A DNA stretch of 64,000 nt. Origin: an uncultured Prochlorococcus sp. GTDB lineage: Bacteria; Cyanobacteriota; Cyanobacteriia; PCC-6307; Cyanobiaceae. The notes beneath the pieces were generated by a model. It made no database searches and was not told the DNA's origin. It saw only the letters and a program-made list of their open reading frames with translations. The first letter of the stretch is position 1, and every line of letters starts with the position of its first letter. The DNA lies in contig CACPKH010000004.1 in the NCBI GenBank assembly GCA_902634515.1, positions 1 to 64,000 on the forward strand, written 5' to 3'. Below, one piece after another: positions 1-64,000 of the stretch. The translations under genes and the position numbers were made by a program.

Positions 1-1214
1 AGAAGAGAGATCATAGAAAGATAGGTAAGACAATGTCACTATTTCATAGCCAAGAAGAAGCACCTGGAATGATCTTTTGGCATCCTAATGGATGGGCTAT
101 ATATAATGTATTAGAAAACTATATTAGAAACCTACTAAGTCAAAATGGGTATAAAGAGGTAAGGACACCGCAGGCAGTAGATAGAACTTTATGGGAGAAA
201 TCAGGGCATTGGGATAAATTCAAAGAAGACATGTTTACAACAACATCTGAGAATCGTGAATATGCTATAAAACCAATGAATTGTCCATGTCATGTTCAAA
301 TATTTAATCAAGGTCTTAAAAGTTATAAGGAATTACCTATTAGGCTCGCAGAGTTTGGATCTTGTCATAGAAATGAACCATCAGGAGCACTCCATGGCTT
401 GATGAGAGTGAGAAATTTTGTACAAGATGATGCTCATATATTTTGCAGTGAAAGTCAAATACAAGAGGAAGTAAGTAATTTCATTGATATGGTTTTCAAA
501 GTATATAAAGACTTTGGTTTTAACGAGATTATTATAAAATTATCAACCAGACCTGAAAAGAGAGTTGGTTCAGATGAAATTTGGGACAAGTCCGAAAAGG
601 CCTTGTCAGATGCTTTAGATTCTAAAGATTTAGATTGGTCATACTTGCCTGGCGAGGGAGCATTTTATGGTCCAAAGATTGAGTTTTCTCTGAAAGATTG
701 TATTAATAGAGTATGGCAATGTGGAACGATTCAAGTTGATTTCTCAATGCCAAATAGACTAAACGCTACTTATATAGATGAAAATAGTGAGAAAGTTAAT
801 CCTGTTATGTTGCATAGAGCAATATTAGGATCCTTTGAAAGATTTATTGGAATACTAATTGAGAATTATGCAGGAAAGTTTCCAACCTGGATTGCACCTG
901 TTCAAGTAATTATAATAGGCATAACTGATAGGAATTCATTAATATGTAGAGAGCTATATTCTAAATTAATAGCTAAATCTTATAGAGTAGAATTAGATAT
1001 TAGGAATGAGAAAATAGGTTACAAGATCAGAGAGCATACCATGAATAAGATTCCATTTATGATAATTATTGGAGATAAAGAACAAGAAACTGGTCAAATA
1101 TCAGTTCGGACTAGAAAAGGAGATGACCTAGGCAGAATGGAAATTGAAAGTTTTCTCAAAATTCTAGATAGTTCAATAGCATCAAAAGGAATCAAGAAAA
1201 TAGAGGAAATATAA
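1..1214 (+). CDS. thrS: Threonine--tRNA ligase, 3' part (cut by window edge)
   Basis: Charges tRNA-Thr with threonine in the cytoplasm. The reading frame is open from base 3, and the codons before the first ATG (33) read KRDHRKIGK, the usual lead-in to the class II catalytic core, so the gene starts outside the window and ATG 33 is internal. About 403 residues are visible. They include the zinc-site stretch [10 protein letters not shown], class II motif 2 (around [12 protein letters not shown], then [14 protein letters not shown]), motif 3 ([11 protein letters not shown]) and the C-terminal anticodon-binding domain. The missing part would be the N-terminal editing and TGS regions. It stops 6 bases before glk, suggesting cotranscription. 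The identity is secure. Confidence 0.97.
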
Positions 1215-1220
1215 GAATAT

Positions 1221-2261
1221 ATGAATCTTTTAGCTTGTGATTTAGGAGGTACAAAAATAATTATTGGTATTTATACTTTTCAAGATAGTATAAAGAAATT
1301 ATATCAAAATTCATACAAGTCAAATGAATGGGATGATTTTTACCTTTTAATAGAAAATTTTTATTCAACTCTTCCGAAAGAAATAATAAAGCCAGAATTT
1401 GGCTGCATTGGAGTGGCAGGTCATGTCAACAATGGCGAAGTTAAAGTCACAAATCTAGGTTGGATACTAAATGAAAATAAATTACGTGATTTATTAAACC
1501 TAAAAAAACTTACTTTGATAAATGATTTTTCTGTAATGATATATGGTATCCCTTTTATAAAAGAATCTCAATATATACCAATACAATTTACTAAAACTAA
1601 AGTCAATTCAAACTCAAATTCCAAACTAATTGCTTTAATCGGAGCAGGTACAGGATTAGGAATAGCAAGAGGACTAATTACTAACAAAAAAATCTATGCC
1701 CTTCCAAGTGAAGGGGGTCATAGAGAGTTTTCTCCAAGATCAGACCAAGAATGGGAATTTTGCAAATGGATAAAAAAAGACTTAGGGATTAATCGTGTAT
1801 CTATTGAAAGAGTTGTTAGTGGAAATGGGTTAAAAGATATTGCTCGCTGGAGATTAAATAAAACAGATGCAAGAAATCATCCTCTTAATGTAACTGTGAA
1901 TGATACCCAATTAAATAAATCGTGGGACCTGGCCGAATCAGTTACTCATTATGCAAAAAATGGAGATGAAATAATGACAGAAGTATTAGAGCTATGGCTT
2001 AGTGCCTATGGATCAGCTGTAGGGGATTTAGCATTACAAGAACTATGTACATCAGGCTTATGGATTGCAGGAGGAATAGCAGCTAAGATCTCAGATTCAA
2101 TCAAATCAATGACTTTTATAAATGCTTTGAGAGAAAAGGGACGTTTTTCAGTTTTCATAGAGAGCATCCCAATCAATTTACTTATAGACCAGCAATTCGG
2201 TCTATTCAGTTCAGCATGTAAAGCACATTTAATTTCAGAATCATCTAAAAACATTATTTAG
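1221..2261 (+). CDS. glk: Glucokinase
   Basis: Phosphorylates glucose to glucose-6-phosphate with ATP, feeding glycolysis, the pentose phosphate route and glycogen synthesis. It is a 346-residue protein of the bacterial Glk family. The N-terminal phosphate-binding loop DLGGTK lies at residues 7-12, the ND pair at 101-102 carries the likely catalytic Asp, the second phosphate loop GAGTGLG is at 141-147, and the substrate segment EGGHREF is at 164-170. The length is normal. It sits between thrS (6-base gap) and thrB (11-base gap), an arrangement that looks like one transcription unit without an obvious metabolic theme. Confidence 0.95.
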   Translation: MNLLACDLGGTKIIIGIYTFQDSIKKLYQNSYKSNEWDDFYLLIENFYSTLPKEIIKPEFGCIGVAGHVNNGEVKVTNLGWILNENKLRDLLNLKKLTLINDFSVMIYGIPFIKESQYIPIQFTKTKVNSNSNSKLIALIGAGTGLGIARGLITNKKIYALPSEGGHREFSPRSDQEWEFCKWIKKDLGINRVSIERVVSGNGLKDIARWRLNKTDARNHPLNVTVNDTQLNKSWDLAESVTHYAKNGDEIMTEVLELWLSAYGSAVGDLALQELCTSGLWIAGGIAAKISDSIKSMTFINALREKGRFSVFIESIPINLLIDQQFGLFSSACKAHLISESSKNII

Positions 2262-2272
2262 CAGTAAAAACA

Positions 2273-3217
2273 ATGTCTCTACCAGTAATTGGTAAAAAAG
2301 TATTCGTTGAAGTCCCATCAACAACTGCTAATCTTGGACCAGGTTTCGACTGCCTCGGAGCAGCATTAGATCTTAAGAACATATTTTCGATTAAGAGAAT
2401 AGAAGGGGATGGAGAAAGATTTGAATTAATTATGGAAAGCACTGAAGGCAACCACTTAAGAGGGGGACCTGAAAATCTTTTTTACAGAGCAGCGCAAAGA
2501 GTATGGCAAGCCGCAGAAATCGAACCATTTGCTCTAGAGGCCAGAGTAAAGTTAGCTGTACCTCCAGCAAGAGGCCTTGGCAGCAGTGCAACAGCAATAG
2601 TTGCAGGCCTGGTAGGCGCCAATGCATTAATCAATAATCCATTAAGTAAGGAAAAGCTTCTAGAGCTAGCAATAGACATAGAAGGTCATCCAGATAATGT
2701 TGTTCCTTCGTTAATTGGAGGTCTGTGTTTCACTGCAAAAGCAGCATCTAAGCGCTGGAGAATAATTAAATGCGACTGGGACAGCTCAATTAAAGCTGTA
2801 GTGGCGATTCCATCACTAAGATTAAGTACTAGTGAAGCAAGAAGAGTAATGCCAAAGGAAGTGCCAATAGAAGATGCAGTAATGAATTTAGGATCTCTAA
2901 CGTTATTACTAAATGGCTTAAGGACTGGTCAAGAAGATCTTATTTCGGAAGGAATGCATGATCGTTTGCATGAGCCTTATAGGTGGAAACTCATTAAAGG
3001 AGGCTTAACCGTAAGAGAAGCTGCTATTCGTTCAGGTGCATTAGGTTGTGCAATAAGTGGAGCAGGTCCTAGCATTCTCGCGTTATGCAATGAAAATAAC
3101 GGGAAAAGGATCAGCCAAACCATGGTTAAGGCATGGGAATCAGAAGGAGTAGCAAGTAGAGCACCATTACTAAACCTTCAAACCTCTGGAAGCTCTTGGC
3201 GTCCAGAAAAAGAATAG
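2273..3217 (+). CDS. thrB: Homoserine kinase
   Basis: Phosphorylates L-homoserine in the threonine pathway. This 314-residue GHMP-family kinase shows the N-terminal LGPGFDCLG segment (residues 21-29), the GHMP ATP-binding motif PPARGLGSSATA at 97-108, and the C-terminal glycine-rich GCAISGAGPSILAL segment. The length fits the family. The start ATG is 11 bases after glk. The gene ends before a 62-base spacer that contains an unusual G+C-rich palindrome and precedes ndhD. Confidence 0.96.
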   Translation: MSLPVIGKKVFVEVPSTTANLGPGFDCLGAALDLKNIFSIKRIEGDGERFELIMESTEGNHLRGGPENLFYRAAQRVWQAAEIEPFALEARVKLAVPPARGLGSSATAIVAGLVGANALINNPLSKEKLLELAIDIEGHPDNVVPSLIGGLCFTAKAASKRWRIIKCDWDSSIKAVVAIPSLRLSTSEARRVMPKEVPIEDAVMNLGSLTLLLNGLRTGQEDLISEGMHDRLHEPYRWKLIKGGLTVREAAIRSGALGCAISGAGPSILALCNENNGKRISQTMVKAWESEGVASRAPLLNLQTSGSSWRPEKE

Positions 3218-3239
3218 GTAGTTGTACTTACTCCGATGA

Positions 3240-3247
3240 CCCGCGGG
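3240..3247. other. G+C-rich 8-base palindrome upstream of ndhD
   Basis: The spacer between thrB and ndhD contains CCCGCGGG, a perfect self-complementary octamer, within a locally G+C-rich patch of roughly 15 bases. It stands out because the surrounding DNA is strongly A+T-rich. It lies about 32 bases before the predicted ndhD start. It might be a protein-binding site or a short structured leader element, but nothing in the sequence proves a function. Confidence 0.3.
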
Positions 3248-3279
3248 CTGTTAGGTTCATTATCAAACGCTAAGAAACC

Positions 3280-4851
3280 TTGGACGCCAATTTGGCTATG
3301 ACAAGTGCTGCTCAGTCAGGATTCCCTTGGCTTTCCTTAATTGTGCTTTTGCCAGCTACTGGTTCATTAGTGCTGCAACTTTTTCAAGAAGATTTCAAGG
3401 GAATAAAAAATATTCATAGAAATTTGGCAATTGGATTTCTAGGTGCAGATTTTCTACTTATTATCTACGTTATAAGCCAGTTATTTAATACCCAAAACAG
3501 CGAGCTCCAATTAATAGAAAGATTTAGGTGGATTCCATCTATAGGACTAGAATGGTCTCTAGGGGTAGATGGAATATCAGCTCCTCTTCTTTTATTAAGT
3601 GGTTTAATAACTCTTCTCTCAGCAATTGCCAGTTGGAAAATAACAAATAAACCTAAGTTATATTTTTCATTACTTTTAATCCAATCTTCAGCCCAGGCAC
3701 TAGTATTCCTATCTCAAGATTTTCTTTTATTCTTTCTAGCCTGGGAGCTTGAACTTGTACCTGTATATCTCTTAATAGCTATTTGGGGTGGAAAAAAAAG
3801 ACTATATGCAGCAACTAAATTTATTCTTTATACAGCATTAGCTTCATTGCTAATTTTGATAAGTGGATTAGCTTTAGCTTTATCTGGAAATGAATTTACA
3901 TTAAATTTAACTGAATTAACAGCTAGGTCAGCTTCTGGGACATTTGGTCTTCTTTGTTATTTAGGCTTTCTTATTGGATTTGGTGTAAAGCTTCCTATAT
4001 TCCCTCTTCACACCTGGCTGCCTGATGCACATGGAGAAGCCAATGCACCAGTCTCTATGCTTTTGGCAGGGATACTTTTAAAAATGGGGGGATATGCATT
4101 ACTCAGGTTTAATGTGCAAATGTTCCCTGAAACGCATATAAAACTTGCACCGGCTTTAATAATTATTGGGATTGTGAATATTATTTATGGAGCGTTAAAT
4201 GCATTTGCTCAAGATAATGTAAAAAGAAGAATTGCTTGTAGCTCCGTAAGCCATATGGGTTTTGTTCTCTTAGGAATTGGAGCAATAAATTCTCTTGGAT
4301 TTAGTGGAGCAATGCTGCAAATGTTAAGCCATGGCTTAATTGCAGCAGCAATGTTTTATATAACAGGTTCTTTTTATGAAAGGACAAATACTCTCTCTAT
4401 ACCAAACATGGGAGGCCTTGCAAAAGTACTGCCAATTACATTTGCTCTTTTCTTAATAAGTTCATTAGCATCTCTTGCTCTACCAGGCATGAGTGGCTTT
4501 ATAAGTGAGGTAACAATCTTTCTAGGGATAACAAGTCAAGAAGGCTTTACTTCTATTTTTAGGTCAATAACAATCATCATTGCTGCTATTGGCCTGGTAT
4601 TAACACCAATATATCTACTCTCAATGTGTAGAAGAGTATTTTTTGGGCCAAGAATTCCAGCACTTGCAATGGTCAAGGAAATGAATTCAAGAGAGCTTTC
4701 AATCGGACTTAGTTTACTAGTACCAACATTAATAATTGGATTTTGGCCAAGAATAGCTACTGATTTATTTGAGAATTCTACTAATGCCTTAGCAAGTGTG
4801 CTTCAGAGTTATAACACCATTGCCTTTATACAATCAGTGCAATTAAGTTGA
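3280..4851 (+). CDS. ndhD: NAD(P)H-quinone oxidoreductase chain 4 (NDH-1 subunit D)
   Basis: A proton-pumping antiporter-like membrane subunit of cyanobacterial NDH-1, which takes electrons to plastoquinone in respiration and cyclic electron flow. The 523 residues form about 14 hydrophobic segments. The hallmark regions are visible: the acidic [12 protein letters not shown] segment, [18 protein letters not shown] with its Lys and His residues, and the later [11 protein letters not shown] helix. The frame allows a TTG start at 3280 (MDANLAM) or an ATG at 3298; I give the longer form because no clear ribosome site decides between them. NdhD paralogues exist in cyanobacteria, and which NDH-1 form this one serves cannot be read here. 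Confidence 0.93.
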
Positions 4852-4867
4852 ATTTAAAATCTAGATT

Positions 4868-6997
4868 ATGCAAAAAAACATATCCACATTACTAATTGGC
4901 AAAGGACTTCCTAATTACAAGGAAATAACTCCTGATGAAGTCAATTCAAGTATGCCTTGCTTGCTAAAGCAATTAAATAAAGAGTTTGATGCACTTGAAA
5001 AGAAAATAGAGAAAATTATAAGAAAAAAAGGAAAGCTAGATTGGTGGGTCGTAATGGAACCTCTTCAAGAAATAACTGAGAGACTTCGTTGGAGCTGGGG
5101 GGTGATATCTCACTTGAACGGAGTGTGTAATTCTAATGAACTTCGTGATGCCTATAGCTCTCAACAGTCAGATGTCATTCGCTTTAGTAATCGAGTAGGG
5201 CAAAGCAAACAACTTTATGAAGCCTTATGCGTAATCAAATCATCGCCAAAAGGTCCATTGGATATAACTCAAAAAAGGATATTAGAAAATGAACTTTTGA
5301 GTATGAAACATAAAGGAGTAGGGCTCCCAGAGAAAGAGAAAGTCGAGTTCAATAGTATTACTGAATCTATTGCTAAATTGTCTACAAATTTTAGCAATAA
5401 TGTTCTTGACTCTACACAAGAATGGTCATTACTAATTACTGATTCAGCTAAAGTAAAAGGACTTCCAAGTAGAACACTTGAAGCACTTGCTGAGACAGCA
5501 AGTGCTTCAAAAGAATATTCTGCTAACTCAGGAGACAAGTCAACTCCTGAAGAAGGACCTTGGTTGATTACATTAGATATGCCAACATACATAGCTGTAA
5601 TAACTTATGCAGACAATAGAGCTCTAAGAGAAAAAATCTATAAGGCTTACATAAGTAGAGCTAGTTCAGGGAAATTAAATAATCAAGAGATAATTAAAAA
5701 GATTCTTTGCCTTAGAAAGCAACAAGCAAATTTATTAGGATACAAAAATTGGGCTGATCTTAGCCTCGCGACCAAAATGGCTCAGGATGTAAAAGAAGTT
5801 GAAATACTATTAGAAGAATTAAGAGAAGCATCAATGTTGGCCGCAAAAAAGGAGCTAAAAGAACTTCAAAAATTAGCAGCCAAGATGTCTCCTAAAAACG
5901 CTTATAAAGACGGTATTGCTCCTTGGGATGTGAGTTATCTATCAGAAAAGCTGAGACAAGAAAAGTTTAATCTAAATCAAGAATCATTGAGGCCATGGTT
6001 TCCACTACCTCAAGTACTTAAAGGTCTATTTCAACTAAGCAAAAGGCTTTTTGACATCTCAATTGAACAAGAATTCAATCATTTCCCAAAATGGCATAAA
6101 GATGTCCAACTATTTAATGTATTGAATTCTAATGGAGAAAAAATTGCCTCCTTTTACCTTGATCCTTACTCAAGGCCATCTAGCAAAAGAGGTGGTGCAT
6201 GGATGGATGAATGTTTAAACAGAGACGCTACAAACAAAGAGAATATTGTGCTGCCTGTTGCATATTTGATTTGCAATCAAACACCACCTGTTGGGGGAAA
6301 ACCAAGCCTCATGAGTTTTGACGAGGTTAAAACCCTTTTTCATGAGTTTGGTCATGGTTTACAGCATATGCTTACTAATGTTGACTACCCACAAGCTGCA
6401 GGAATAAATAATGTCGAATGGGATGCAGTAGAGCTACCAAGTCAGTTTATGGAGAATTGGTGTCTTGATAAAACAACGATACAGTCAATAGCTAAACATT
6501 GGCAAACTGGAGAACCTCTACCAAATGCAGAATATGAGAAATTAAAGAAGAGCCAAACATTTAACTCAGGTCTAACTACACTTAGACAAGTTTGCTTTGC
6601 ATTGACGGATATTAAATTACATAGTGAATGGGATGAGAAACTAAAGATAACTCCAGACGCATTTAGGAGACATATTTCAAAATATACAACTGTAATAGAG
6701 CCAATTAAAGAAGATCAATTCTTATGTGCCTTTAGCCATATCTTTGCAGGGGGATATTCAGCAGGATACTATTCTTATAAGTGGGCTGAGGTCCTTAGTG
6801 CAGATGCTTTTTCTGCATTTGAAGAAGTCGGTTTAGACAAAGAAGAAGGAATAAGAAAAAAAGGCATCCTGTTCCGTGATACTGTCTTAAGCCTAGGTGG
6901 GAGTAGAACTCCAAAGGATATATTTAATTTATTCCGAGGAAGGCCTGCAAATACAAAAGCTCTTATTAGACATTCAGGACTTGTATCAACTAACTAA
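4868..6997 (+). CDS. prlC: M3-family oligopeptidase (oligopeptidase A-like)
   Basis: A cytoplasmic zinc metallopeptidase that clips short peptides, probably products of larger proteases. At 709 residues it matches the M3A family. The zinc-binding HEFGH motif begins at residue 492, with the downstream Glu in the NNVEWDAVELPSQFMENW region that supplies the third ligand. An N-terminal helical domain comes first. Around residues 198-235 the protein carries a low-complexity stretch rich in Ala, Ser, Glu and Lys, and the DNA encoding its start forms a perfect 14-bp inverted repeat. The stop overlaps the stop of the convergent hydrolase gene by 8 bases. Confidence 0.92.
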   Translation: MQKNISTLLIGKGLPNYKEITPDEVNSSMPCLLKQLNKEFDALEKKIEKIIRKKGKLDWWVVMEPLQEITERLRWSWGVISHLNGVCNSNELRDAYSSQQSDVIRFSNRVGQSKQLYEALCVIKSSPKGPLDITQKRILENELLSMKHKGVGLPEKEKVEFNSITESIAKLSTNFSNNVLDSTQEWSLLITDSAKVKGLPSRTLEALAETASASKEYSANSGDKSTPEEGPWLITLDMPTYIAVITYADNRALREKIYKAYISRASSGKLNNQEIIKKILCLRKQQANLLGYKNWADLSLATKMAQDVKEVEILLEELREASMLAAKKELKELQKLAAKMSPKNAYKDGIAPWDVSYLSEKLRQEKFNLNQESLRPWFPLPQVLKGLFQLSKRLFDISIEQEFNHFPKWHKDVQLFNVLNSNGEKIASFYLDPYSRPSSKRGGAWMDECLNRDATNKENIVLPVAYLICNQTPPVGGKPSLMSFDEVKTLFHEFGHGLQHMLTNVDYPQAAGINNVEWDAVELPSQFMENWCLDKTTIQSIAKHWQTGEPLPNAEYEKLKKSQTFNSGLTTLRQVCFALTDIKLHSEWDEKLKITPDAFRRHISKYTTVIEPIKEDQFLCAFSHIFAGGYSAGYYSYKWAEVLSADAFSAFEEVGLDKEEGIRKKGILFRDTVLSLGGSRTPKDIFNLFRGRPANTKALIRHSGLVSTN
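5478..5510. repeat. Perfect 14-bp inverted repeat inside the oligopeptidase gene
   Basis: The left arm TTGAAGCACTTGCT (5478-5491) and right arm AGCAAGTGCTTCAA (5497-5510) are exact reverse complements separated by five bases (GAGAC). The repeat lies wholly within the coding sequence and encodes part of LEALAETASASK. No T-run follows it, so it does not look like an intrinsic terminator. Its RNA would form a very stable hairpin about 600 bases into the message. Its function is unknown. Confidence 0.9.
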
Positions 6998-7586
6998 GCA
7001 ATGAACTCACCAATACTTTAATAGCCTTTGGATGAAACATAAGTTCCTTATGCGATAGAACCGGTAAAGGAATTGACTTCCCACAAGGAAGTTTTGCACG
7101 CCAACCAGGAAAAGTCATTAGATCCCATTTCGTATAGAAACTAATACATTCTATTTTTTGCAATATTTCTATTTCATTATTTAATCGAGAAATCAAATGA
7201 CTGCCTATTTTCATCTCAGATATACCTTTTAGTAGAAACGCTGGTATCAACTGAGCAGTTAATGTCCCAGAATGAGGAGTGCCTACAGTGAAGAAACGTT
7301 TGGTTCGAGAAATACCACCAAATTCTTGCAACCAGATTCGAGTAACAAGACCTCCCATTGAAAATCCAAGTATATCTATTGCAGAAGTACTTCCCAGATT
7401 TAAATTAATTTGTTTATCAAGTTCACTTGCTAGTTCTACAAGAGATGTTTTGCCAAGCTTATGAGGAAGATTAGGTACAAATATGTTCTTATCTTCATTT
7501 GGTAGGCGTTCAAGAAGTTCTCTAAAAAGTGAAGGCTTGTCCCATAAGCCATGAACCAATACGAGTGGTCTAGTTAATACCCTCAT
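6990..7586 (-). CDS. Lipase-like alpha/beta hydrolase
   Basis: A 198-residue alpha/beta-hydrolase of the triacylglycerol-lipase/PGAP1-like type. The oxyanion-hole HG occurs at residues 12-13 (VLVHGLWD), and the nucleophile elbow GFSMGG places the catalytic Ser at 76. It is followed by FFTVGTPHSG, typical of lipases that act on ester-linked substrates, and a late His near residues 178-186 could complete the triad. There is no signal peptide, so it is probably cytoplasmic. Its start overlaps the end of folB by 17 bases on the same strand, implying an operon proA-folB-hydrolase. The substrate is unknown. Confidence 0.8.
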   Translation of the reverse strand: MRVLTRPLVLVHGLWDKPSLFRELLERLPNEDKNIFVPNLPHKLGKTSLVELASELDKQINLNLGSTSAIDILGFSMGGLVTRIWLQEFGGISRTKRFFTVGTPHSGTLTAQLIPAFLLKGISEMKIGSHLISRLNNEIEILQKIECISFYTKWDLMTFPGWRAKLPCGKSIPLPVLSHKELMFHPKAIKVLVSSLLS

Positions 7587-7974
7587 GTCTATCTATAGAA
7601 GTTCTATTACGGGATCTTTCAATAGATACAGAACCCAGAAAACCATTTATTGGTGGATTAATCTTCTTCAACAAAACCCTTTTTGGTATGGATCCATATA
7701 ATTTATCTAGAAAATCAAGAATATGTTCAGTAAAAGCTTCAATGGTTAAGCATTGGATATCAAATGCAAGTCTTTGCAACCCTTTAATAGCTAAAGAGTA
7801 ATCAGCTGTAAAAGAAAGATCGTCAGTCAGAGCTGATTCTTTAACATCGACCCAAAGTGTTATATCAAGACTAAAATATTGCCCCAATAAACGTTCCTGC
7901 TCCAAAACGCCTACATGTGCCCATAGGTTTATATCATTAATATGAATAACTCCAAGAGGGTAACGATTGTTCAT
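7570..7974 (-). CDS. folB: Dihydroneopterin aldolase
   Basis: Cleaves 7,8-dihydroneopterin to 6-hydroxymethyl-dihydropterin and glycolaldehyde in folate synthesis. The 134-residue protein has the FolB pattern: the [11 protein letters not shown] segment near residues 22-32 with the pterin-binding Glu, the TADYS segment with the conserved Tyr, TIEAFTEHI, and the terminal KKINPPI segment with the catalytic Lys. It overlaps proA by 4 bases upstream and the lipase-like gene by 17 bases downstream, a tight translational arrangement. The family identification is firm. Confidence 0.93.
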
Positions 7975-9287
7975 TGAGACAAGTCCTTGTGGGAGAAAGT
8001 TTTCCTACCAGAAGCAAAGTCATTAGCGATGTGACCATCACCTCTTAAGAAGTATCGATAGGTAACCAAACCTTCAAGGCCAACCGGGCCCCTCGGAGGA
8101 AGTGTTTGCGTGCTTATACCAACTTCTGCACCAAAACCATATCGAAAGCCATCAGCGAATCTAGTAGAGCAATTATGATATACACCTGAGCTGTCGACTG
8201 ATGACAAGAACTTAGCCGCTATAGATTCATCCTCAGTCACAATTGCATCAGTATGTCTAGATCCGTAACGTCTTATATGTTCAAGGGCTTGGTCAATGCT
8301 CGAGACAATTTTGATTGAAAGTACTAAGTCAAGATACTCAGTTGACCAATCTTGGTCAGTAGCGATCTCTTCAATACCATATAAGTTAGAGGTCTCATCT
8401 CCTACAAGACGAACTCCAGCCGCTTCGAATTTCGGAACAGCAATCATCAAAAACGATTCAGCTACATCTTTATGAATCAGTAATGTCTCTATTGCATTGC
8501 ACGCTGCTGGATACTGACATTTACTGTCAATTGCTATAGCCAAAGCTTTTGGCAAATCTGCATGATTATCAATATAAAGATGGCAAATACCATCTGCATG
8601 ACCAAGAACAGGAATACGGGTATTATCCTGAATAAAACGAACCAATTCGTTACTCCCTCTAGGAATAATCAAATCAACAACGCCCTCAAGCCGAAGCAAT
8701 GCCAAGCTTTCACTTCTAGTAGTTAATAAATACAGGGAGTCTGAGCTAATATCCGATTGGTTTAGACCTAAATGAAGAGCATCAAGAATAGCCTTATTAG
8801 TAGCTTTTGCTTCACTCCCACCTTTGAGAATTGCGGCATTGCCTGATCTAATTGCCAATGAGGCAATCTGCATAACCGCATCAGGTCTAGATTCAAAAAT
8901 AATGCCTAAAACACCTAATGGAACAGTAACTCTTTCAAGATATAGACCTTCATATAACTCTCTATATAACTGTCTTATTCCAACTGGGTCTGCTAAAAGA
9001 GCAACCTGTCGCACCCCCTGAATAGATTTATTCAACTTTTCTTTATTGAGTTTTAAACGTGACAAAAGTGGTTTAGCGAGTCCTGCCTCTTCCGCGTTAT
9101 GGAGATCCTCAGAATTTGCCTGGACTATCATTTCGGCTGATCCCTCTAAGGCATCAGCCATTGAATGCAAAGCTTGTTTACGTTGTCTATCACTTGTTTG
9201 AGCTAAAGCGAAGGCAGAGCGCTTAACATCATCAGCTCGTTGAATTAGTTCAGGAGAAGGTTCAGGAACCTTATTGGCTTTTGTCAT
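7971..9287 (-). CDS. proA: Gamma-glutamyl phosphate reductase
   Basis: Reduces gamma-glutamyl phosphate to glutamate-5-semialdehyde with NADPH, the second step of proline synthesis. The 438-residue protein belongs to the aldehyde dehydrogenase superfamily. It shows the cofactor-side segment [20 protein letters not shown], the IPRGSNELV segment, and the catalytic Cys in [12 protein letters not shown] near residue 260. C-terminal landmarks include [16 protein letters not shown] and RGPVGLEGL. It is the first gene of the minus-strand trio and is preceded by the longest gene-free stretch in the window. Confidence 0.97.
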
Positions 9288-9746
9288 TTTTTTAATTAAT
9301 CTAATTGTCTTACTTGTAAAAATGCAGTTTCAAAAGCAAAAGGTAAAACACTGCCTCTATTAGATTGCGTTAAATAGTGAACGGTAGGGAAGGGTTTACA
9401 AATACTGTAATTGCGAACAGCCATTTTTTTAAGTCTAGCTCCATAACGTAAATTTCATAAGAGGTGAACTCAATTCAATGATTTTTTAAAGAAATAAATT
9501 CCCTTGATTTTATATCTGTAATTCAGTTTACGGATAAGGATATATTTAGTGAATACTTTTTCAAACCTATTGGCTCTATGTACTTAAATTTTATAATTAT
9601 GATTAAATCCAGGACTAAATGCTAGATGATGATCATCACTTTAGTAGTCATAACTTTTCCGTAGGGGAATTTCTAAAGCAATAACTTTATTGTCATCAAT
9701 ACATATGGCACCTTAGTAAATATTCAAATAGTTCATGACCAAACAA
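9288..9746. other. 459-base gene-free stretch between proA and the TamB-like gene
   Basis: This is the only gap over 300 bases. I see no tRNA and no convincing coding frame. The longest small frame examined is 24 codons on the minus strand (9370-9444), without a clear ribosome site. The stretch must hold the proA promoter and the 3' end of the TamB-like message. A perfect 12-base palindrome, TGATGATCATCA, lies at 9627-9638, flanked by ACTAAA (9614-9619) and TTTAGT (9640-9645), which could add an outer stem. A small RNA could be encoded here, but nothing shows it directly. Confidence 0.45.
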
Positions 9747-12700
9747 TTAGTACCTTATATAAATTTGAAATTCACTTTGCCAATTACCATTGTTATCTAA
9801 TGAACCTAGTACACCTAAATTTGGATTGAATTGATAAGTTACTGTGCCTTGCGGTGGAATATCATCTCGATTAGGGGTTACTTGAATTGAAAAATTAACT
9901 CGTTCAGTTACATCAATACCCATCTCAGTAACCCAAGCTTGTTGTGGAGACAAATCGTCCGAATTGACATTAGAATCACCTGCCTCAGTATTTATATTTT
10001 CGTTCACCCCGTCTTGTGGCCTTACAAAGGCTGGATATACAGAGAACTGTATCCTCTCACTTAATGTTCCAGCAAGATTACCAAGTACTGGAGAGACAAA
10101 GGATCTATTAAGAACATTTGCCAAGATTTCACTTTGGTTACCACCAAATAACATAGTCAAAGAATTCCCACCGATCAAATTAAGTAATTGGTTTTTAGGT
10201 AAAGAAGGTGTGCTACGAATTTGAAAATTATCTTCCAATCTATCTGCAAGACCAGTAGCAGAGATCTCAACTCGCACTAGTCTAGAACCACCAATACTCC
10301 CAGCACTAGAACCATTTAAGGCAAAGTCAGTTGAAGAAGCAAGATTACTAGGATCTTTGATAGTGTCAGAGACACGAGCAATCATTTTTAAATCAATAAA
10401 AGGAATAAATCCATTTGAAGGCGCAAATATTGCGACATTAGGTTCACGCTTATCAAGGTTAAAAGTAGTTGTAAATAGATTTACTCGGCCATTCTTTAAG
10501 AGAACAACCCCTTTTAGTTGAAGCTGCGAATCAAATGGACCATTAAGAGTTAAGAGACCCTCTGCATTGAATCTAGTAATTGGTTGCGAAACAATTCTAA
10601 AATCTTTTCCTAAATTAAGCTTTAGATTGTCAAAAGAAATAGAAGAAAGTTTTCTAGGAAAATTAGGTTTAAATAGTCTACTTGTAGATGAGTTTCTATT
10701 CTGAATAAACAAATCTAGAGGATCTCTCCTGTCCCAATACTGTTCAGGGAATCTGTTATTAACAAATCTATTTTTAGAGTTTTGTTGAGAATTAGAACTA
10801 CTGTTAGAAGCAAATCCAAAACGTTGAAGTAACAAAAGCCCCTTCTCAAGAAAAACGTCGCCACCAATTATCGGATTAATAACTGAGCCATTTAGAATTA
10901 ATTTAGATGAAAGTTTAAAAAGTGAACCATTGCGTTCAACCTCTAACCCAGAAACGTCTACAAGTAATGGATTCTTATTGGAAGGTTGACTTTTAAATAA
11001 AGAAAGTTCTCCTGTACTAGAGAGTTTCCCTTTGGATCCTATATCTGCCTCTAGCTTTACAACTTCTAGTCGATTAAAATCAAAAAGAATTTTCATAGTA
11101 AGATTCTTTATTTCTTTATCAAGAAATAAAAATTCACTATCCTTAATCATCAAGAAACCATTAGCTATTGGCTGATCTAAAGTGCCACGAATATATAGAC
11201 GTAAATCTGAATTCCCTGAAGGGACAGTAAATATTCCACCTGAGAGACCATCTAGGAAATTAAGTCCATCTCCATGGCTCTCAACCCTTAAATCAAATCT
11301 AGAAAGAGAGGTGAAAGGGATTTGACCAGAAATATTAACCGGTTCTTTAGAACTTAAAGCTCTAAATGCAACGTCTACATTAATACTTGAAGATGTAATC
11401 CAAATCTTACCTTTATCAAGAGTGAATGAACTTTCAGCTATAAGTCCTTTGTCTAAAACCAGGTCAGCTGTGACTTCGGGTGTTCCATCCTTTAATCGAT
11501 ATTTTCCAGTAATACCAATCATTCCACTTAAAGAAGATGGGACCTGCACAAATAGAGAAAGAAGTGAGATTGGAACATTTAGAAATGAAAACTCTCCACC
11601 ATCATTTCTTAATGGGCCATAAAATTTTGCAGAGAAAGGTTTTATTGCTTGTACATCAATGCTTTGCCCTTTCAACCAAACTTTGCCTGATGCATCTAAG
11701 TCAACGTTAATTTTTGAGAGTTCATTCCCTTGAAGTTCAACTACTCCATTTATGCGACCTTCAAGATCTCTTGGGTCAATAAAATTAGTTTTAGCTTTTA
11801 ATCTTTTGTTTTGTTCAACAGAAACTACCGAGAGTAACCAGTTCCTTAATTGATTATCAAGAGAATCAGGTCTTTTTATAGATAAGCCTTTTAAATCCTT
11901 AGCACTGCCTTGTGCTATTGGCTGTTCCTGGTTAAGTTCTGAAAGTTTAAAAACACTTTGTGTAATCCAACGAGGCGTAACATCATTTGCAACTGCTCTC
12001 GCCCAGATAGGTCCTCCTACTTCACCTTTAGCCGATATAGAGATTTGGCCTCTATCAGGAGGGAGTAACTCACTATTTAAAAAATAATCTTTGCCAGTAT
12101 AGCTACCTTTAATCCGCGCTTCTCTAAGTTGAAAGCCCAGGTAACGGGGAGAGGTATATGTAATATCACCTTCGATCAAGAATGGTTTTAAAGTAAAAAT
12201 ACCCTTACCATTAACTTTGCCAAAGATCCTTTTAGAACTTGTCTCTAAAAAAGAAGATAGTTCAATTCTATCGAGTCTAAACTCCTTAATATTCCACCCG
12301 TATGAATCTAATGAATTAGTGACATTAATTTCACCATCTAATCTAGAGAAGAGTAAGTTATCAAAAGACAAATTTGATTTAAAATTTGCTAATAATTTTC
12401 CAGGTACAGAAGCTCCAACGGGAGACATATTTAATTGAGCACCAGTACCGATAGATCCATTAAAAGTCCCACGCCACTTTTCTTGTAAGCTAGCCGATCC
12501 AATCTTTGGATTGTCAATTCCAATAGCGACATTAGTGTTAAGGGACTTCAAAGGCCCATACAGAGTTCCTTTGGCAGATACTTTGCCTGCAAAAGGCAGT
12601 CCAAGCATTGGCTTTAATTGAGCTAGGTTAATAGGCTTAAGGTTTACATTTGCAGTTAAGTCACCTAGGTCCAATCCATCTTGATTGAATGAAATAGGCA

Positions 12701-13709
12701 ATGAGGCATCTATAGCTAAATCAGAATTAGGGTAATCTATTAATCGAGTTGACGATTGAAAATCAAGAATCGAAGTTTTAGAGTCTTTTACTGAAATACT
12801 TCCACTTATCAAACTAAGCAAAGAACCATACTCCCACTCAGACTGGGATATTAGGATATTATTACGTCTACAATTAAGAGAAGTACCTTTAGAGGAAAGT
12901 GGTACCTTATTATTTGCCCGCCGAATGGTGACACTTTTAAAATCTACACCACCTTTGCAGTTAATGACTCCATCGATTAAGGATAGTTTAATATCTCCTT
13001 TAGCTATACCTTTTGCCTCCAAGTTATTTTGCCTAAGAAAAAGATCATTAAACATTAATAAGTTCAGATCATTAATACGAGCAGCCCCTTTGAACATGTA
13101 CTTGTTCCAATAAGTGCTGCCTTTTAAAACAAATGAGCCTTTTTCAAATAAATCAAATTTAAACCTGCCACTTACTCTCTTATCAAATAATTTTATAGAA
13201 GCATCTGTATTAACAGCTATTTCTAGATTTGAAGGTTCTATAAATATCCTTGAAGTTTCATCTAAACGAAGTCTCAAATCAAATTTAGGTAGTTGTGCAC
13301 TTTTTGGACTACCAAAAACCCAAAGAGCTTTCCCTCCATTGTCCTTAAGGTGAAGCTTTGCTTCAAGAGGCGTAAGAATAGCCACTGGTCGTCTATTGAT
13401 CAAAGACTCAATAGGAGCAAGTTGAACAGTTAAACCAGTTACACTTGCCGAAGAATTATCGTTATTCCCCTTGAGGAAAAATGAAGGACCAACTGAAACG
13501 CCCCAAGGCCTTAACCCTTGATATTGACCAATCTTCAATGAGTGTCCAAAGCGACGAGAGATTCTTCTTTCAAGTTTTGGTCTATAAACTTCAACTAACC
13601 TTTGAGCAAAGTTATCAAGAATAAAGTAACCAGAAAACCCAGCAAAAAATGTCAGCCCACCAATGAGCCAAAATCGCTTACCTTTAAACAACTTAAGTTC
13701 CACTCCCAT
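9747..13709 (-). CDS. tamB: TamB-like translocation/assembly protein (DUF490 C-terminus)
   Basis: A 1320-residue envelope protein of the TamB/AsmA-like superfamily, proposed in other bacteria to span the periplasm and support outer-membrane protein or lipid transport. It has one N-terminal membrane anchor (about residues 13-31), then a long beta-rich region of repeated short strands. The C-terminal DUF490-type segment, about the last 300 residues, includes LNLIGGNSLTMLFGG and ends with an aromatic-rich beta signature (FQIYIRY). No Omp85/TamA gene is adjacent. It is divergently arranged with the Ycf51 gene, 64 bases away. The function in cyanobacteria is inferred from the family. Confidence 0.85.
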   Translation of the reverse strand: MGVELKLFKGKRFWLIGGLTFFAGFSGYFILDNFAQRLVEVYRPKLERRISRRFGHSLKIGQYQGLRPWGVSVGPSFFLKGNNDNSSASVTGLTVQLAPIESLINRRPVAILTPLEAKLHLKDNGGKALWVFGSPKSAQLPKFDLRLRLDETSRIFIEPSNLEIAVNTDASIKLFDKRVSGRFKFDLFEKGSFVLKGSTYWNKYMFKGAARINDLNLLMFNDLFLRQNNLEAKGIAKGDIKLSLIDGVINCKGGVDFKSVTIRRANNKVPLSSKGTSLNCRRNNILISQSEWEYGSLLSLISGSISVKDSKTSILDFQSSTRLIDYPNSDLAIDASLPISFNQDGLDLGDLTANVNLKPINLAQLKPMLGLPFAGKVSAKGTLYGPLKSLNTNVAIGIDNPKIGSASLQEKWRGTFNGSIGTGAQLNMSPVGASVPGKLLANFKSNLSFDNLLFSRLDGEINVTNSLDSYGWNIKEFRLDRIELSSFLETSSKRIFGKVNGKGIFTLKPFLIEGDITYTSPRYLGFQLREARIKGSYTGKDYFLNSELLPPDRGQISISAKGEVGGPIWARAVANDVTPRWITQSVFKLSELNQEQPIAQGSAKDLKGLSIKRPDSLDNQLRNWLLSVVSVEQNKRLKAKTNFIDPRDLEGRINGVVELQGNELSKINVDLDASGKVWLKGQSIDVQAIKPFSAKFYGPLRNDGGEFSFLNVPISLLSLFVQVPSSLSGMIGITGKYRLKDGTPEVTADLVLDKGLIAESSFTLDKGKIWITSSSINVDVAFRALSSKEPVNISGQIPFTSLSRFDLRVESHGDGLNFLDGLSGGIFTVPSGNSDLRLYIRGTLDQPIANGFLMIKDSEFLFLDKEIKNLTMKILFDFNRLEVVKLEADIGSKGKLSSTGELSLFKSQPSNKNPLLVDVSGLEVERNGSLFKLSSKLILNGSVINPIIGGDVFLEKGLLLLQRFGFASNSSSNSQQNSKNRFVNNRFPEQYWDRRDPLDLFIQNRNSSTSRLFKPNFPRKLSSISFDNLKLNLGKDFRIVSQPITRFNAEGLLTLNGPFDSQLQLKGVVLLKNGRVNLFTTTFNLDKREPNVAIFAPSNGFIPFIDLKMIARVSDTIKDPSNLASSTDFALNGSSAGSIGGSRLVRVEISATGLADRLEDNFQIRSTPSLPKNQLLNLIGGNSLTMLFGGNQSEILANVLNRSFVSPVLGNLAGTLSERIQFSVYPAFVRPQDGVNENINTEAGDSNVNSDDLSPQQAWVTEMGIDVTERVNFSIQVTPNRDDIPPQGTVTYQFNPNLGVLGSLDNNGNWQSEFQIYIRY

Positions 13710-13773
13710 AGAGTGTTTTCTGCCTTAGGGGAGCAGACGAACTATAAGGAGTGAATCAATTGTTAACCAGTCA

Positions 13774-14325
13774 ATGTCATTTTCTCACCTTCTTGATCAA
13801 GCAATAATCTGGCTTTTATGGTCAGCCTTAGGGCTTGGAATAATTACAATAATAAGCTTCATAATTGGTTGGGGAGCAAAATTTCGTCTTGTAGGAGCAA
13901 CAATTTTCTCCCTTTTATTATCAGCTAGTTGCTGGGCCTTCGTCCAAAGTTATTCTCCGCCACAGACCTTCGAAGGTGCTATTTACACACCTATTGTTTA
14001 TGACAATGGGGACGACCTGGTAGTAGCACAAGCAAGAGATGATTTTCCAGAAGATTCTATAGATCCAACTCTTAAGCAAATAGCTGAAAATCTAAAAGGA
14101 GGAGGCAGGAATGGATCTAAAGTTAATGTGAAGATAAGAAAGCTTCCATTTATTAGCGACGGAATAAGTCAACCAGTCATAATAGGTGAAGCAATTAGAG
14201 ACATTGATGAAAACAAAACCATTACCTTTATAAGAGAGCAAGATAAAGAAGAAGAAAAAATTGAGTCAACAATGGATCAATTATTAGATGAAGAAATCAA
14301 CCAAATAAATGATGAAATTATCTAA
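13774..14325 (+). CDS. ycf51: Ycf51-family membrane protein
   Basis: This is a 183-residue protein resembling Ycf51 (DUF2518), a family shared by cyanobacteria and some algal plastids whose role is not established. Two hydrophobic segments lie near the N-terminus (about residues 10-32 and 38-55), followed by a soluble domain with the YTPIVYDNGDDLVVAQA region and an acidic C-terminal tail. The tail overlaps the start of the next gene by 17 bases, suggesting translational coupling. It is divergent from the TamB-like gene. The assignment rests on recognition of the family pattern. Confidence 0.78.
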   Translation: MSFSHLLDQAIIWLLWSALGLGIITIISFIIGWGAKFRLVGATIFSLLLSASCWAFVQSYSPPQTFEGAIYTPIVYDNGDDLVVAQARDDFPEDSIDPTLKQIAENLKGGGRNGSKVNVKIRKLPFISDGISQPVIIGEAIRDIDENKTITFIREQDKEEEKIESTMDQLLDEEINQINDEII

Positions 14326-14692
14326 TAACTTCCGAAACGAAGAAAAAGAACTACATTCACTAGGAATTATTACCTGGAAATCGATAATGGGATTAGAAGA
14401 CTCTCAAATAAATCAGCTTGCAAAAAATACTTTATGTACAACTAGGAATCTAAACCGTCTTAGATGTATAGCTATGCTTATCTGTGAAATGAATATTTCC
14501 CAAAAAGAGTCTGCATTATTAATACACTCAGGGATTTGCTCAGTTAAAGCTTTAGGAAATTTAACTCCTCAAGAACTAATAAATAAAACTGGTCGATTTG
14601 AGAGAATATTAAAAACAGGCAGGGAACCAATAATTGACCTTAAAAAAGCAAATAATTTAATAAAACAAGCGAAGGCTAGAGAAAAATTTTAA
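14309..14692 (+). CDS. DUF4332 domain protein (helix-hairpin-helix-like)
   Basis: A 127-residue protein resembling the DUF4332 family, which is built from helix-hairpin-helix-like repeats. Two candidate repeats are visible: one around LGIITWKSIMGLEDSQINQLA near the N-terminus, and one around IHSGICSVKALGNLTPQEL in the middle, each with the short turn typical of such motifs. This suggests DNA or nucleotide contact, but no enzymatic residues are evident. The start uses one of two adjacent ATG codons, overlapping the ycf51 tail by 17 bases. The function is unknown; coupling to Ycf51 is the only contextual clue. Confidence 0.65.
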   Translation: MMKLSNNFRNEEKELHSLGIITWKSIMGLEDSQINQLAKNTLCTTRNLNRLRCIAMLICEMNISQKESALLIHSGICSVKALGNLTPQELINKTGRFERILKTGREPIIDLKKANNLIKQAKAREKF

Positions 14693-14728
14693 CTAACCTT
14701 GCAAAATACTGTTTATTCAAGATAAGGT

Positions 14729-15022
14729 ATGAAAAGAGTTGACAAAGGGAAAAATTTGTACAAAATAAGTTTTCTACTAATTGTAGTCATTTCATCAATA
14801 CCTAGTTTAAAAGCACAATCAATGCTTCTTGAAAATGTAAAGCGAAATCCATCTGAAGCTATAGCATTATGCAAAAAGTTTAAAGAGCTAAATGCCAAAG
14901 GTATTTCATCAAGTTCTAAAGAAGTTATTAAAGCAATTGGAAGACAAAAGAATCTCAATGACACTGATGCAGAAATACTTTCTATCTATGTAATAGGTAT
15001 GAATTGTCCAGAAGTTAACTAG
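14729..15022 (+). CDS. Small exported protein of unknown function
   Basis: A 97-residue protein with a basic start, a hydrophobic core (about residues 12-26) and an SLKAQS sequence that would suit signal-peptidase cleavage near residue 30. The mature part is about 67 residues, helical in character, with two Cys (in LCKKF and MNCPEVN) that could form a disulphide in the periplasm or thylakoid lumen. It begins 36 bases after the DUF4332 gene and ends 13 bases before the CocE-like gene. I do not recognise the family. A convincing signal peptide supports it as a real gene. Confidence 0.65.
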   Translation: MKRVDKGKNLYKISFLLIVVISSIPSLKAQSMLLENVKRNPSEAIALCKKFKELNAKGISSSSKEVIKAIGRQKNLNDTDAEILSIYVIGMNCPEVN

Positions 15023-15035
15023 AATCGTTTAAATA

Positions 15036-16613
15036 GTGAGCAATATTCTTTCTAAAGAAGAAAAGTTGATTCTTAATGATGGGGTAGAACTACACTCGAC
15101 ATTATGGATGCCAAGCGAAGGTGGTCCATGGCCTGCATTATTAATGCGTCAACCTTATGCAAAAGAGATAGCATCAACAATTACATATGCCCATCCTCAT
15201 TGGTGGGCAAAGCATGGATATCTTGTAGTAATTCAAGACGTTCGTGGCCAAGGCCAATCAGGTGGGGTTTTTAAAGGGTTTAATCAAGAGTCATCTGATA
15301 CCAGTCAAACTCATAAATGGATAAGAAGCTTACCTCAGAATAATGGCCTTCTAGGTACATATGGATTCTCATATCAAGGCATTAGCCAATTATTAGCCGA
15401 CCCCAAAACTGAGCCTCCAGATTGTCTGGCTCCTGCAATGACAGGATTAAAAGAATGTGAGCACTGGAGCTGTGAAGGCGGTGCTTTTTGGTGGCAAATT
15501 GGATTGAGTTGGGGTTTGCAATTAGCATCTCAAAAACTTAAACGAGAGCAAAACTGGGATGGTTGGAATGAAATACGACTTAGCTTGGAGAACAAAACTT
15601 ATTTAAATATTGGTTCGGAATTATTAAAGAAATATGATCCAGAGGGTATGGCATATAAATGGTTAACACAATCAAACATTGATTCAGATAACTGGGTAAT
15701 TCATAAAAGCTTAAAAGAATGGCTTAAGAAACCAATGCTTCTAATAGGAGGCTGGTGGGATCCACACCTGAAAGGAATACTTGATATTTATCAACAATCT
15801 ATAAATGCAGGAGGGCATCCAGAGCTGCATATTGGTCCAGCCAGCCACCTCAACTGGTGGAAGGGTACACAACAACTTCATCTTGATTTTTTTAACAAAC
15901 ATCTAAAACCTTCTAACTGTCTTAAACAAAATCAAACTTCAAAAAGAATTTGGAATATCACAAATAAAACATGGTCTGATTCTAATGAGATTTCAACTAA
16001 ACCTCATTACTGGGGCTTATCAAGTCAAGGACTGGCTTGTATAGATACAAATGATGGGGAATTAACAGAACCATTACAAAGCAAAGGAGAAGTTGTTCTA
16101 GTTCATGACCCTTGGAGGCCTTGCCCATCAATTGGAGGGCATTTAGGGGAAAATCCTGGTATAGCAGACAGATCAAATATTGATAATAGAGCCGATGTAG
16201 CAACCTTTACGACTAAACCAATATCCAAAGTTTTGCAAATCGAAGGCCAACCAATCTTAGAAATATTTGCGAGTTCAGACCAAGAAGGATTTGATTTATT
16301 TGCTTCTCTTTCAATTATTGATGAAGACCTAAAAGAAGTCTTTCAATTATCAACTGGAATCACCCGAGTACTAGGGAATTCTGCCCAAAAGCCAATACTT
16401 CGCAAAATATTCCTTCAGCCTATATTTGCAGAAATAAAGGTCGGTACAAAAATAAGATTGTCATTATCAGCAGCAGCATGGCCGGCCATCGCAATTAACC
16501 CTGGACAGCTTGTTAATCCCCCTGGGCCTTCTAGTGCTTTATTTCTTGTTACTACAATCTATTTGCAATTAGAGAAATCAAAGTTGAGCATTTGTCCTGT
16601 TATAACTAAATAA
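15036..16613 (+). CDS. CocE/NonD-family hydrolase (peptidase S15-like)
   Basis: A 525-residue serine hydrolase of the X-Pro dipeptidyl-peptidase/CocE type, which cleaves acyl or peptide bonds. The N-terminal alpha/beta domain shows the oxyanion region RQPYAK, the DVRGQGQSGG turn (68-77) and the nucleophile elbow YGFSYQG with Ser at 112. Later come GGWWDPHLKG (Asp) and GPASHLNWW (His), which fit the remaining triad. The C-terminal part is the jelly-roll domain. Translation starts at GTG 15036. There is no signal peptide, so it is probably cytoplasmic. The natural substrate is unknown. Confidence 0.85.
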   Translation: MSNILSKEEKLILNDGVELHSTLWMPSEGGPWPALLMRQPYAKEIASTITYAHPHWWAKHGYLVVIQDVRGQGQSGGVFKGFNQESSDTSQTHKWIRSLPQNNGLLGTYGFSYQGISQLLADPKTEPPDCLAPAMTGLKECEHWSCEGGAFWWQIGLSWGLQLASQKLKREQNWDGWNEIRLSLENKTYLNIGSELLKKYDPEGMAYKWLTQSNIDSDNWVIHKSLKEWLKKPMLLIGGWWDPHLKGILDIYQQSINAGGHPELHIGPASHLNWWKGTQQLHLDFFNKHLKPSNCLKQNQTSKRIWNITNKTWSDSNEISTKPHYWGLSSQGLACIDTNDGELTEPLQSKGEVVLVHDPWRPCPSIGGHLGENPGIADRSNIDNRADVATFTTKPISKVLQIEGQPILEIFASSDQEGFDLFASLSIIDEDLKEVFQLSTGITRVLGNSAQKPILRKIFLQPIFAEIKVGTKIRLSLSAAAWPAIAINPGQLVNPPGPSSALFLVTTIYLQLEKSKLSICPVITK

Positions 16614-16662
16614 TTCAACAATATTGCACTTAATCATTTAAGCTCTTTTTTCCTGCTTTTAA

Positions 16663-18978
16663 GTGATGCCTACCAGTGTTATTGATAACTGGATGGCTAA
16701 TGAAGGCCAAAAACTAGCTGATTGCACGCACGACAATCCTTTTGGTGTTCTCGGAGCACATTCTTATAAGGATAAATGGGTAGTACGAATATGGATGCCA
16801 GAAGCAGAAGAAGTTGAGCTAGTAACTAAAAAAAAGAAAATAGCCTTATCAAATTCGAACCATCCTTGGATTTTTGAAGCTTTACTTGATAAGGATCCTG
16901 GCAGCAATTATCAATTAAAAGTTAATCGAGGAGGAATAAAGCATAAGCAATATGACCCTTGGTCATTTAGAGAAGAATGGATGGGAGAAATTGATAGACA
17001 TTTATTTGCACAAGGAAATCATCATCATATTTGGCGTCGAATGGGAGCCCACATCATTAAGAGAGATGGCATAAAAGGAGTGATTTTCTGCTTGTGGGCT
17101 CCTAATGCAAGAAGTATTTCAGTGATAGGTGACTTCAATTCATGGGATGGAAGACATCATCCAATGCAAAAAAGAATCGGTGGAATATGGGAATTATTTA
17201 TACCAGAAATGAAGGAGAAGATGCTATATAAATATGAAATAAGGACCCATGAAGGTCATTGTTATCAAAAAGCTGACCCATATGGACTTCATCATGAAGT
17301 CAGGCCTAAACAAAGCTCTGTAGTCTCCAAACTTGATAGTTATAAATGGAATGATGAAAAATGGATAAAAAAAAGAGAAAAGAAAGATCCTATAAATCAA
17401 CCAATTTCTGTATATGAAATGCATCTTGGTAGTTGGATGCATGATAGGAATGAAAACCCTTTTAAGGAAAAAGATGGAACCAATAGAGAGCCTGTTCCTG
17501 CAGCAGATCTGAAGCCAGGAACAAGGCTTCTAACTTATCCGGAATTGACAGACAAACTAATTCCATATGTAAAAGAAAGGGGGTTTACACATATAGAGTT
17601 AATGCCAATCTCGGAACATCCATTTGACGGATCATGGGGCTACCAAGTAACAGGATGGTATTCACCAACAAGCAGATATGGAAGTCCTGATGAATTTAAA
17701 ATTTTTGTAGACAAATGTCACGCTGAAGGTATAGGTGTAATTCTTGATTGGGTTCCTGGTCATTTCCCAAAAGACAGTCACGGTCTAGCTTTCTTTGATG
17801 GTTCTCACCTATATGAACACTCAGACCCAAGGATAGGTGAACATAAAGAATGGGGAACTTTAATTTTTAATTACAGTAGAAATGAAGTACGTAATTTCCT
17901 TGTAGCAAATTTAGTGTTTTGGTTTGATCAATTTCATATAGATGGAATTCGCGTTGATGCAGTTGCCTCAATGCTTTATAAAGATTACTTAAGGCCAGAA
18001 GGACAATGGATACCAAATGAAGATGGTGGTAATGAAAATATGGAAGCTGTGAAATTCTTACAACAAGCAAATCATGTGCTTTTCGAAAATTTTCCTGGTG
18101 TTCTTTCTATAGCGGAAGAGTCCACTACATGGCCAGGTGTTACAAAACCCACTGACATGGGAGGACTTGGATTCAACCTAAAATGGAATATGGGATGGAT
18201 GCATGACATGCTTGATTATTTTGAGATTGACCCATGGTTTAGGCAGTTTCATCAAAATAATGTGACTTTCTCAATTTGTTATAACTACACAGAAAATTTC
18301 ATGCTCGCATTAAGCCATGACGAGGTTGTACATGGAAAGAGTCATCTGCTTCACAAAATGCCAGGAGATGATTGGAGAAAATATGCAAATACAAGAGCCT
18401 TACTTACATATATGTGGACACATCCAGGGAAGAAAACAATTTTTATGGGAATGGAGTTTGGACAGCGGCAAGAATGGAATGTATGGGACGATTTACAATG
18501 GGACTTGTTGGAATATCAACCTCATAAGGGAATTCAAAGACTAATTGATGATTTAAATAAGCTCTATAAAGATGAACCAGCTTTATGGAAGGAAGATTTC
18601 AATGAATATGGATTTCAATGGATTGATTGTAAAGATAATAAAAACTCAGTAATTAGTTTTATGCGCAGAGAGCAAAGCCAAGGAGAATGGCTTGTTATCG
18701 TCGCAAACTTTACCCCAGAAAGCCACCCAAACTATAGGATTGGTGTTCCAGTAAAAGGATTTTACAAAGAGATCTTTAATAGTGATTCAGACAAATATGG
18801 TGGTTCAAATACAGGGAATATGGGCGGAAAGTATACAGATGACTGGAATATTCACGAATATAAGGACTCTCTTGACTTATCGCTTCCTCCTTTAAGCGTT
18901 CTTGTTTTTAAGCATGATCCAAATGGCAAACCTGTAAAGAAAGAATTACAGGGAAAAAAAGAAAAAACTAGAAAATAG
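16663..18978 (+). CDS. glgB: 1,4-alpha-glucan branching enzyme
   Basis: Introduces alpha-1,6 branches into glycogen. The 771-residue GH13 protein has an N-terminal extension, a CBM48 domain ([20 protein letters not shown]), and the catalytic barrel. The nucleophile Asp lies in [12 protein letters not shown] at residue 432, and the acid/base Glu in [10 protein letters not shown] at 485, the same 53-residue spacing as in the E. coli enzyme. [11 protein letters not shown] supplies the third active-site region. The start may be GTG 16663 or the next codon, ATG 16666. A charged Lys-rich tail ends the protein. With malQ and glk it marks active glycogen metabolism. Confidence 0.96.
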
Positions 18979-19083
18979 CTTTACTAATTCCAAAAAGGTG
19001 TGACGAAAAATATGCAGTAATACAGATTCATTAACTTTTTTAGTTCTCATTCAAGTAAATTTTGCGATTAAAGAACAAGACGT

Positions 19084-20130
19084 ATGACTAATTCCCTACC
19101 TTTATTGCTTCGCGCAGCCCGTGGCGAATCTGTAGAAAGACCACCTGTTTGGATGATGCGACAGGCAGGAAGGTATATGAAGGTATATAGAGACCTAAGA
19201 GATCGACATCCAAGCTTTAGAGAACGTTCTGAGAATCCAGATCTTTCTTATGAAATATCAATGCAACCTTTTCATTCATTCCAACCTGATGGAGTAATAC
19301 TTTTTTCAGATATTCTCACTCCACTTCCAGGGATGGGTATTGACTTTGACATTGTCGAAAGCAAAGGACCACTAATACAAGACCCTATAAGATCTATCAA
19401 CCAAATTAAATCCCTAAAGCATTTAAATCCAACTGAAAGTCTTCCCTTTGTCGGAGAAGTGCTTGGAAGGTTAAGAGAGAGTGTTGGGAACAAAGCAGCA
19501 GTTCTTGGCTTTGTAGGTGCTCCATGGACACTAGCGGCATATGTAGTAGAAGGTAAAAGCAGCAAGAATTACGCTGTCATCAAAGCGATGGCTTTTCAAG
19601 AGCCTGAGATTTTGCACGAATTACTAGATCATTTTGCAAAGTCAATTGCAACTTACCTCAAGTATCAAATTGACTCCGGAGCTCAGGTGGTTCAAATGTT
19701 TGACTCATGGGCTGGGCAGTTAAGCCCTGCTGACTACGATACTTTTGCTGCACCATACCAAAAGAAAGTTGTTGATCTCCTTAAAGAATCCCATCCAAAT
19801 ACACCTATTATTCTTTACATATCTGGAAGCGCTGGAGTTTTAGAAAGAATGGCTAAAACTGGAGTAGATATAGTTTCTCTTGATTGGACAGTTGATATGG
19901 CAGAAGGATGTGCTCGCCTGCCTGATTCAATCGGGATACAAGGAAATGTTGATCCAGGATTACTTTTTGGAAGCCATGAATGTATAAAAAATCGAATTAT
20001 AGATACAGTTGTAAAAGCAAAAGGCCGCAAGCATATTCTTAATCTTGGTCATGGAATACTTCCTGGCACACCAGAAGAGAATGCAAGAGTTTTCTTTGAA
20101 GTCGGCAAAAATGTTTCTGAATTAATTTAG
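19084..20130 (+). CDS. hemE: Uroporphyrinogen decarboxylase
   Basis: Converts uroporphyrinogen III to coproporphyrinogen III on the shared heme and chlorophyll pathway. The 348-residue protein starts with the family signature [14 protein letters not shown] (residues 20-33), in which Arg residues bind substrate carboxylates. It continues with [14 protein letters not shown] carrying the catalytic Asp, then [19 protein letters not shown] and the C-terminal [11 protein letters not shown]. The length is standard. It lies 105 bases after glgB and just 5 bases before an SDR gene, so those two are probably cotranscribed. Confidence 0.97.
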
Positions 20131-20135
20131 TAAAT

Positions 20136-21146
20136 TTGACCAAGAAAAAAGTACTTATAACAGGAGCAAGTGGTTGTGTAGGTCAATACACTTCTAATTG
20201 GCTAATTGAAAACTCAGATGTAGATCTTTATTTACTTTTGAGAGATCCTTTAAAGCTTAAATCTATAAATAAAAGTGATCCAAGAGTTAATCTTTTAGTT
20301 GGTGATTTAAGAGAAGCTGCTAAATTCACCAAAGATTTATTCAATATCACCCATGTAATACATACTGCTACAGCTTGGGGTGATCCCCAAAGAGCTAATC
20401 AAGTAAATATAATTGCAGTAAAGGAGTTATTTTCTTTATTAAATCCCTTAGTCTTAGAAAGAATTATATATTTCTCTACTGCAAGTGTATTAAACAAAAA
20501 TCTTGACCCATTACCTGAAGCAAAATATTTTGGAACAGAGTACATACAAACAAAAGCAATTTGTTTGGAAGAATTAGAAAAACATCCATTATCAGAAAAA
20601 ATTGTTGCTGTATTCCCAACACTTGTATTTGGAGGTAAATATAATGGCAATGGTCTTTTCCCTACTAGTTACCTCACTGAAGGACTAGGAGAAGCAACAA
20701 AATGGTTATGGCTTGCTAGATGGTTTAAAGCATATTCAAGATTTCACTTTATTCATGCAGCAGATATTGCATTCATTTGTGGAAAGATAATCACATCAAC
20801 TAATATTCCAAAATTTCATAAAGAACAAAGCGGAATAGAAAAACTTGTACTTGGCCAACCTGCTATTTCGATTGATCAAGCAATTGAAATTCTATTAAAA
20901 TGGAGAGGAATGAGGAAAACGCCATCTTTCCCATTATGGGGCTGGCTTATTCAAGCATTGATAAAGTTCCTTCCAATAAAAATAAACAAATGGGATTTGT
21001 TCAGCATTAAGCAGAGACATTTTGTACATGATCCTGTTACAAGTCCAGAAACCATTGGAGGGACAAGCCATGCCAAAACACTTAATGAGATTCTTTTAGA
21101 TTCTGAGCTGCCAAGAGGTAAAAAATCATTAAACCAGGTAATATAA
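20136..21146 (+). CDS. NAD(P)-dependent epimerase/dehydratase (extended SDR)
   Basis: A 336-residue oxidoreductase of the extended short-chain dehydrogenase type. The nucleotide-binding glycine motif GASGCVGQ sits at residues 10-17, DLREA follows the third strand, and the Ser-Tyr-Lys active site appears as YFSTASV plus YIQTKAI near residues 109-133. Translation starts from TTG 20136, 5 bases after hemE. Likely substrates are sugar nucleotides, dihydroflavonol-like compounds or chlorophyll-related molecules, but nothing in the sequence decides. It is followed 20 bases later by petE, so petE transcription may begin inside this gene. Confidence 0.8.
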   Translation: MTKKKVLITGASGCVGQYTSNWLIENSDVDLYLLLRDPLKLKSINKSDPRVNLLVGDLREAAKFTKDLFNITHVIHTATAWGDPQRANQVNIIAVKELFSLLNPLVLERIIYFSTASVLNKNLDPLPEAKYFGTEYIQTKAICLEELEKHPLSEKIVAVFPTLVFGGKYNGNGLFPTSYLTEGLGEATKWLWLARWFKAYSRFHFIHAADIAFICGKIITSTNIPKFHKEQSGIEKLVLGQPAISIDQAIEILLKWRGMRKTPSFPLWGWLIQALIKFLPIKINKWDLFSIKQRHFVHDPVTSPETIGGTSHAKTLNEILLDSELPRGKKSLNQVI

Positions 21147-21166
21147 TAAAAGCTTTACAAGATTAA

Positions 21167-21526
21167 ATGCCATCAATCATTAGATCATTCTTAGCTGCAA
21201 CCTTTGCTTTGTTAATGGTTTTTGCTTTTGGAGTAACTTCTGTTCAGGCAAAAACGGTTGAAGTTAAATTAGGAACAGATGCAGGGATGCTTGCATTTGA
21301 GCCAAGCACAGTAAATATTTCTGCTGGTGATTCAGTCAAGTTTGTAAATAACAAACTCGCTCCACACAACGCAGTTTTTGAAGGTCATGATGAATTGAGC
21401 CATCCAGACCTTGCTTTCGCTCCTGGAGAATCATGGGAAGAAACATTTTCAGCAGCAGGTACATATGATTATTACTGTGAACCTCATAGAGGAGCTGGAA
21501 TGGTTGGCAAGGTTGTAGTTAACTAA
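21167..21526 (+). CDS. petE: Plastocyanin precursor
   Basis: A small blue-copper protein that shuttles electrons from cytochrome b6f to photosystem I in the thylakoid lumen. The 119-residue precursor has a signal peptide ending near VQA (residue 28). The copper ligands are all present: His 67 (in LAPHN), Cys 104, His 107 and Met 112. The mature chain is about 91 residues, slightly compact for the family. Only 20 bases separate it from the upstream SDR gene. A very strong terminator follows, as expected for an abundant, separately terminated message. Confidence 0.97.
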
Positions 21527-21548
21527 AGGGCAATAAAACAGCAAAAAG

Positions 21549-21582
21549 AGAGGGCCTTATAAAAATAAGGCCCTCTTTTTTT
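21549..21582 (+). terminator. Strong intrinsic terminator after petE
   Basis: A perfect 10-bp stem (21550-21559 with 21566-21575), extended by an A-T pair, is formed by GAGGGCCTTA and TAAGGCCCTC around a short A-rich loop. A run of seven T follows (21576-21582), and the left side is preceded by A residues, so the element may also work weakly in reverse. It lies about 23 bases after the petE stop and separates petE from the Nif11 gene. Confidence 0.95.
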
Positions 21583-21644
21583 GTTGTTGATATTTTCTGA
21601 AATATACATAAAATATCAATATCTATTTTTTACAATAATAGATT

Positions 21645-21860
21645 ATGTCATTAGAAGATTTGTCCGACTTTATTTTTGCAATAGAACACAGCTTAAGTTT
21701 GAGAAAAGAGATAAAAGAATGTCAAAATAATTTGATGCTTATTTGTATAGCAAAAAAATATGGTTATCAAATTACAAATAATGATCTTACAAAAAATTCA
21801 ATAGAAGAAAGAATCAATCAATGGTTTAAAGAAAGCAAAATCGACCCAATCAAAAGATAG
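21645..21860 (+). CDS. Stand-alone Nif11-domain protein
   Basis: A 71-residue protein whose first 50 residues follow the Nif11 pattern: MSLEDLSDFI at the start, a central charged helix, then IAKKYGYQITNNDL. In picocyanobacteria this domain often serves as the leader of modified peptides, but here it has no Gly-Gly or Gly-Ala cleavage site and no Cys/Ser/Thr-rich core. Residues 51-71 are an ordinary charged tail ending IDPIKR. It is therefore either a free Nif11 protein of unknown role or a relic leader. It lies between the petE terminator and clpB, and no modifying enzyme is nearby. Confidence 0.7.
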   Translation: MSLEDLSDFIFAIEHSLSLRKEIKECQNNLMLICIAKKYGYQITNNDLTKNSIEERINQWFKESKIDPIKR

Positions 21861-21979
21861 TTTTGGATTTCCCTTTGGTAAATACCGAACATAGACAAGT
21901 TTACCGTCCACAAACAATTCGGTTTATACACTAAAAAAAAAGATTAGCTAAAAGATAATTACATTAAATAAGTGAAATA

Positions 21980-24574
21980 ATGAACCAACCTACTCCTGAA
22001 GAATTTACAGAGAAAGCCTGGACGGCTATTCTAAAGTCTCAAGATATTACTATTAACAACGACAATCAATATATAGAAAGCGAGCACCTTCTTTTATTTT
22101 TACTAAAAGAAAGTGAACTTACCACTAATATCATTGACCAAACCAAATCTTCAATTAAAAACTTAAGAGTATCAACTCAGAAATTTCTTTCTAGTCAAGC
22201 AAAACTCTCATCTAAACCAGATGCTGTATTTATTGGTCAATCTTTAAGTAAAGTTTTAGATCATTCAGAACAATCGAGGAAAAGCTATAAAGATGACTTT
22301 ATTTCAACAGAACACTTGTTGCTAGGCCTGTCAAAAGATAATAGATGCTGCAAAAGAATCTTTTCTGAAGAAGGTATAGATGAAAAGAAATTACATTCTG
22401 TCATCATGAAAGTACGCGGAAATCAAAAAGTGGAAGATCAGAATCCAGAAGATAAATACGAATGCCTTAGTAAATATGGAAGAGATCTCACATCTGCTGC
22501 ACGAGATGGGCAACTTGATCCAGTAGTTGGTAGAGATGATGAAATTCGTAGGACAATTCAAATCTTAAGTAGAAGGACTAAAAACAATCCAGTCTTAATA
22601 GGTGAACCTGGGGTTGGCAAAACTGCAATAGTAGAAGGTTTGGCTCAAAGAATAGTTAATGGTGACGTTCCAACAGCTCTTCAAAAGCGTCAATTAATAG
22701 CATTAGACATTGGAGCTTTAATTGCGGGTGCTAAATATAGAGGAGAGTTCGAAGAAAGGCTTAAAGCAGTTCTAAAAGAGGTAACTACATCAAATGGTCA
22801 GATAGTTCTTTTTATAGATGAAATACACACAGTTGTTGGAGCTGGTGCGGCTGGGGGTGCAATGGATGCGAGTAATCTTCTAAAGCCAATGCTCGCAAGG
22901 GGAGAACTCAGGTGCATTGGTGCTACAACAATAAATGAACACAGACAACATTTTGAAAAAGATGCTGCATTAGAAAGAAGATTTCAACAGGTTCTTATTA
23001 ATCAACCTTCAGTCGAAGACACAATATCAATTCTACGTGGTTTAAAAGAAAGATACGAAGTCCATCATGGTGTTCGTATTGCTGATAGTGCACTAGTGGC
23101 CGCTGCTTCATTAAGCGATAGATATATTTCAGACAGATTTCTGCCTGATAAAGCTATAGACCTTATAGACGAATCAGCATCTAAATTAAAAATAGAAGTG
23201 ACCTCTAAGCCACAAGAAGTAGACAAGATTGATCGTATAATTATTAAACTTCAAATGGAGAAACTGTCTCTTCAAAACGAGTCTGATCAAATTACAAGAG
23301 ATCGTTTAAATAGAATCGAAGAGGAGCTTAATCAATTAATAAGAAAGCAAGAAGTTCTTACAGAACAATGGGAAAATGAGAAATTATCTATAAATGAGGT
23401 CTCCTTAATAAAAGAGGATATTGAAAAAGTCCAATTACAAATTGAACAAGCTAAAAGAGACTATGATCTAAACAGAGCTGCAGAACTTGAATATGGTGAT
23501 TTATCCGCATTAAATAAAAAGCTTAAAGAAAAAGAAGAAAAGTTGATTTCAGAAAGTAATAAGAATGAGAAATCATTACTTAGGGAAGAAGTTACTGAGA
23601 ATGATATTGCTGAAGTAATTTCTAAATGGACAACAATTCCTGTAAGTAAATTAACTGAGTCAGAAATCCACAAATTAGCAAATCTAGAATCTGAACTTAA
23701 TAAAAAGGTCGTCGGGCAAGATAAAGCCGTTAAATCTATTTCTGAAGCCATTCAACGTTCAAGAACAGGTCTAAGTGATCCTAATAAGCCAATAGCCTCT
23801 TTCTTATTTTTAGGGCCAACTGGAGTAGGAAAAACAGAACTTTCCAAGTCTTTGGCCTATGAGCTATTTGACAGCGAAAAAGCAATGATAAGGATAGACA
23901 TGTCAGAATATATGGAGAAACATTCAATTAGCCGTTTAATCGGAGCTCCTCCAGGTTATGTGGGACATGAAGCTGGAGGTCAGCTATCTGAGGCTGTAAG
24001 AAGAAGGCCATATGCCGTATTGCTTTTTGATGAAATAGAAAAGGCACATTCAGATATATTTAACTTAATGCTTCAAATACTTGATGAAGGTCGCTTAACA
24101 GATAGTCAAGGGAAAACAGTAAATTTTACAAACACAATTATAATATTAACAAGTAATATAGGAAGTGAATCTATTGTAGAAGCTTCTAATAATTGCAATT
24201 CTCACATACAACTTGAAAGCATAGTAAATCAATCCTTAAAAAGTCATTTTAAGCCAGAATTTATCAATAGGCTTGATGAATCAATAATCTTCCAGAGTTT
24301 AAGCAAAGAAGACTTAACTAAAATTGTGAAGATACAAATAGAAAGAATTAAAAAGAGGATAGAAGAAAAATCCTTATATATAAAAATAAGCGATGAAATA
24401 ATAAGTTGGATATTAGAGAAAGGATATGATCCAAGTTATGGAGCAAGGCCTCTTAAAAGAACCATTCAAAATGAACTAGAAACACCTATAGCAAAGGCTC
24501 TTTTAACAAATGAATTTTATAAAAAAAAGGAGATCAAGCTGGAACTCAAAAACGATGCAATTATTGTCAATTAA
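21980..24574 (+). CDS. clpB: ClpB-type Hsp100 disaggregase
   Basis: A hexameric AAA+ chaperone that extracts proteins from aggregates. The 864 residues carry a double Clp N domain (about 1-145), a first AAA module with Walker A GEPGVGKT from residue 208, a long coiled-coil middle domain (about 410-530, needed for disaggregation), and a second AAA module with Walker A GPTGVGKT from residue 612. The N domain is divergent from typical ClpB1, so this may be the second cyanobacterial paralogue (ClpB2), which is an inference. It is convergent with the response-regulator gene, only 22 bases away. Confidence 0.9.
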
Positions 24575-24596
24575 AGCAATAAAGTTATGAAAAAAA

Positions 24597-25370
24597 TTAA
24601 GAGGGCAAAGTATCTAAACTAAAACGATAACCTTGTTGCCTTACGGTTGTAATACCTCCACCATCTCCAAGACCAGCTTGCTCAAGCTTTCTTCGCAAAG
24701 TCAGAACTTGTGTGTCTACAGATCTTGGTCCTCCACTGAAAGGAGGCCATGCCATTCTTAGGAGTTCATGTCTACTGCGAACCATGCCAGGTGGCATCAA
24801 CAAAGCACATAAAAGCGCAAATTCTCTAGGGCTTAACTCAACAGGCTTTTCTCTCAGTGTTACTTGGCGAAGCAAAAGATGAACTTCTAAAGGTCCAACA
24901 CTTACTCTTTCTTGAAGTCCTACTCGACCTCTTTTAAGAAGAGTTCTGCATCTAGCCGCAAGCTCTTCCAGTCCAAAAGGTTTTCTTAAAACATCATCTG
25001 CACCTTCATCTAAAAGGCCTACTAATGGTTCAACTCCAGTCCTAGCAGTAAGAATAATTACAGGACAACCTAATTGCTGAGATAAATTTAAAGCAGATGC
25101 TTTCTCAAGAAGTTCTGCACTAACAAGCAAATCAGGAGATTGATCTCTACACAAATCAATTGCATCTTCTGAAGAGCCTACTGCTGCTGCAAGATGTCCA
25201 TCCTGTCTGAGCCTTTGAACTAAAACAGTACGCAAAGTAGGATGAGGCTCAACAACAAGTACTTTTGCAGGACTTTCTGAAGTTGATTGAAGGGAAAACT
25301 CACTAGACAAGGCTTGAGAGCTTTGATCAATTGGAATAAGATCTGAAGATGATGTCACAAGCCAGAACAA
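24597..25370 (-). CDS. OmpR/PhoB-type response regulator with degenerate receiver
   Basis: A 257-residue transcription factor with an N-terminal extension of about 30 residues, a receiver domain (about 33-145) and a winged-helix DNA-binding domain (about 160-255, with SPREFALL and the terminal RQQGYRFS). The receiver keeps the switch Thr in ILTART and the Lys in LRKPFG. However, the acidic pocket reads VVEPHP where two acidic residues are usual, and the phospho-acceptor position in PDLLVSAELL is not Asp. Classical phosphorylation therefore looks impossible, and the protein may act constitutively or through another signal, as proposed for NblR-like regulators. The target genes are unknown. Confidence 0.88.
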   Translation of the reverse strand: MFWLVTSSSDLIPIDQSSQALSSEFSLQSTSESPAKVLVVEPHPTLRTVLVQRLRQDGHLAAAVGSSEDAIDLCRDQSPDLLVSAELLEKASALNLSQQLGCPVIILTARTGVEPLVGLLDEGADDVLRKPFGLEELAARCRTLLKRGRVGLQERVSVGPLEVHLLLRQVTLREKPVELSPREFALLCALLMPPGMVRSRHELLRMAWPPFSGGPRSVDTQVLTLRRKLEQAGLGDGGGITTVRQQGYRFSLDTLPS

Positions 25371-25435
25371 AGCTCCTATAAAATAACTAATTCAGGGGCT
25401 AGATGTAAAAAATACCTAGCCATTCTTCGCAGAAC

Positions 25436-25708
25436 ATGACATCACAAACCTTTGAAGATCCAGAAGCTATAAAGCATTTCCAGTCGGTATGTGATGCATG
25501 CCAAGAACTGATCAGCAGATACCATAGCCCATCAGAATTAAAAATATACGTAGATGGCTATATGCATGCACTAAGAAAAAGCAGCAAATTAAACATAAGA
25601 GATCAGCAAAAACTTGAAATTCTTTTGGATCGATGGATTCTGGATCCATCAAGCTTCATAAGTCCAAGAGGAGATATAAATGATCTTTTCTATGAAAAAA
25701 GCAATTAG
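25436..25708 (+). CDS. Small conserved cyanobacterial protein (DUF6761-like)
   Basis: A 90-residue soluble protein, mostly helical, with one central DGYMHALRKSSKL segment and a WILDPSSFI segment. It resembles the uncharacterised cyanobacterial family DUF6761, although I rely on memory of that family rather than a search. No catalytic or metal-binding pattern is evident. It is divergent from the response-regulator gene, with 65 bases between the starts, so the two may share control elements. It is convergent with the glutaredoxin gene, leaving a gap of 2 bases. Confidence 0.6.
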   Translation: MTSQTFEDPEAIKHFQSVCDACQELISRYHSPSELKIYVDGYMHALRKSSKLNIRDQQKLEILLDRWILDPSSFISPRGDINDLFYEKSN

Positions 25709-25710
25709 GT

Positions 25711-26034
25711 TTAAGAAGCTAAAGCAATTTCAAGTTTTTCTTTAAGTTCTCCAGAGTTATACATTTCAATCAAGATATCTGAACCACCTATAAATTCACC
25801 TTTTACGTAAACCTGAGGAATAGTAGGCCAATTTGAAAATTCTTTAATGCCTTGCCTTACTTCCATATCAGAAAGAACATCAAATGTTTCAAAGCTAATT
25901 CCTAATGCATTGAGGATTTGGACGACATTGTTTGAAAAACCACATTGAGGCATAAGTTTTGTTCCCTTCATGAAAACTAAAACTGGATGAGAATTAATTA
26001 AAACCTCAATTTTTGAACGAGTGTCTGAATCCAT
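25711..26034 (-). CDS. grxD: Monothiol glutaredoxin (CGFS type, Grx4 family)
   Basis: A carrier of [2Fe-2S] clusters with glutathione. The 107-residue protein contains the diagnostic CGFS motif with the cluster-binding Cys at residue 31, preceded by VFMKGTKLMPQ. The glutathione-binding segments WPTIPQVYV and GGSDILIEM follow. The length is standard for a single-domain monothiol glutaredoxin. It lies 18 bases downstream of a bolA-like gene on the same strand. Such pairs form cluster-bridged complexes in many organisms, so a joint role in iron-sulphur delivery or iron sensing is likely. Confidence 0.94.
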   Translation of the reverse strand: MDSDTRSKIEVLINSHPVLVFMKGTKLMPQCGFSNNVVQILNALGISFETFDVLSDMEVRQGIKEFSNWPTIPQVYVKGEFIGGSDILIEMYNSGELKEKLEIALAS

Positions 26035-26052
26035 AACAAAAAGATCGAATTT

Positions 26053-26286
26053 TTAAGAAGGAATTGAAGTGTTTAAGGCCAAAGCATGAATAGCTTCATT
26101 CGCCAACTCTTTTTGTAGTGCTCCATAAACCAATTGATGCTGTTGAATCCTTGTTAGGCCCTTGAATGAAGAGGAAATAACATTTACTTGCAAATGATCA
26201 CCTGCTCCACTCAAGTCTTCAATTTTCACTTCAGCGTCAGGAAGAGCCTTTTTAATTGAAGCAACTACATTACTAAGATGAGCCAT
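26053..26286 (-). CDS. BolA-family protein
   Basis: A 77-residue protein of the BolA/IbaG type. It shows VVASIKKALPDAEVKIEDLSGAGDHLQVNVIS in order, in which the His of GDHLQ is the usual cluster-ligand candidate, and the C-terminal HQLVYGALQKELANEAIHAL helix pair. It is followed by the CGFS glutaredoxin gene with an 18-base gap. The partnership BolA-Grx4 is established in other organisms and involves a shared [2Fe-2S] cluster. The exact subgroup cannot be fixed by eye. Confidence 0.9.
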   Translation of the reverse strand: MAHLSNVVASIKKALPDAEVKIEDLSGAGDHLQVNVISSSFKGLTRIQQHQLVYGALQKELANEAIHALALNTSIPS

Positions 26287-26347
26287 GAATTTAAACCTTG
26301 CTCATACTAGATAAATTTCAAATTTAAACTGGACTGTAATCATTAAG

Positions 26348-26872
26348 TTATCTTTTTGCACCTCTATAAGAAGTTTCAACAAATCCTAGTTCAATAAGTG
26401 CTTGATAAGCTTCTTGGCCCTCAGGTTTTGCTGGAGTCATGATTTTTAAAGCTTCGACCAATAAAGGAACAGCAGTACCTGATTCTTGTTTCTTTCTATA
26501 AACAGAAGCAAGTCTTAAATTAGCCTTAGCCAAGGACTCAATTGCTTGTCTATTCTTTCCATTCATTTCTCGAGGAATGCGAACATCTAAGCCTTTGAAA
26601 GAATTAGCTATATCTCTATAAAAACTTAATAAGGCAAGGGACATTTTCCTAGCTGTAATAAATTCTTCCTCAGCTCTAGCTAGATCATTCTTTAAAAAGT
26701 ATTCTTCTCCCTTCTGAATATGGAATTCGACAGTCATTACATTAAAACCAGACTCCTCACTGGCTAAAACCTTGAAGCTAGAAGAAGAAGCTTTTTCAGC
26801 TAAAGATGGAAGACAAGAAAAGATCAGACCGGCAGCTATTGCAGAAGCTGACAAAGTCAAACGTAATTTCAT
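26348..26872 (-). CDS. Exported helical-repeat protein of unknown function
   Basis: A 174-residue protein with a clear signal peptide (basic start, hydrophobic stretch to about residue 21, cleavage near SLAEKA). The mature part is helical and has the rhythm of tetratricopeptide repeats: YFLKNDLARAEEEFITARK at one point and AVPLLVEALKIM later. It would act in the periplasm or lumen as a protein-binding scaffold. It lies between bolA and plsC on the same strand with short gaps. I do not recognise a named family, and a role in photosystem or envelope assembly would be speculation. Confidence 0.7.
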   Translation of the reverse strand: MKLRLTLSASAIAAGLIFSCLPSLAEKASSSSFKVLASEESGFNVMTVEFHIQKGEEYFLKNDLARAEEEFITARKMSLALLSFYRDIANSFKGLDVRIPREMNGKNRQAIESLAKANLRLASVYRKKQESGTAVPLLVEALKIMTPAKPEGQEAYQALIELGFVETSYRGAKR

Positions 26873-26907
26873 CTATTTCAAAATAAATTTATTCTAACTT
26901 TAAACTT

Positions 26908-27591
26908 TTAACTAATACGCCCTACGGCATGAAGGGCCGCTTGCTCAGCCGCATCCATTTCTTTACAAAGTTTGGAATTAAATTCAGAGGCGGCTTGTTT
27001 GCCAAGTTCAGAAATATTTATTGGCTTTTTAAAGCAAATTGCTGCTGAACCAAATGGTTTAGGAAGAACTGTACTATAGGCAATTCCTATCGGTACAACT
27101 CGAACATCAACACCTCTCCTAAATGCAAGTTGAGATAAACGAGCTAATCCAGGCTCAATTTTGATTGGCTTACCACTTCTATTAATTCTTCCTTCAGGGA
27201 ATACAACCAATTGTTGTTGGTCAATCAATAAATCAACTGAATATCGTAAAGAAGTTAAAGAAGGTTTTAACTGATCAATAGGAAAGCATCCTAAACGAGT
27301 CAAAAACCAACCCTGCAATCCTTTCATTTCTGAGACAGTTACCATAAATCTACAATCTCTTTTGGTGATGCGCCTACCAGCAGCCATTGGAATCATTAAT
27401 GCGTCCCATCTAGATCTATGGGTTGGAGCTAAGACTAAGGGCCCATCCAAAGGCAGAAAGCTTTCACCAAGAACAATCAGGTTTTTAAAATAATTATGCA
27501 GGACAATATCTTGAGTGCATACCATTGCGAGTTTGCTCCAAAAAGAGTCAACTCCAAGACATAAATTTGTTTCGCGTTTAACCAAGGACAA
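26908..27591 (-). CDS. plsC: 1-acyl-sn-glycerol-3-phosphate acyltransferase
   Basis: Adds the second acyl chain to make phosphatidic acid. The 227-residue protein contains the catalytic HX4D motif as HRSRWD (His 58, Asp 63) and the substrate-binding FPEGRINRSGKP segment near residue 134, followed by the VRVVPIGI block. It is membrane-associated, but no long hydrophobic helix is obvious. It is the first gene of the minus-strand run plsC, exported protein, bolA, glutaredoxin. The start is divergent from pdxJ across 143 A+T-rich bases, which probably hold both promoters. Confidence 0.93.
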   Translation of the reverse strand: MSLVKRETNLCLGVDSFWSKLAMVCTQDIVLHNYFKNLIVLGESFLPLDGPLVLAPTHRSRWDALMIPMAAGRRITKRDCRFMVTVSEMKGLQGWFLTRLGCFPIDQLKPSLTSLRYSVDLLIDQQQLVVFPEGRINRSGKPIKIEPGLARLSQLAFRRGVDVRVVPIGIAYSTVLPKPFGSAAICFKKPINISELGKQAASEFNSKLCKEMDAAEQAALHAVGRIS

Positions 27592-27734
27592 GAATGAAAA
27601 AAATAATTTGTTTTTTTGAAATTAATTATTAATAGATTTCACATATTAAATATATTGGCAGTTAAGTCATCAAAATGATTTTTTTTAGTCTTTACTAAAT
27701 CCATTAATAAAATTAGATGTAAGTAATTCTTTCT

Positions 27735-28475
27735 ATGATACGCCTTGGAGTAAACATTGATCACATTGCCAATGTGAGAGAGGCTAGGAGGACAACAGAG
27801 CCTGACCCAGTGCAAATGGCATTTCTTGCTGAATTAGGGGGGGCTGATGGAATTACAGTCCATCTAAGAGAAGATAGACGCCATATCCAAGATAGAGATC
27901 TAAGACTATTAAAAGAAACAATTCATACTCGACTAAACCTTGAAATGGCAGCTACAAAAGAAATGATTGAAATAGCACTTCAAATAAGACCACATATGGT
28001 TACACTCGTTCCTGAGAGAAGAGAAGAAGTAACAACAGAAGGTGGGTTGGATGTCAAGATGAACCAAGCAAAACTTGCCGATAGCATAAAGAAATTACAC
28101 TCAAAAGGAATACCAACGAGTCTCTTTATTGATTCAGAGCCAGGTCAAATAAACGCTTCATCTGATATAGGAGCAAAGTGGGTTGAACTTCACACAGGTT
28201 GTTACGCAATTGCTAAAGAAGACAATGTAGGTTTGGAACTAGCGAAAATAAAAGAGGGAGCCGCAAGATCTAAAAACTTGGGTTTACTTGTAAATGCAGG
28301 ACATGGTTTGACTTATCAAAATGTTGAAGCAATAGCATCAATCAAAGAAATCGAGGAGCTAAATATTGGTCATACGATAGTTTCTCGAGCTCTTGCAGTA
28401 GGTCTTTTAGAAGCTGTAAAAGAAATGAAAGCACTAATAAGAACACCGCGTAAGGAAATCTTTACAGGCTTCTAA
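27735..28475 (+). CDS. pdxJ: Pyridoxine 5'-phosphate synthase
   Basis: Condenses 1-deoxyxylulose-5-phosphate with 3-amino-2-oxopropyl phosphate in vitamin B6 synthesis. The 246-residue barrel protein starts with the signature [17 protein letters not shown]. It continues with HLREDRRHI (active-site His and Arg), [14 protein letters not shown], and the late [10 protein letters not shown] and [12 protein letters not shown] phosphate-binding segments. The length is standard. It is followed by a possible 24-codon frame and then recC. Confidence 0.96.
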
Positions 28476-28511
28476 TGATTTAACTTCTTGATATATCGTG
28501 AAAATTTAAAT

Positions 28512-28586
28512 ATGTCTCATATAAAAAGAATAAGATTTGATATAGCTAATCCCTATCAACTGAAATGGGAAAAACCTAAGGTATAA
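28512..28586 (+). CDS. Possible 24-codon gene just before recC
   Basis: An ATG at 28512 opens a frame of 24 codons beginning MSHIKRIRFDIANPYQ and ending in TAA at 28584-28586, only 2 bases before the TTG start of recC. The composition (Arg, Lys, Asp, Trp, Pro) looks like protein rather than translated noise, and the position suits translational coupling to a weak recC start. There is no clear ribosome-binding site. It could also be the remnant of a longer gene. I do not recognise it. Confidence 0.35.
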   Translation: MSHIKRIRFDIANPYQLKWEKPKV

Positions 28587-28588
28587 CA

Positions 28589-31500
28589 TTGCTCACAATT
28601 TATCGTAGTAATAGAGCCGAATGGTTGGCGAAGGTTCTTTCAGAACAACTTCGAATATGCCCGCCAAAACTTTTTGAGAATGTCGACATTATTGTTAATT
28701 CATGGCCAATAAGCCGTTGGCTAGGGGAGGAAATTGCAAATGTAAATGGAATAAATGCTCTCGTTAAATTTCCATTTCCTGGTGCATATCTGAGGAAAAT
28801 TACGCAAATATTTCTCGAATTAGATATTACTTCAAACGACCCTTGGAGAAGCAATGAATTGACATGGCACATCATTGAGCTTATGCCAGAACTATTAAAA
28901 GAGAAAGAAGCTAATTCCTTAAAAGAATGGTTAAGAGTTCAAAACTCATTTCATAATGAACTTGATACCAACAAATGGCAACTCGCAAAATCAATTGCTA
29001 ATACACTTGATGAATATGATTTATATAGACCTCAGCTAATTTATCAATGGTGGGTGAGCGCAGGTAAAAAGAAACGGTTTGAAAAAGAAAATGTTCAGGA
29101 ACAAATCATATGGCAACCTAAATTGCTACAGTTATTAAGAAATAAAATAAATTATCAACCCTTTAGTCTACAAGTTAGAGATGTAGTTAAAAAGCTAAAG
29201 AATGGGGACATTCCTAAAAACAGATTGCCATCACAAATAAATATTTTTGGTATAAACAGCCTTGCACCAATCCAAGTCGAATTACTACAATCCCTTTCTT
29301 GTGCTATTGAAATAAACATCTTTCTTCTAACTCCATGTAAAGACCTTTGGCAAAGACACGCACAAAAAAGAATAGAGATCAATAGCAATTTCCTTAACAG
29401 TAAAGAAGAGAATTCGATGTATAAATCCTCTAGACTAGAAACAATTCTTGGACGTACTGGATCAGACTTTGAACAATTACTTGAAGGGAGCGGAGAATAT
29501 CAATTAGGGAAATCATCAGAAGAAGATTTATTTGCTATGCCAGCTAAAATTGCAAAAAACAATTTCGTCAAACCTACTCTGTTAGAACAATTGCAAGAAA
29601 GATTAGTTCATGATGAGAACCAAAACAAATTTACCAAAGTATTTTCAGATAATTCATTGACCTTTATTGAATGTCCAGGTCAAAAAAGAGAATTAGAAAT
29701 AATAAGAGATCAAATAATTCAGTGGATGGCAAAAGACGTATCACTACAGCCCAGAGATATACTAATCATGACACCTCAGATTGAGAGTTTTGCTCCATTA
29801 GTCCCTTCAATATTTAACTATCAAATAGGATCCAATATAAAGCTTCCATGGAAAATAACAGATAGAACTCAACAGGAAAAATCAGGCCTGATAAAATGGC
29901 TTATAGAGCTTATGAATATTGCGAATACACAGTTAACATCTCGGAACCTTGATCTCCTTATATCAAGGACATTGATTCAAAAGCAATATAAGCTAACTAC
30001 AGATGATATTGATAAAATTACAAATTGCCTACAAGAGACAGGCTTCCGAAGAGGTGTAGGGAGCTCCATCCTTAGTCAAGGCGAAGAGCATAGCCTTCGA
30101 TGGTGTTTAGAAAGATGGTTATTAGGTATATCAATTCCTACTGAACCTGGGATTGCTCCTGGTGGGATAGCTCCCTTTACAGCTGGAATAACGTTTAATG
30201 AGTTGACGAAATGGTGGGTATTACTATCACGTATCGCAAATAATTTAAATGAGCTTAGCTATTCACGTTTATGTACAGAGTGGGTACAAACATTGAAAGA
30301 AATTGTCAGATCTCATTTCTCTATTGAGTATGATTTGTCATGGGAGTATAAACAACTTGTATCAGCTCTAGATGAATGGGAACAATTAGCTGGAAATTGT
30401 ATCCTTAAGATAGAGCCTGGTGTTGTAAGTGAGATACTTGAAAATTTTCTCACAAAAGAGAGTGGGCGTTTTGGGCATCGTAGTGGAAATATCACGATTA
30501 GTGCTTTAGAGCCAATGAGAGCAATCCCCCATAAAGCAATTATTCTAATGGGACTTGATGGAGCAATTTTTCCAAGAAAGCAAAAAAGGACTGGATTTAA
30601 TCTTTTAAACAATAGTTATCTTTTAGGAGATCCAAATACCAGTAATAGAGATCGGTATGTACTTTTGGAAGCTTTGATGTCAGCGCGAAAATATTTGCTA
30701 ATCACATGGAATAGTAAGAATAGCAAGACTGGTGAGAGATTAGAGCCATCAGCCCCTATTCAACAATGGCTTGAATATTTAGAAAATGAATTAGAAGATA
30801 ATGATATGCAAGGAACTTTACGAGCAGCACCATGTAGCCCATTAAATGAGAAGAATTTCATTGAGGACGACTACAACTCAGCGTTAAGTTGCAATAAAAG
30901 AGATTTAAAGGCAAGTCTATCAATTAGAAACGAAGCAAAAACAAAATTCACTGGACTAGCATTCCCTTTAAAATGGAGTAATACATTTCATACAAAAGAT
31001 CAACATATATCCCATGAACAATTAAAAGATTGGTTGGTTGCACCTCAAATATTTTGGTTAGAGAGCAAACAACTTTCCTCTAAAGAGTGGTTTCGGCAAA
31101 TTTATGATATTGAATCACTGAAATTAAATGAACTTAAAAGATATCAACTTTTAGCTGAGAAATTTGAAGAAAAAAAAGGTCTTCTTCTAAAGAAGAATAA
31201 TGAAATTAAAGATTTAGGAAAAATCAATTGGAAAGAAGAATATCTTGGGCAAGGCATATTTCCTCCTCAATCAGCAGGAGTCTTAGAAGTAGAAATCTTA
31301 AAGAATAGATGGGAAAGTCTTTCAAAGCTAATATCCGACCTAGGTCCTATTCATAAAGAACTACTTTATGTAGACAATGAAATCAGGGATATATATATTA
31401 CAAAGGAATATGCCTTAGTAATAGACGTTGCTAAATCAAAATCTTCTAGCATTATGCGGGCATGGCTAAGTCACCTTCAACTTTGTGCCTTCCACGAAGC

Positions 31501-31903
31501 ACCAAAAGAAACAGTTCTGATTTCTAGAAACGATTCAAGTCTTAAAACAAATAATTATCACATAGCCTATACATGGAATAAAATTACTAGGAATGATTCA
31601 AAAGAGATTATTAGTGATATAAAGAAACTTGTTCAAAAAGGCTTAGAAGAGTGTTGGCCTGTTCCTCCTAAAAGTGGCTGGTTATTTGCAAAGGCATCAA
31701 TAATGAATCAATCAAATGCAAAAGAAGTTTTTAAGCAATCATGGGAAGGTCTATATCAAAGAGAAGGCGAGCGTAAAGAAGATGGGATGAGAATATGTTT
31801 TGGGGAAAGTTGCGACTCTGACTTATTTCTAGAGAATGAGGCCTTTAATGAATGTATTAACACTCTCTATCATCCATTATTAAAGTGTCTTAAAACAAGA
31901 TAA
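28589..31903 (+). CDS. recC: RecBCD exonuclease V, gamma subunit
   Basis: The Chi-recognition and scaffold subunit of RecBCD, which processes double-strand DNA ends for recombination. The 1104 residues begin with LTIYRSNRAEWLA, typical of RecC, followed by INSWPISRWLGEEIA-like and FNYQIGSNIKLPWKITDR segments, and a central GNITISALEPMRAIPHKAIILMGLDGAIFPR block that matches the inactive helicase part of the family. Translation starts from TTG 28589. It is the first of a recC-methyltransferase-recB-recD run. The Chi sequence used by this organism cannot be read from the protein. Confidence 0.93.
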   Translation: MLTIYRSNRAEWLAKVLSEQLRICPPKLFENVDIIVNSWPISRWLGEEIANVNGINALVKFPFPGAYLRKITQIFLELDITSNDPWRSNELTWHIIELMPELLKEKEANSLKEWLRVQNSFHNELDTNKWQLAKSIANTLDEYDLYRPQLIYQWWVSAGKKKRFEKENVQEQIIWQPKLLQLLRNKINYQPFSLQVRDVVKKLKNGDIPKNRLPSQINIFGINSLAPIQVELLQSLSCAIEINIFLLTPCKDLWQRHAQKRIEINSNFLNSKEENSMYKSSRLETILGRTGSDFEQLLEGSGEYQLGKSSEEDLFAMPAKIAKNNFVKPTLLEQLQERLVHDENQNKFTKVFSDNSLTFIECPGQKRELEIIRDQIIQWMAKDVSLQPRDILIMTPQIESFAPLVPSIFNYQIGSNIKLPWKITDRTQQEKSGLIKWLIELMNIANTQLTSRNLDLLISRTLIQKQYKLTTDDIDKITNCLQETGFRRGVGSSILSQGEEHSLRWCLERWLLGISIPTEPGIAPGGIAPFTAGITFNELTKWWVLLSRIANNLNELSYSRLCTEWVQTLKEIVRSHFSIEYDLSWEYKQLVSALDEWEQLAGNCILKIEPGVVSEILENFLTKESGRFGHRSGNITISALEPMRAIPHKAIILMGLDGAIFPRKQKRTGFNLLNNSYLLGDPNTSNRDRYVLLEALMSARKYLLITWNSKNSKTGERLEPSAPIQQWLEYLENELEDNDMQGTLRAAPCSPLNEKNFIEDDYNSALSCNKRDLKASLSIRNEAKTKFTGLAFPLKWSNTFHTKDQHISHEQLKDWLVAPQIFWLESKQLSSKEWFRQIYDIESLKLNELKRYQLLAEKFEEKKGLLLKKNNEIKDLGKINWKEEYLGQGIFPPQSAGVLEVEILKNRWESLSKLISDLGPIHKELLYVDNEIRDIYITKEYALVIDVAKSKSSSIMRAWLSHLQLCAFHEAPKETVLISRNDSSLKTNNYHIAYTWNKITRNDSKEIISDIKKLVQKGLEECWPVPPKSGWLFAKASIMNQSNAKEVFKQSWEGLYQREGERKEDGMRICFGESCDSDLFLENEAFNECINTLYHPLLKCLKTR

Positions 31904-31916
31904 TCACATCTACACT

Positions 31917-32486
31917 ATGAAAATGAAATCAAACAAAATCGTTCATACAATAAGCAAATTAAAATCTGTTTTCTCAGATTGGGGATTCTCATGGAAGGGT
32001 CTAAAAACAAACAAGAATGGTGAATGGTGGTTAACATCTCAATTATTACTATTATCGGGACATCTTTATCCTCCCATACCATACAATTTAGAATTAGGAT
32101 TATATCTTCAATTAACATTAAAAATATTAGCTTCCATTATAATAATTTCTGGGATATATATAAGTATAAACTCATTAATTGCATTAGGAAATAATCTTTC
32201 TCCTCTACCAGAACCTAAGCAGAACGCATCCCTAGTGAAAAACAAGATTTATAAACGCCTAAGACACCCTCTATACTTTTCATTAATAATGATTTCTATA
32301 GGTATAAATTTATATCTATTTAGTATACTTCATCTTATATTATTAATCCTTTTATCTCTAATATTAATAGGAAAAGCTCACTCAGAGGAGAGAAGACTAA
32401 AGCTCATATACGTTGATTACAAAGTCTATATGCAAAACACTCCAGCAATTGTAAAAGGTATTCCCTTTTTTGATTGGAGAGAATAG
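31917..32486 (+). CDS. Isoprenylcysteine/phospholipid methyltransferase-like membrane protein
   Basis: A 189-residue membrane protein with about four hydrophobic segments. The C-terminal half carries the ICMT/PEMT-like pattern: RLRHPLYFSLIM, a long hydrophobic hairpin, then KAHSEERRLKLIYVDYKVYMQNT, in which the Arg-His-Pro and Glu-Glu-Arg elements bind S-adenosylmethionine in relatives. The substrate could be a lipid, quinone or small molecule; no farnesylated protein is expected in bacteria. It is inserted between recC (13-base gap) and recB (38-base gap) with no evident functional link to DNA repair. Confidence 0.75.
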   Translation: MKMKSNKIVHTISKLKSVFSDWGFSWKGLKTNKNGEWWLTSQLLLLSGHLYPPIPYNLELGLYLQLTLKILASIIIISGIYISINSLIALGNNLSPLPEPKQNASLVKNKIYKRLRHPLYFSLIMISIGINLYLFSILHLILLILLSLILIGKAHSEERRLKLIYVDYKVYMQNTPAIVKGIPFFDWRE

Positions 32487-32524
32487 ATGTGTCAGGTATT
32501 ACAATCAAAACTGTTAATTAATAA

Positions 32525-35500
32525 GTGAAGAAAACAATTATTGAATTTGCTCCTAACAATTATCCCTTAGAGCCAGGTGTACGTTTAATCGAAGCCAGTG
32601 CAGGGACCGGAAAAACATTTACATTGGCCCATTTAGTATTAAGGCTCTTAACAGAAAAAGAATATCCTATCGATCAGATACTTGTTGTAAGTTTCACTAA
32701 GGCTACTTCCTCAGAAATCAAGTCAAGAATTAGCGAAAGAATAACTCAAGCATTAAATGGGATTGAAAGAGCGACGACTAATTATGAAGAGATGGGAATA
32801 GATAATGTTTTAATAGAATGGCTACATAAAATTAGTGATAATAAATTAAAACAAGAACGATGGGCTAATCTTCTTCTGAAGGCATTATCATCTATTGACA
32901 ATGCTGATATAACAACTATACACGGTTTCTGCAATCGAATATTAACTAGAGAAGCTCTGGACATAGGGAGTCCCTTAGACATTCAAGCGACAACAGACGA
33001 CGAGAATTTTGAAATAGTAAAGTCTATAGTCCATGATTACTGGAAAAGTCAAATATTAAGCTTACATCCTTCTGACTTAAAAGGTATCTACCTCGCAGGC
33101 ATTACCTTAGACAAATTAGTCAATTACCTTGTAGAAATAGATAATGATCCAAGCCTTAATTTTATAATAGATCAAGCTAATTTCGATATTTCTAAGTCTC
33201 TATCTTCCCAATTCAATAATTGCAAGAAAAGATGTTGGGAAGATTTTACTGACCTTTGGAAGAAAGGTGGAATAAATTTAAATAAGGACTTAAAAGGTCT
33301 AGCACTATCTCTAAGAGAGCTAGGCAAAAATGATACCAAACCATTTAGTCCTAAACCTAGAAGAGACAGATACCTGGAGCTAAATGAATGGGTCAATGAT
33401 TTAAATGTAAATTATAAAACGACTCAAAGTTGTGGTCCATTCTATGAAGAGATTAGAGCTCAAAGTCTCATCAAAGAATATTTCCATCCTCAGAAGATGT
33501 CGGAGGTTCTTAGACGTAATAACATGGATGAATATAAATCTATCGACTCAGAACTTCAACAAGCCATAGCTGATTTATGGGATAAGCCTTCAGAGTTTGT
33601 ATTAGAATATTCATTATGTTGGACGCTAAAAGCTCTAAGAGAGAGAAGAAAGCAAAGCGGATTGATTAGTTATAGCGAACAACTAAAAGTATTAGACCCT
33701 AAGCACAATGAAGTGACATCGTCTAAGTCATTACTACAAAAAGTCAGCCTAGATTATCGTGTTGCATTAATAGATGAATTCCAAGACACTGATCCTGTGC
33801 AGTGGAGAATCTTTAAAGAAGCTTTTGCTAAGCACCCAAGGAATCTATTGATAATCGTTGGTGATCCAAAACAAGCTATCTACAAATTTAGAGGAGGAGA
33901 CTTAAATACTTATCTACAAGCTAAAGCCGAAGCTGAAAGGTGCGACTCATTATTGACAAATTACAGGACAACAATTCCTTTAATCAATACCTTAAATAAA
34001 CTGATGAAGCCAGGTCTAATAAATTCTAATTTAAAGATTCCTAATTTATTTCCCGGTTCTAATCTTCAACCATTAAGTCATCAAGATCCTCCTCTTGAAG
34101 TCTTAACCTTACAAAATGAACATAGAAATTCAAATGAGAGTAGAAGTTATTCAAAAAGTTATTTTGAAAGAAAGATACCTAAAGCTGTAGCCAACTCCAT
34201 TCTTGAATTACTTTCAATTCATAAAAAAGGATTAGAGCTAGAAGATATATGCATTATTGTTAGAAGTCATAATCAAGTAGAAAAGATAAGGAAAACGCTT
34301 TCAGAAGCAGGCCTAGCAACACGTCTAATTAATAAAGGAGATGTTTTCAATACCGAAGGTGCCTATCTTTTACAAAAGCTATTAATTTGTCTCTCCAATC
34401 CAACGTCAATATACAATATTAAGGCATTATCATGTTCAGCTCTCTTAAATTGGGAAATAGAAAAGCTAAGTAAAAATGAACAAAATGACTCAATTGACCT
34501 TTTAATCCAAAAGTTCAGGAACTGGTCTAAAAATCTAAAACAGACAGGCTTGATTGGTTGTTTATCTGAATTATTAGATAGTAAATCCTTTGCAAAGCTG
34601 GCAAACCAACCCAGAGTTCTTAATGACCTTTTGCAATGTGCTCAACTTGTTGAAGAAGTTATTCATATTAATGACTTAGATGCGAAAGGGGCTTCTAGAT
34701 GGTTTCAGCAGGAACGTCAACTGCCTAGAGAGAATATTCCTGATGAGAGACATCCAAATAGCGATATGGCAGAAAAAGCTATAAACATCATAACGGTTCA
34801 CCGTAGTAAGGGGTTACAATTTAAAGTTGTCATTTGTCCCTACCTATGGCAAGCACCTCCATTGCCAAAAGGACCATTATGGAGGTTAGAAAGTGATCAA
34901 AGATGGTTGCTATCACAAAATGTAAATTGGGGCCCAGGTGTAAAGGTCATAAGAAATGCGATAAATGAATCAATACAAGAAGCCGAAAGATTAGCTTATG
35001 TGGCTATAACCCGTGCCCAAAAACATTTAATAATTTTCTGGTGTAATGCAACACATCAAGAAAGCAATCCTCTTAGGACTTTTCTTTTCGGCCCACATTG
35101 TGAAACCGTTAAAAACAATGACCTGTCGATTGAAAAGATTCAAGAGTGGTTTGATAGGAACAATATCAATGCAAGTTTACGTTCTATCGATGCTAATAAA
35201 TTAAATGGCTATTTCATCAACAGACAGCAAACTAAAAATTTAACTATAGGTCCTATACTAAAAAGGAGTTTAGATATTTATTGGGGTAGGTTTAGTTATT
35301 CATCTTGGACATCTAATATAGTTGATAAAAATAATATGTTTGTAAATCCTGAGTCAATCGAAGAAGGTAGAGATATAGATCAGAAGGAAAGTTATATTAC
35401 CAAAACTAATACAAATGAAACATCAGAGATTCTCCTGGACAGCTCTCAATCAAATAACTGGTCTAAATCAAACCCTCTTGAAAGATTTCCAAAAGGTCCT

Positions 35501-36301
35501 CTCGCTGGAGACTGCCTTCACAGAATACTAGAAAGAATAGATTTCTCACTTCCTATTCATGATAAAAATACTACTCTAATAATATCTGAGGAATTGCGAA
35601 AGAATGATATTGATCAAAGTCTTTTGGATAATGTAAAGGATGGTCTAAATAGAGTATTTACTATGCCACTGGGGCAGAATTTTAAATACAAAAAATTAAG
35701 TGAAGTCAAATTTCACAATAGAATTAGTGAACTACATTTTGATCTCTCTTTATCTAATGCAGAAAATAAAGTTAGAGCAGTAGATATATCGAGAATACTT
35801 CAACGTATTCCAAAAGAGCATTACTTAAACAACTACTATAAAAAGATAGCTAATCTGAATATATGTAGCCATGGGTTTCTTACTGGGTCCATTGATTTAG
35901 TCTTGCCAAATCAAGATGATATTAAAAAAGCAAGTTGGTGGGTAGTTGATTGGAAAAGTAATTGGCTAGGGGAGCCGGCTGAAGAAGGTTCAGTACCTTC
36001 TTGCGGACCGTTTAATTATAATCAAAGCAAAATGCAATCAGAAATGATCCATCACCACTATCCTTTACAAGCTTATTTATATTTAGTTGCACTTCATAGA
36101 TTCCTACGCTGGAGGTTGCCTGGCTATTCTCCCAAAGTACATTTAGGAGGTTACAAATATCTCTTTTTGCGAGGAATGCCCACTGAAAAAGAAATTATAA
36201 GCAACTCTCACGAGAAAAATTTACCTGGTTCAATAACAGAAAAAGCGCCTATAGATATCGTACTCAAATTAGATCAACTTATTAGTAGTGGATCTGTATG
36301 A
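32525..36301 (+). CDS. recB: RecBCD exonuclease V, beta subunit (helicase and nuclease)
   Basis: The 3'-5' helicase and only nuclease of RecBCD. The 1258-residue UvrD-family protein has Walker A ASAGTGKT at residues 24-31, VVSFTKAT (motif Ia), LIDEFQDTDPVQW (motif II), GDPKQAIYKFRGGD (motif III), ITVHRSKGLQFKVVI (motif V) and YVAITRAQKHL (motif VI). The C-terminal nuclease domain is recognisable from GSIDLVL and VVDWKSNWL near residue 1139, the Asp-x-Lys active site. Translation starts from GTG 32525. Its last codons overlap recD by 4 bases, which supports coupled synthesis. Confidence 0.96.
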   Translation: MKKTIIEFAPNNYPLEPGVRLIEASAGTGKTFTLAHLVLRLLTEKEYPIDQILVVSFTKATSSEIKSRISERITQALNGIERATTNYEEMGIDNVLIEWLHKISDNKLKQERWANLLLKALSSIDNADITTIHGFCNRILTREALDIGSPLDIQATTDDENFEIVKSIVHDYWKSQILSLHPSDLKGIYLAGITLDKLVNYLVEIDNDPSLNFIIDQANFDISKSLSSQFNNCKKRCWEDFTDLWKKGGINLNKDLKGLALSLRELGKNDTKPFSPKPRRDRYLELNEWVNDLNVNYKTTQSCGPFYEEIRAQSLIKEYFHPQKMSEVLRRNNMDEYKSIDSELQQAIADLWDKPSEFVLEYSLCWTLKALRERRKQSGLISYSEQLKVLDPKHNEVTSSKSLLQKVSLDYRVALIDEFQDTDPVQWRIFKEAFAKHPRNLLIIVGDPKQAIYKFRGGDLNTYLQAKAEAERCDSLLTNYRTTIPLINTLNKLMKPGLINSNLKIPNLFPGSNLQPLSHQDPPLEVLTLQNEHRNSNESRSYSKSYFERKIPKAVANSILELLSIHKKGLELEDICIIVRSHNQVEKIRKTLSEAGLATRLINKGDVFNTEGAYLLQKLLICLSNPTSIYNIKALSCSALLNWEIEKLSKNEQNDSIDLLIQKFRNWSKNLKQTGLIGCLSELLDSKSFAKLANQPRVLNDLLQCAQLVEEVIHINDLDAKGASRWFQQERQLPRENIPDERHPNSDMAEKAINIITVHRSKGLQFKVVICPYLWQAPPLPKGPLWRLESDQRWLLSQNVNWGPGVKVIRNAINESIQEAERLAYVAITRAQKHLIIFWCNATHQESNPLRTFLFGPHCETVKNNDLSIEKIQEWFDRNNINASLRSIDANKLNGYFINRQQTKNLTIGPILKRSLDIYWGRFSYSSWTSNIVDKNNMFVNPESIEEGRDIDQKESYITKTNTNETSEILLDSSQSNNWSKSNPLERFPKGPLAGDCLHRILERIDFSLPIHDKNTTLIISEELRKNDIDQSLLDNVKDGLNRVFTMPLGQNFKYKKLSEVKFHNRISELHFDLSLSNAENKVRAVDISRILQRIPKEHYLNNYYKKIANLNICSHGFLTGSIDLVLPNQDDIKKASWWVVDWKSNWLGEPAEEGSVPSCGPFNYNQSKMQSEMIHHHYPLQAYLYLVALHRFLRWRLPGYSPKVHLGGYKYLFLRGMPTEKEIISNSHEKNLPGSITEKAPIDIVLKLDQLISSGSV

Positions 36302-38019
36302 AAAAATCAAATAAAAATCGAATACATACAACATTAGGGGAAGCTCTAACTGAGACTTTAATCAGAAGTTTCCCAACCAATGCTTCATATGAATACATTG
36401 AAGATATTGTTAATGCACTTATTGGCTGTCTTTCTAGAGGTGAAATATATTTAAATTTTAACAATGATTCGAATGCTCCTAGTGAAATAAAACAGCAAGG
36501 TTGGCCTATGGCTCATCACAAAGCATTATTAGAAAGTGGGTGGTTAAACAAAAAGAATGCTCCAATCGTTTTAGAGAACAATCTTCTGAGTTGGAGACGC
36601 TGGCATCTTCAAATGAAAGAAGTTCTAGACGTGTTAATAAAAAAAACATATCAAAAGCCTAATACTTCAATTAAAAATATTCAAAGCAACGAAAAAATCA
36701 AAGATTCTATATCCTCAAGATTAAACAAAGAGCAACTGTTGGCTGTTGAAAAGGTTTCTAATCAGAGCTTAATTCTATTGTCAGGTGGACCTGGAACTGG
36801 AAAAACTAGTACTGTTGCTCAAATGCTGGTTAAAGCGCTCTCCTCAAGACCATCCTTGAAGATTGGACTCGGTGCACCTACAGGTAAAGCGACAAGAAGA
36901 CTGCAGGACTCATTGCAACAAGCCGTAAAAGATCTCTGTGACAAAGATAGGGATAAACTCTCAAAAGTAACTTGTTTAACTCTGCATAAATGGTTGCAGG
37001 CTAAAGATAGCGGTTTCTTGAGAAACTCTTCAAATCCATTACAACTAGATCTTTTAGTTGTTGATGAGATGTCAATGGTTGATCTAACACTAATGGAAGG
37101 ATTAGTAGAAGCCTTACCTCATGATAGCCAACTGATTCTTGTAGGCGATTTCAATCAATTACCTCCCGTCGGTAGTGGTGCTATATGGCACTACCTAAAT
37201 CAAGAAAGTAATGTAAGTCAAGATTTTGCTAAATCAACAATAAATTTAACCAAAGTCTATCGAAACCGTGGGGATTTAGCACTCTTGGCAAAGCTATTAA
37301 ATACTAGAGGTATGGATTCATATTGGGAAAAATTAAAAAGTTTCAAGACATCATCAAATGTCACTTTACAAATATCTAGCAAGGACCTAATGCCAAGTCG
37401 CATAACAAATAAAATTAATGAACATCATAAAAAAATAAGGGAAATTGCTAAAAGGATATCAATAAAAACATATTCCTTAATCAACAAAGAAGAAGAGTGC
37501 CAAATGGTTCATACATCTGAGGAGCTCTTTTCTTGTTTAGAAGAACTACTGGTTTTATGTCCAAGAAAATATGGTTATTGGAGTGTCGAACATGTTAATA
37601 AGACTATATTAGGTAGTTTATTATCAGAAGATGTTTCCCTTTGGCCAGAAGGTGTACCTGTCATATGTGGGTCAAATCAACCAGAACTTGGAATAGCAAA
37701 TGGAGATATTGGAGTAACAGTTGGTGAAGGCGAATATCGATATCTATTATTTAGAGTCATAGATGATAGTCACGCACAAGTTCCAAAGCTAATACATCCA
37801 GCAAGACTTAAGCTCTACGATGCAGCATTTGCCATGACGATTCATAAAGCCCAAGGGAGTGAATCCAAGCATGTCATTATGTTATGGCCAAACCAATTGG
37901 ATACTAAAGATATAAAAGAAAATACAAATAATGATTATGAGAAAAGACTGCTTTATACAGGTATAACAAGAGCAAAAGAAACTTTGGATGTATTGTTAGC
38001 TGAACATATTAAAGATTAA
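36298..38019 (+). CDS. recD: RecBCD exonuclease V, alpha subunit
   Basis: The fast 5'-3' helicase of RecBCD. The 573-residue SF1B protein has Walker A GGPGTGKTST near residues 163-172, the motif Ia-like GAPTGKATRRL, Walker B VVDEMSMVDL, motif III GDFNQLPPVGSGA, and the C-terminal AMTIHKAQGSE plus YTGITRAKETL. The order and length match RecD of the RecBCD complex rather than the longer RecD2. The start ATG overlaps the recB stop in an ATGA arrangement. Presence of all three subunits indicates a working complex. Confidence 0.95.
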   Translation: MKKSNKNRIHTTLGEALTETLIRSFPTNASYEYIEDIVNALIGCLSRGEIYLNFNNDSNAPSEIKQQGWPMAHHKALLESGWLNKKNAPIVLENNLLSWRRWHLQMKEVLDVLIKKTYQKPNTSIKNIQSNEKIKDSISSRLNKEQLLAVEKVSNQSLILLSGGPGTGKTSTVAQMLVKALSSRPSLKIGLGAPTGKATRRLQDSLQQAVKDLCDKDRDKLSKVTCLTLHKWLQAKDSGFLRNSSNPLQLDLLVVDEMSMVDLTLMEGLVEALPHDSQLILVGDFNQLPPVGSGAIWHYLNQESNVSQDFAKSTINLTKVYRNRGDLALLAKLLNTRGMDSYWEKLKSFKTSSNVTLQISSKDLMPSRITNKINEHHKKIREIAKRISIKTYSLINKEEECQMVHTSEELFSCLEELLVLCPRKYGYWSVEHVNKTILGSLLSEDVSLWPEGVPVICGSNQPELGIANGDIGVTVGEGEYRYLLFRVIDDSHAQVPKLIHPARLKLYDAAFAMTIHKAQGSESKHVIMLWPNQLDTKDIKENTNNDYEKRLLYTGITRAKETLDVLLAEHIKD

Positions 38020-38117
38020 AACAAAAAAGTTTTGTAAGTAGACTAATGAAATGGTAAATTAATCATATCCTTTAAAAAGGCCTGTCAACAAGGTACGGTC
38101 ATATACCGAATTGGAGG

Positions 38118-38154
38118 TTGTCTGCCTGAATTTTAGGAAATCTAAGGCAGACAA
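38118..38154 (+). promoter_or_regulatory. 5' leader hairpin before the DEAD-box helicase gene
   Basis: The arms TTGTCTGCCT (38118-38127) and AGGCAGACAA (38145-38154) pair perfectly over 10 bp around a 17-base loop. The right arm ends 9 bases before the ATG, exactly where a ribosome would bind, and a GGAGG at 38113-38117 abuts the left arm. There is no T-run, so it is not a typical terminator. A role in temperature-dependent or autogenous control of the RNA helicase is a reasonable inference, since bacterial cold-shock helicases are often regulated through leader structure. Confidence 0.65.
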
Positions 38155-38163
38155 TCTAATTAA

Positions 38164-39966
38164 ATGACAACAGTAAAGTCAAATGTTGATTCCACTCGTT
38201 TAGAGAATACGGAGGACATCAAATCAACAGAAATTTCATCAACAGATAACTACTCTGAAGGAGATGAAAAGCTATCTGCCTTAAATACAGAATTACACTC
38301 TCAAGAAGGCTTCAGTTCCTTTGGATTTAGTGATGGGTTAATAAGAACACTTGAAAAGAAAGGCTATAAAGAACCTACTCCAATACAAAAAGAAGCCATA
38401 CCAGAATTAATGCTAGGAAGAGACTTGCTAGGTCAAGCTCAAACAGGTACAGGCAAAACAGCAGCATTTGCTTTACCAATTCTTGAAAGAATAAGCCCAA
38501 CAAATGGTCGTCCTCAAGTTCTTGTCCTTACACCAACTAGAGAACTTGCTTTGCAAGTTGCTGATTCATTTAATGCATATGCAGAGGGTCATCAGGGAAT
38601 AAAAATCTTAGCTGTGTATGGAGGTTCAGACTTTCGTTCTCAAATAAATGCACTGAAAAGAGGTGTTGATGTAGTTGTAGGAACTCCTGGCCGAGTGATG
38701 GACCATATGCGACAAAGTACTTTGCTTCAAAAAGAATTACAGACTCTAGTTTTAGATGAAGCTGACGAAATGCTTAGAATGGGTTTTATTGATGATATTG
38801 AATGGATTCTTGAGCAACTACCAGAAGAAAAGCAAATGATATTGTTTTCTGCAACTATGCCGTCAGAGATTAGACGATTATCTAAAAGATATCTACATAA
38901 TCCAGCAGAGATAACTATAAAGGCAAAGAAAAAAGATGCCCAATTAATTAGGCAAAAATATATAACTATACAAAACAGCTATAAACTTGCTGCATTAAAA
39001 AGAGTTTTAGAAATAAGTGCTAAAGAAGCCGTGATAATTTTCGCTAGAACCAAAGTAATTACACAAAGACTTGCAGAAGCATTAGAAGCTGCAAATCATA
39101 ATGTAGCAGTGCTTAATGGTGATGTTCCCCAGAATTTAAGAGAGAGAACAATTGAAAGATTAAAACTTGGAGGTATTGATATTTTAGTAGCTACAGATGT
39201 CGCCGCCAGAGGACTAGATGTAGAAAGAATCGAGCTTGTAATTAACTACGATATGCCATTTGATACTGAGGCATATGTTCATAGAATTGGAAGAACTGGT
39301 AGAGCTGGTAGGAATGGAGAAGCGATACTTTTCGTAAGCCCTAGAGAAAAATCTTACTTAAATAACTTAGAAAGAGTAGTTGGCCAAAAAATAGAAAAAA
39401 TGGAAGTCCCCAATAACGAATTTATTAATCAATTTCGGATAGAAAAGTTAAAAACAGAGCTTGCTTCTGAAACAGAAAATAAAAAAGATGATGATAAGGA
39501 AAGTTCAATCCTTAGCAAATTAGTTGATGAATTGGAAACAGAATTTGAAATGAGTCCCAGACAAGTTGCCATGAATGCATTGAAACTTGCTACTGGTAAA
39601 TCACAGCTATTAATCAATGAAGATGAAAGCTGGCTAACTAAACAAGACACTTTTCGTCGAAGGAATGAACGTTATGATGACAGAAGCAGATCTAGGCGAA
39701 GGAATTCTTTCGATTCAAGGTCACCAGAAAAAGATAAACAACGTTACAGATTGGATGTTGGCCATAAAGATCATGTAAAACCAGGAAATATCGTAGGTGC
39801 AATTGCAAATGAAAGTGGTTTAAAAGGGAAAATGATAGGTCGTATTCAAATCTTTGAAGACCACAGTTTGGTTGATCTACCAAAAGGAATGCCAACAAAT
39901 ATATTTCACAACCTTAAAAGAGTTAAAGTAATGAATAAAGAATTAAATATAACTCTAAGCAATTAA
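38164..39966 (+). CDS. deaD: DEAD-box RNA helicase (CsdA/DeaD type)
   Basis: Unwinds RNA duplexes with ATP and helps ribosome assembly and cold adaptation. The 600-residue protein has an acidic N-terminal tail, then Q-motif, AQTGTGKT (about 93-100), PTRELALQ, TPGRVMD, DEADEML (about 197), SAT, VATDVAARGLD and HRIGRTGRAGR. After about residue 500 comes a charged RSRSRRR linker and a DbpA/CsdA-type RNA-binding domain (about 530-590, with VGAIANESGL and IGRIQIFEDHSLVDLP). A frame stop directly precedes ATG 38164, fixing the start. A hairpin occupies its leader. Confidence 0.95.
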   Translation: MTTVKSNVDSTRLENTEDIKSTEISSTDNYSEGDEKLSALNTELHSQEGFSSFGFSDGLIRTLEKKGYKEPTPIQKEAIPELMLGRDLLGQAQTGTGKTAAFALPILERISPTNGRPQVLVLTPTRELALQVADSFNAYAEGHQGIKILAVYGGSDFRSQINALKRGVDVVVGTPGRVMDHMRQSTLLQKELQTLVLDEADEMLRMGFIDDIEWILEQLPEEKQMILFSATMPSEIRRLSKRYLHNPAEITIKAKKKDAQLIRQKYITIQNSYKLAALKRVLEISAKEAVIIFARTKVITQRLAEALEAANHNVAVLNGDVPQNLRERTIERLKLGGIDILVATDVAARGLDVERIELVINYDMPFDTEAYVHRIGRTGRAGRNGEAILFVSPREKSYLNNLERVVGQKIEKMEVPNNEFINQFRIEKLKTELASETENKKDDDKESSILSKLVDELETEFEMSPRQVAMNALKLATGKSQLLINEDESWLTKQDTFRRRNERYDDRSRSRRRNSFDSRSPEKDKQRYRLDVGHKDHVKPGNIVGAIANESGLKGKMIGRIQIFEDHSLVDLPKGMPTNIFHNLKRVKVMNKELNITLSN

Positions 39967-39981
39967 TAGGGAAGATACATT

Positions 39982-40260
39982 ATGAAAAAAGTTATTTTAA
40001 AAATAATAAGTATAATTTTAATGGGTGGAATTTTTGGAACATCATCAAATCAAGTAAGGAGTGAAGAAATTGAGAGCCTGATAACTAAGATCTGTCTTAA
40101 AGGTTTTATGGCAGAAATGACCTTGGCTGGAAAGACTCCTCCTTTTACTATGGGCAAGTTTGCTTGCGATTGTTTCATGAAAAAGATTTCAACTGGATTG
40201 GATATCGAATCTGCTCAATCGATTTGTAGGGAAGAAACCTCAAAGAGGTTTAATATTTAA
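39982..40260 (+). CDS. Small exported cysteine-containing protein
   Basis: A 92-residue protein with a strong signal peptide (MKKVILKIISIILMGGIF) and likely cleavage near residue 28. The mature part has four Cys: one in KICLKG, two in ACDCF and one in SICREE. This spacing could form two disulphides or a metal site in the periplasm or lumen. It starts 15 bases after the RNA helicase gene, preceded by a plausible AGGGAAG ribosome site, and ends 12 bases before the ABC transporter. I do not recognise the family. Confidence 0.65.
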   Translation: MKKVILKIISIILMGGIFGTSSNQVRSEEIESLITKICLKGFMAEMTLAGKTPPFTMGKFACDCFMKKISTGLDIESAQSICREETSKRFNI

Positions 40261-40272
40261 ATAACATTAAAT

Positions 40273-42054
40273 ATGTCTAAAAAAGCAAATCAAAATTCTA
40301 ATGCTTTAAAAAGGCTTATAGCAAGTCAAAAAAAACAACGCTCCTTAATTATATGTGCTGCACTATGTTCAATAATCAACAAACTATTTGATCTCGCTCC
40401 TCCAGTATTAATCGGATTATCAGTAGATGTTGTGGTAAGAGAAAGCAACTCATGGCTAGGTGGACTTGGAATCAATAGTGTTCCAAACCAAATTGTATTT
40501 TTAGCAATTGTATCTTTTATTATTTGGAGTGCAGAATCATTATTTGAATATCTTTATGGATTATTATGGAGAAACCTAGCGCAAAGCACACAACATAATC
40601 TACGTGTAAAAGCATATAGCCATCTCCAAAGACTAGAGCAATCATTCTTTGAAAATGATAATTCTGGTCGACTGATGTCAATATTAAATGATGATATAAA
40701 TCAACTAGAACGGTTTTTAGATCAAGGTGCGAACCAAATACTTCAGTTGCTTGTAACGGTCTTAATTGTAGGTTTTGCTATGGCATATATTTCTCCTGGA
40801 GTCGCCATTTTTGCTTTTATACCAATTCCAGTGATATTTATTGGTTCTATAAGATTTCAAAAAAAATTAGCACCTAAATACAAAGATGTACGAGAAAAGG
40901 CAGGTGACATTGCATCAAGATTGAATAATAATCTTGGAGGAATGTTAACGATAAAAAGCTTTGCTACAGAAGCATGGGAATTAGAAAGGCTCAGATCAGA
41001 TAGTATTTCTTATCAGAAAAGCAATAGAAAGGCAATAAAATTATCTGCGGCTTTTATTCCTTTAATTAGATTTGCAATACTTTTTGCTTTCCTATCAATA
41101 TTAATAGTAGGAGGTCTTAAGGCTTGGAATGGAACTCTAGCAATAGGAACATATAGTTTCTTGGTTTTTATAACTCAAAGACTTCTTTGGCCTTTAACGA
41201 CCCTTGGTCATGTGCTTGATGAATATCAACGTTCAATGGCTTCTACAAATAGAGTATTAGATTTAATTGATACACCTATTAAGATCTCAGGAGGATCGAT
41301 ACGGCTATCGAATGTAAAAATAAAAGGAAAGATTAGCTTTAAGAATGTAAGTTTTAGCTACCAAAACAGACCAGAGCTATTAAAGAACTTCAATTTAGAA
41401 ATAGAACCTGGGCATACAATTGGAATTGTTGGTGCAACAGGATCTGGGAAAAGCACCATAGTCAAGCTGATTCTAAGATTATATTCAATAAATAATGGAA
41501 ATATTGAACTTGATGGAATAAAAATTGATCAACTTGATTTAAATGATTTACGTAAGGCAATAGCTTTAGTTAGTCAAGAGGTATATCTCTTCCATGGAAC
41601 TATCCGGGAAAACATTTCTTATGGCAATGAAAGAGCAACAATAAATCAAATAAAAAGAGCTGCTGAATTATCAGAATCCAAAGAATTTATTGAAAACTTG
41701 CCTGAAGATTATGAAACTATTGTTGGTGAACGTGGGCAAAGGTTATCATGTGGTCAATGCCAAAGGATTGCATTAGCAAGAGCAATCCTAAAAGATGCTC
41801 CAATACTTATTTTAGATGAAGCAACAGCTTCAGTTGATAATGAAACTGAAGCTGCAATTCAACGATCTCTCGCAAGAATCACATCTAACAGAACAACTCT
41901 TGTGATAGCTCATAGGCTAAGTACCGTGAAGAATGCAAATAAGATAATAGTGTTAGAAAAAGGTTCTATTGTAGAAACTGGCGACCATGACTCTTTATTA
42001 AAGCAGAGAGGAATTTATTATGATCTCTGGAATGTTCAGGCTGGATATAAGTAA
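40273..42054 (+). CDS. ABC transporter, fused permease and ATPase
   Basis: A 593-residue half-transporter of the exporter type (MsbA/HlyB-like), with six predicted membrane helices in the first 310 residues and an ATPase domain from about 340. Walker A GATGSGKST lies near residue 388, the Q-loop in LVSQEVYLF, Walker B LILDEATAS, and the switch His in IAHRLST. The signature motif reads LSCGQ rather than LSGGQ, near residue 490, and is followed by a second Cys. It probably works as a homodimer exporting lipids or small hydrophobic compounds; the substrate is unknown. Confidence 0.9.
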   Translation: MSKKANQNSNALKRLIASQKKQRSLIICAALCSIINKLFDLAPPVLIGLSVDVVVRESNSWLGGLGINSVPNQIVFLAIVSFIIWSAESLFEYLYGLLWRNLAQSTQHNLRVKAYSHLQRLEQSFFENDNSGRLMSILNDDINQLERFLDQGANQILQLLVTVLIVGFAMAYISPGVAIFAFIPIPVIFIGSIRFQKKLAPKYKDVREKAGDIASRLNNNLGGMLTIKSFATEAWELERLRSDSISYQKSNRKAIKLSAAFIPLIRFAILFAFLSILIVGGLKAWNGTLAIGTYSFLVFITQRLLWPLTTLGHVLDEYQRSMASTNRVLDLIDTPIKISGGSIRLSNVKIKGKISFKNVSFSYQNRPELLKNFNLEIEPGHTIGIVGATGSGKSTIVKLILRLYSINNGNIELDGIKIDQLDLNDLRKAIALVSQEVYLFHGTIRENISYGNERATINQIKRAAELSESKEFIENLPEDYETIVGERGQRLSCGQCQRIALARAILKDAPILILDEATASVDNETEAAIQRSLARITSNRTTLVIAHRLSTVKNANKIIVLEKGSIVETGDHDSLLKQRGIYYDLWNVQAGYK

Positions 42055-42096
42055 TTAAATTAAAAGTATTTAGTTCAAAAGATATGTAATGGCTTA

Positions 42097-42657
42097 TCAA
42101 TATATAATAGTAAAGGAAGAAACAACTCTTTCAAATAAATCCTTAACCCTAGGCCATCTTTCTTCGTTAGTACTTACAGCAAGAGTTAATAACGAGTTTC
42201 CATCAATTGCAACAGCTGCAAGTTCATGTCGGTCTCTATCAGGTAAATGTATCGAATATTCAATGTCATAAAAAGTTTTTCCATTTATTTCTCTTTTGCT
42301 TGCATCAACTAGTTCCGCTTGTCTATCTCCACCTGCAGGTGCTATGACCTTATTAATTAATTCACCGCCAACTTCCAAAGGGCTACCTAGCGTCTCTAGT
42401 TGAGTTGAGCTATTAGAAATATCAGAAATCACAAGACTAAGTGTTTCATCACTATTAATGACATCATGAAATACAACTTCAGGACCTCCAGTAACTGCAA
42501 CCCGTGTCCAACCAGTTGGATAAAAGAATCCATAACGACCATCTGATGTTTGGAAGGCCTCTAACCCAGCAGTAAGGCCAGAGCTGCAAGCGCTCAAAGC
42601 AAGAATGAGCAAGACAGGTCCTAAAAACCTAAAGCAAAACTTAGCAAGTTCTTTCAT
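42097..42657 (-). CDS. psbP: PsbP-family photosystem II lipoprotein (CyanoP-like)
   Basis: A lumenal extrinsic or assembly factor of photosystem II. I start it at the ATG at 42657, giving 186 residues; an upstream in-frame ATG at 42672 would add five. The N-terminus is a lipoprotein signal with lipobox LSAC (Cys 24). The mature domain has the PsbP pattern: [16 protein letters not shown], then VVFHDVI and SLVISDI, and a central [15 protein letters not shown] block. It is convergent with the ABC gene and head-to-head with recR, so promoters must lie within or very near the coding sequences. Confidence 0.9.
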
Positions 42658-42773
42658 TGAAAATTTGCACACTTTTATATTCTGACTATGACAGGAATCA
42701 TCTGCAAAAGACCAACCAAAATGAACATTTAAGTGAAAACACTGCTAGAACACTATTAGTCTGCAAAAGAACA

Positions 42774-43370
42774 CTGAGCGGCTTTACAAGACCACTGGCA
42801 AATCTAATTGACCAATTTGAACAACTACCTGGAATTGGTCCTAAAACAGCGCAAAGGCTTGCATTACATTTACTAAGACAACCAGAGGATAAAATCAAAA
42901 ATTTTTCAAATGCATTACTCAATGCAAGGAACCAAGTTGGTCAATGTAAAAAATGTTTCCATCTAACGGCAAACACAGAATGCGAGATTTGTTGCAATCA
43001 AAACAGAGAAAAGGACTTGATTTGCGTTGTGGCTGATTCGAGAGACTTATTAGCTTTAGAAAGAACTAGAGAATATAAAGGTGTTTATCATGTTCTAGGT
43101 GGATTAATTTCTCCAATGGATGGAATAGGACCAGAATTGTTAAACATTTCAAGCTTGATAGAAAGAGTAAGCAATGAAGAAATCAAGGAAGTCATTCTTG
43201 CTCTGACACCAAGTGTTGAAGGAGATACAACAAGTCTTTATCTAGCAAAATTATTAAAGGTCTTTGCAAAAGTTACTCGAATAGCTTATGGCCTACCAGT
43301 AGGTAGTGAACTTGAATATGCTGATGAAATAACTCTTGCTCGTGCCCTTGAGGGACGGAGAGACATCTAA
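42774..43370 (+). CDS. recR: Recombination mediator protein RecR
   Basis: Acts with RecF and RecO to load RecA on gapped DNA. Homology-like sequence begins at [21 protein letters not shown]. From the CTG at 42774 the protein would have 198 residues, the usual RecR size. The open frame extends back to TTG 42657, but that would add 39 atypical residues and collide with the psbP start, so I prefer the CTG, an unusual initiation codon. It contains the helix-hairpin-helix [14 protein letters not shown], a four-Cys zinc site (CKKC and CEIC) and a Toprim domain. It lies 13 bases before lipA. Confidence 0.88.
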
Positions 43371-43383
43371 GAGGTTAGTTTAA

Positions 43384-44304
43384 ATGCCTACCAAAGATAG
43401 ACAAACAAAGTTTAGTAAAGTTATGCCTAAGGAGCGTCTTCCTTCCTGGATAAAGCCTGTAATTGGAAGAGTATCTCAAATTGAGAAAGTACAAAAATTA
43501 GTTAAAGCAAATAGATTGCACACAATTTGTGAAGAAGGGCGTTGTCCCAACCGTGGTGAATGCTATGCCTCTGGGACTGCAACATTCTTGCTCGGTGGCT
43601 CAATTTGCACTAGGAGTTGTTCCTTTTGCCAAGTAGATAAAGGTATCCCTGTTTTACAAAAGGATTCGAACGAAGCCATTCGAGTAGCAAATGCAGTAAA
43701 AGAATTAGAACTTAATTACGTAGTCCTTACTTCTGTAGCAAGAGATGATTTACAAGATCATGGAGCCAGTCTCTTTACCGATGCTATCTGTGCCATTAGA
43801 AAATTAATTCCAAATATAAAAATAGAAATACTTACCCCTGACTTCTGGGGTGGTAGTAGAGATTCTATAAAAGCAATTGAGCTTCAAAAGAATCGTCTTA
43901 AAACTGTTTTATCGGCTAAACCAATATGTTTTAACCACAACCTAGAAACAGTTGAAAGGTTGCAAAGAATCGTTCGAAGAGGAGCTACGTATCAGCACTC
44001 ATTAAGTTTATTAAAAGCATCAAGAGAGATTGCTCCGGATATTCCAACAAAATCTGGACTAATGCTTGGCCTTGGTGAAGATTATAATGAAATAATTGAA
44101 ACTCTTAAAGACCTGAGAAAAGTTGGTTGTCAACATTTAACCATTGGACAATACTTACGTCCCTCACTTGCACACATACCGGTTCAGAAATACTGGCATC
44201 CTAAGGAATTTAAAGAGTTTGCAGAAATAGCTATTGACATAGGTTTTGCGAAAGTTAGCAGTGGTCCTCTAATAAGAAGTAGTTATCATGCAGAAAATGG
44301 ATAA
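43384..44304 (+). CDS. lipA: Lipoyl synthase
   Basis: A radical S-adenosylmethionine enzyme inserting two sulphur atoms into protein-bound octanoate. The 306-residue protein has the auxiliary cluster motif with Cys 49, 54 and 60 ([12 protein letters not shown]) and the radical SAM motif CTRSCSFC with Cys 75, 79 and 82. The family-specific C-terminal segment RSSYHAE supplies the Ser ligand of the auxiliary cluster. The length is normal. Cyanobacteria often hold two lipA copies; which one this is cannot be told here. It follows recR by 13 bases, without evident functional link. Confidence 0.94.
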
Positions 44305-44317
44305 TTCTAAGAACCCT

Positions 44318-44830
44318 TTACCCGTCTAAACACTTTTCCCAACGACTTAGACTAGCCGCAAATACAGCCTCACAATCTGCTGTCATTAAGGCTCCTGCAC
44401 CACCCCAAACAAGTCTTAATGGTAAGTCAATGGGTGAAGCACCAACTTCCTTAATGACTTGAAAACCTCGCATTTGAAAATAGCGAATCAATTTTTTATG
44501 TTGAGAATCCTCATCATAAATGGCTAATAATCTTGCTTGTCTACATGGTGTTGTCTCAATTGCCCATGACATTGTGGCTGCCCAAATCAAGTGCCCTATG
44601 CAATGAGGGGAACCTGTCCTTACCTGCATTGTGTCAAGTTGTAATCCATTTATACCTGGATATGCCCAGGCCTTCATTTCACCTAAGAGTTTTATCTTTG
44701 TAGAGTCGGTTTGACTTCCAACAACCAACCTTAATGTCCATAAATTAAGAGGCCTTCTTACCTGAATCCTTAACAAGTACCCCTCTATAGAGGCTTGTTC
44801 CTCTAATTTAGCCAATCGACTAATAGTCAT
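44318..44830 (-). CDS. Conserved protein with acetyltransferase-like fold
   Basis: A 170-residue soluble protein. The middle of the chain (IGHLIWAATMSWAIETTPCRQARLLAIYD, then HKKLIRYFQMRGFQVI) has the strand-helix rhythm of GNAT acetyltransferases, including the arrangement of a lining helix and the final RYF..GF segment. However, the acetyl-CoA pyrophosphate loop is not clearly conserved, so catalytic activity is uncertain. The start overlaps the stop of trhO by 4 bases, placing it last in the lysA-to-here run. The gene is convergent with lipA. I do not recognise a named family. Confidence 0.55.
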   Translation of the reverse strand: MTISRLAKLEEQASIEGYLLRIQVRRPLNLWTLRLVVGSQTDSTKIKLLGEMKAWAYPGINGLQLDTMQVRTGSPHCIGHLIWAATMSWAIETTPCRQARLLAIYDEDSQHKKLIRYFQMRGFQVIKEVGASPIDLPLRLVWGGAGALMTADCEAVFAASLSRWEKCLDG

Positions 44831-45786
44831 GCGCTAGGCCAAATAGTATTTCCTGGTAGACGTCTGGCCAAATTATGTATATGTTTTTGCCTTTCGGCAA
44901 AGCGAGCTCTATCTTCATCAGAAAATTGACTTGCGCAATAGTGGCATTGAATGCCAGAAATATATTCGGGCTTGTCCCGATCAATAGGCGACAAAGGCAT
45001 TCCACATGCATAGCAAAGTTTATGGATGCCAGGGTCAAGTTTATGATTTAGTGCAACTCTTTGATCAAAGACAAAACATTCCCCTTCCCAAAGGCTTTCC
45101 TCCTCTGGGACTTCTTCTAGATAACGAAGTATTCCACCATGTAAATGATGTACCTCAGAAAAACCTTCATTTAATAAATACGAGGTTGCTTTCTCACAAC
45201 GAATTCCTCCTGTGCAGAACATTGCTATTTTCTTTGTCTTGTCACCTTTCACAAGTGTTTTCAAGTGTTGGTCAACCCATGTTGGAAAGTCACGAAAAAT
45301 ATCTGTATGAGGATTAACTGAACCAGAAAATGTGCCAACAGAAACTTCATATTCATTACGAGTATCAATTACTAATGTATTTGGATCATCAAGAAGATTA
45401 TTCCAATCCTTTGGTTCAACATAATTTCCCGACAATTTTGAAGGATTAATATCAGCAACACCCATAGTTACGATTTCTTCCTTTATTCGAGATTTAAACT
45501 TTCTGAATGCTTGCTTTCTAGTCCAACTAAACTTAACTTCAAAATCACATTGATCAACGATTTCCTTCAATTTATTGAGCATACTAGCTATACCTTCTTT
45601 TGAACCACAAATTGTTCCGTTAATCCCTTCATGTGCGACTAAAATACTACCCCTTACATCTAGTTCTTTTGCAAGGTTTATAAGATCAATTGGTAAAGAG
45701 TTTAATACATCATCTTCTAATTGGTTAAAGCAATAAAAAGCAGCTACCTGTAAATAGACATTGCATTTGTTATTACTATCTCTCAT
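44827..45786 (-). CDS. trhO: tRNA uridine-34 hydroxylase (rhodanese family)
   Basis: Hydroxylates uridine at the tRNA wobble position on the way to 5-methoxyuridine-type bases. From the ATG at 45786 it has 319 residues; an upstream start at 45810 would lie deeper inside bioB. An N-terminal ferredoxin-like domain (with [13 protein letters not shown]) precedes a rhodanese domain containing the active-site segment [11 protein letters not shown]. The nucleophile Cys is residue 191 from this start. The C-terminal part has a Cys-rich zinc-like motif (CYACGMP and CHYC). It overlaps bioB by 11 bases, suggesting coupled translation. Confidence 0.92.
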
Positions 45787-46786
45787 ATAAATCCCAATTA
45801 ACCTTAACACCTGCTTTGGCCAGTAATGCTCTATCAGCAGAAATGGCTGGATTAGCAGTAGTTAATAAAGAGTCTCCATAAAAGATTGAATCCGCACCAG
45901 CAAGAAAACATAATATCTGAGCCTCCTCACCCAATTGTTCCCGCCCAGCACTAAGTCTAACCCTACTAAAAGGCATCAATATTCTTGCTGTAGCAACCAT
46001 CCTGACCATTTCCATAGGATCTACTGCAGAAAGATTCTCTAAAGGAGTCCCTTCAACAGCAACCAATGCATTTATTGGAACACTTTCAGGATGAGGGTTC
46101 ATGTTGGCTAAGACTTGAAGTAAAGAAGCTCTGTCTTTAATTGATTCACCCATCCCAATTATTCCTCCACAACAAACAGCAATACCCGCCGAGCGCACTC
46201 TTTCTAAAGTCTCAATTCGCTCTTGAAATGTTCTAGTTGAAATTATTTGATCATAATTCTCCGGGCTTGTATCAAGATTATGGTTATAAGCAGTTAACCC
46301 AGCTTCAGCCAAACGAAATGCCTGTGCATCAGTAAGCATTCCTGCTGTAACACATGCCTCTAATCCTAATTCCCTAACTCCTCTAACCATTTTTAACATT
46401 GAATCAAAATGGTGACCATCTCTGATTTCACGCCATGCCCATCCCATGCAAAATCTATCAGCACCAGAATCCTTAGCTGCTTTTGCTTGAGATAGCACCT
46501 GGTCAACCTCAAGATGATCAGGCTTAGCACTTACATCACTAGAGCTATGTATTGATTGAGGACAATAAGCACAATCTTCTTGGCAACCACCTGTTTTAAC
46601 ACTAAGTAGTGAGGAAAGTTGTACTTTATAACCTGGATTAGCTTTTCTGTGAACGATTTGGGCTTCCCATAAAAGATCCATTAAAGATTTTTCTAAAAGT
46701 GACTTTATTTCAGGCAAAGACCAATCATGTTTTGAATGAATTTGCTTTGATAATTCAGGTTTTAAATCAATTAAAGTCATAATCAA
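45776..46786 (-). CDS. bioB: Biotin synthase
   Basis: A radical SAM enzyme that inserts sulphur into dethiobiotin. The 336-residue protein has the radical SAM motif CQEDCAYC with Cys 68, 72 and 75. Other family landmarks are [23 protein letters not shown] and the late SAGREQLG segment with the Arg that ligates the [2Fe-2S] cluster. The length is standard. The start overlaps the end of uppS by 4 bases, and the end overlaps trhO. No other biotin gene is in the window. Confidence 0.96.
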
Positions 46787-47589
46787 ATTTCTAAATTCCT
46801 CTTGTCTTTCGAGACATGTTTTAAGCCTCCAAATCTACGACATCTAGATTGGTAATCCAAAAGTGCTTTTATTAAGGCATTCTCATCAAAATCAGGCCAT
46901 AAAGTTTCTGTAATATAAATCTCCGAATAAGCCAATTGCCAAAGCAAGAAATTGCTAATTCGTCTTTCTCCACTAGTCCTAATTAGAAGATCAGGATCAA
47001 CTTCATTAGCTGTAGAAAGCTCAGCAGCAAAGACATTTTCATCTATCAATGCAGGATCTATCTCGCCATTGACTGACCTTAATGCAAGTCTTTGAGCTGC
47101 TTTTACTAATTCTCTCCTTCCTCCATAATTTGTACAGACATTAAAATTAATACCTGTGTTCTTTGCTGTGAGAGTTGTGGCTTCAAGTATTAAATCCTGC
47201 AATTCACTGGAAAGTTTTTCTAAGTCTCCTAAAAAACTTATTCTTACCTTTTGTAGTTTCAAAGATTCTAACTCTCTTTTTAAAACTCTTTTAAAAAGAG
47301 TCATTAAAAAACCAACTTCCTCTCCAGGTCTAGACCAATTTTCTGTAGAAAAGGCATATACCGTCAAAGCCCCTACTCCCCAATTACTGCATAATTTCAA
47401 AGTTGTCTTTAATGCATCAACTCCTGCTGTATGACCCATTGCTCGTGGTAGTCCCTTTGCCTTTGCCCAACGACCATTACCATCCATGATTACAGCAATA
47501 TGTTCTGGTATCCGAAGGGGATCTAATTCCTTCGGAAAAGAAAAAGTGAGACGTTTTTCTTGAGGTGTGATTGACGAAGACTTCGTCAT
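46783..47589 (-). CDS. uppS: Isoprenyl transferase (undecaprenyl diphosphate synthase)
   Basis: Elongates farnesyl diphosphate by cis-condensation to the C55 carrier used in peptidoglycan and polysaccharide synthesis. The 268-residue protein has the catalytic segment [16 protein letters not shown] with Asp 36, then [32 protein letters not shown] and [23 protein letters not shown] in the expected order. A variable N-terminal tail of about 28 residues precedes it. It overlaps both cdaA (upstream) and bioB (downstream) by 4 bases. Confidence 0.95.
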
Positions 47590-48446
47590 TGCAAATTGTC
47601 CTTAACTGAAATCGAGGTTGAGAGATTTTCCGAAGAAGTTGGCACATTGGAGGGCTTAGAAACCACTTTAACGGTTGATGAACTAGAGAACTCCTTTAGT
47701 AAATCCAATAATCTACTGCTAGTTATAGGTCTTTCAAGTCGGCCTTGGCTAGCAAGAGATAAAGTTCCTGTCTCTTCAGATACAACAACACAAATACACC
47801 TATCAAAACGTTCAGTAATTCCTAAAGCTGCCAAGTGCCTTGTGCCATAGCGGCTAATCCCTTGCCTAGACAAAGGTAAAATAACTCCAGCAGAGATTAT
47901 CCTATTCCCTTTCAGCAAAAGTGCACCATCATGCAGAGGTGTGTCTGCTGCAAAAAGATTTAATATCAATTCAGTAGAAACTTGAGCATCAATAGGAATA
48001 CCTGGATAAAGGAAATCCTCGGGGCGCAGATCACTGCCCATATCAAGTACTATCAAAGCTCCTCGTCTATTTTGAGATAATTTTCCTGCTGCTTCAGTTA
48101 AATAAGAAACTGTATTAGCATTTGATTGAAATTCTTTTTGAGTATTACCAATTAGAACAGCTAAGCGACCAGTGCCAAGAAGTTCCATCAACCGTCTTAA
48201 TTCTCCTTGCCATAAAATTGATAAGGACAAAGAGCAAACTAAAACTAATCCTCCCACTAATTCAGAAGTAATTGGAAGATTTGCAAACCGTTTAACAAAC
48301 CAAGCTAGTGAAACTAAAAATAAATATCCTCTAAGCAGCCAAAGTGTTCTTGGCTCTTTAACCCTTGAAAAAAGTAAGATTCCAAGACAAAATGCCAACA
48401 GTAAATCGAGCAAAAAAGGCCAATTATTTAACCACCAAGAAATCAC
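47586..48446 (-). CDS. cdaA: Diadenylate cyclase (CdaA type)
   Basis: Makes cyclic-di-AMP from two ATP. The 286-residue protein has three N-terminal hydrophobic helices (about 8-27, 34-52, 60-78) and a DAC domain. The catalytic DGA is at residues 173-175. The second motif, RHR in most relatives, reads RHL (203-205) within [13 protein letters not shown], and [10 protein letters not shown] follows. The Arg-to-Leu change merits attention but may be a lineage feature. The 4-base overlap with uppS and proximity to lysA place it beside cell-wall precursor genes, in keeping with known links between c-di-AMP, osmotic balance and the wall. Confidence 0.9.
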
Positions 48447-48474
48447 TCAATCAGCCCATCTATGTTAAATGTAC

Positions 48475-49842
48475 CTACCCTTCTGCAATAAAGCGATCTG
48501 GGAGCATGTCATATCGCAATAGATCTTCAGGTAATTCTCTTTTTTGAATCAATTCAGATTTGCCACTGCCAACCAAAACGGTAGCGGGTTTAGGAATTCT
48601 GTTGTAATTAGAGCTCATCGAAGCGTTATAAGCTCCTGTGCCACAAATGGATAAAATATCACCACTCGAGAATGACGGTAATTGATAATCTTTTAATAAA
48701 ACATCACCTGATTCGCAATGTTTGCCAGCAATAGTAATAGTTTCTTGAGGCTCAGATAAAGGTTTATCTACAAGGCAAGCTGTATAAGCTGATTCATACG
48801 TAATTGGACGAGGGTTATCACTCATACCCCCATCAACTGAGATATATGTTCTTATACCTGGTATTTCTTTGCGAGATCCTATTCTATAAAGGGTTAGACC
48901 AGCTGGGGCAACAATTGATCTACCAGGCTCGCATAAAAGTCGTGGCAAATTAAGACTTCTTCTTTTACATGAATCTTCTAGAGAATTAGAGACGGCTTCT
49001 ACCCAATTATTTATTGAAGGTGGATCATCTGAAGAAATATATTTAATACCAAGTCCTCCTCCAACATTTAAATCACTTATAGGATGACCAATACCTAAAG
49101 CCTTTTTCAGTGCATCTGCTAAAACTTCTGCCAAATCTATATGTGGAGCCAATTCAAATATTTGTGAGCCTATATGAGCATGCAAACCTGTTAAATTTGC
49201 CCAACTATATTGCTTTAATTGAATTAATGTATCTTCAAGTCTATCCAGGTCAAATCCAAACTTACTATCAAGATGACCTGTCCTTATGTATTCATGTGTA
49301 TGACACTCTATGCCCGGCGTAAACCTTAACATTAGTTTTGCAGGCTTATTCCCAGGCTGAATAATTTTACCTAATAGATCAATATCGTGTTGGTTATCCA
49401 AGACAATATTGACTTCATTATTGTATGCAAAAAGTAATTCTCTATAAGATTTATTGTTACCATGAAAAAAGATCTTTTCAGTTGGCATTCCCACCTTAAG
49501 TGCGGTAATCAATTCCCCTTCTGATACAACATCAATTCCAATACCTTCTGACTTAGCGAGACTAGTAATAGCTAGTGAACTGTTTGCTTTAGATGCATAC
49601 AAAACCAATGATTCACCATTATAATAATTATTTAAAGCATCTTTATAAGCCTTACAGGATTGCCTAAAAGTCGATTCATCAAGCACATATAAAGGAGTCC
49701 CATATTGCTGGGCCAAGGAGCTAAGTAAACAACCACCAACCTTCAATCTTCCGTTTTGGTCAATTTCTGCTGTAATTGGGAAAATATTCCTATTGGGACT
49801 TGCTTTATCTTGAATAAAATCAAAAGGTCTTGCAATAGTCAT
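48475..49842 (-). CDS. lysA: Diaminopimelate decarboxylase
   Basis: Decarboxylates meso-diaminopimelate to L-lysine using pyridoxal phosphate. The 455-residue fold-III enzyme has the PLP-binding Lys at 85 (LYASKANS), FHGNNKS, the glycine-rich phosphate loop NVGGGLGI, LCEPGRS, and CESGDVL with the Cys and Asp contributed across the dimer. The N-terminus carries an extra segment of about 40 residues typical of cyanobacterial forms. It is the first gene in a tight minus-strand series leading to cdaA and uppS. Confidence 0.96.
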   Translation of the reverse strand: MTIARPFDFIQDKASPNRNIFPITAEIDQNGRLKVGGCLLSSLAQQYGTPLYVLDESTFRQSCKAYKDALNNYYNGESLVLYASKANSSLAITSLAKSEGIGIDVVSEGELITALKVGMPTEKIFFHGNNKSYRELLFAYNNEVNIVLDNQHDIDLLGKIIQPGNKPAKLMLRFTPGIECHTHEYIRTGHLDSKFGFDLDRLEDTLIQLKQYSWANLTGLHAHIGSQIFELAPHIDLAEVLADALKKALGIGHPISDLNVGGGLGIKYISSDDPPSINNWVEAVSNSLEDSCKRRSLNLPRLLCEPGRSIVAPAGLTLYRIGSRKEIPGIRTYISVDGGMSDNPRPITYESAYTACLVDKPLSEPQETITIAGKHCESGDVLLKDYQLPSFSSGDILSICGTGAYNASMSSNYNRIPKPATVLVGSGKSELIQKRELPEDLLRYDMLPDRFIAEG

Positions 49843-49914
49843 GGTCAGATTTTGCTGTGAATTTAAGCGGCTTGGATTTTATTATTTCTATAACTAATAA
49901 CTTTAATCATTCAT

Positions 49915-50388
49915 GTGACAAAAAAAAACTTCAACCAAGAAAACTATTTCCATACGACTGAAGTAATTTCATTAAGCAGAGAAAATTTAAATCAATGCCT
50001 AGAACTAGACAAACTGTCACTTCAAGGATTTTGGAACAAATCTCAATGGGAGTTTGAACTTAATTCCTCTTCCAGGCTTTGTGTTGCTATAAAAAAAGCG
50101 TCAAAGATCATTGCTTTGGCATGTGGTTCTATTGCCTTAGATCAACTAGAGATAACTTTTGTGGCTGTTCATCCAAATTCCCAAAGGCAAGGTCTTGGCA
50201 AGAAAATAGTTTCGTATTTACTGATCCAAGCAAAAGGGCTTAATGCTAATAATGCAATCCTAGAGGTAAGTCACAAAAATATTGCGGCCATAAACTTATA
50301 CAAAAGGCTTTCATTCAAGCAAGTTAACAGAAGAAAAAGCTATTACAAAGATGGCAGTGATGCTCTAATTCTCTCAACAATTATTTGA
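49915..50388 (+). CDS. rimI: Ribosomal-protein-alanine N-acetyltransferase-like GNAT
   Basis: A 157-residue GNAT enzyme. The acetyl-CoA pyrophosphate loop is RQGLGKKI (about residues 91-98), preceded by the ITFVAVHPNSQ strand and followed by LEVSHKNIAAINLYKRLSFKQVNRRKSYY, the segment characteristic of RimI (Asn and Tyr in NLYKRLSF). RimI acetylates the N-terminus of ribosomal protein bS18, although small GNATs are hard to assign precisely. Translation starts from GTG 49915. It is divergent from lysA, with 72 bases between starts. Confidence 0.85.
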   Translation: MTKKNFNQENYFHTTEVISLSRENLNQCLELDKLSLQGFWNKSQWEFELNSSSRLCVAIKKASKIIALACGSIALDQLEITFVAVHPNSQRQGLGKKIVSYLLIQAKGLNANNAILEVSHKNIAAINLYKRLSFKQVNRRKSYYKDGSDALILSTII

Positions 50389-50499
50389 TTTATATGAACA
50401 AAATCTAATCAAAAATAATTGAAAGAAAATCTTTAGATCTCACGAAAAGCCTGAAATGAATTACGGGAAAAGCCAATAGGGTCTTTTACGGTATATACG

Positions 50500-50509
50500 A
50501 CAGATCTGT
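50500..50509. promoter_or_regulatory. 10-base palindrome upstream of clpC
   Basis: In the 182-base spacer between rimI and clpC, ACAGATCTGT is perfectly self-complementary, and a TATA-like stretch (GGTATATACG) lies just before it. The spacer also holds a weak AAAAG/CTTTT stem. The palindrome sits 62 bases before the clpC ATG and could be an operator for heat- or stress-linked control. It does not match the classical CIRCE or CtsR boxes. Confidence 0.35.
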
Positions 50510-50570
50510 TAAAGCACATTCTTTTCTTTATCCTGATAAATTAGTTAGTAATACAAGTCGGCCCTAGAAA

Positions 50571-53132
50571 ATGTTCGAGAGGTTTACTGAAAAGGCAATC
50601 AAAGTGATAATGCTGGCACAAGAAGAGGCTCGTCGCCTAGGCCATAATTTTGTAGGAACAGAGCAAATCCTTTTAGGATTAATAGGTGAAGGAACAGGTG
50701 TCGCCGCAAAAGTCCTCAAGTCCATGGGAGTAAATCTTAAAGATTCAAGAATTGAGGTTGAAAAGATAATTGGAAGAGGTTCCGGTTTTGTGGCAGTAGA
50801 AATCCCATTTACACCAAGAGCTAAAAGAGTTTTAGAACTTTCTCTTGAAGAAGCAAGACAACTTGGTCACAACTACATAGGAACAGAGCACCTTTTGCTA
50901 GGTCTTATTCGCGAAGGAGAAGGTGTAGCAGCAAGAGTTCTAGAGAATCTAGGGGTAGACCTTACTAAAGTAAGGACTCAAGTAATAAGAATGCTTGGAG
51001 AGACGGCAGAGGTAACAGCTGGGGGAGGAGGCGGAGGTAAAAGTTCAGTTAAAACTGCAACGCTTGATGAGTTTGGTACAAATCTCACAAAACTAGCTAG
51101 TGAATCAAAGTTAGACCCCGTTGTAGGAAGACATGATGAAATAGATAGAGTTATTCAAATTCTTGGGAGAAGAACAAAGAATAATCCTGTATTGATTGGT
51201 GAACCGGGAGTAGGAAAGACTGCAATAGCTGAAGGACTTGCACAACGCATTCAACAAGGGGACATACCAGATATATTGGAGGAGAAAAGAGTCTTAACTC
51301 TAGATATTGGTCTTCTAGTTGCAGGAACGAAATATCGAGGTGAATTTGAGGAAAGATTAAAGAAAATAATGGAAGAAATTAAATCAGCAGGCAATGTAAT
51401 ACTTGTAATAGATGAAGTTCATACATTGATTGGAGCAGGTGCCGCAGAAGGAGCGATAGATGCAGCAAATATCCTTAAGCCAGCCTTGGCGAGGGGTGAA
51501 CTTCAATGTATTGGAGCTACAACACTTGATGAGTATCGCAAACATATTGAAAGGGATGCTGCATTAGAAAGAAGATTTCAACCTGTAATGATTGGTGAAC
51601 CTTCAATTGAAGATACAATTGAAATTTTAAAAGGATTAAGAGAAAGATATGAACAACATCACAGATTAAAAATTACGGATGATGCATTAGACGCAGCAGC
51701 AAATTTAGGAGATAGGTATATTTCCGATAGATTTCTTCCTGACAAAGCAATAGACCTAATAGATGAAGCCGGTAGTAGAGTCAGGCTTTTAAATTCCAAG
51801 CTGCCTGAAGAAGCCAAAGAAGTTGATAAAGAACTAAGAAAAGTTCAGAAGGATAAAGAAGAAGCTGTAAGAGACCAAGACTTTACTAAAGCTGGCGAGT
51901 TAAGAGAAAAAGAGGTTGATTTAAGAAATCAAATTCGCACGATTTTAGATAATGTCAAACAAGGTAACAGTCTTGAGAAAATAGAAAAAGATAATCAAGA
52001 TTCAAAAGACAAAGAGAATAAAGTGCCAAGCAGTATTAGCAACGATAAGGTTAATACACCTATAGTAAATGAAGACGATATAGCACATATAGTAGCTTCA
52101 TGGACTGGTGTTCCAGTTCAGAAACTTACTGAAAGTGAGTCAGTCAAATTATTAAATATGGAAGAGACTTTACACCAAAGACTTATTGGCCAGGATGAGG
52201 CAGTTAGGTCTGTATCAAAAGCAATTAGGAGAGCAAGAGTTGGTCTAAAAAATCCGAATCGTCCCATAGCAAGTTTTATATTCTCAGGTCCAACTGGAGT
52301 TGGAAAGACAGAGTTAACTAAAGCCTTGGCGGCTTATTTCTTTGGAAGTGAAGAAGCAATGATTAGGCTAGATATGTCTGAATTTATGGAACGACATACA
52401 GTTAGCAAATTAATAGGATCTCCTCCTGGATATGTAGGGTTTAATGAAGGTGGTCAATTAACTGAAGCTGTAAGGAGGAGGCCATACACTGTTGTTCTAT
52501 TTGACGAAATAGAAAAGGCTCACCCAGATGTTTTTAATCTTCTTTTACAACTGCTCGAAGAAGGCCGATTAACTGACTCCAAAGGAAGAACGGTAGATTT
52601 TAAAAATACTCTAATTATTATGACTTCAAATATCGGATCAAAAGTTATAGAAAAAGGAGGTGGAGGTTTAGGGTTTGAGTTCTCAGGAGATAGTATTGAA
52701 GACAGCCAATATAACAGAATCAAGTCACTAGTAAATGAAGAGTTAAAACAATATTTTAGACCAGAGTTTTTAAATAGACTAGATGAAATAATAGTATTCC
52801 GTCAATTGACTAAAGGTGAAGTAAAAGATATAGCAGAAATTATGCTTAAAGAAGTTTTCCTTAGGATTAAAGACAAAGGTATTACATTAACTGTATCTGA
52901 ATCGTTTAAAGAAAGACTTGTGGAAGAGGGCTATAACCCTTCATATGGAGCGAGACCTTTAAGAAGAGCCGTTATGAGGCTATTAGAAGATAGTCTTGCA
53001 GAAGAAGTATTATCAGGAAGGATCAAAGATGGTGACAATGCTCAAGTAGATATTGATGAAAATCAAAAGGTAATAGTTAGACATATAGAGGGAGATAAAA
53101 TAAACAAAGAACTTGCTAGTGCAGGATTATAG
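50571..53132 (+). CDS. clpC: ClpC-type Hsp100 unfoldase
   Basis: The unfoldase partner of the ClpP/ClpR protease. In cyanobacteria and plastids it is essential and takes part in protein turnover and import-related work. The 853 residues hold two Clp N repeats (1-150), a glycine-rich linker (GGGGGGKSS), AAA1 with Walker A GEPGVGKT from residue 210, a short middle region with a UVR motif (about 420-455, with [12 protein letters not shown]), and AAA2 with Walker A GPTGVGKT from residue 573. The short middle domain separates it clearly from ClpB. Confidence 0.96.
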
Positions 53133-53144
53133 ACAACTAAAAAG

Positions 53145-53158
53145 TTAATTATAATTAA
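53145..53158. promoter_or_regulatory. A+T palindrome with TATAAT between clpC and the dehydrogenase gene
   Basis: TTAATTATAATTAA is a perfect 14-base palindrome that includes a consensus -10 hexamer TATAAT at 53150-53155. The next gene starts at 53164, so transcription from this element would give a nearly leaderless message. No good -35 element lies at the expected distance. A+T palindromes arise easily in such DNA, so this is only a candidate. Confidence 0.3.
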
Positions 53159-53163
53159 GATAT

Positions 53164-54300
53164 ATGGGAAGAGAACTAAACCAGCATTTAATTTCGCCAG
53201 AAAGAGTAATTAGAGGAAGTAATGCTTGGGAAGAAGGTAAGGATCTAATTTATTCAATCTGCAAACGTCCATTATTACTTGGTCGCAGTAATTCAACTAG
53301 ATACATAAGGGAAAACCTTTTTAAAGATCTTTTAGAAATTGGATTAGAGCCGACTTTTGCTGAGTTAGAAAAAGATTGTTGCCAGAATAGTCTTGTAAAG
53401 ATTACTGAAATTTTCAAAGAACAAAATTGTGATGGAATAATTGCAAGTGGTGGTGGAAAAGTTCTTGACGCCGGAAAGCTTTTAGGAGAAAGAATTGATG
53501 CCCCTTGTATTACCATCCCTCTTAGCGCAGCAACCTGTGCTGGCTGGACAGCATTGTCAAATATCTACTCTTGTGAAGGTCAATTTATTAAAGATGCAGA
53601 GCTAAAAACATGTCCAAAGCTTTTGATATTCGATCATAAATTAATAAGCTCTGCTCCAAAGAGAACACTTGCCAGTGGAATCGCAGATGCACTTGCTAAG
53701 TGGTATGAAGCGTCTATAAGCAGTCAAGGTTCAACTGACGGACTAGTTCAACAAGCTGTTCAAATGGCAAGGGTTTTACGAGATCAATTGCTCCTGGATG
53801 GATCCAAAGCGCTAATGAATACTAATAGCAATTCCTGGATCAGAGTTGCAGAGGGCTGTGGTCTAACCGCTGGTTTAATTGGAGGAATTGGTGGAAGAAA
53901 ATGCAGAACCGCGGCTGCACATGCATTACATAATGGACTGACTCAGCTCAAATTTGATCAAAAAGCTCTTCATGGCGAGCTTGTAGGCTTTGGAATTCTT
54001 GTTCAACTCCAACTAGAAGAAAAAAATTCCAAAAACAAATTGGCATCCCAATCAAGATTGCAATTAGTGAAATTACTAAAAGAAATAAACCTTCCTATTA
54101 CTTTTAAATCATTGGGGCTACAGAATCTAAACAAGGAAGACTTATATAGGGCATGTCAATTTGCATGTAGAGAGGGGTCAGAAATTTATAACTTACCTTT
54201 CAAAATAGACAGTGATATTCTTATGTCTTCAATAATAGAAACTAACAAAGAGAATCAACAGGTATTAGATCAAAAGAATAAAGAAATCTCATTAATTTGA
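53164..54300 (+). CDS. gldA: Glycerol dehydrogenase-like, iron-containing alcohol dehydrogenase family
   Basis: A 378-residue NAD(P)-dependent polyol dehydrogenase. The dinucleotide segment GGGKVLDAGKLLGE follows IIASG, then comes IPLSAATCAGWTALS, a feature of GldA-type enzymes. Metal ligands are suggested by the Asp in GIADALAKW (about residue 179), the His in AAHALHNGL and the His in ALHGELVGFG. The substrate could be glycerol or glycerol-1-phosphate; the pattern leans to glycerol dehydrogenase. Its stop overlaps the TTG start of the following hydrolase by 4 bases. Confidence 0.85.
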   Translation: MGRELNQHLISPERVIRGSNAWEEGKDLIYSICKRPLLLGRSNSTRYIRENLFKDLLEIGLEPTFAELEKDCCQNSLVKITEIFKEQNCDGIIASGGGKVLDAGKLLGERIDAPCITIPLSAATCAGWTALSNIYSCEGQFIKDAELKTCPKLLIFDHKLISSAPKRTLASGIADALAKWYEASISSQGSTDGLVQQAVQMARVLRDQLLLDGSKALMNTNSNSWIRVAEGCGLTAGLIGGIGGRKCRTAAAHALHNGLTQLKFDQKALHGELVGFGILVQLQLEEKNSKNKLASQSRLQLVKLLKEINLPITFKSLGLQNLNKEDLYRACQFACREGSEIYNLPFKIDSDILMSSIIETNKENQQVLDQKNKEISLI

Positions 54301-55187
54301 AAAAAGACAGTCCCTACAATTATTCAGCAAAAGATATCCTCAACCAAACAAGGGATGAATTGCTAGATCCAGAGGCGAGAGAACTAGCAAAATATGTTCG
54401 CTGGGAAAACTTAGATGGTTTATCGAAAGATATTAATGATCTATACCCAGTTGTGGTTATGGGAGAAGGTCCACCTATAATTCTTCTACATGGCTTTGAT
54501 AGTTGTTTTCTTGAGTTTAGAAGATTAGCAACTTTTTTAAAGAGTGATCACAAATTAATCATTCCAGATTTATACGGGTTTGGATTTACACCAAGACATA
54601 GTAATTCAAAATATGGATTAGAAATGATTATTTACCACTTAAATAAAGTAATGGATTTGTTCCCTGATATTAAAGAATTTGGTTTGATTGGAGCGTCAAT
54701 GGGTGGAGGTATTGGGCTTGAACTAGCAAGGAAAAATGTTTCTCGAATTAATAAATTGCTATTATTATCACCAGCTGGAGTAGTAGGGGAACCTAAGAAA
54801 ATCGCAAAGCCTTTTGATATTTTAGGAGTATTTTTTTTAAGGAATAAGATTGTTAGGAAGATATTATGTCAACAATCTTTTGCGGACCCAAGCAAAGGCA
54901 TAACATCTGAAGAAGAGCAAATAGCTTCCATACATTTAAATGTTCCTGGATGGAGCAACTCATTAGAAGCATTTGCTCGTTCAGGGGGAATCGCAAATTG
55001 TGGTTATCCTCAACCAGAACAAACCATGAAGGCACTATGGGGGAAAGAGGATAGAATATTAAGCAATAAAGAGATAAGTGCTTCGAAAAAAATATTAAAT
55101 TGTAGACACGAGGAGATTAGCGAATGTGGACACCTGCCTCATTTAGACCAGCCTGAAAAAGTTTTTAAATATTGGCTTGAACAGTAA
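54297..55187 (+). CDS. Alpha/beta hydrolase
   Basis: A 296-residue hydrolase of the proline-iminopeptidase/haloperoxidase-like group. The oxyanion segment PIILLHGFDS is followed by PDLYGFGFT, the nucleophile elbow GASMGGG with Ser at 134, an Asp candidate after WGKEDRI, and a terminal His in CGHLPHLDQPEKV. All triad positions are therefore present. The start is TTG 54297, overlapping the dehydrogenase stop as TTGA. Lacking a signal peptide, it is probably cytoplasmic. The substrate is unknown. Confidence 0.85.
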   Translation: MKKDSPYNYSAKDILNQTRDELLDPEARELAKYVRWENLDGLSKDINDLYPVVVMGEGPPIILLHGFDSCFLEFRRLATFLKSDHKLIIPDLYGFGFTPRHSNSKYGLEMIIYHLNKVMDLFPDIKEFGLIGASMGGGIGLELARKNVSRINKLLLLSPAGVVGEPKKIAKPFDILGVFFLRNKIVRKILCQQSFADPSKGITSEEEQIASIHLNVPGWSNSLEAFARSGGIANCGYPQPEQTMKALWGKEDRILSNKEISASKKILNCRHEEISECGHLPHLDQPEKVFKYWLEQ

Positions 55188-55224
55188 ATAAGTAATTATA
55201 ATAAGGTCTATAAAGACTAAAAGG

Positions 55225-55827
55225 ATGAAATCATTAATTGAAATTGCATTAAGTATATGGATAAAAGCCCAATGTAAATCAATAGAAAGTTTAACTCTTG
55301 ACGTCAATACTTCTATATATGACCTTGTAAAGGGAAAAGTAAATAATATAAGCTTTTCTGCTTATAAGCTTATATACAAAGGAATATGCATTAGCAAATT
55401 GAAGATAAAGACTACTTTACTAAAAGCAAAAATTAGAGTTAGGAATACAGTGCCAGAATTAACTCTTAATGATGGTTTTAAAATATCAGGTCATCTAGAC
55501 TTTACACCCAATGATCTAATCCAAATACTTAATAATGAAAAATGGTGTTGTATTTTTTATGAGCTTATAAATGAGAAATCAATAAAGCATAAAGTTAAAT
55601 CTATTATTTTTAAAGAAAATATTTTATGCATAAGTTACTTGTCTGAATTCAATAAATCTACTACTATTTCACTTTTATTATACATAGAAAAAGATAAGAT
55701 ATTTATAGAGAATGAAGGACAATCTATAAAAACCTATTTACCTAAAGACGAATCAATATCTATACATGATTTGAATATAGATAAAGATTTTATAAGTATA
55801 GAATTTAGTTCAGTTGTGACAATATAA
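55225..55827 (+). CDS. DUF2993 (LmeA-like) protein
   Basis: A 200-residue protein with the DUF2993 pattern: an N-terminal helix, then alternating strands such as SLTLDVNTSIYDLVKGKVNNISFSA and the later LTLNDGFKISGHLDFTPNDL. The family belongs to lipid-binding, tubular beta proteins, and LmeA of actinobacteria binds phospholipid. No signal peptide is clear. It follows the hydrolase by 37 bases, with a TATAAT-like hexamer at 55197-55202, so it may have its own promoter. It is convergent with cdsA at 7 bases. Confidence 0.7.
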   Translation: MKSLIEIALSIWIKAQCKSIESLTLDVNTSIYDLVKGKVNNISFSAYKLIYKGICISKLKIKTTLLKAKIRVRNTVPELTLNDGFKISGHLDFTPNDLIQILNNEKWCCIFYELINEKSIKHKVKSIIFKENILCISYLSEFNKSTTISLLLYIEKDKIFIENEGQSIKTYLPKDESISIHDLNIDKDFISIEFSSVVTI

Positions 55828-55834
55828 TTCTATA

Positions 55835-56722
55835 TTAATTACTAATCAATGGCATCAATAATAATACTGAGTAATAAACAATTGCCGGAGCAAAAAGAAA
55901 GCTATCGATTCTATCTAATATTCCTCCATGACCAGGCAATACATTCCCTGAGTCTTTCAAACCAGCATCCCTTTTCATCATTGATTCTGTAAGGTCTCCA
56001 ACCAAAGCGAATAAAGATATTAGGACTCCAAGAATTCCTCCTATTAGCAACCCAGTCTTCCATTGAAAAAGAACACCAGAAATCATTCCAATAGCTATCG
56101 CTGACAAGAACCCCCCAATAGCACCTTCGATTGTTTTAGAGGGAGATATTGGTGAAAGTGGATGTTTGCCAAGAATTTTCCCAAAGAAATAAGCTCCTAT
56201 ATCACTCGCGACAATCATTAAACATGTGGCCAAGGTTATTTTGAATCCGAAGTTAATCATTCCAGAAGGATCTTCTGCAATTGATTGCAAATTGACAGAT
56301 AAATTAAGGTCAGAAAAGTTTCGCAACTTTATCCAATGACTAGGCAAATAACCAAGGTAAAAAAGGCCGAAAATTGAAGCTGCGATATCTGCTATTGAAC
56401 CAGTAACTGGTTGTAAAAGTAACCAACAACAAATAGCTGCTCCTGATACAGGTAAAACAGCTGCTGATATGTCTCCTGACAATCCACCAGAACTTTCCAA
56501 TTGAGTTGTAATTAAAAGAAGTTGACAAGCAACTAGAGTAGTTTTTGTTGCTGGTCTAATCCCTTTAAACTCTGCCATTCTAAAGAATTCAAGCAAGGCA
56601 AGGTGAACAATTGCTCCTATAGCAAAAGTAAGCCACCATCCGCCTCGGAATACGACTATCAATCCAAATACACCTGCAATCAATCCACTTAAAATTCTTT
56701 TACTGAAGAATCCAAAAAGCAT
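55835..56722 (-). CDS. cdsA: Phosphatidate cytidylyltransferase
   Basis: Makes CDP-diacylglycerol, the precursor of phosphatidylglycerol needed by thylakoids. The 295-residue membrane protein has about eight hydrophobic segments and the C-terminal CDS signature: SPSKTIEGAIGG, then KRDAGLKDSGNVLPGHGGILDRIDS with the metal-binding Asp residues. The start shares one base with the stop of the upstream decarboxylase gene (TAATG), so translation is probably coupled. Confidence 0.94.
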   Translation of the reverse strand: MLFGFFSKRILSGLIAGVFGLIVVFRGGWWLTFAIGAIVHLALLEFFRMAEFKGIRPATKTTLVACQLLLITTQLESSGGLSGDISAAVLPVSGAAICCWLLLQPVTGSIADIAASIFGLFYLGYLPSHWIKLRNFSDLNLSVNLQSIAEDPSGMINFGFKITLATCLMIVASDIGAYFFGKILGKHPLSPISPSKTIEGAIGGFLSAIAIGMISGVLFQWKTGLLIGGILGVLISLFALVGDLTESMMKRDAGLKDSGNVLPGHGGILDRIDSFLFAPAIVYYSVLLLMPLISN

Positions 56723-58119
56723 TAGAGTAAAACATTTATTTGGGCAGGCACCTGATTAGGCCAAAGCCTTTTTTGGACAAGCATCCAATCTATTAATTTT
56801 TTTCCTAATTCTTCACCAGGAATCAAAATTGGAATACCAGGTGGATAAGGACAAATCATCTCTGCAGAGATTAATCCAATAGCATCCTTAATCAAAACTT
56901 TATGTGATTTAGATGTAGAAGCAAATGAGCATGAAGTTTTTAGGGTAGAAACCAATGGATATTGAGGGGATTGAAAAAATGGTTTCAAGCTTTTATTAAT
57001 ATCTGAATCAAGGAGTTCGAACCATTTATTTTTCATGTCTTTGACTAAACCTTTCTGAGAAGAAAAACCCATACAAAATGTAAGCGTTCCTGGCTCAGGC
57101 AACTCTGCAATTAGTTGTTTTCTATAAAACCAATTATCGGCATCAAAGCCACTTATACCTTTTGATGAAGTATGCAAAACAAGCTTGAGTGGGTCTTGAG
57201 TTTTTAACAAAGGGATTCCACTTCTTGTGAGATCTTCAAAAGTTTCTCTTGCTAAATCTAAAGTGTTAATTAATTTACGTTGTCCAAAATTAGTACTCCA
57301 CTCTTTGATACTTGATTCACAAGAAGAAAGAAGTAAAGAGTTAGGACTGCTGGTTTGAAGCCATGTAAGACTTCTTTCAATTTTCTTAGGATCTACTAAA
57401 TTTCCTTGAGACCAAAGGACTGCAGTTTGAGAAAGGCCAACTGAAGACTTATGTAGAGAATGTACAACAATATCTGCACCAACTTTTATACCAGAACTTG
57501 GCAAAGAACTATCCAAGCAATTAAAGAAATGTGCTCCATGAGCTTCATCAATTAAAACTGGCAATTTGTCTTTATGAATACGCTTTACTAGAGGCTTTAA
57601 ATCTGAGGAATACCCGTGATAGGTAGGGTTGACCAAAACGACAGCAGATAAATCAATTGAAGCAGAGTCGACTTTATTTAAAACACTTTCCAACCAAAGA
57701 GAATCGGGAGGGTAAAAGTGTCCTCTGTCTGCCAAAAAAGGCAAATCAAAAAAAACCGGATTGATACCTCCAAAAATGCATGCATTAATAATGCTTCGAT
57801 GTACATTTCTAGGCATCAATATATTTTGTCCAGGTTTTGCTATCGCAAGTACGCCTGCTTGTAACAAACCAGTGGCTCCGTTAACTCCATACCAGCATCT
57901 GTCTACTCCAAATTGAGAAGCAATCTCTTTCTGGCTTAGAGAAATTAAACCACTGCCAGAGATACCATCTCCAAGGTCAGGCAACTCGGGCAAGTCCCAA
58001 ATTCCCGGACGCCTTCTTAAAAGACTTTTTAATTCCTTGGGTAAAGCCAATCCTCTCCCATGAGCTGGGAAAAAGAGGTTCTTTCCTCTTTTTTTTATAA
58101 GAAAGGAGGATAGCCTCAT
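56722..58119 (-). CDS. Orn/Lys/Arg decarboxylase-family PLP enzyme
   Basis: A 465-residue fold-I pyridoxal-phosphate enzyme of the basic amino-acid decarboxylase family, in the short form seen in cyanobacteria and Bacillus. The phosphate loop GATGLLQAG (81-89), the ring-stacking DEAHGAH (191-197) and the PLP Lys 224 in HSLHKSS are present. The C-terminal domain has ICPYPPGIPILIPGE. It lacks the wing domain of the large inducible enzymes. The substrate may be lysine, ornithine or arginine; the sequence alone does not settle it. It is the first gene of a two-gene unit with cdsA. Confidence 0.88.
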   Translation of the reverse strand: MRLSSFLIKKRGKNLFFPAHGRGLALPKELKSLLRRRPGIWDLPELPDLGDGISGSGLISLSQKEIASQFGVDRCWYGVNGATGLLQAGVLAIAKPGQNILMPRNVHRSIINACIFGGINPVFFDLPFLADRGHFYPPDSLWLESVLNKVDSASIDLSAVVLVNPTYHGYSSDLKPLVKRIHKDKLPVLIDEAHGAHFFNCLDSSLPSSGIKVGADIVVHSLHKSSVGLSQTAVLWSQGNLVDPKKIERSLTWLQTSSPNSLLLSSCESSIKEWSTNFGQRKLINTLDLARETFEDLTRSGIPLLKTQDPLKLVLHTSSKGISGFDADNWFYRKQLIAELPEPGTLTFCMGFSSQKGLVKDMKNKWFELLDSDINKSLKPFFQSPQYPLVSTLKTSCSFASTSKSHKVLIKDAIGLISAEMICPYPPGIPILIPGEELGKKLIDWMLVQKRLWPNQVPAQINVLL

Positions 58120-58215
58120 AGGTAGAGAGTGATTTAAACTATTTGAATTAAGCCTGAGACTTATACTATTAAAATCATTAAGGGATTACCTACAAAAAAC
58201 CAAGATACTTTTGAA

Positions 58216-59847
58216 ATGTTATATGACTCTAAACTAGATTTTATTTGGCTTTTCTTTCGCCCTTGGATATTGATACCTAGGGTTTTAGAAATAGCTTATT
58301 CTGTAATTTTATTTATTTTTAAATTTATACTAGGTAGCCTTGGCCAAGATGCTTCAAAACAAAAGAAGGTAGCAGAAGATCTATTTATAAAACTAGCAAA
58401 ATTAGGACCCTGCTTTATAAAAATTGGGCAAGCCTTGTCTACAAGGCCAGATCTTATTAGCAAGGAGTGGTTGGAAGAACTTACAAAATTACAAGATAAT
58501 CTGCCAACTTTTGATCACGATCAAGCTAAAAATATTATTAAAGATGAATTAGGTTCAGCTCCTGAACAAATATTTAAATACTTTCCAAGTAAACCTATAG
58601 CTTCTGCAAGTCTAGGTATAGTTTACAAGGCTCAACTCCAAAATGGTAACTGGGTAGCAGTCAAAATACAAAGACCTAACCTTGAATTTATTATTAGAAG
58701 AGATCTAGTAATAATAAGATTATTATGTGTTTTAACAGGACCTATACTTCCACTAAACCTAGGGTTTGGATTAGGAGAAATTATAGACGAGTTTGGAATT
58801 AGCTTATTTAAAGAAATTGATTATAAGAAAGAAGCCGAAAATGCAGAGAAATTTTCAGACCTATTTAACATGAATCCTTCTATAGATGTACCAAATGTTG
58901 AACAAATGTTATCCTCTGGTAAAATAATAACTACAAGTTGGATTGATGGTATAAAAATACAGAATAAAGAAGAATTAGAAAATAATAATATAAATCCTAC
59001 ATCAATCATAAGAACAGCTGTAATTAGCGGCATTCAACAACTCTTAGAGTTTGGATACTTTCATGCTGACCCCCATCCAGGGAATATGTTCGCAATGAAA
59101 AGTGAAGAGGAAACCATAGGCAGACTAGCCTATGTAGATTTTGGAATGATGGATACAATATCAGAGAAGGATAGAATAACACTTACAGCTGCTATCGTAC
59201 ATTTAATAAATAAAGAATTCTATTTACTAGCAAGGGATTTTCAGAAACTAGGTTTCTTAAATAAAGACGAAAATCTTGATAAAATTGCTCCTGTTCTTGA
59301 AACTATTCTAGGAGATGTATTAACTAAAGAAGTAGGTTCATTTAATTTAAAGAGTGTTACTGATAAATTCTCAGAATTAATGTTTAAATACCCATTTCGA
59401 GTTCCTTCAAGATTTGCTCTTATTATAAGAGCTGTAGTTAGTCAAGAAGGACTTGCTTTAAAGTTAGATCCATCATTTAAAATAATTAATTTCGCTTATC
59501 CATACATTGCAAAAAGACTTTTAACTGATCAGAGTGATCAAATGGTCGAAATATTAATGGATATAATATTTGATAGAGATAATCAACTTCAAATTGAAAG
59601 GTTAGAAAGCTTGATAGATATTTTAATTCAAGATTCGCAGAGGCCTTCTAAAGAACTTTTGCCAGTAGCGAGGGATAGCTTAATATTACTTATCAGCTCA
59701 AGAGGAACATCTGTTAGGAAAAAGTTATTACTATCTTTAATTAATAATGACAGGCTTAATATTGATGATATTAAAAGACTAATGAATCTTTTGTTAAAGA
59801 AATTTAAAAGATCAGACTTAGGAAGTGATCCAGTCTTCACGACCTAG
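58216..59847 (+). CDS. ABC1/UbiB-family atypical kinase
   Basis: A 543-residue protein of the AarF/UbiB/ABC1K family, found in cyanobacteria and plastoglobules and linked to prenylquinone metabolism and lipid homeostasis. The family KxGQ motif appears as KIGQ at 69-72. The nucleotide loop reads ASASLGIVYKAQL, Ala-rich rather than Gly-rich as expected, followed by WVAVKIQRP, the catalytic HADPHPGNMF and the metal-binding DFGMMD. The N-terminus has hydrophobic segments suggesting membrane association. It lies 97 bases after the divergent decarboxylase start. Confidence 0.9.
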   Translation: MLYDSKLDFIWLFFRPWILIPRVLEIAYSVILFIFKFILGSLGQDASKQKKVAEDLFIKLAKLGPCFIKIGQALSTRPDLISKEWLEELTKLQDNLPTFDHDQAKNIIKDELGSAPEQIFKYFPSKPIASASLGIVYKAQLQNGNWVAVKIQRPNLEFIIRRDLVIIRLLCVLTGPILPLNLGFGLGEIIDEFGISLFKEIDYKKEAENAEKFSDLFNMNPSIDVPNVEQMLSSGKIITTSWIDGIKIQNKEELENNNINPTSIIRTAVISGIQQLLEFGYFHADPHPGNMFAMKSEEETIGRLAYVDFGMMDTISEKDRITLTAAIVHLINKEFYLLARDFQKLGFLNKDENLDKIAPVLETILGDVLTKEVGSFNLKSVTDKFSELMFKYPFRVPSRFALIIRAVVSQEGLALKLDPSFKIINFAYPYIAKRLLTDQSDQMVEILMDIIFDRDNQLQIERLESLIDILIQDSQRPSKELLPVARDSLILLISSRGTSVRKKLLLSLINNDRLNIDDIKRLMNLLLKKFKRSDLGSDPVFTT

Positions 59848-59858
59848 TTTCAAGAAAA

Positions 59859-60596
59859 ATGTCTAAAGATAGAGTACAGAAAATTATCTCAGAAGCTGGA
59901 ATATGCTCCAGAAGAAAAGCAGAGAAGCTAATCATGCAGAACAAAGTGTTTATAAATGGTATTACAGCAAGTATTGGGGATAAAGCTGATCCAGCTATAG
60001 ATAGTATTACAGTAAATAGTTATCTATTAAAAAAAAATTTCCTAAAAGAGTTATCCTTTTAAACAAGCCTCCTGGAGTGATTAGTAGCTGCTATGATCAA
60101 TTTGGTAGGAATAGTCTTAAACTTCTTGCCTGAAAATCTTAGGATAGGTATGTACCCAATAGGAAGATTTGACTTTGAAAGTAGAGGAGCAATCTTACTT
60201 ACTAATAATGGCGAATTACCCCTCAAGCTAAATCATCAAAAATATAAACATATTAAAACTTATTCAGTTTGGGTAAATTCTACGCAAACTTCTATAGAGC
60301 TTCCCAAGTGCTCCCTAGGTGTTGAGATTGAAGGTAAAAAGACACTTCCTGCAAAAATAAAACTAATAGAAACAAAGAATGAAAAAAGTCTATTAGAAAT
60401 TAATATTTCAGAAGGTAGGAATATACAGATTCAAAAAGTTGCATCTAAATTTGGTTATAACGTAATCGATCTGAAAAGAATATCTATTGCAAATATCAAG
60501 ATTATTAATCTAAAAGAAGGTAAATGGAGAGAATTAAACGAAGAAGAATGGTTGCCAATATTAAATGACTTCAGTAAAAATATTAAAACGATATGA
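59859..60596 (+). pseudogene. Broken RsuA/RluB-type pseudouridine synthase (two frame changes)
   Basis: Relatives of this protein isomerise uridine in rRNA. The first frame (59859-60062) encodes an S4 domain, then stops. From a run of nine A (60029-60037) the -1 frame continues the family sequence (RVILLNKPPGVISSC) until TGA at 60131. The original frame then resumes with LPENLRIGMYPIGRFDFESRG, holding the catalytic Asp, and runs to 60596. Two opposite shifts are thus needed. Several usually conserved residues are altered too: GRNIQIQ instead of GRNRQIR, and GRF instead of GRL. Decay is the simplest reading; slippage on the A-run remains possible for the first shift only. Confidence 0.8.
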
Positions 60597-61135
60597 ATAA
60601 GAATATATTTAATAGAAATTTCTTCAAAAGTAAAGAAGATACGCTACTTATAAAAGATGACCTTACAGTTATCGGTAAAGTAGTAAAAGAAAGAAGAGAG
60701 TTGTCAGGAATTACAAGAACATCACTTTCAAACAAAACAAGGATTTCGGTTGCTGTAATTGAAGCAATAGAAAATGGATGGGAAGAGCAATTACCAGAAG
60801 AGGCATATTTATCAAAGATGTTAATTACACTAGAAAAAGAGCTAATGCTGAAAGAAGGCAGCTTAAAATGCTTTATAAAGAATGATAGTACAAAGATAAA
60901 TACAAAAAATAATAATATATTAACTCCAGGAAATATAAATATATTTTCCAGCTGGCAAGGTACATTTATTTATTTTATTCTTTTATTAGTTAGTCTTCTT
61001 TTAATCAACAGACAGCAAAGATACCTCTCTATACAGAATAGTCAAACCAATATGCCAATAATTACTGAAGAGATTCTGAATAAATTATATAAAGCCAATA
61101 GTATAAAGATTAATACCAAAAGAAATACCGAATAA
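60593..61135 (+). CDS. RodZ-like membrane protein with N-terminal helix-turn-helix
   Basis: A 180-residue protein with a Cro/XRE-type helix-turn-helix of the RodZ kind (about residues 26-90: IGKVVKERRELSGITRTSLSNKTRISVAVIEAIE), one membrane helix (about 123-139) and a short outer tail of about 40 residues. RodZ normally links the MreB cytoskeleton to the wall machinery, but this protein lacks the large beta-rich outer domain, and no mreB is nearby. The ATG overlaps the end of the broken pseudouridine synthase by 4 bases. Its role is uncertain: shape control or transcription. Confidence 0.7.
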   Translation: MNKNIFNRNFFKSKEDTLLIKDDLTVIGKVVKERRELSGITRTSLSNKTRISVAVIEAIENGWEEQLPEEAYLSKMLITLEKELMLKEGSLKCFIKNDSTKINTKNNNILTPGNINIFSSWQGTFIYFILLLVSLLLINRQQRYLSIQNSQTNMPIITEEILNKLYKANSIKINTKRNTE

Positions 61136-61177
61136 TCTTCTAAGTTTGATATTTATTAGCTCCTATATCTCAATAAC

Positions 61178-62728
61178 TTAAGATCTAATTAAAGTATATA
61201 TGTCATGAGAGTCTCTTCCATAGTTTCTTGCTAGATCTCCATACCTACTTATAGATTCTTTTAACCAATCATCAATTTTGTCAATCCTCCAGGTCCAATT
61301 TGAACCAACTGTTCCGGGTGTATTAAAACGAGCTCTATTGTCAAGGCAAAGTATATCCTGGATAGGAGCAATAAATAAACATGCTTTAGTTGAAAGTCCA
61401 ATGTCGATAAGTTTCCAAGAGGGTTCTTCTTGATTACCTTTTGACATTTCAAGGACCTTGCTTCTTGTATCATCATTAAGACCTTCCCACCAACTTTTTG
61501 TAGTGGGATTGTCATGTGTTCCTGTGTAAACAACTGACTTATAATCTTTAATGTTCTGAGGCAAGTAAGGATTGTCTAAATTACCATCAAAAGCAAATTG
61601 TAGAATTTTCATTCCTGGAAAATTAAAGTAATCTCGCAAGTTCTCAACTTGTTTTGTAATAACCCCTAGATCTTCTGCTACTAAAGGCAATTTACCACCA
61701 TGCTTCTTTTTTAATAAGGCAAGAAGTTTTAAGCCAGGAGAAGGAGCCCAAAAACCATTTTGTGCTGTATTGTCTTTGCCTGGTACTTTCCATAATGCAT
61801 TGAAAGCTCTGAAGTGATCTATTCGCAATAAATCAACTTGCTCAAATTGTTTAGCGAATCTACTTTTCCACCATCTATATTTACTAAATTGATGACGCCT
61901 CCATCTGTAAACAGGATTGCCCCATAACTGACCAGTTTGAGAAAAATAATCAGGCGGTACTCCACTTTGTTGATAAATTTCTCCATTAGATAAAACAGAG
62001 AATAATGACCTGTTACTCCACACATCCGCACTATCTCTAGAAACATAAAAAGGTAAATCGCCAAACAATAAAACACCAAGCTCCTTAGCAAGTTTTCTTA
62101 GCAAACTCCATTGACGAGATAAATGCCATTGTAATAAATACTGCTCCAATAAAAGTTCTTTTTTTTGATTTTTATATGCTGTTAAATCAGACTTATTATA
62201 AGAAGAGAAATTAGAGGGCCATTCCCACCATGGGAGCTGGTTATGCTCATAACGAATCAGCATGAAAAGAGCATGATCTTCTATCCAAAATTGCTTATTA
62301 AACCAATTAGTAAATTCAGAATGAATTTTTAATGATTGTTTATTCCAAGATTCTCTCAAAGCTTGCCCAAGCTTTCTACTTCTTAATTCAGAAATCTCAA
62401 ACCGATCAGATAAATTCTTATCTTTAAAACCAAAACCAGGTAATTTAATACTTTGGTCAAATGTTAGAAACCCATCTCTAACAAGGTCTTTAACATCAAG
62501 AAAATGTGGATTGATAGCAAAGCTTGATGGAGAACTATAAGGAGAACCTGTTGAGTCAGTCGGAGAGAGAGGTAAAAACTGCCAAACCTTAATTCCATTC
62601 TCAGCCAAAAGCTTTAACCAATCTCTAGATTCTTGACCAAAACCACCATTCAAATACTCATTCGGCAATGATGAAGGATGCAATAAGACTCCGCTAAAAC
62701 GGTTGGCATTAGAAGATATTTTATTCAT
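61178..62728 (-). CDS. malQ: 4-alpha-glucanotransferase (amylomaltase)
   Basis: Transfers maltodextrin units between alpha-1,4 glucans and works in glycogen turnover. The 516-residue GH77 enzyme starts with GVLLHPSSLPNEY and KVWQFLPLSPTDSTGSPYSS. It carries the nucleophile Asp in LLRIDHFRAFNALW, the acid/base Glu in LVAEDLGVI, and the third Asp in YTGTHDNPTTKSWW. The size is standard for bacterial MalQ. It is convergent with the RodZ-like gene (42 bases). Together with glgB it supplies branching and disproportionation steps. Confidence 0.96.
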   Translation of the reverse strand: MNKISSNANRFSGVLLHPSSLPNEYLNGGFGQESRDWLKLLAENGIKVWQFLPLSPTDSTGSPYSSPSSFAINPHFLDVKDLVRDGFLTFDQSIKLPGFGFKDKNLSDRFEISELRSRKLGQALRESWNKQSLKIHSEFTNWFNKQFWIEDHALFMLIRYEHNQLPWWEWPSNFSSYNKSDLTAYKNQKKELLLEQYLLQWHLSRQWSLLRKLAKELGVLLFGDLPFYVSRDSADVWSNRSLFSVLSNGEIYQQSGVPPDYFSQTGQLWGNPVYRWRRHQFSKYRWWKSRFAKQFEQVDLLRIDHFRAFNALWKVPGKDNTAQNGFWAPSPGLKLLALLKKKHGGKLPLVAEDLGVITKQVENLRDYFNFPGMKILQFAFDGNLDNPYLPQNIKDYKSVVYTGTHDNPTTKSWWEGLNDDTRSKVLEMSKGNQEEPSWKLIDIGLSTKACLFIAPIQDILCLDNRARFNTPGTVGSNWTWRIDKIDDWLKESISRYGDLARNYGRDSHDIYTLIRS

Positions 62729-62805
62729 TAGAAAAAACGATATGCTTATATATTTATTTTTAAGATTCTTAAGTAGAATATTATATAAGTATAATCTATC
62801 AGAAT

Positions 62806-63024
62806 ATGTGGAAATATCCAGGAAGGATAATTCATATAATAGCCTTAAGCCTTATTAGTGCTTGGATAACATCTAGAATAATTAACAGAGTCTTGCCCAA
62901 ATCAATCTATATTTCACCTTCTAATGAAATAAGTTTGGAGTATATAAATAGAAAAATTAATTTAAAAAATTCTTATGCCATTATTGACTTAAATATTCTC
63001 AGGAATATTTCTAAATATATTTAA
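62806..63024 (+). CDS. Possible small membrane protein
   Basis: A 72-residue frame with one hydrophobic helix (about residues 8-27) after a short basic start (MWKYPGRIIH), then a polar tail. It is divergent from malQ, 77 bases away, and its end overlaps the end of the convergent next gene by 14 bases. The A+T-rich composition can create such frames by chance, but the basic-hydrophobic-polar order is what a real single-pass protein would show. I do not recognise it. Confidence 0.45.
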   Translation: MWKYPGRIIHIIALSLISAWITSRIINRVLPKSIYISPSNEISLEYINRKINLKNSYAIIDLNILRNISKYI

Positions 63025-63526
63025 ATTGCAATTTCAATCTTCTAACTAAATTTTCTAATTTATGAATTGAAGAAGATTCTGAATTATTGGTTAATAAATC
63101 CAAAGGTATGCAGCCACACCAAGGTAATCCATCTAATTTTCTTTCCGCAGCTTTCCATGGCTCTCCTATTTGGACAATGCCTATTAAAGGAACTGATAAT
63201 TGTTTGCATAAAGCCACATAAGATGCAGCTATCCCAGGCACCTCTCCAGATGGATTAGATAAGACAATTAAAATTACAGGTATTTTCCAAGCACCTAAAG
63301 CTTCCAACCATGTACCTCCTGAAGGATGCATCATCGCGAGATCTCCATCAATCTGGACCAGTCCACCTTGAGAAGGCAGTAAGCTAATAGTTTCATTTGG
63401 AGACTGTTTGGAAGAAATCTTCAAAAGGCTCCCTCCCCAATTAGTAGATAAAACTTTTGATATCTTTGACATCGATTCATCAGGTAAATTTCCAATAGCG
63501 ACAAGGAAAGGCATGTAGAAATCCAT
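63011..63526 (-). CDS. Conserved cyanobacterial protein of unknown function
   Basis: A 171-residue soluble protein with alternating hydrophobic strands and helices, for example FLVAIGNLPDESM, then SQGGLVQIDGDLAMMHPSGGTWLEALGAW, VILIVLSNPSGEVPGIAASYVALC and VPLIGIVQIGEPW. The pattern suggests a Rossmann-like alpha/beta fold, possibly P-loop-derived, but no Walker motif is present. A start at MPFLVAIGN (63514) is an alternative. It is divergent from prs with 89 bases between starts. I do not recognise a named family. Confidence 0.6.
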   Translation of the reverse strand: MDFYMPFLVAIGNLPDESMSKISKVLSTNWGGSLLKISSKQSPNETISLLPSQGGLVQIDGDLAMMHPSGGTWLEALGAWKIPVILIVLSNPSGEVPGIAASYVALCKQLSVPLIGIVQIGEPWKAAERKLDGLPWCGCIPLDLLTNNSESSSIHKLENLVRRLKLQFKYI

Positions 63527-63615
63527 GATCAGAACATTTCTTGATTATTAATAAGCTTGGATAGTGGAGGTATGAGCATTAACATCTATATATAAGGATA
63601 TTGATTGCGGCGACC

Positions 63616-64000
63616 GTGACAACTTTTTTAACCGCAGCAAATACGCAACAACAAGAAATTAGCCATGACACAAGAAGGCTGAGGTTAATCAGTGGCACTT
63701 CCAACCCAGCACTTGCGAACGAAATAGCTTCCTATATCGGCATAGAGAACGTACCGCTTGTTTCAAAAAGATTTGCAGATGGCGAGCTTTATATCCAAAT
63801 ACAACAGTCAATTAGAGGGTGTGATGTATTCCTAATTCAACCTACTTGTGCTCCAGTTAACGACAGTCTTATGGAGCTGATGATTATGGTTGATGCTTGT
63901 AAAAGAGCTTCAGCAAGACAAATTACTGCTGTTATTCCTTATTATGGATATGCAAGAGCGGATAGAAAGACAGCTGGACGTGAATCAATAACAGCAAAGC
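63616..64000 (+). CDS. prs: Ribose-phosphate pyrophosphokinase, 5' part (cut by window edge)
   Basis: Makes phosphoribosyl pyrophosphate from ribose-5-phosphate and ATP for nucleotide, histidine and tryptophan synthesis. The frame is open to the window end, giving 128 complete codons. After a variable N-terminal tail come RLRLISGTSNPALANEIA, KRFADGELYIQI, VFLIQPTCAPVNDSLMELM, and the ATP-binding YYGYARADRKTAGRE. The start is taken as GTG 63616; an in-frame TTG at 63601 is possible. The remaining half of the gene lies beyond the edge. Confidence 0.95.
   Translation, partial: MTTFLTAANTQQQEISHDTRRLRLISGTSNPALANEIASYIGIENVPLVSKRFADGELYIQIQQSIRGCDVFLIQPTCAPVNDSLMELMIMVDACKRASARQITAVIPYYGYARADRKTAGRESITAK

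Follow-up and report, generated by a model that had tools for sequence, protein, structure and literature searches.

The window, by which we mean the whole 64-kb stretch of DNA analysed, contains a gene for a CsdA/DeaD-like DEAD-box RNA helicase, and both the DeaD-dimerisation domain and the DbpA domain (E 2.2e-23) were recognised in its product (Table 1). According to a survey (PMC8190605), helicases of the CsdA-like type occur in Prochlorococcus, Synechococcus, Cyanobium and Acaryochloris, plus four strains with all three types, and hairpin 92 of 23S rRNA is named as the target of the DbpA domain; the same survey describes CrhR as devoid of this domain, belonging to a separate clade and encoded in the rimO-crhR operon. 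A CrhR-like (rimO-crhR) assignment was tried for the window gene and rejected: the DbpA domain is present, and the upstream gene encodes a RecD-like protein with AAA and UvrD_C_2 domains. A cold-induced helicase of Synechococcus WH7803 is reported as CrhR in PMC7393227, and it is our guess that it corresponds to the CsdA-like gene studied here.

The RecD-like gene of the window occupies positions 36298–38019. When 22 leaders were inspected and grouped by eye, the C-terminal motif of this gene was seen upstream in 11 of them, and the other 11 were preceded by a short protein with an end like ..EDDIERLxDDYGR, which we take to resemble a cupin. Despite the differing upstream genes, the promoter box, the leader and the helicase gene remained together in this sample.

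Table 1. Elements of the helicase leader and the helicase gene, in positions of the window
Feature	Position	Strand	Comment
Extended −10 promoter box TGGTAAATT	38052..38060	+	Conserved in relatives
Segment 1 CCTTTAAAA	38069..38077	+	5' strand of P0 (state I) or P1 (state II)
Box A AGGCCTGTCAAC	38078..38089	+	Supplies AGGC and CAAC as the 5' side of long-range helix P2
P3 hairpin CGGT..ACCG, inside P2	38096..38108	+	Found by RNAalifold
Box C GTTGTCTGCCT	38117..38127	+	State I: 3' side of P2; state II: left arm of the start-proximal hairpin
Apical loop segment TTTTAGG	38131..38137	+	State I: 3' side of P0
P4/P5 hairpin, state II, 13 bp	38115..38157	+	Core is the 10-bp stem 38118–38154
CsdA/DeaD-like DEAD-box RNA helicase with DbpA RNA-binding domain, 600 aa	38164..39966	+	Domain matches

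Eighty orthologue loci were fetched. In two of them (L028 and L093) a contig end truncates the locus, and these stay outside the leader counts; all 78 others, which have sufficient upstream sequence, contain the element with its two recurrent boxes, detected by pattern in 77 loci and by eye in L088. These are box A (CCUUU..AAGGC..CAAC) and box C (GUUGUCUGCCUGAUUUGAAGGA..UCAGGC, the commonest form, which stops shortly upstream of the start codon). The counts over 78 leaders given throughout refer to the 77 pattern loci plus the window, with L088 excluded and some of the sequences identical. The distance from box A to the start codon ranges among them from 79 to 202 nt, the 95 nt of the window being the median, and the spacing between the boxes is the most variable length, reaching 171 nt in L088. 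An extended −10 box is situated 8–14 nt upstream of box A; its strict form was registered in 47 of the 78 leaders vs 0.4% in shuffles, and a looser form in 66. We infer that transcription is to be expected to start a few bases upstream of segment 1. A start downstream of position 38127, the case which the first-pass annotation had raised against its own hairpin, appears unlikely because the extended −10 box is conserved.

A covariance model built on 58 distinct leaders matched 100 of 201 family genomes, once in each, and across the phylum it matched 23 of 292 genomes, 22 of them within the family. Fifty matches were fetched (30 of the 100 in the family set and 20 of the phylum set, many of which repeat species of the orthologue set), and the helicase gene adjoins 49 of them. 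The exception, locus L144 in genome G456, is the sole match outside the family; it was dismissed as chance since it lies inside another ORF, which in our reading of the letters looks like a TPR protein, and since G456 yielded no helicase at E ≤ 1e-60. The model left 101 family genomes unmatched; the helicase protein was used to examine 27 of these, G456 being the 28th genome of this series. The helicase was found in 19 of the 28 and the boxes were visible by eye in 17 of these 19, so that the model misses diverged and long-insert leaders; nine of the 17 are included in the statistics on 87 sequences presented below. Box-bearing genomes of this kind include six of genus g17, taken for high-light Prochlorococcus, with leaders of a diverged form. 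The two genomes without visible boxes are represented by L146, which is truncated, and L163 (G010), where the 176 nt upstream of the family helicase have another hairpin, CAAAGAGTTG..CAACTCTTTG, and no recognisable boxes. A repeat element was considered as well and rejected: a DNA search with the leader region in the genome of the window hit a single place, and the model gave one match per genome. Computation supports the conserved element, its promoter box and its linkage to the helicase, and as far as the sequences tell the helicase gene has kept this leader upstream in Prochlorococcus, marine Synechococcus and Cyanobium.

The hairpin by which the first-pass annotation had singled out this locus was described as a perfect 10-bp stem with 9 bases to the ATG, and re-reading of the sequence proved its coordinates correct: the left arm TTGTCTGCCT (38118–38127) is fully complementary to AGGCAGACAA (38145–38154), the loop has 17 nt, and the ATG at 38164 follows after 9 bases. 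By means of flanking A-U, G-C and G-U pairs the stem grows to 13 bp (38115–38127/38145–38157), leaving 6 nt to the ATG. The folding energy of the region 38105–38175 is −21 kcal/mol (z = −4.08), and none of 200 shuffles was equally stable. A Watson-Crick stem of at least 10 pairs with a loop of 3–20 appeared in 12 of 2000 dinucleotide shuffles of 38020–38163, and nine separate stems of this kind, the present one included, were counted in the window. Within the window the 10-bp hairpin is unusual, not unique. Further perfect stems of 12 to 15 pairs are located there at 5478–5510, 21549–21576 and 47274–47300.

Comparison with relatives changed the meaning of this hairpin. At least 10 contiguous pairs were registered in 3 of the 78 leaders (the window, L016 and L030), and 9 in L017, the other genus mate of the window. 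The long form of the stem is lineage-specific, and the expectation that it would be a conserved element was not borne out; far wider conservation is seen for the left arm and for the short GCCU/AGGC stem. The search for compensatory changes in orthologues, which had been proposed along with the hairpin, gave a divided answer: the outer part of the long stem is without covariation, genus mates carrying nearly one version of it; in the wider element the helices are supported as such, and covariation of individual pairs is weak. The hairpin is one arm of a longer conserved leader RNA. The supposition of a structured leader before the helicase start holds family-wide, behind the leader's own conserved promoter box; what had been overlooked is a competing upstream pairing of the left arm.

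This competing pairing emerged when RNAalifold was applied to 58 leaders with no structure given: it chose helix P2, formed by box A with box C, together with P3, and not the start-proximal hairpin. Outside P2, and nested with it, helix P0 joins the 5' end, typically CCUUUGAA or CCUUUAAA, with the loop segment UUUGAAGG. P0, P2 and P3 make up state I. On alignment A1, composed of 58 distinct Prochlorococcus/Synechococcus-type leaders, 90.3% of the cells of these three helices are in standard pairs vs 85.7% in shuffled and 24–47% in slid alignments, and 53 cells are changed on both sides vs 12.1 in shuffles. P3 alone has 92.2% of its cells paired on A1, with both-side changes in three of four pairs. 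The longest complement between the 5' segment and the loop averages 7.23 nt over the 78 leaders vs 4.70 (sd 0.11) for shuffled loops and 6.55 for exchanged partners; over 87 leaders the longest complement is 4.93 vs 3.98 (sd 0.10) for P2b and 7.18 vs 5.11 (sd 0.11) for P0.

Both helices change their strands jointly among lineages: CACAACC/GGUUGUG, CGCAAUC/GAUUGUG, GCAAU/GUUGC, GGCAG/CUGCC and UCAACAA/UUGUUGA were found in P2b, and CUUUGAAG/UUUCAGAG, CCUUUGU/ACGAAGG, CCUUUGAU/AUUGAAGG and GAACUUC/GAAGUUU in P0. Parsimony on the helicase tree placed pair-keeping double changes at six of the eight P2b positions (b1, b2, b4, b5, b6 and b7). With a null in which substitutions were replayed along the same tree, column rate differences being ignored, canonical pairing as high as observed was obtained in 0 of 1000 replays for P2b (0.830 vs 0.598 expected) and in 3 of 1000 for P0 (0.857 vs 0.713 expected). 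At the level of single pairs E < 0.05 was reached by one of 15 printed pairs, b1, and on A1 alone, with every pair considered, none was significant: the lowest E value, 3.0, belongs to a pair not in the structure, and the lowest for P2 is 9.5. Helix-level conservation exceeds the tree-based null, and pair-level covariation is weak. Exchange of strands among lineages often did not lower pairing and sometimes raised it: Cyanobium-type box A scored 7.5 with Prochlorococcus box C vs 4.83 with its own. Positions b2, b7 and b8 of P2b are paired in 45, 30 and 17 of the 87 sequences. P0 is short and unclear in high-light-type leaders, and that of the window has a slipped register with 7 contiguous pairs, G-U included, being weaker than in most relatives. 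The diverged leaders L154–L159 of genus g17 have a longer P2, UCAACAA/UUGUUGA.

The GCCU of box C has two exclusive conserved partners, as befits one strand of a bistable RNA. With AGGC of box A it is paired in 98–100% of A1 rows (three G-C pairs), and with the AGGC just upstream of the start codon, in helix P4, in 96.6–100% for four base pairs; since both strands are nearly invariant, covariation is unable to confirm either pairing. In this second arrangement, state II, 90.6% of cells are paired in P4, 86.6% in P1 at the 5' end and 65.9% in P5, its outer part (all on A1); both-side changes are absent from P1 and P5 and were seen in two pairs of P4, one cell each. Segment 1 is paired in turn either with the apical loop segment (P0, state I) or with 38076–38080 (P1, state II). 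In the window's genus P5 extends into the long stem, and this long P4/P5 form is limited to the window and L016 (and L030). Variants of P4 visible by eye in L154–L159 are GCCUGAU/AUCAGGU, GCCUAAU/AUUGGGC and GCCUAAU/AUUAGGC. The two alternative pairings are supported by computation. One more helix, P6, formed by box A with the stretch before the start codon, is strong in L041, L056, L062, L069, L152 and L160. Over all 65 leaders tested its margin is modest (5.11 nt vs 4.54 with sd 0.11 for shuffled and 4.84 for cross-paired sequences), and as a general third pairing it was set aside; the start region may be closed by different strands in different lineages.

The first-pass annotation pointed to a GGAGG on the outer side of the left arm, which lies at 38113–38117. 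From its end to the ATG there are 46 bases, and GGAGG stands at that place in 17 of the 78 leaders, for which reasons it was rejected as a Shine-Dalgarno or ribosome-binding site; SD-like 4-mers within 15 nt of the start were detected in 1 of 78. A GTG or TTG start of the helicase was noted in 16 of the 78 leaders, all of Cyanobium type (L076–L095 group), and the remaining 62 were assigned ATG. Accessibility of the region −25..+13 was computed with 30 nt of coding sequence attached. In the window its mean unpaired probability is 0.64 in state I and 0.42 in state II, and the region is more open in state I in 71, 70 and 69 of 78 leaders at 10, 22 and 37 °C, respectively, so that lower accessibility in state II has computational support. 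The idea of a hairpin hindering ribosome entry survives, therefore, in the predicted effect of the downstream arm on accessibility of the start region, and fails in respect of GGAGG.

With both states forced at 22 °C, the energy of II minus I has a median of 0.4 kcal/mol and quartiles of −3.1 and +3.1 over 78 leaders, and the gap is within 3 kcal/mol in 34 of them, a near-equality compared against no null. In the window the difference is −10.7 kcal/mol in favour of state II, and state I may therefore matter there only in passing. Transcripts ending at the loop, where state II cannot yet form, adopt the state I fold in 77 of 78 cases; leaders up to the start codon are distributed as 41 in state I, 36 in state II and 1 other, and with 30 nt more as 37, 40 and 1. 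In the window and L017 state II prevails from 87 nt on. The median state difference at 10, 22 and 37 °C is −0.12, −0.14 and +0.17 kcal/mol, as given by an energy model for the two-state balance only. Because this predicted balance is nearly flat between 10 and 37 °C, a plain RNA thermometer is less likely and is not favoured. A broader version of the same idea, in which one hairpin alone keeps the ribosome out until warming or the helicase itself melts it (as a thermometer or in positive feedback), agrees with the stability of the window hairpin, its position 6–9 nt from the ATG and the reduced accessibility in state II. We nevertheless find it unlikely: the long stem is present in 3 of 78 leaders, its left arm has a conserved alternative partner, GGAGG provides no start-proximal SD, and the balance of states is nearly independent of temperature from 10 to 37 °C, melting of a single state lying outside the model.

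Based on these data one can assume, with about an even chance of being right, a bistable leader controlling translation of the CsdA-like helicase, which probably sets how much helicase is made. The helicase mRNA would start approximately 95–100 nt before the ATG with a leader of two exclusive folds. In state I helix P0 would join the 5' end to the apical loop segment, and P2, around P3, would join AGGC..CAAC to GUUG..GCCU; this long arm P0-P2-P3 would take up the left arm of the start-proximal hairpin, and since the leader is closed on itself, the stretch before the start codon would be open. In state II GCCU, in the window's genus the whole GUUGUCUGCCU, would be paired with the sequence just upstream of the start codon (P4/P5), making ribosome entry harder. 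State I is predicted first during transcription and state II as the more stable end state in the window's genus. Most likely the balance is moved by RNA-remodelling activity, that of the helicase included; this trigger, as well as translational control and its direction, we infer.

A bolder proposal, which we ourselves hold doubtful, is that of a homeostat: the leader would gauge the RNA-remodelling capacity of the cell, and the helicase would fold its own message into the off state. Early state I would permit translation, and the helicase would speed refolding to the closed, more stable state II; with remodelling scarce, as in the cold, messages would be trapped in state I and more helicase would be made. 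Such a device, if real, would have been preserved through the Prochlorococcus/Synechococcus/Cyanobium radiation. Doubtful too is the explanation that the leader serves the stability or the processing of the mRNA, through 5'-end pairing or an RNase E site, and is no translation switch. In its favour, segment 1 lies where the 5' end is expected and has a partner in both states (P0 or P1); taken alone, this explanation leaves open why one strand has two exclusive partners, one of them beside the start codon.

The set of Rfam 15 families searched covers described riboswitches and the cspA thermoregulator. None of them reached its gathering score in the window, and in the orthologue loci there were 4 weak chance matches in four loci (E up to 5), none within the leader. 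No description of the leader was found in the open-access literature searched. A riboswitch, or a site bound by some ligand, protein or small RNA and not by the helicase, could make use of the conserved unpaired-looking letters and the multi-helix fold, which leave room for a ligand; with no Rfam family match, and with only the helicase and no metabolic partner gene linked in the matches tested, this origin seems quite improbable. The leader also recalls a transcription attenuator in its series of four segments, whose alternative pairings are 1:2 and 3:4 vs 2:3. The hairpin is, however, followed by AATTAAATG with no U-run, and the probability of attenuation is, in our estimate, very slight; the intrinsic terminator was rejected, there being no terminator-like site in 37900–38300.

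Among photosynthetic cells, Prochlorococcus and Synechococcus belong to the most abundant. A family-wide leader dedicated to their CsdA-type helicase would allow RNA-based control of an RNA-remodelling enzyme to be put to the test, and would add a new RNA family for annotation. In classical four-segment attenuators and translational riboswitches successive segments are paired exclusively, one of them near the start codon. The helicase leader resembles them in this, and differs in that it is without a terminator, a known ligand or a noted leader peptide. Synechocystis CrhR autoregulates its expression, partly post-transcriptionally (PMC3485376), and is thus a cyanobacterial DEAD-box helicase regulating itself, a property only proposed here; CrhR differs in having no DbpA domain and forming a separate clade, and the abstract on its autoregulation names no leader structure. 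The E. coli cspA mRNA has a thermosensor leader stimulated by CspA itself (PMC9947658). The likeness consists in two leader conformations that differ in accessibility before the gene of an RNA chaperone, and in a product acting on its own mRNA, which for the helicase leader is a proposal; the differences are another gene family, no sequence-family match and a balance predicted to be nearly flat with temperature. The candidate leader RNA is, in this comparison, new, and the style of its logic is already known.
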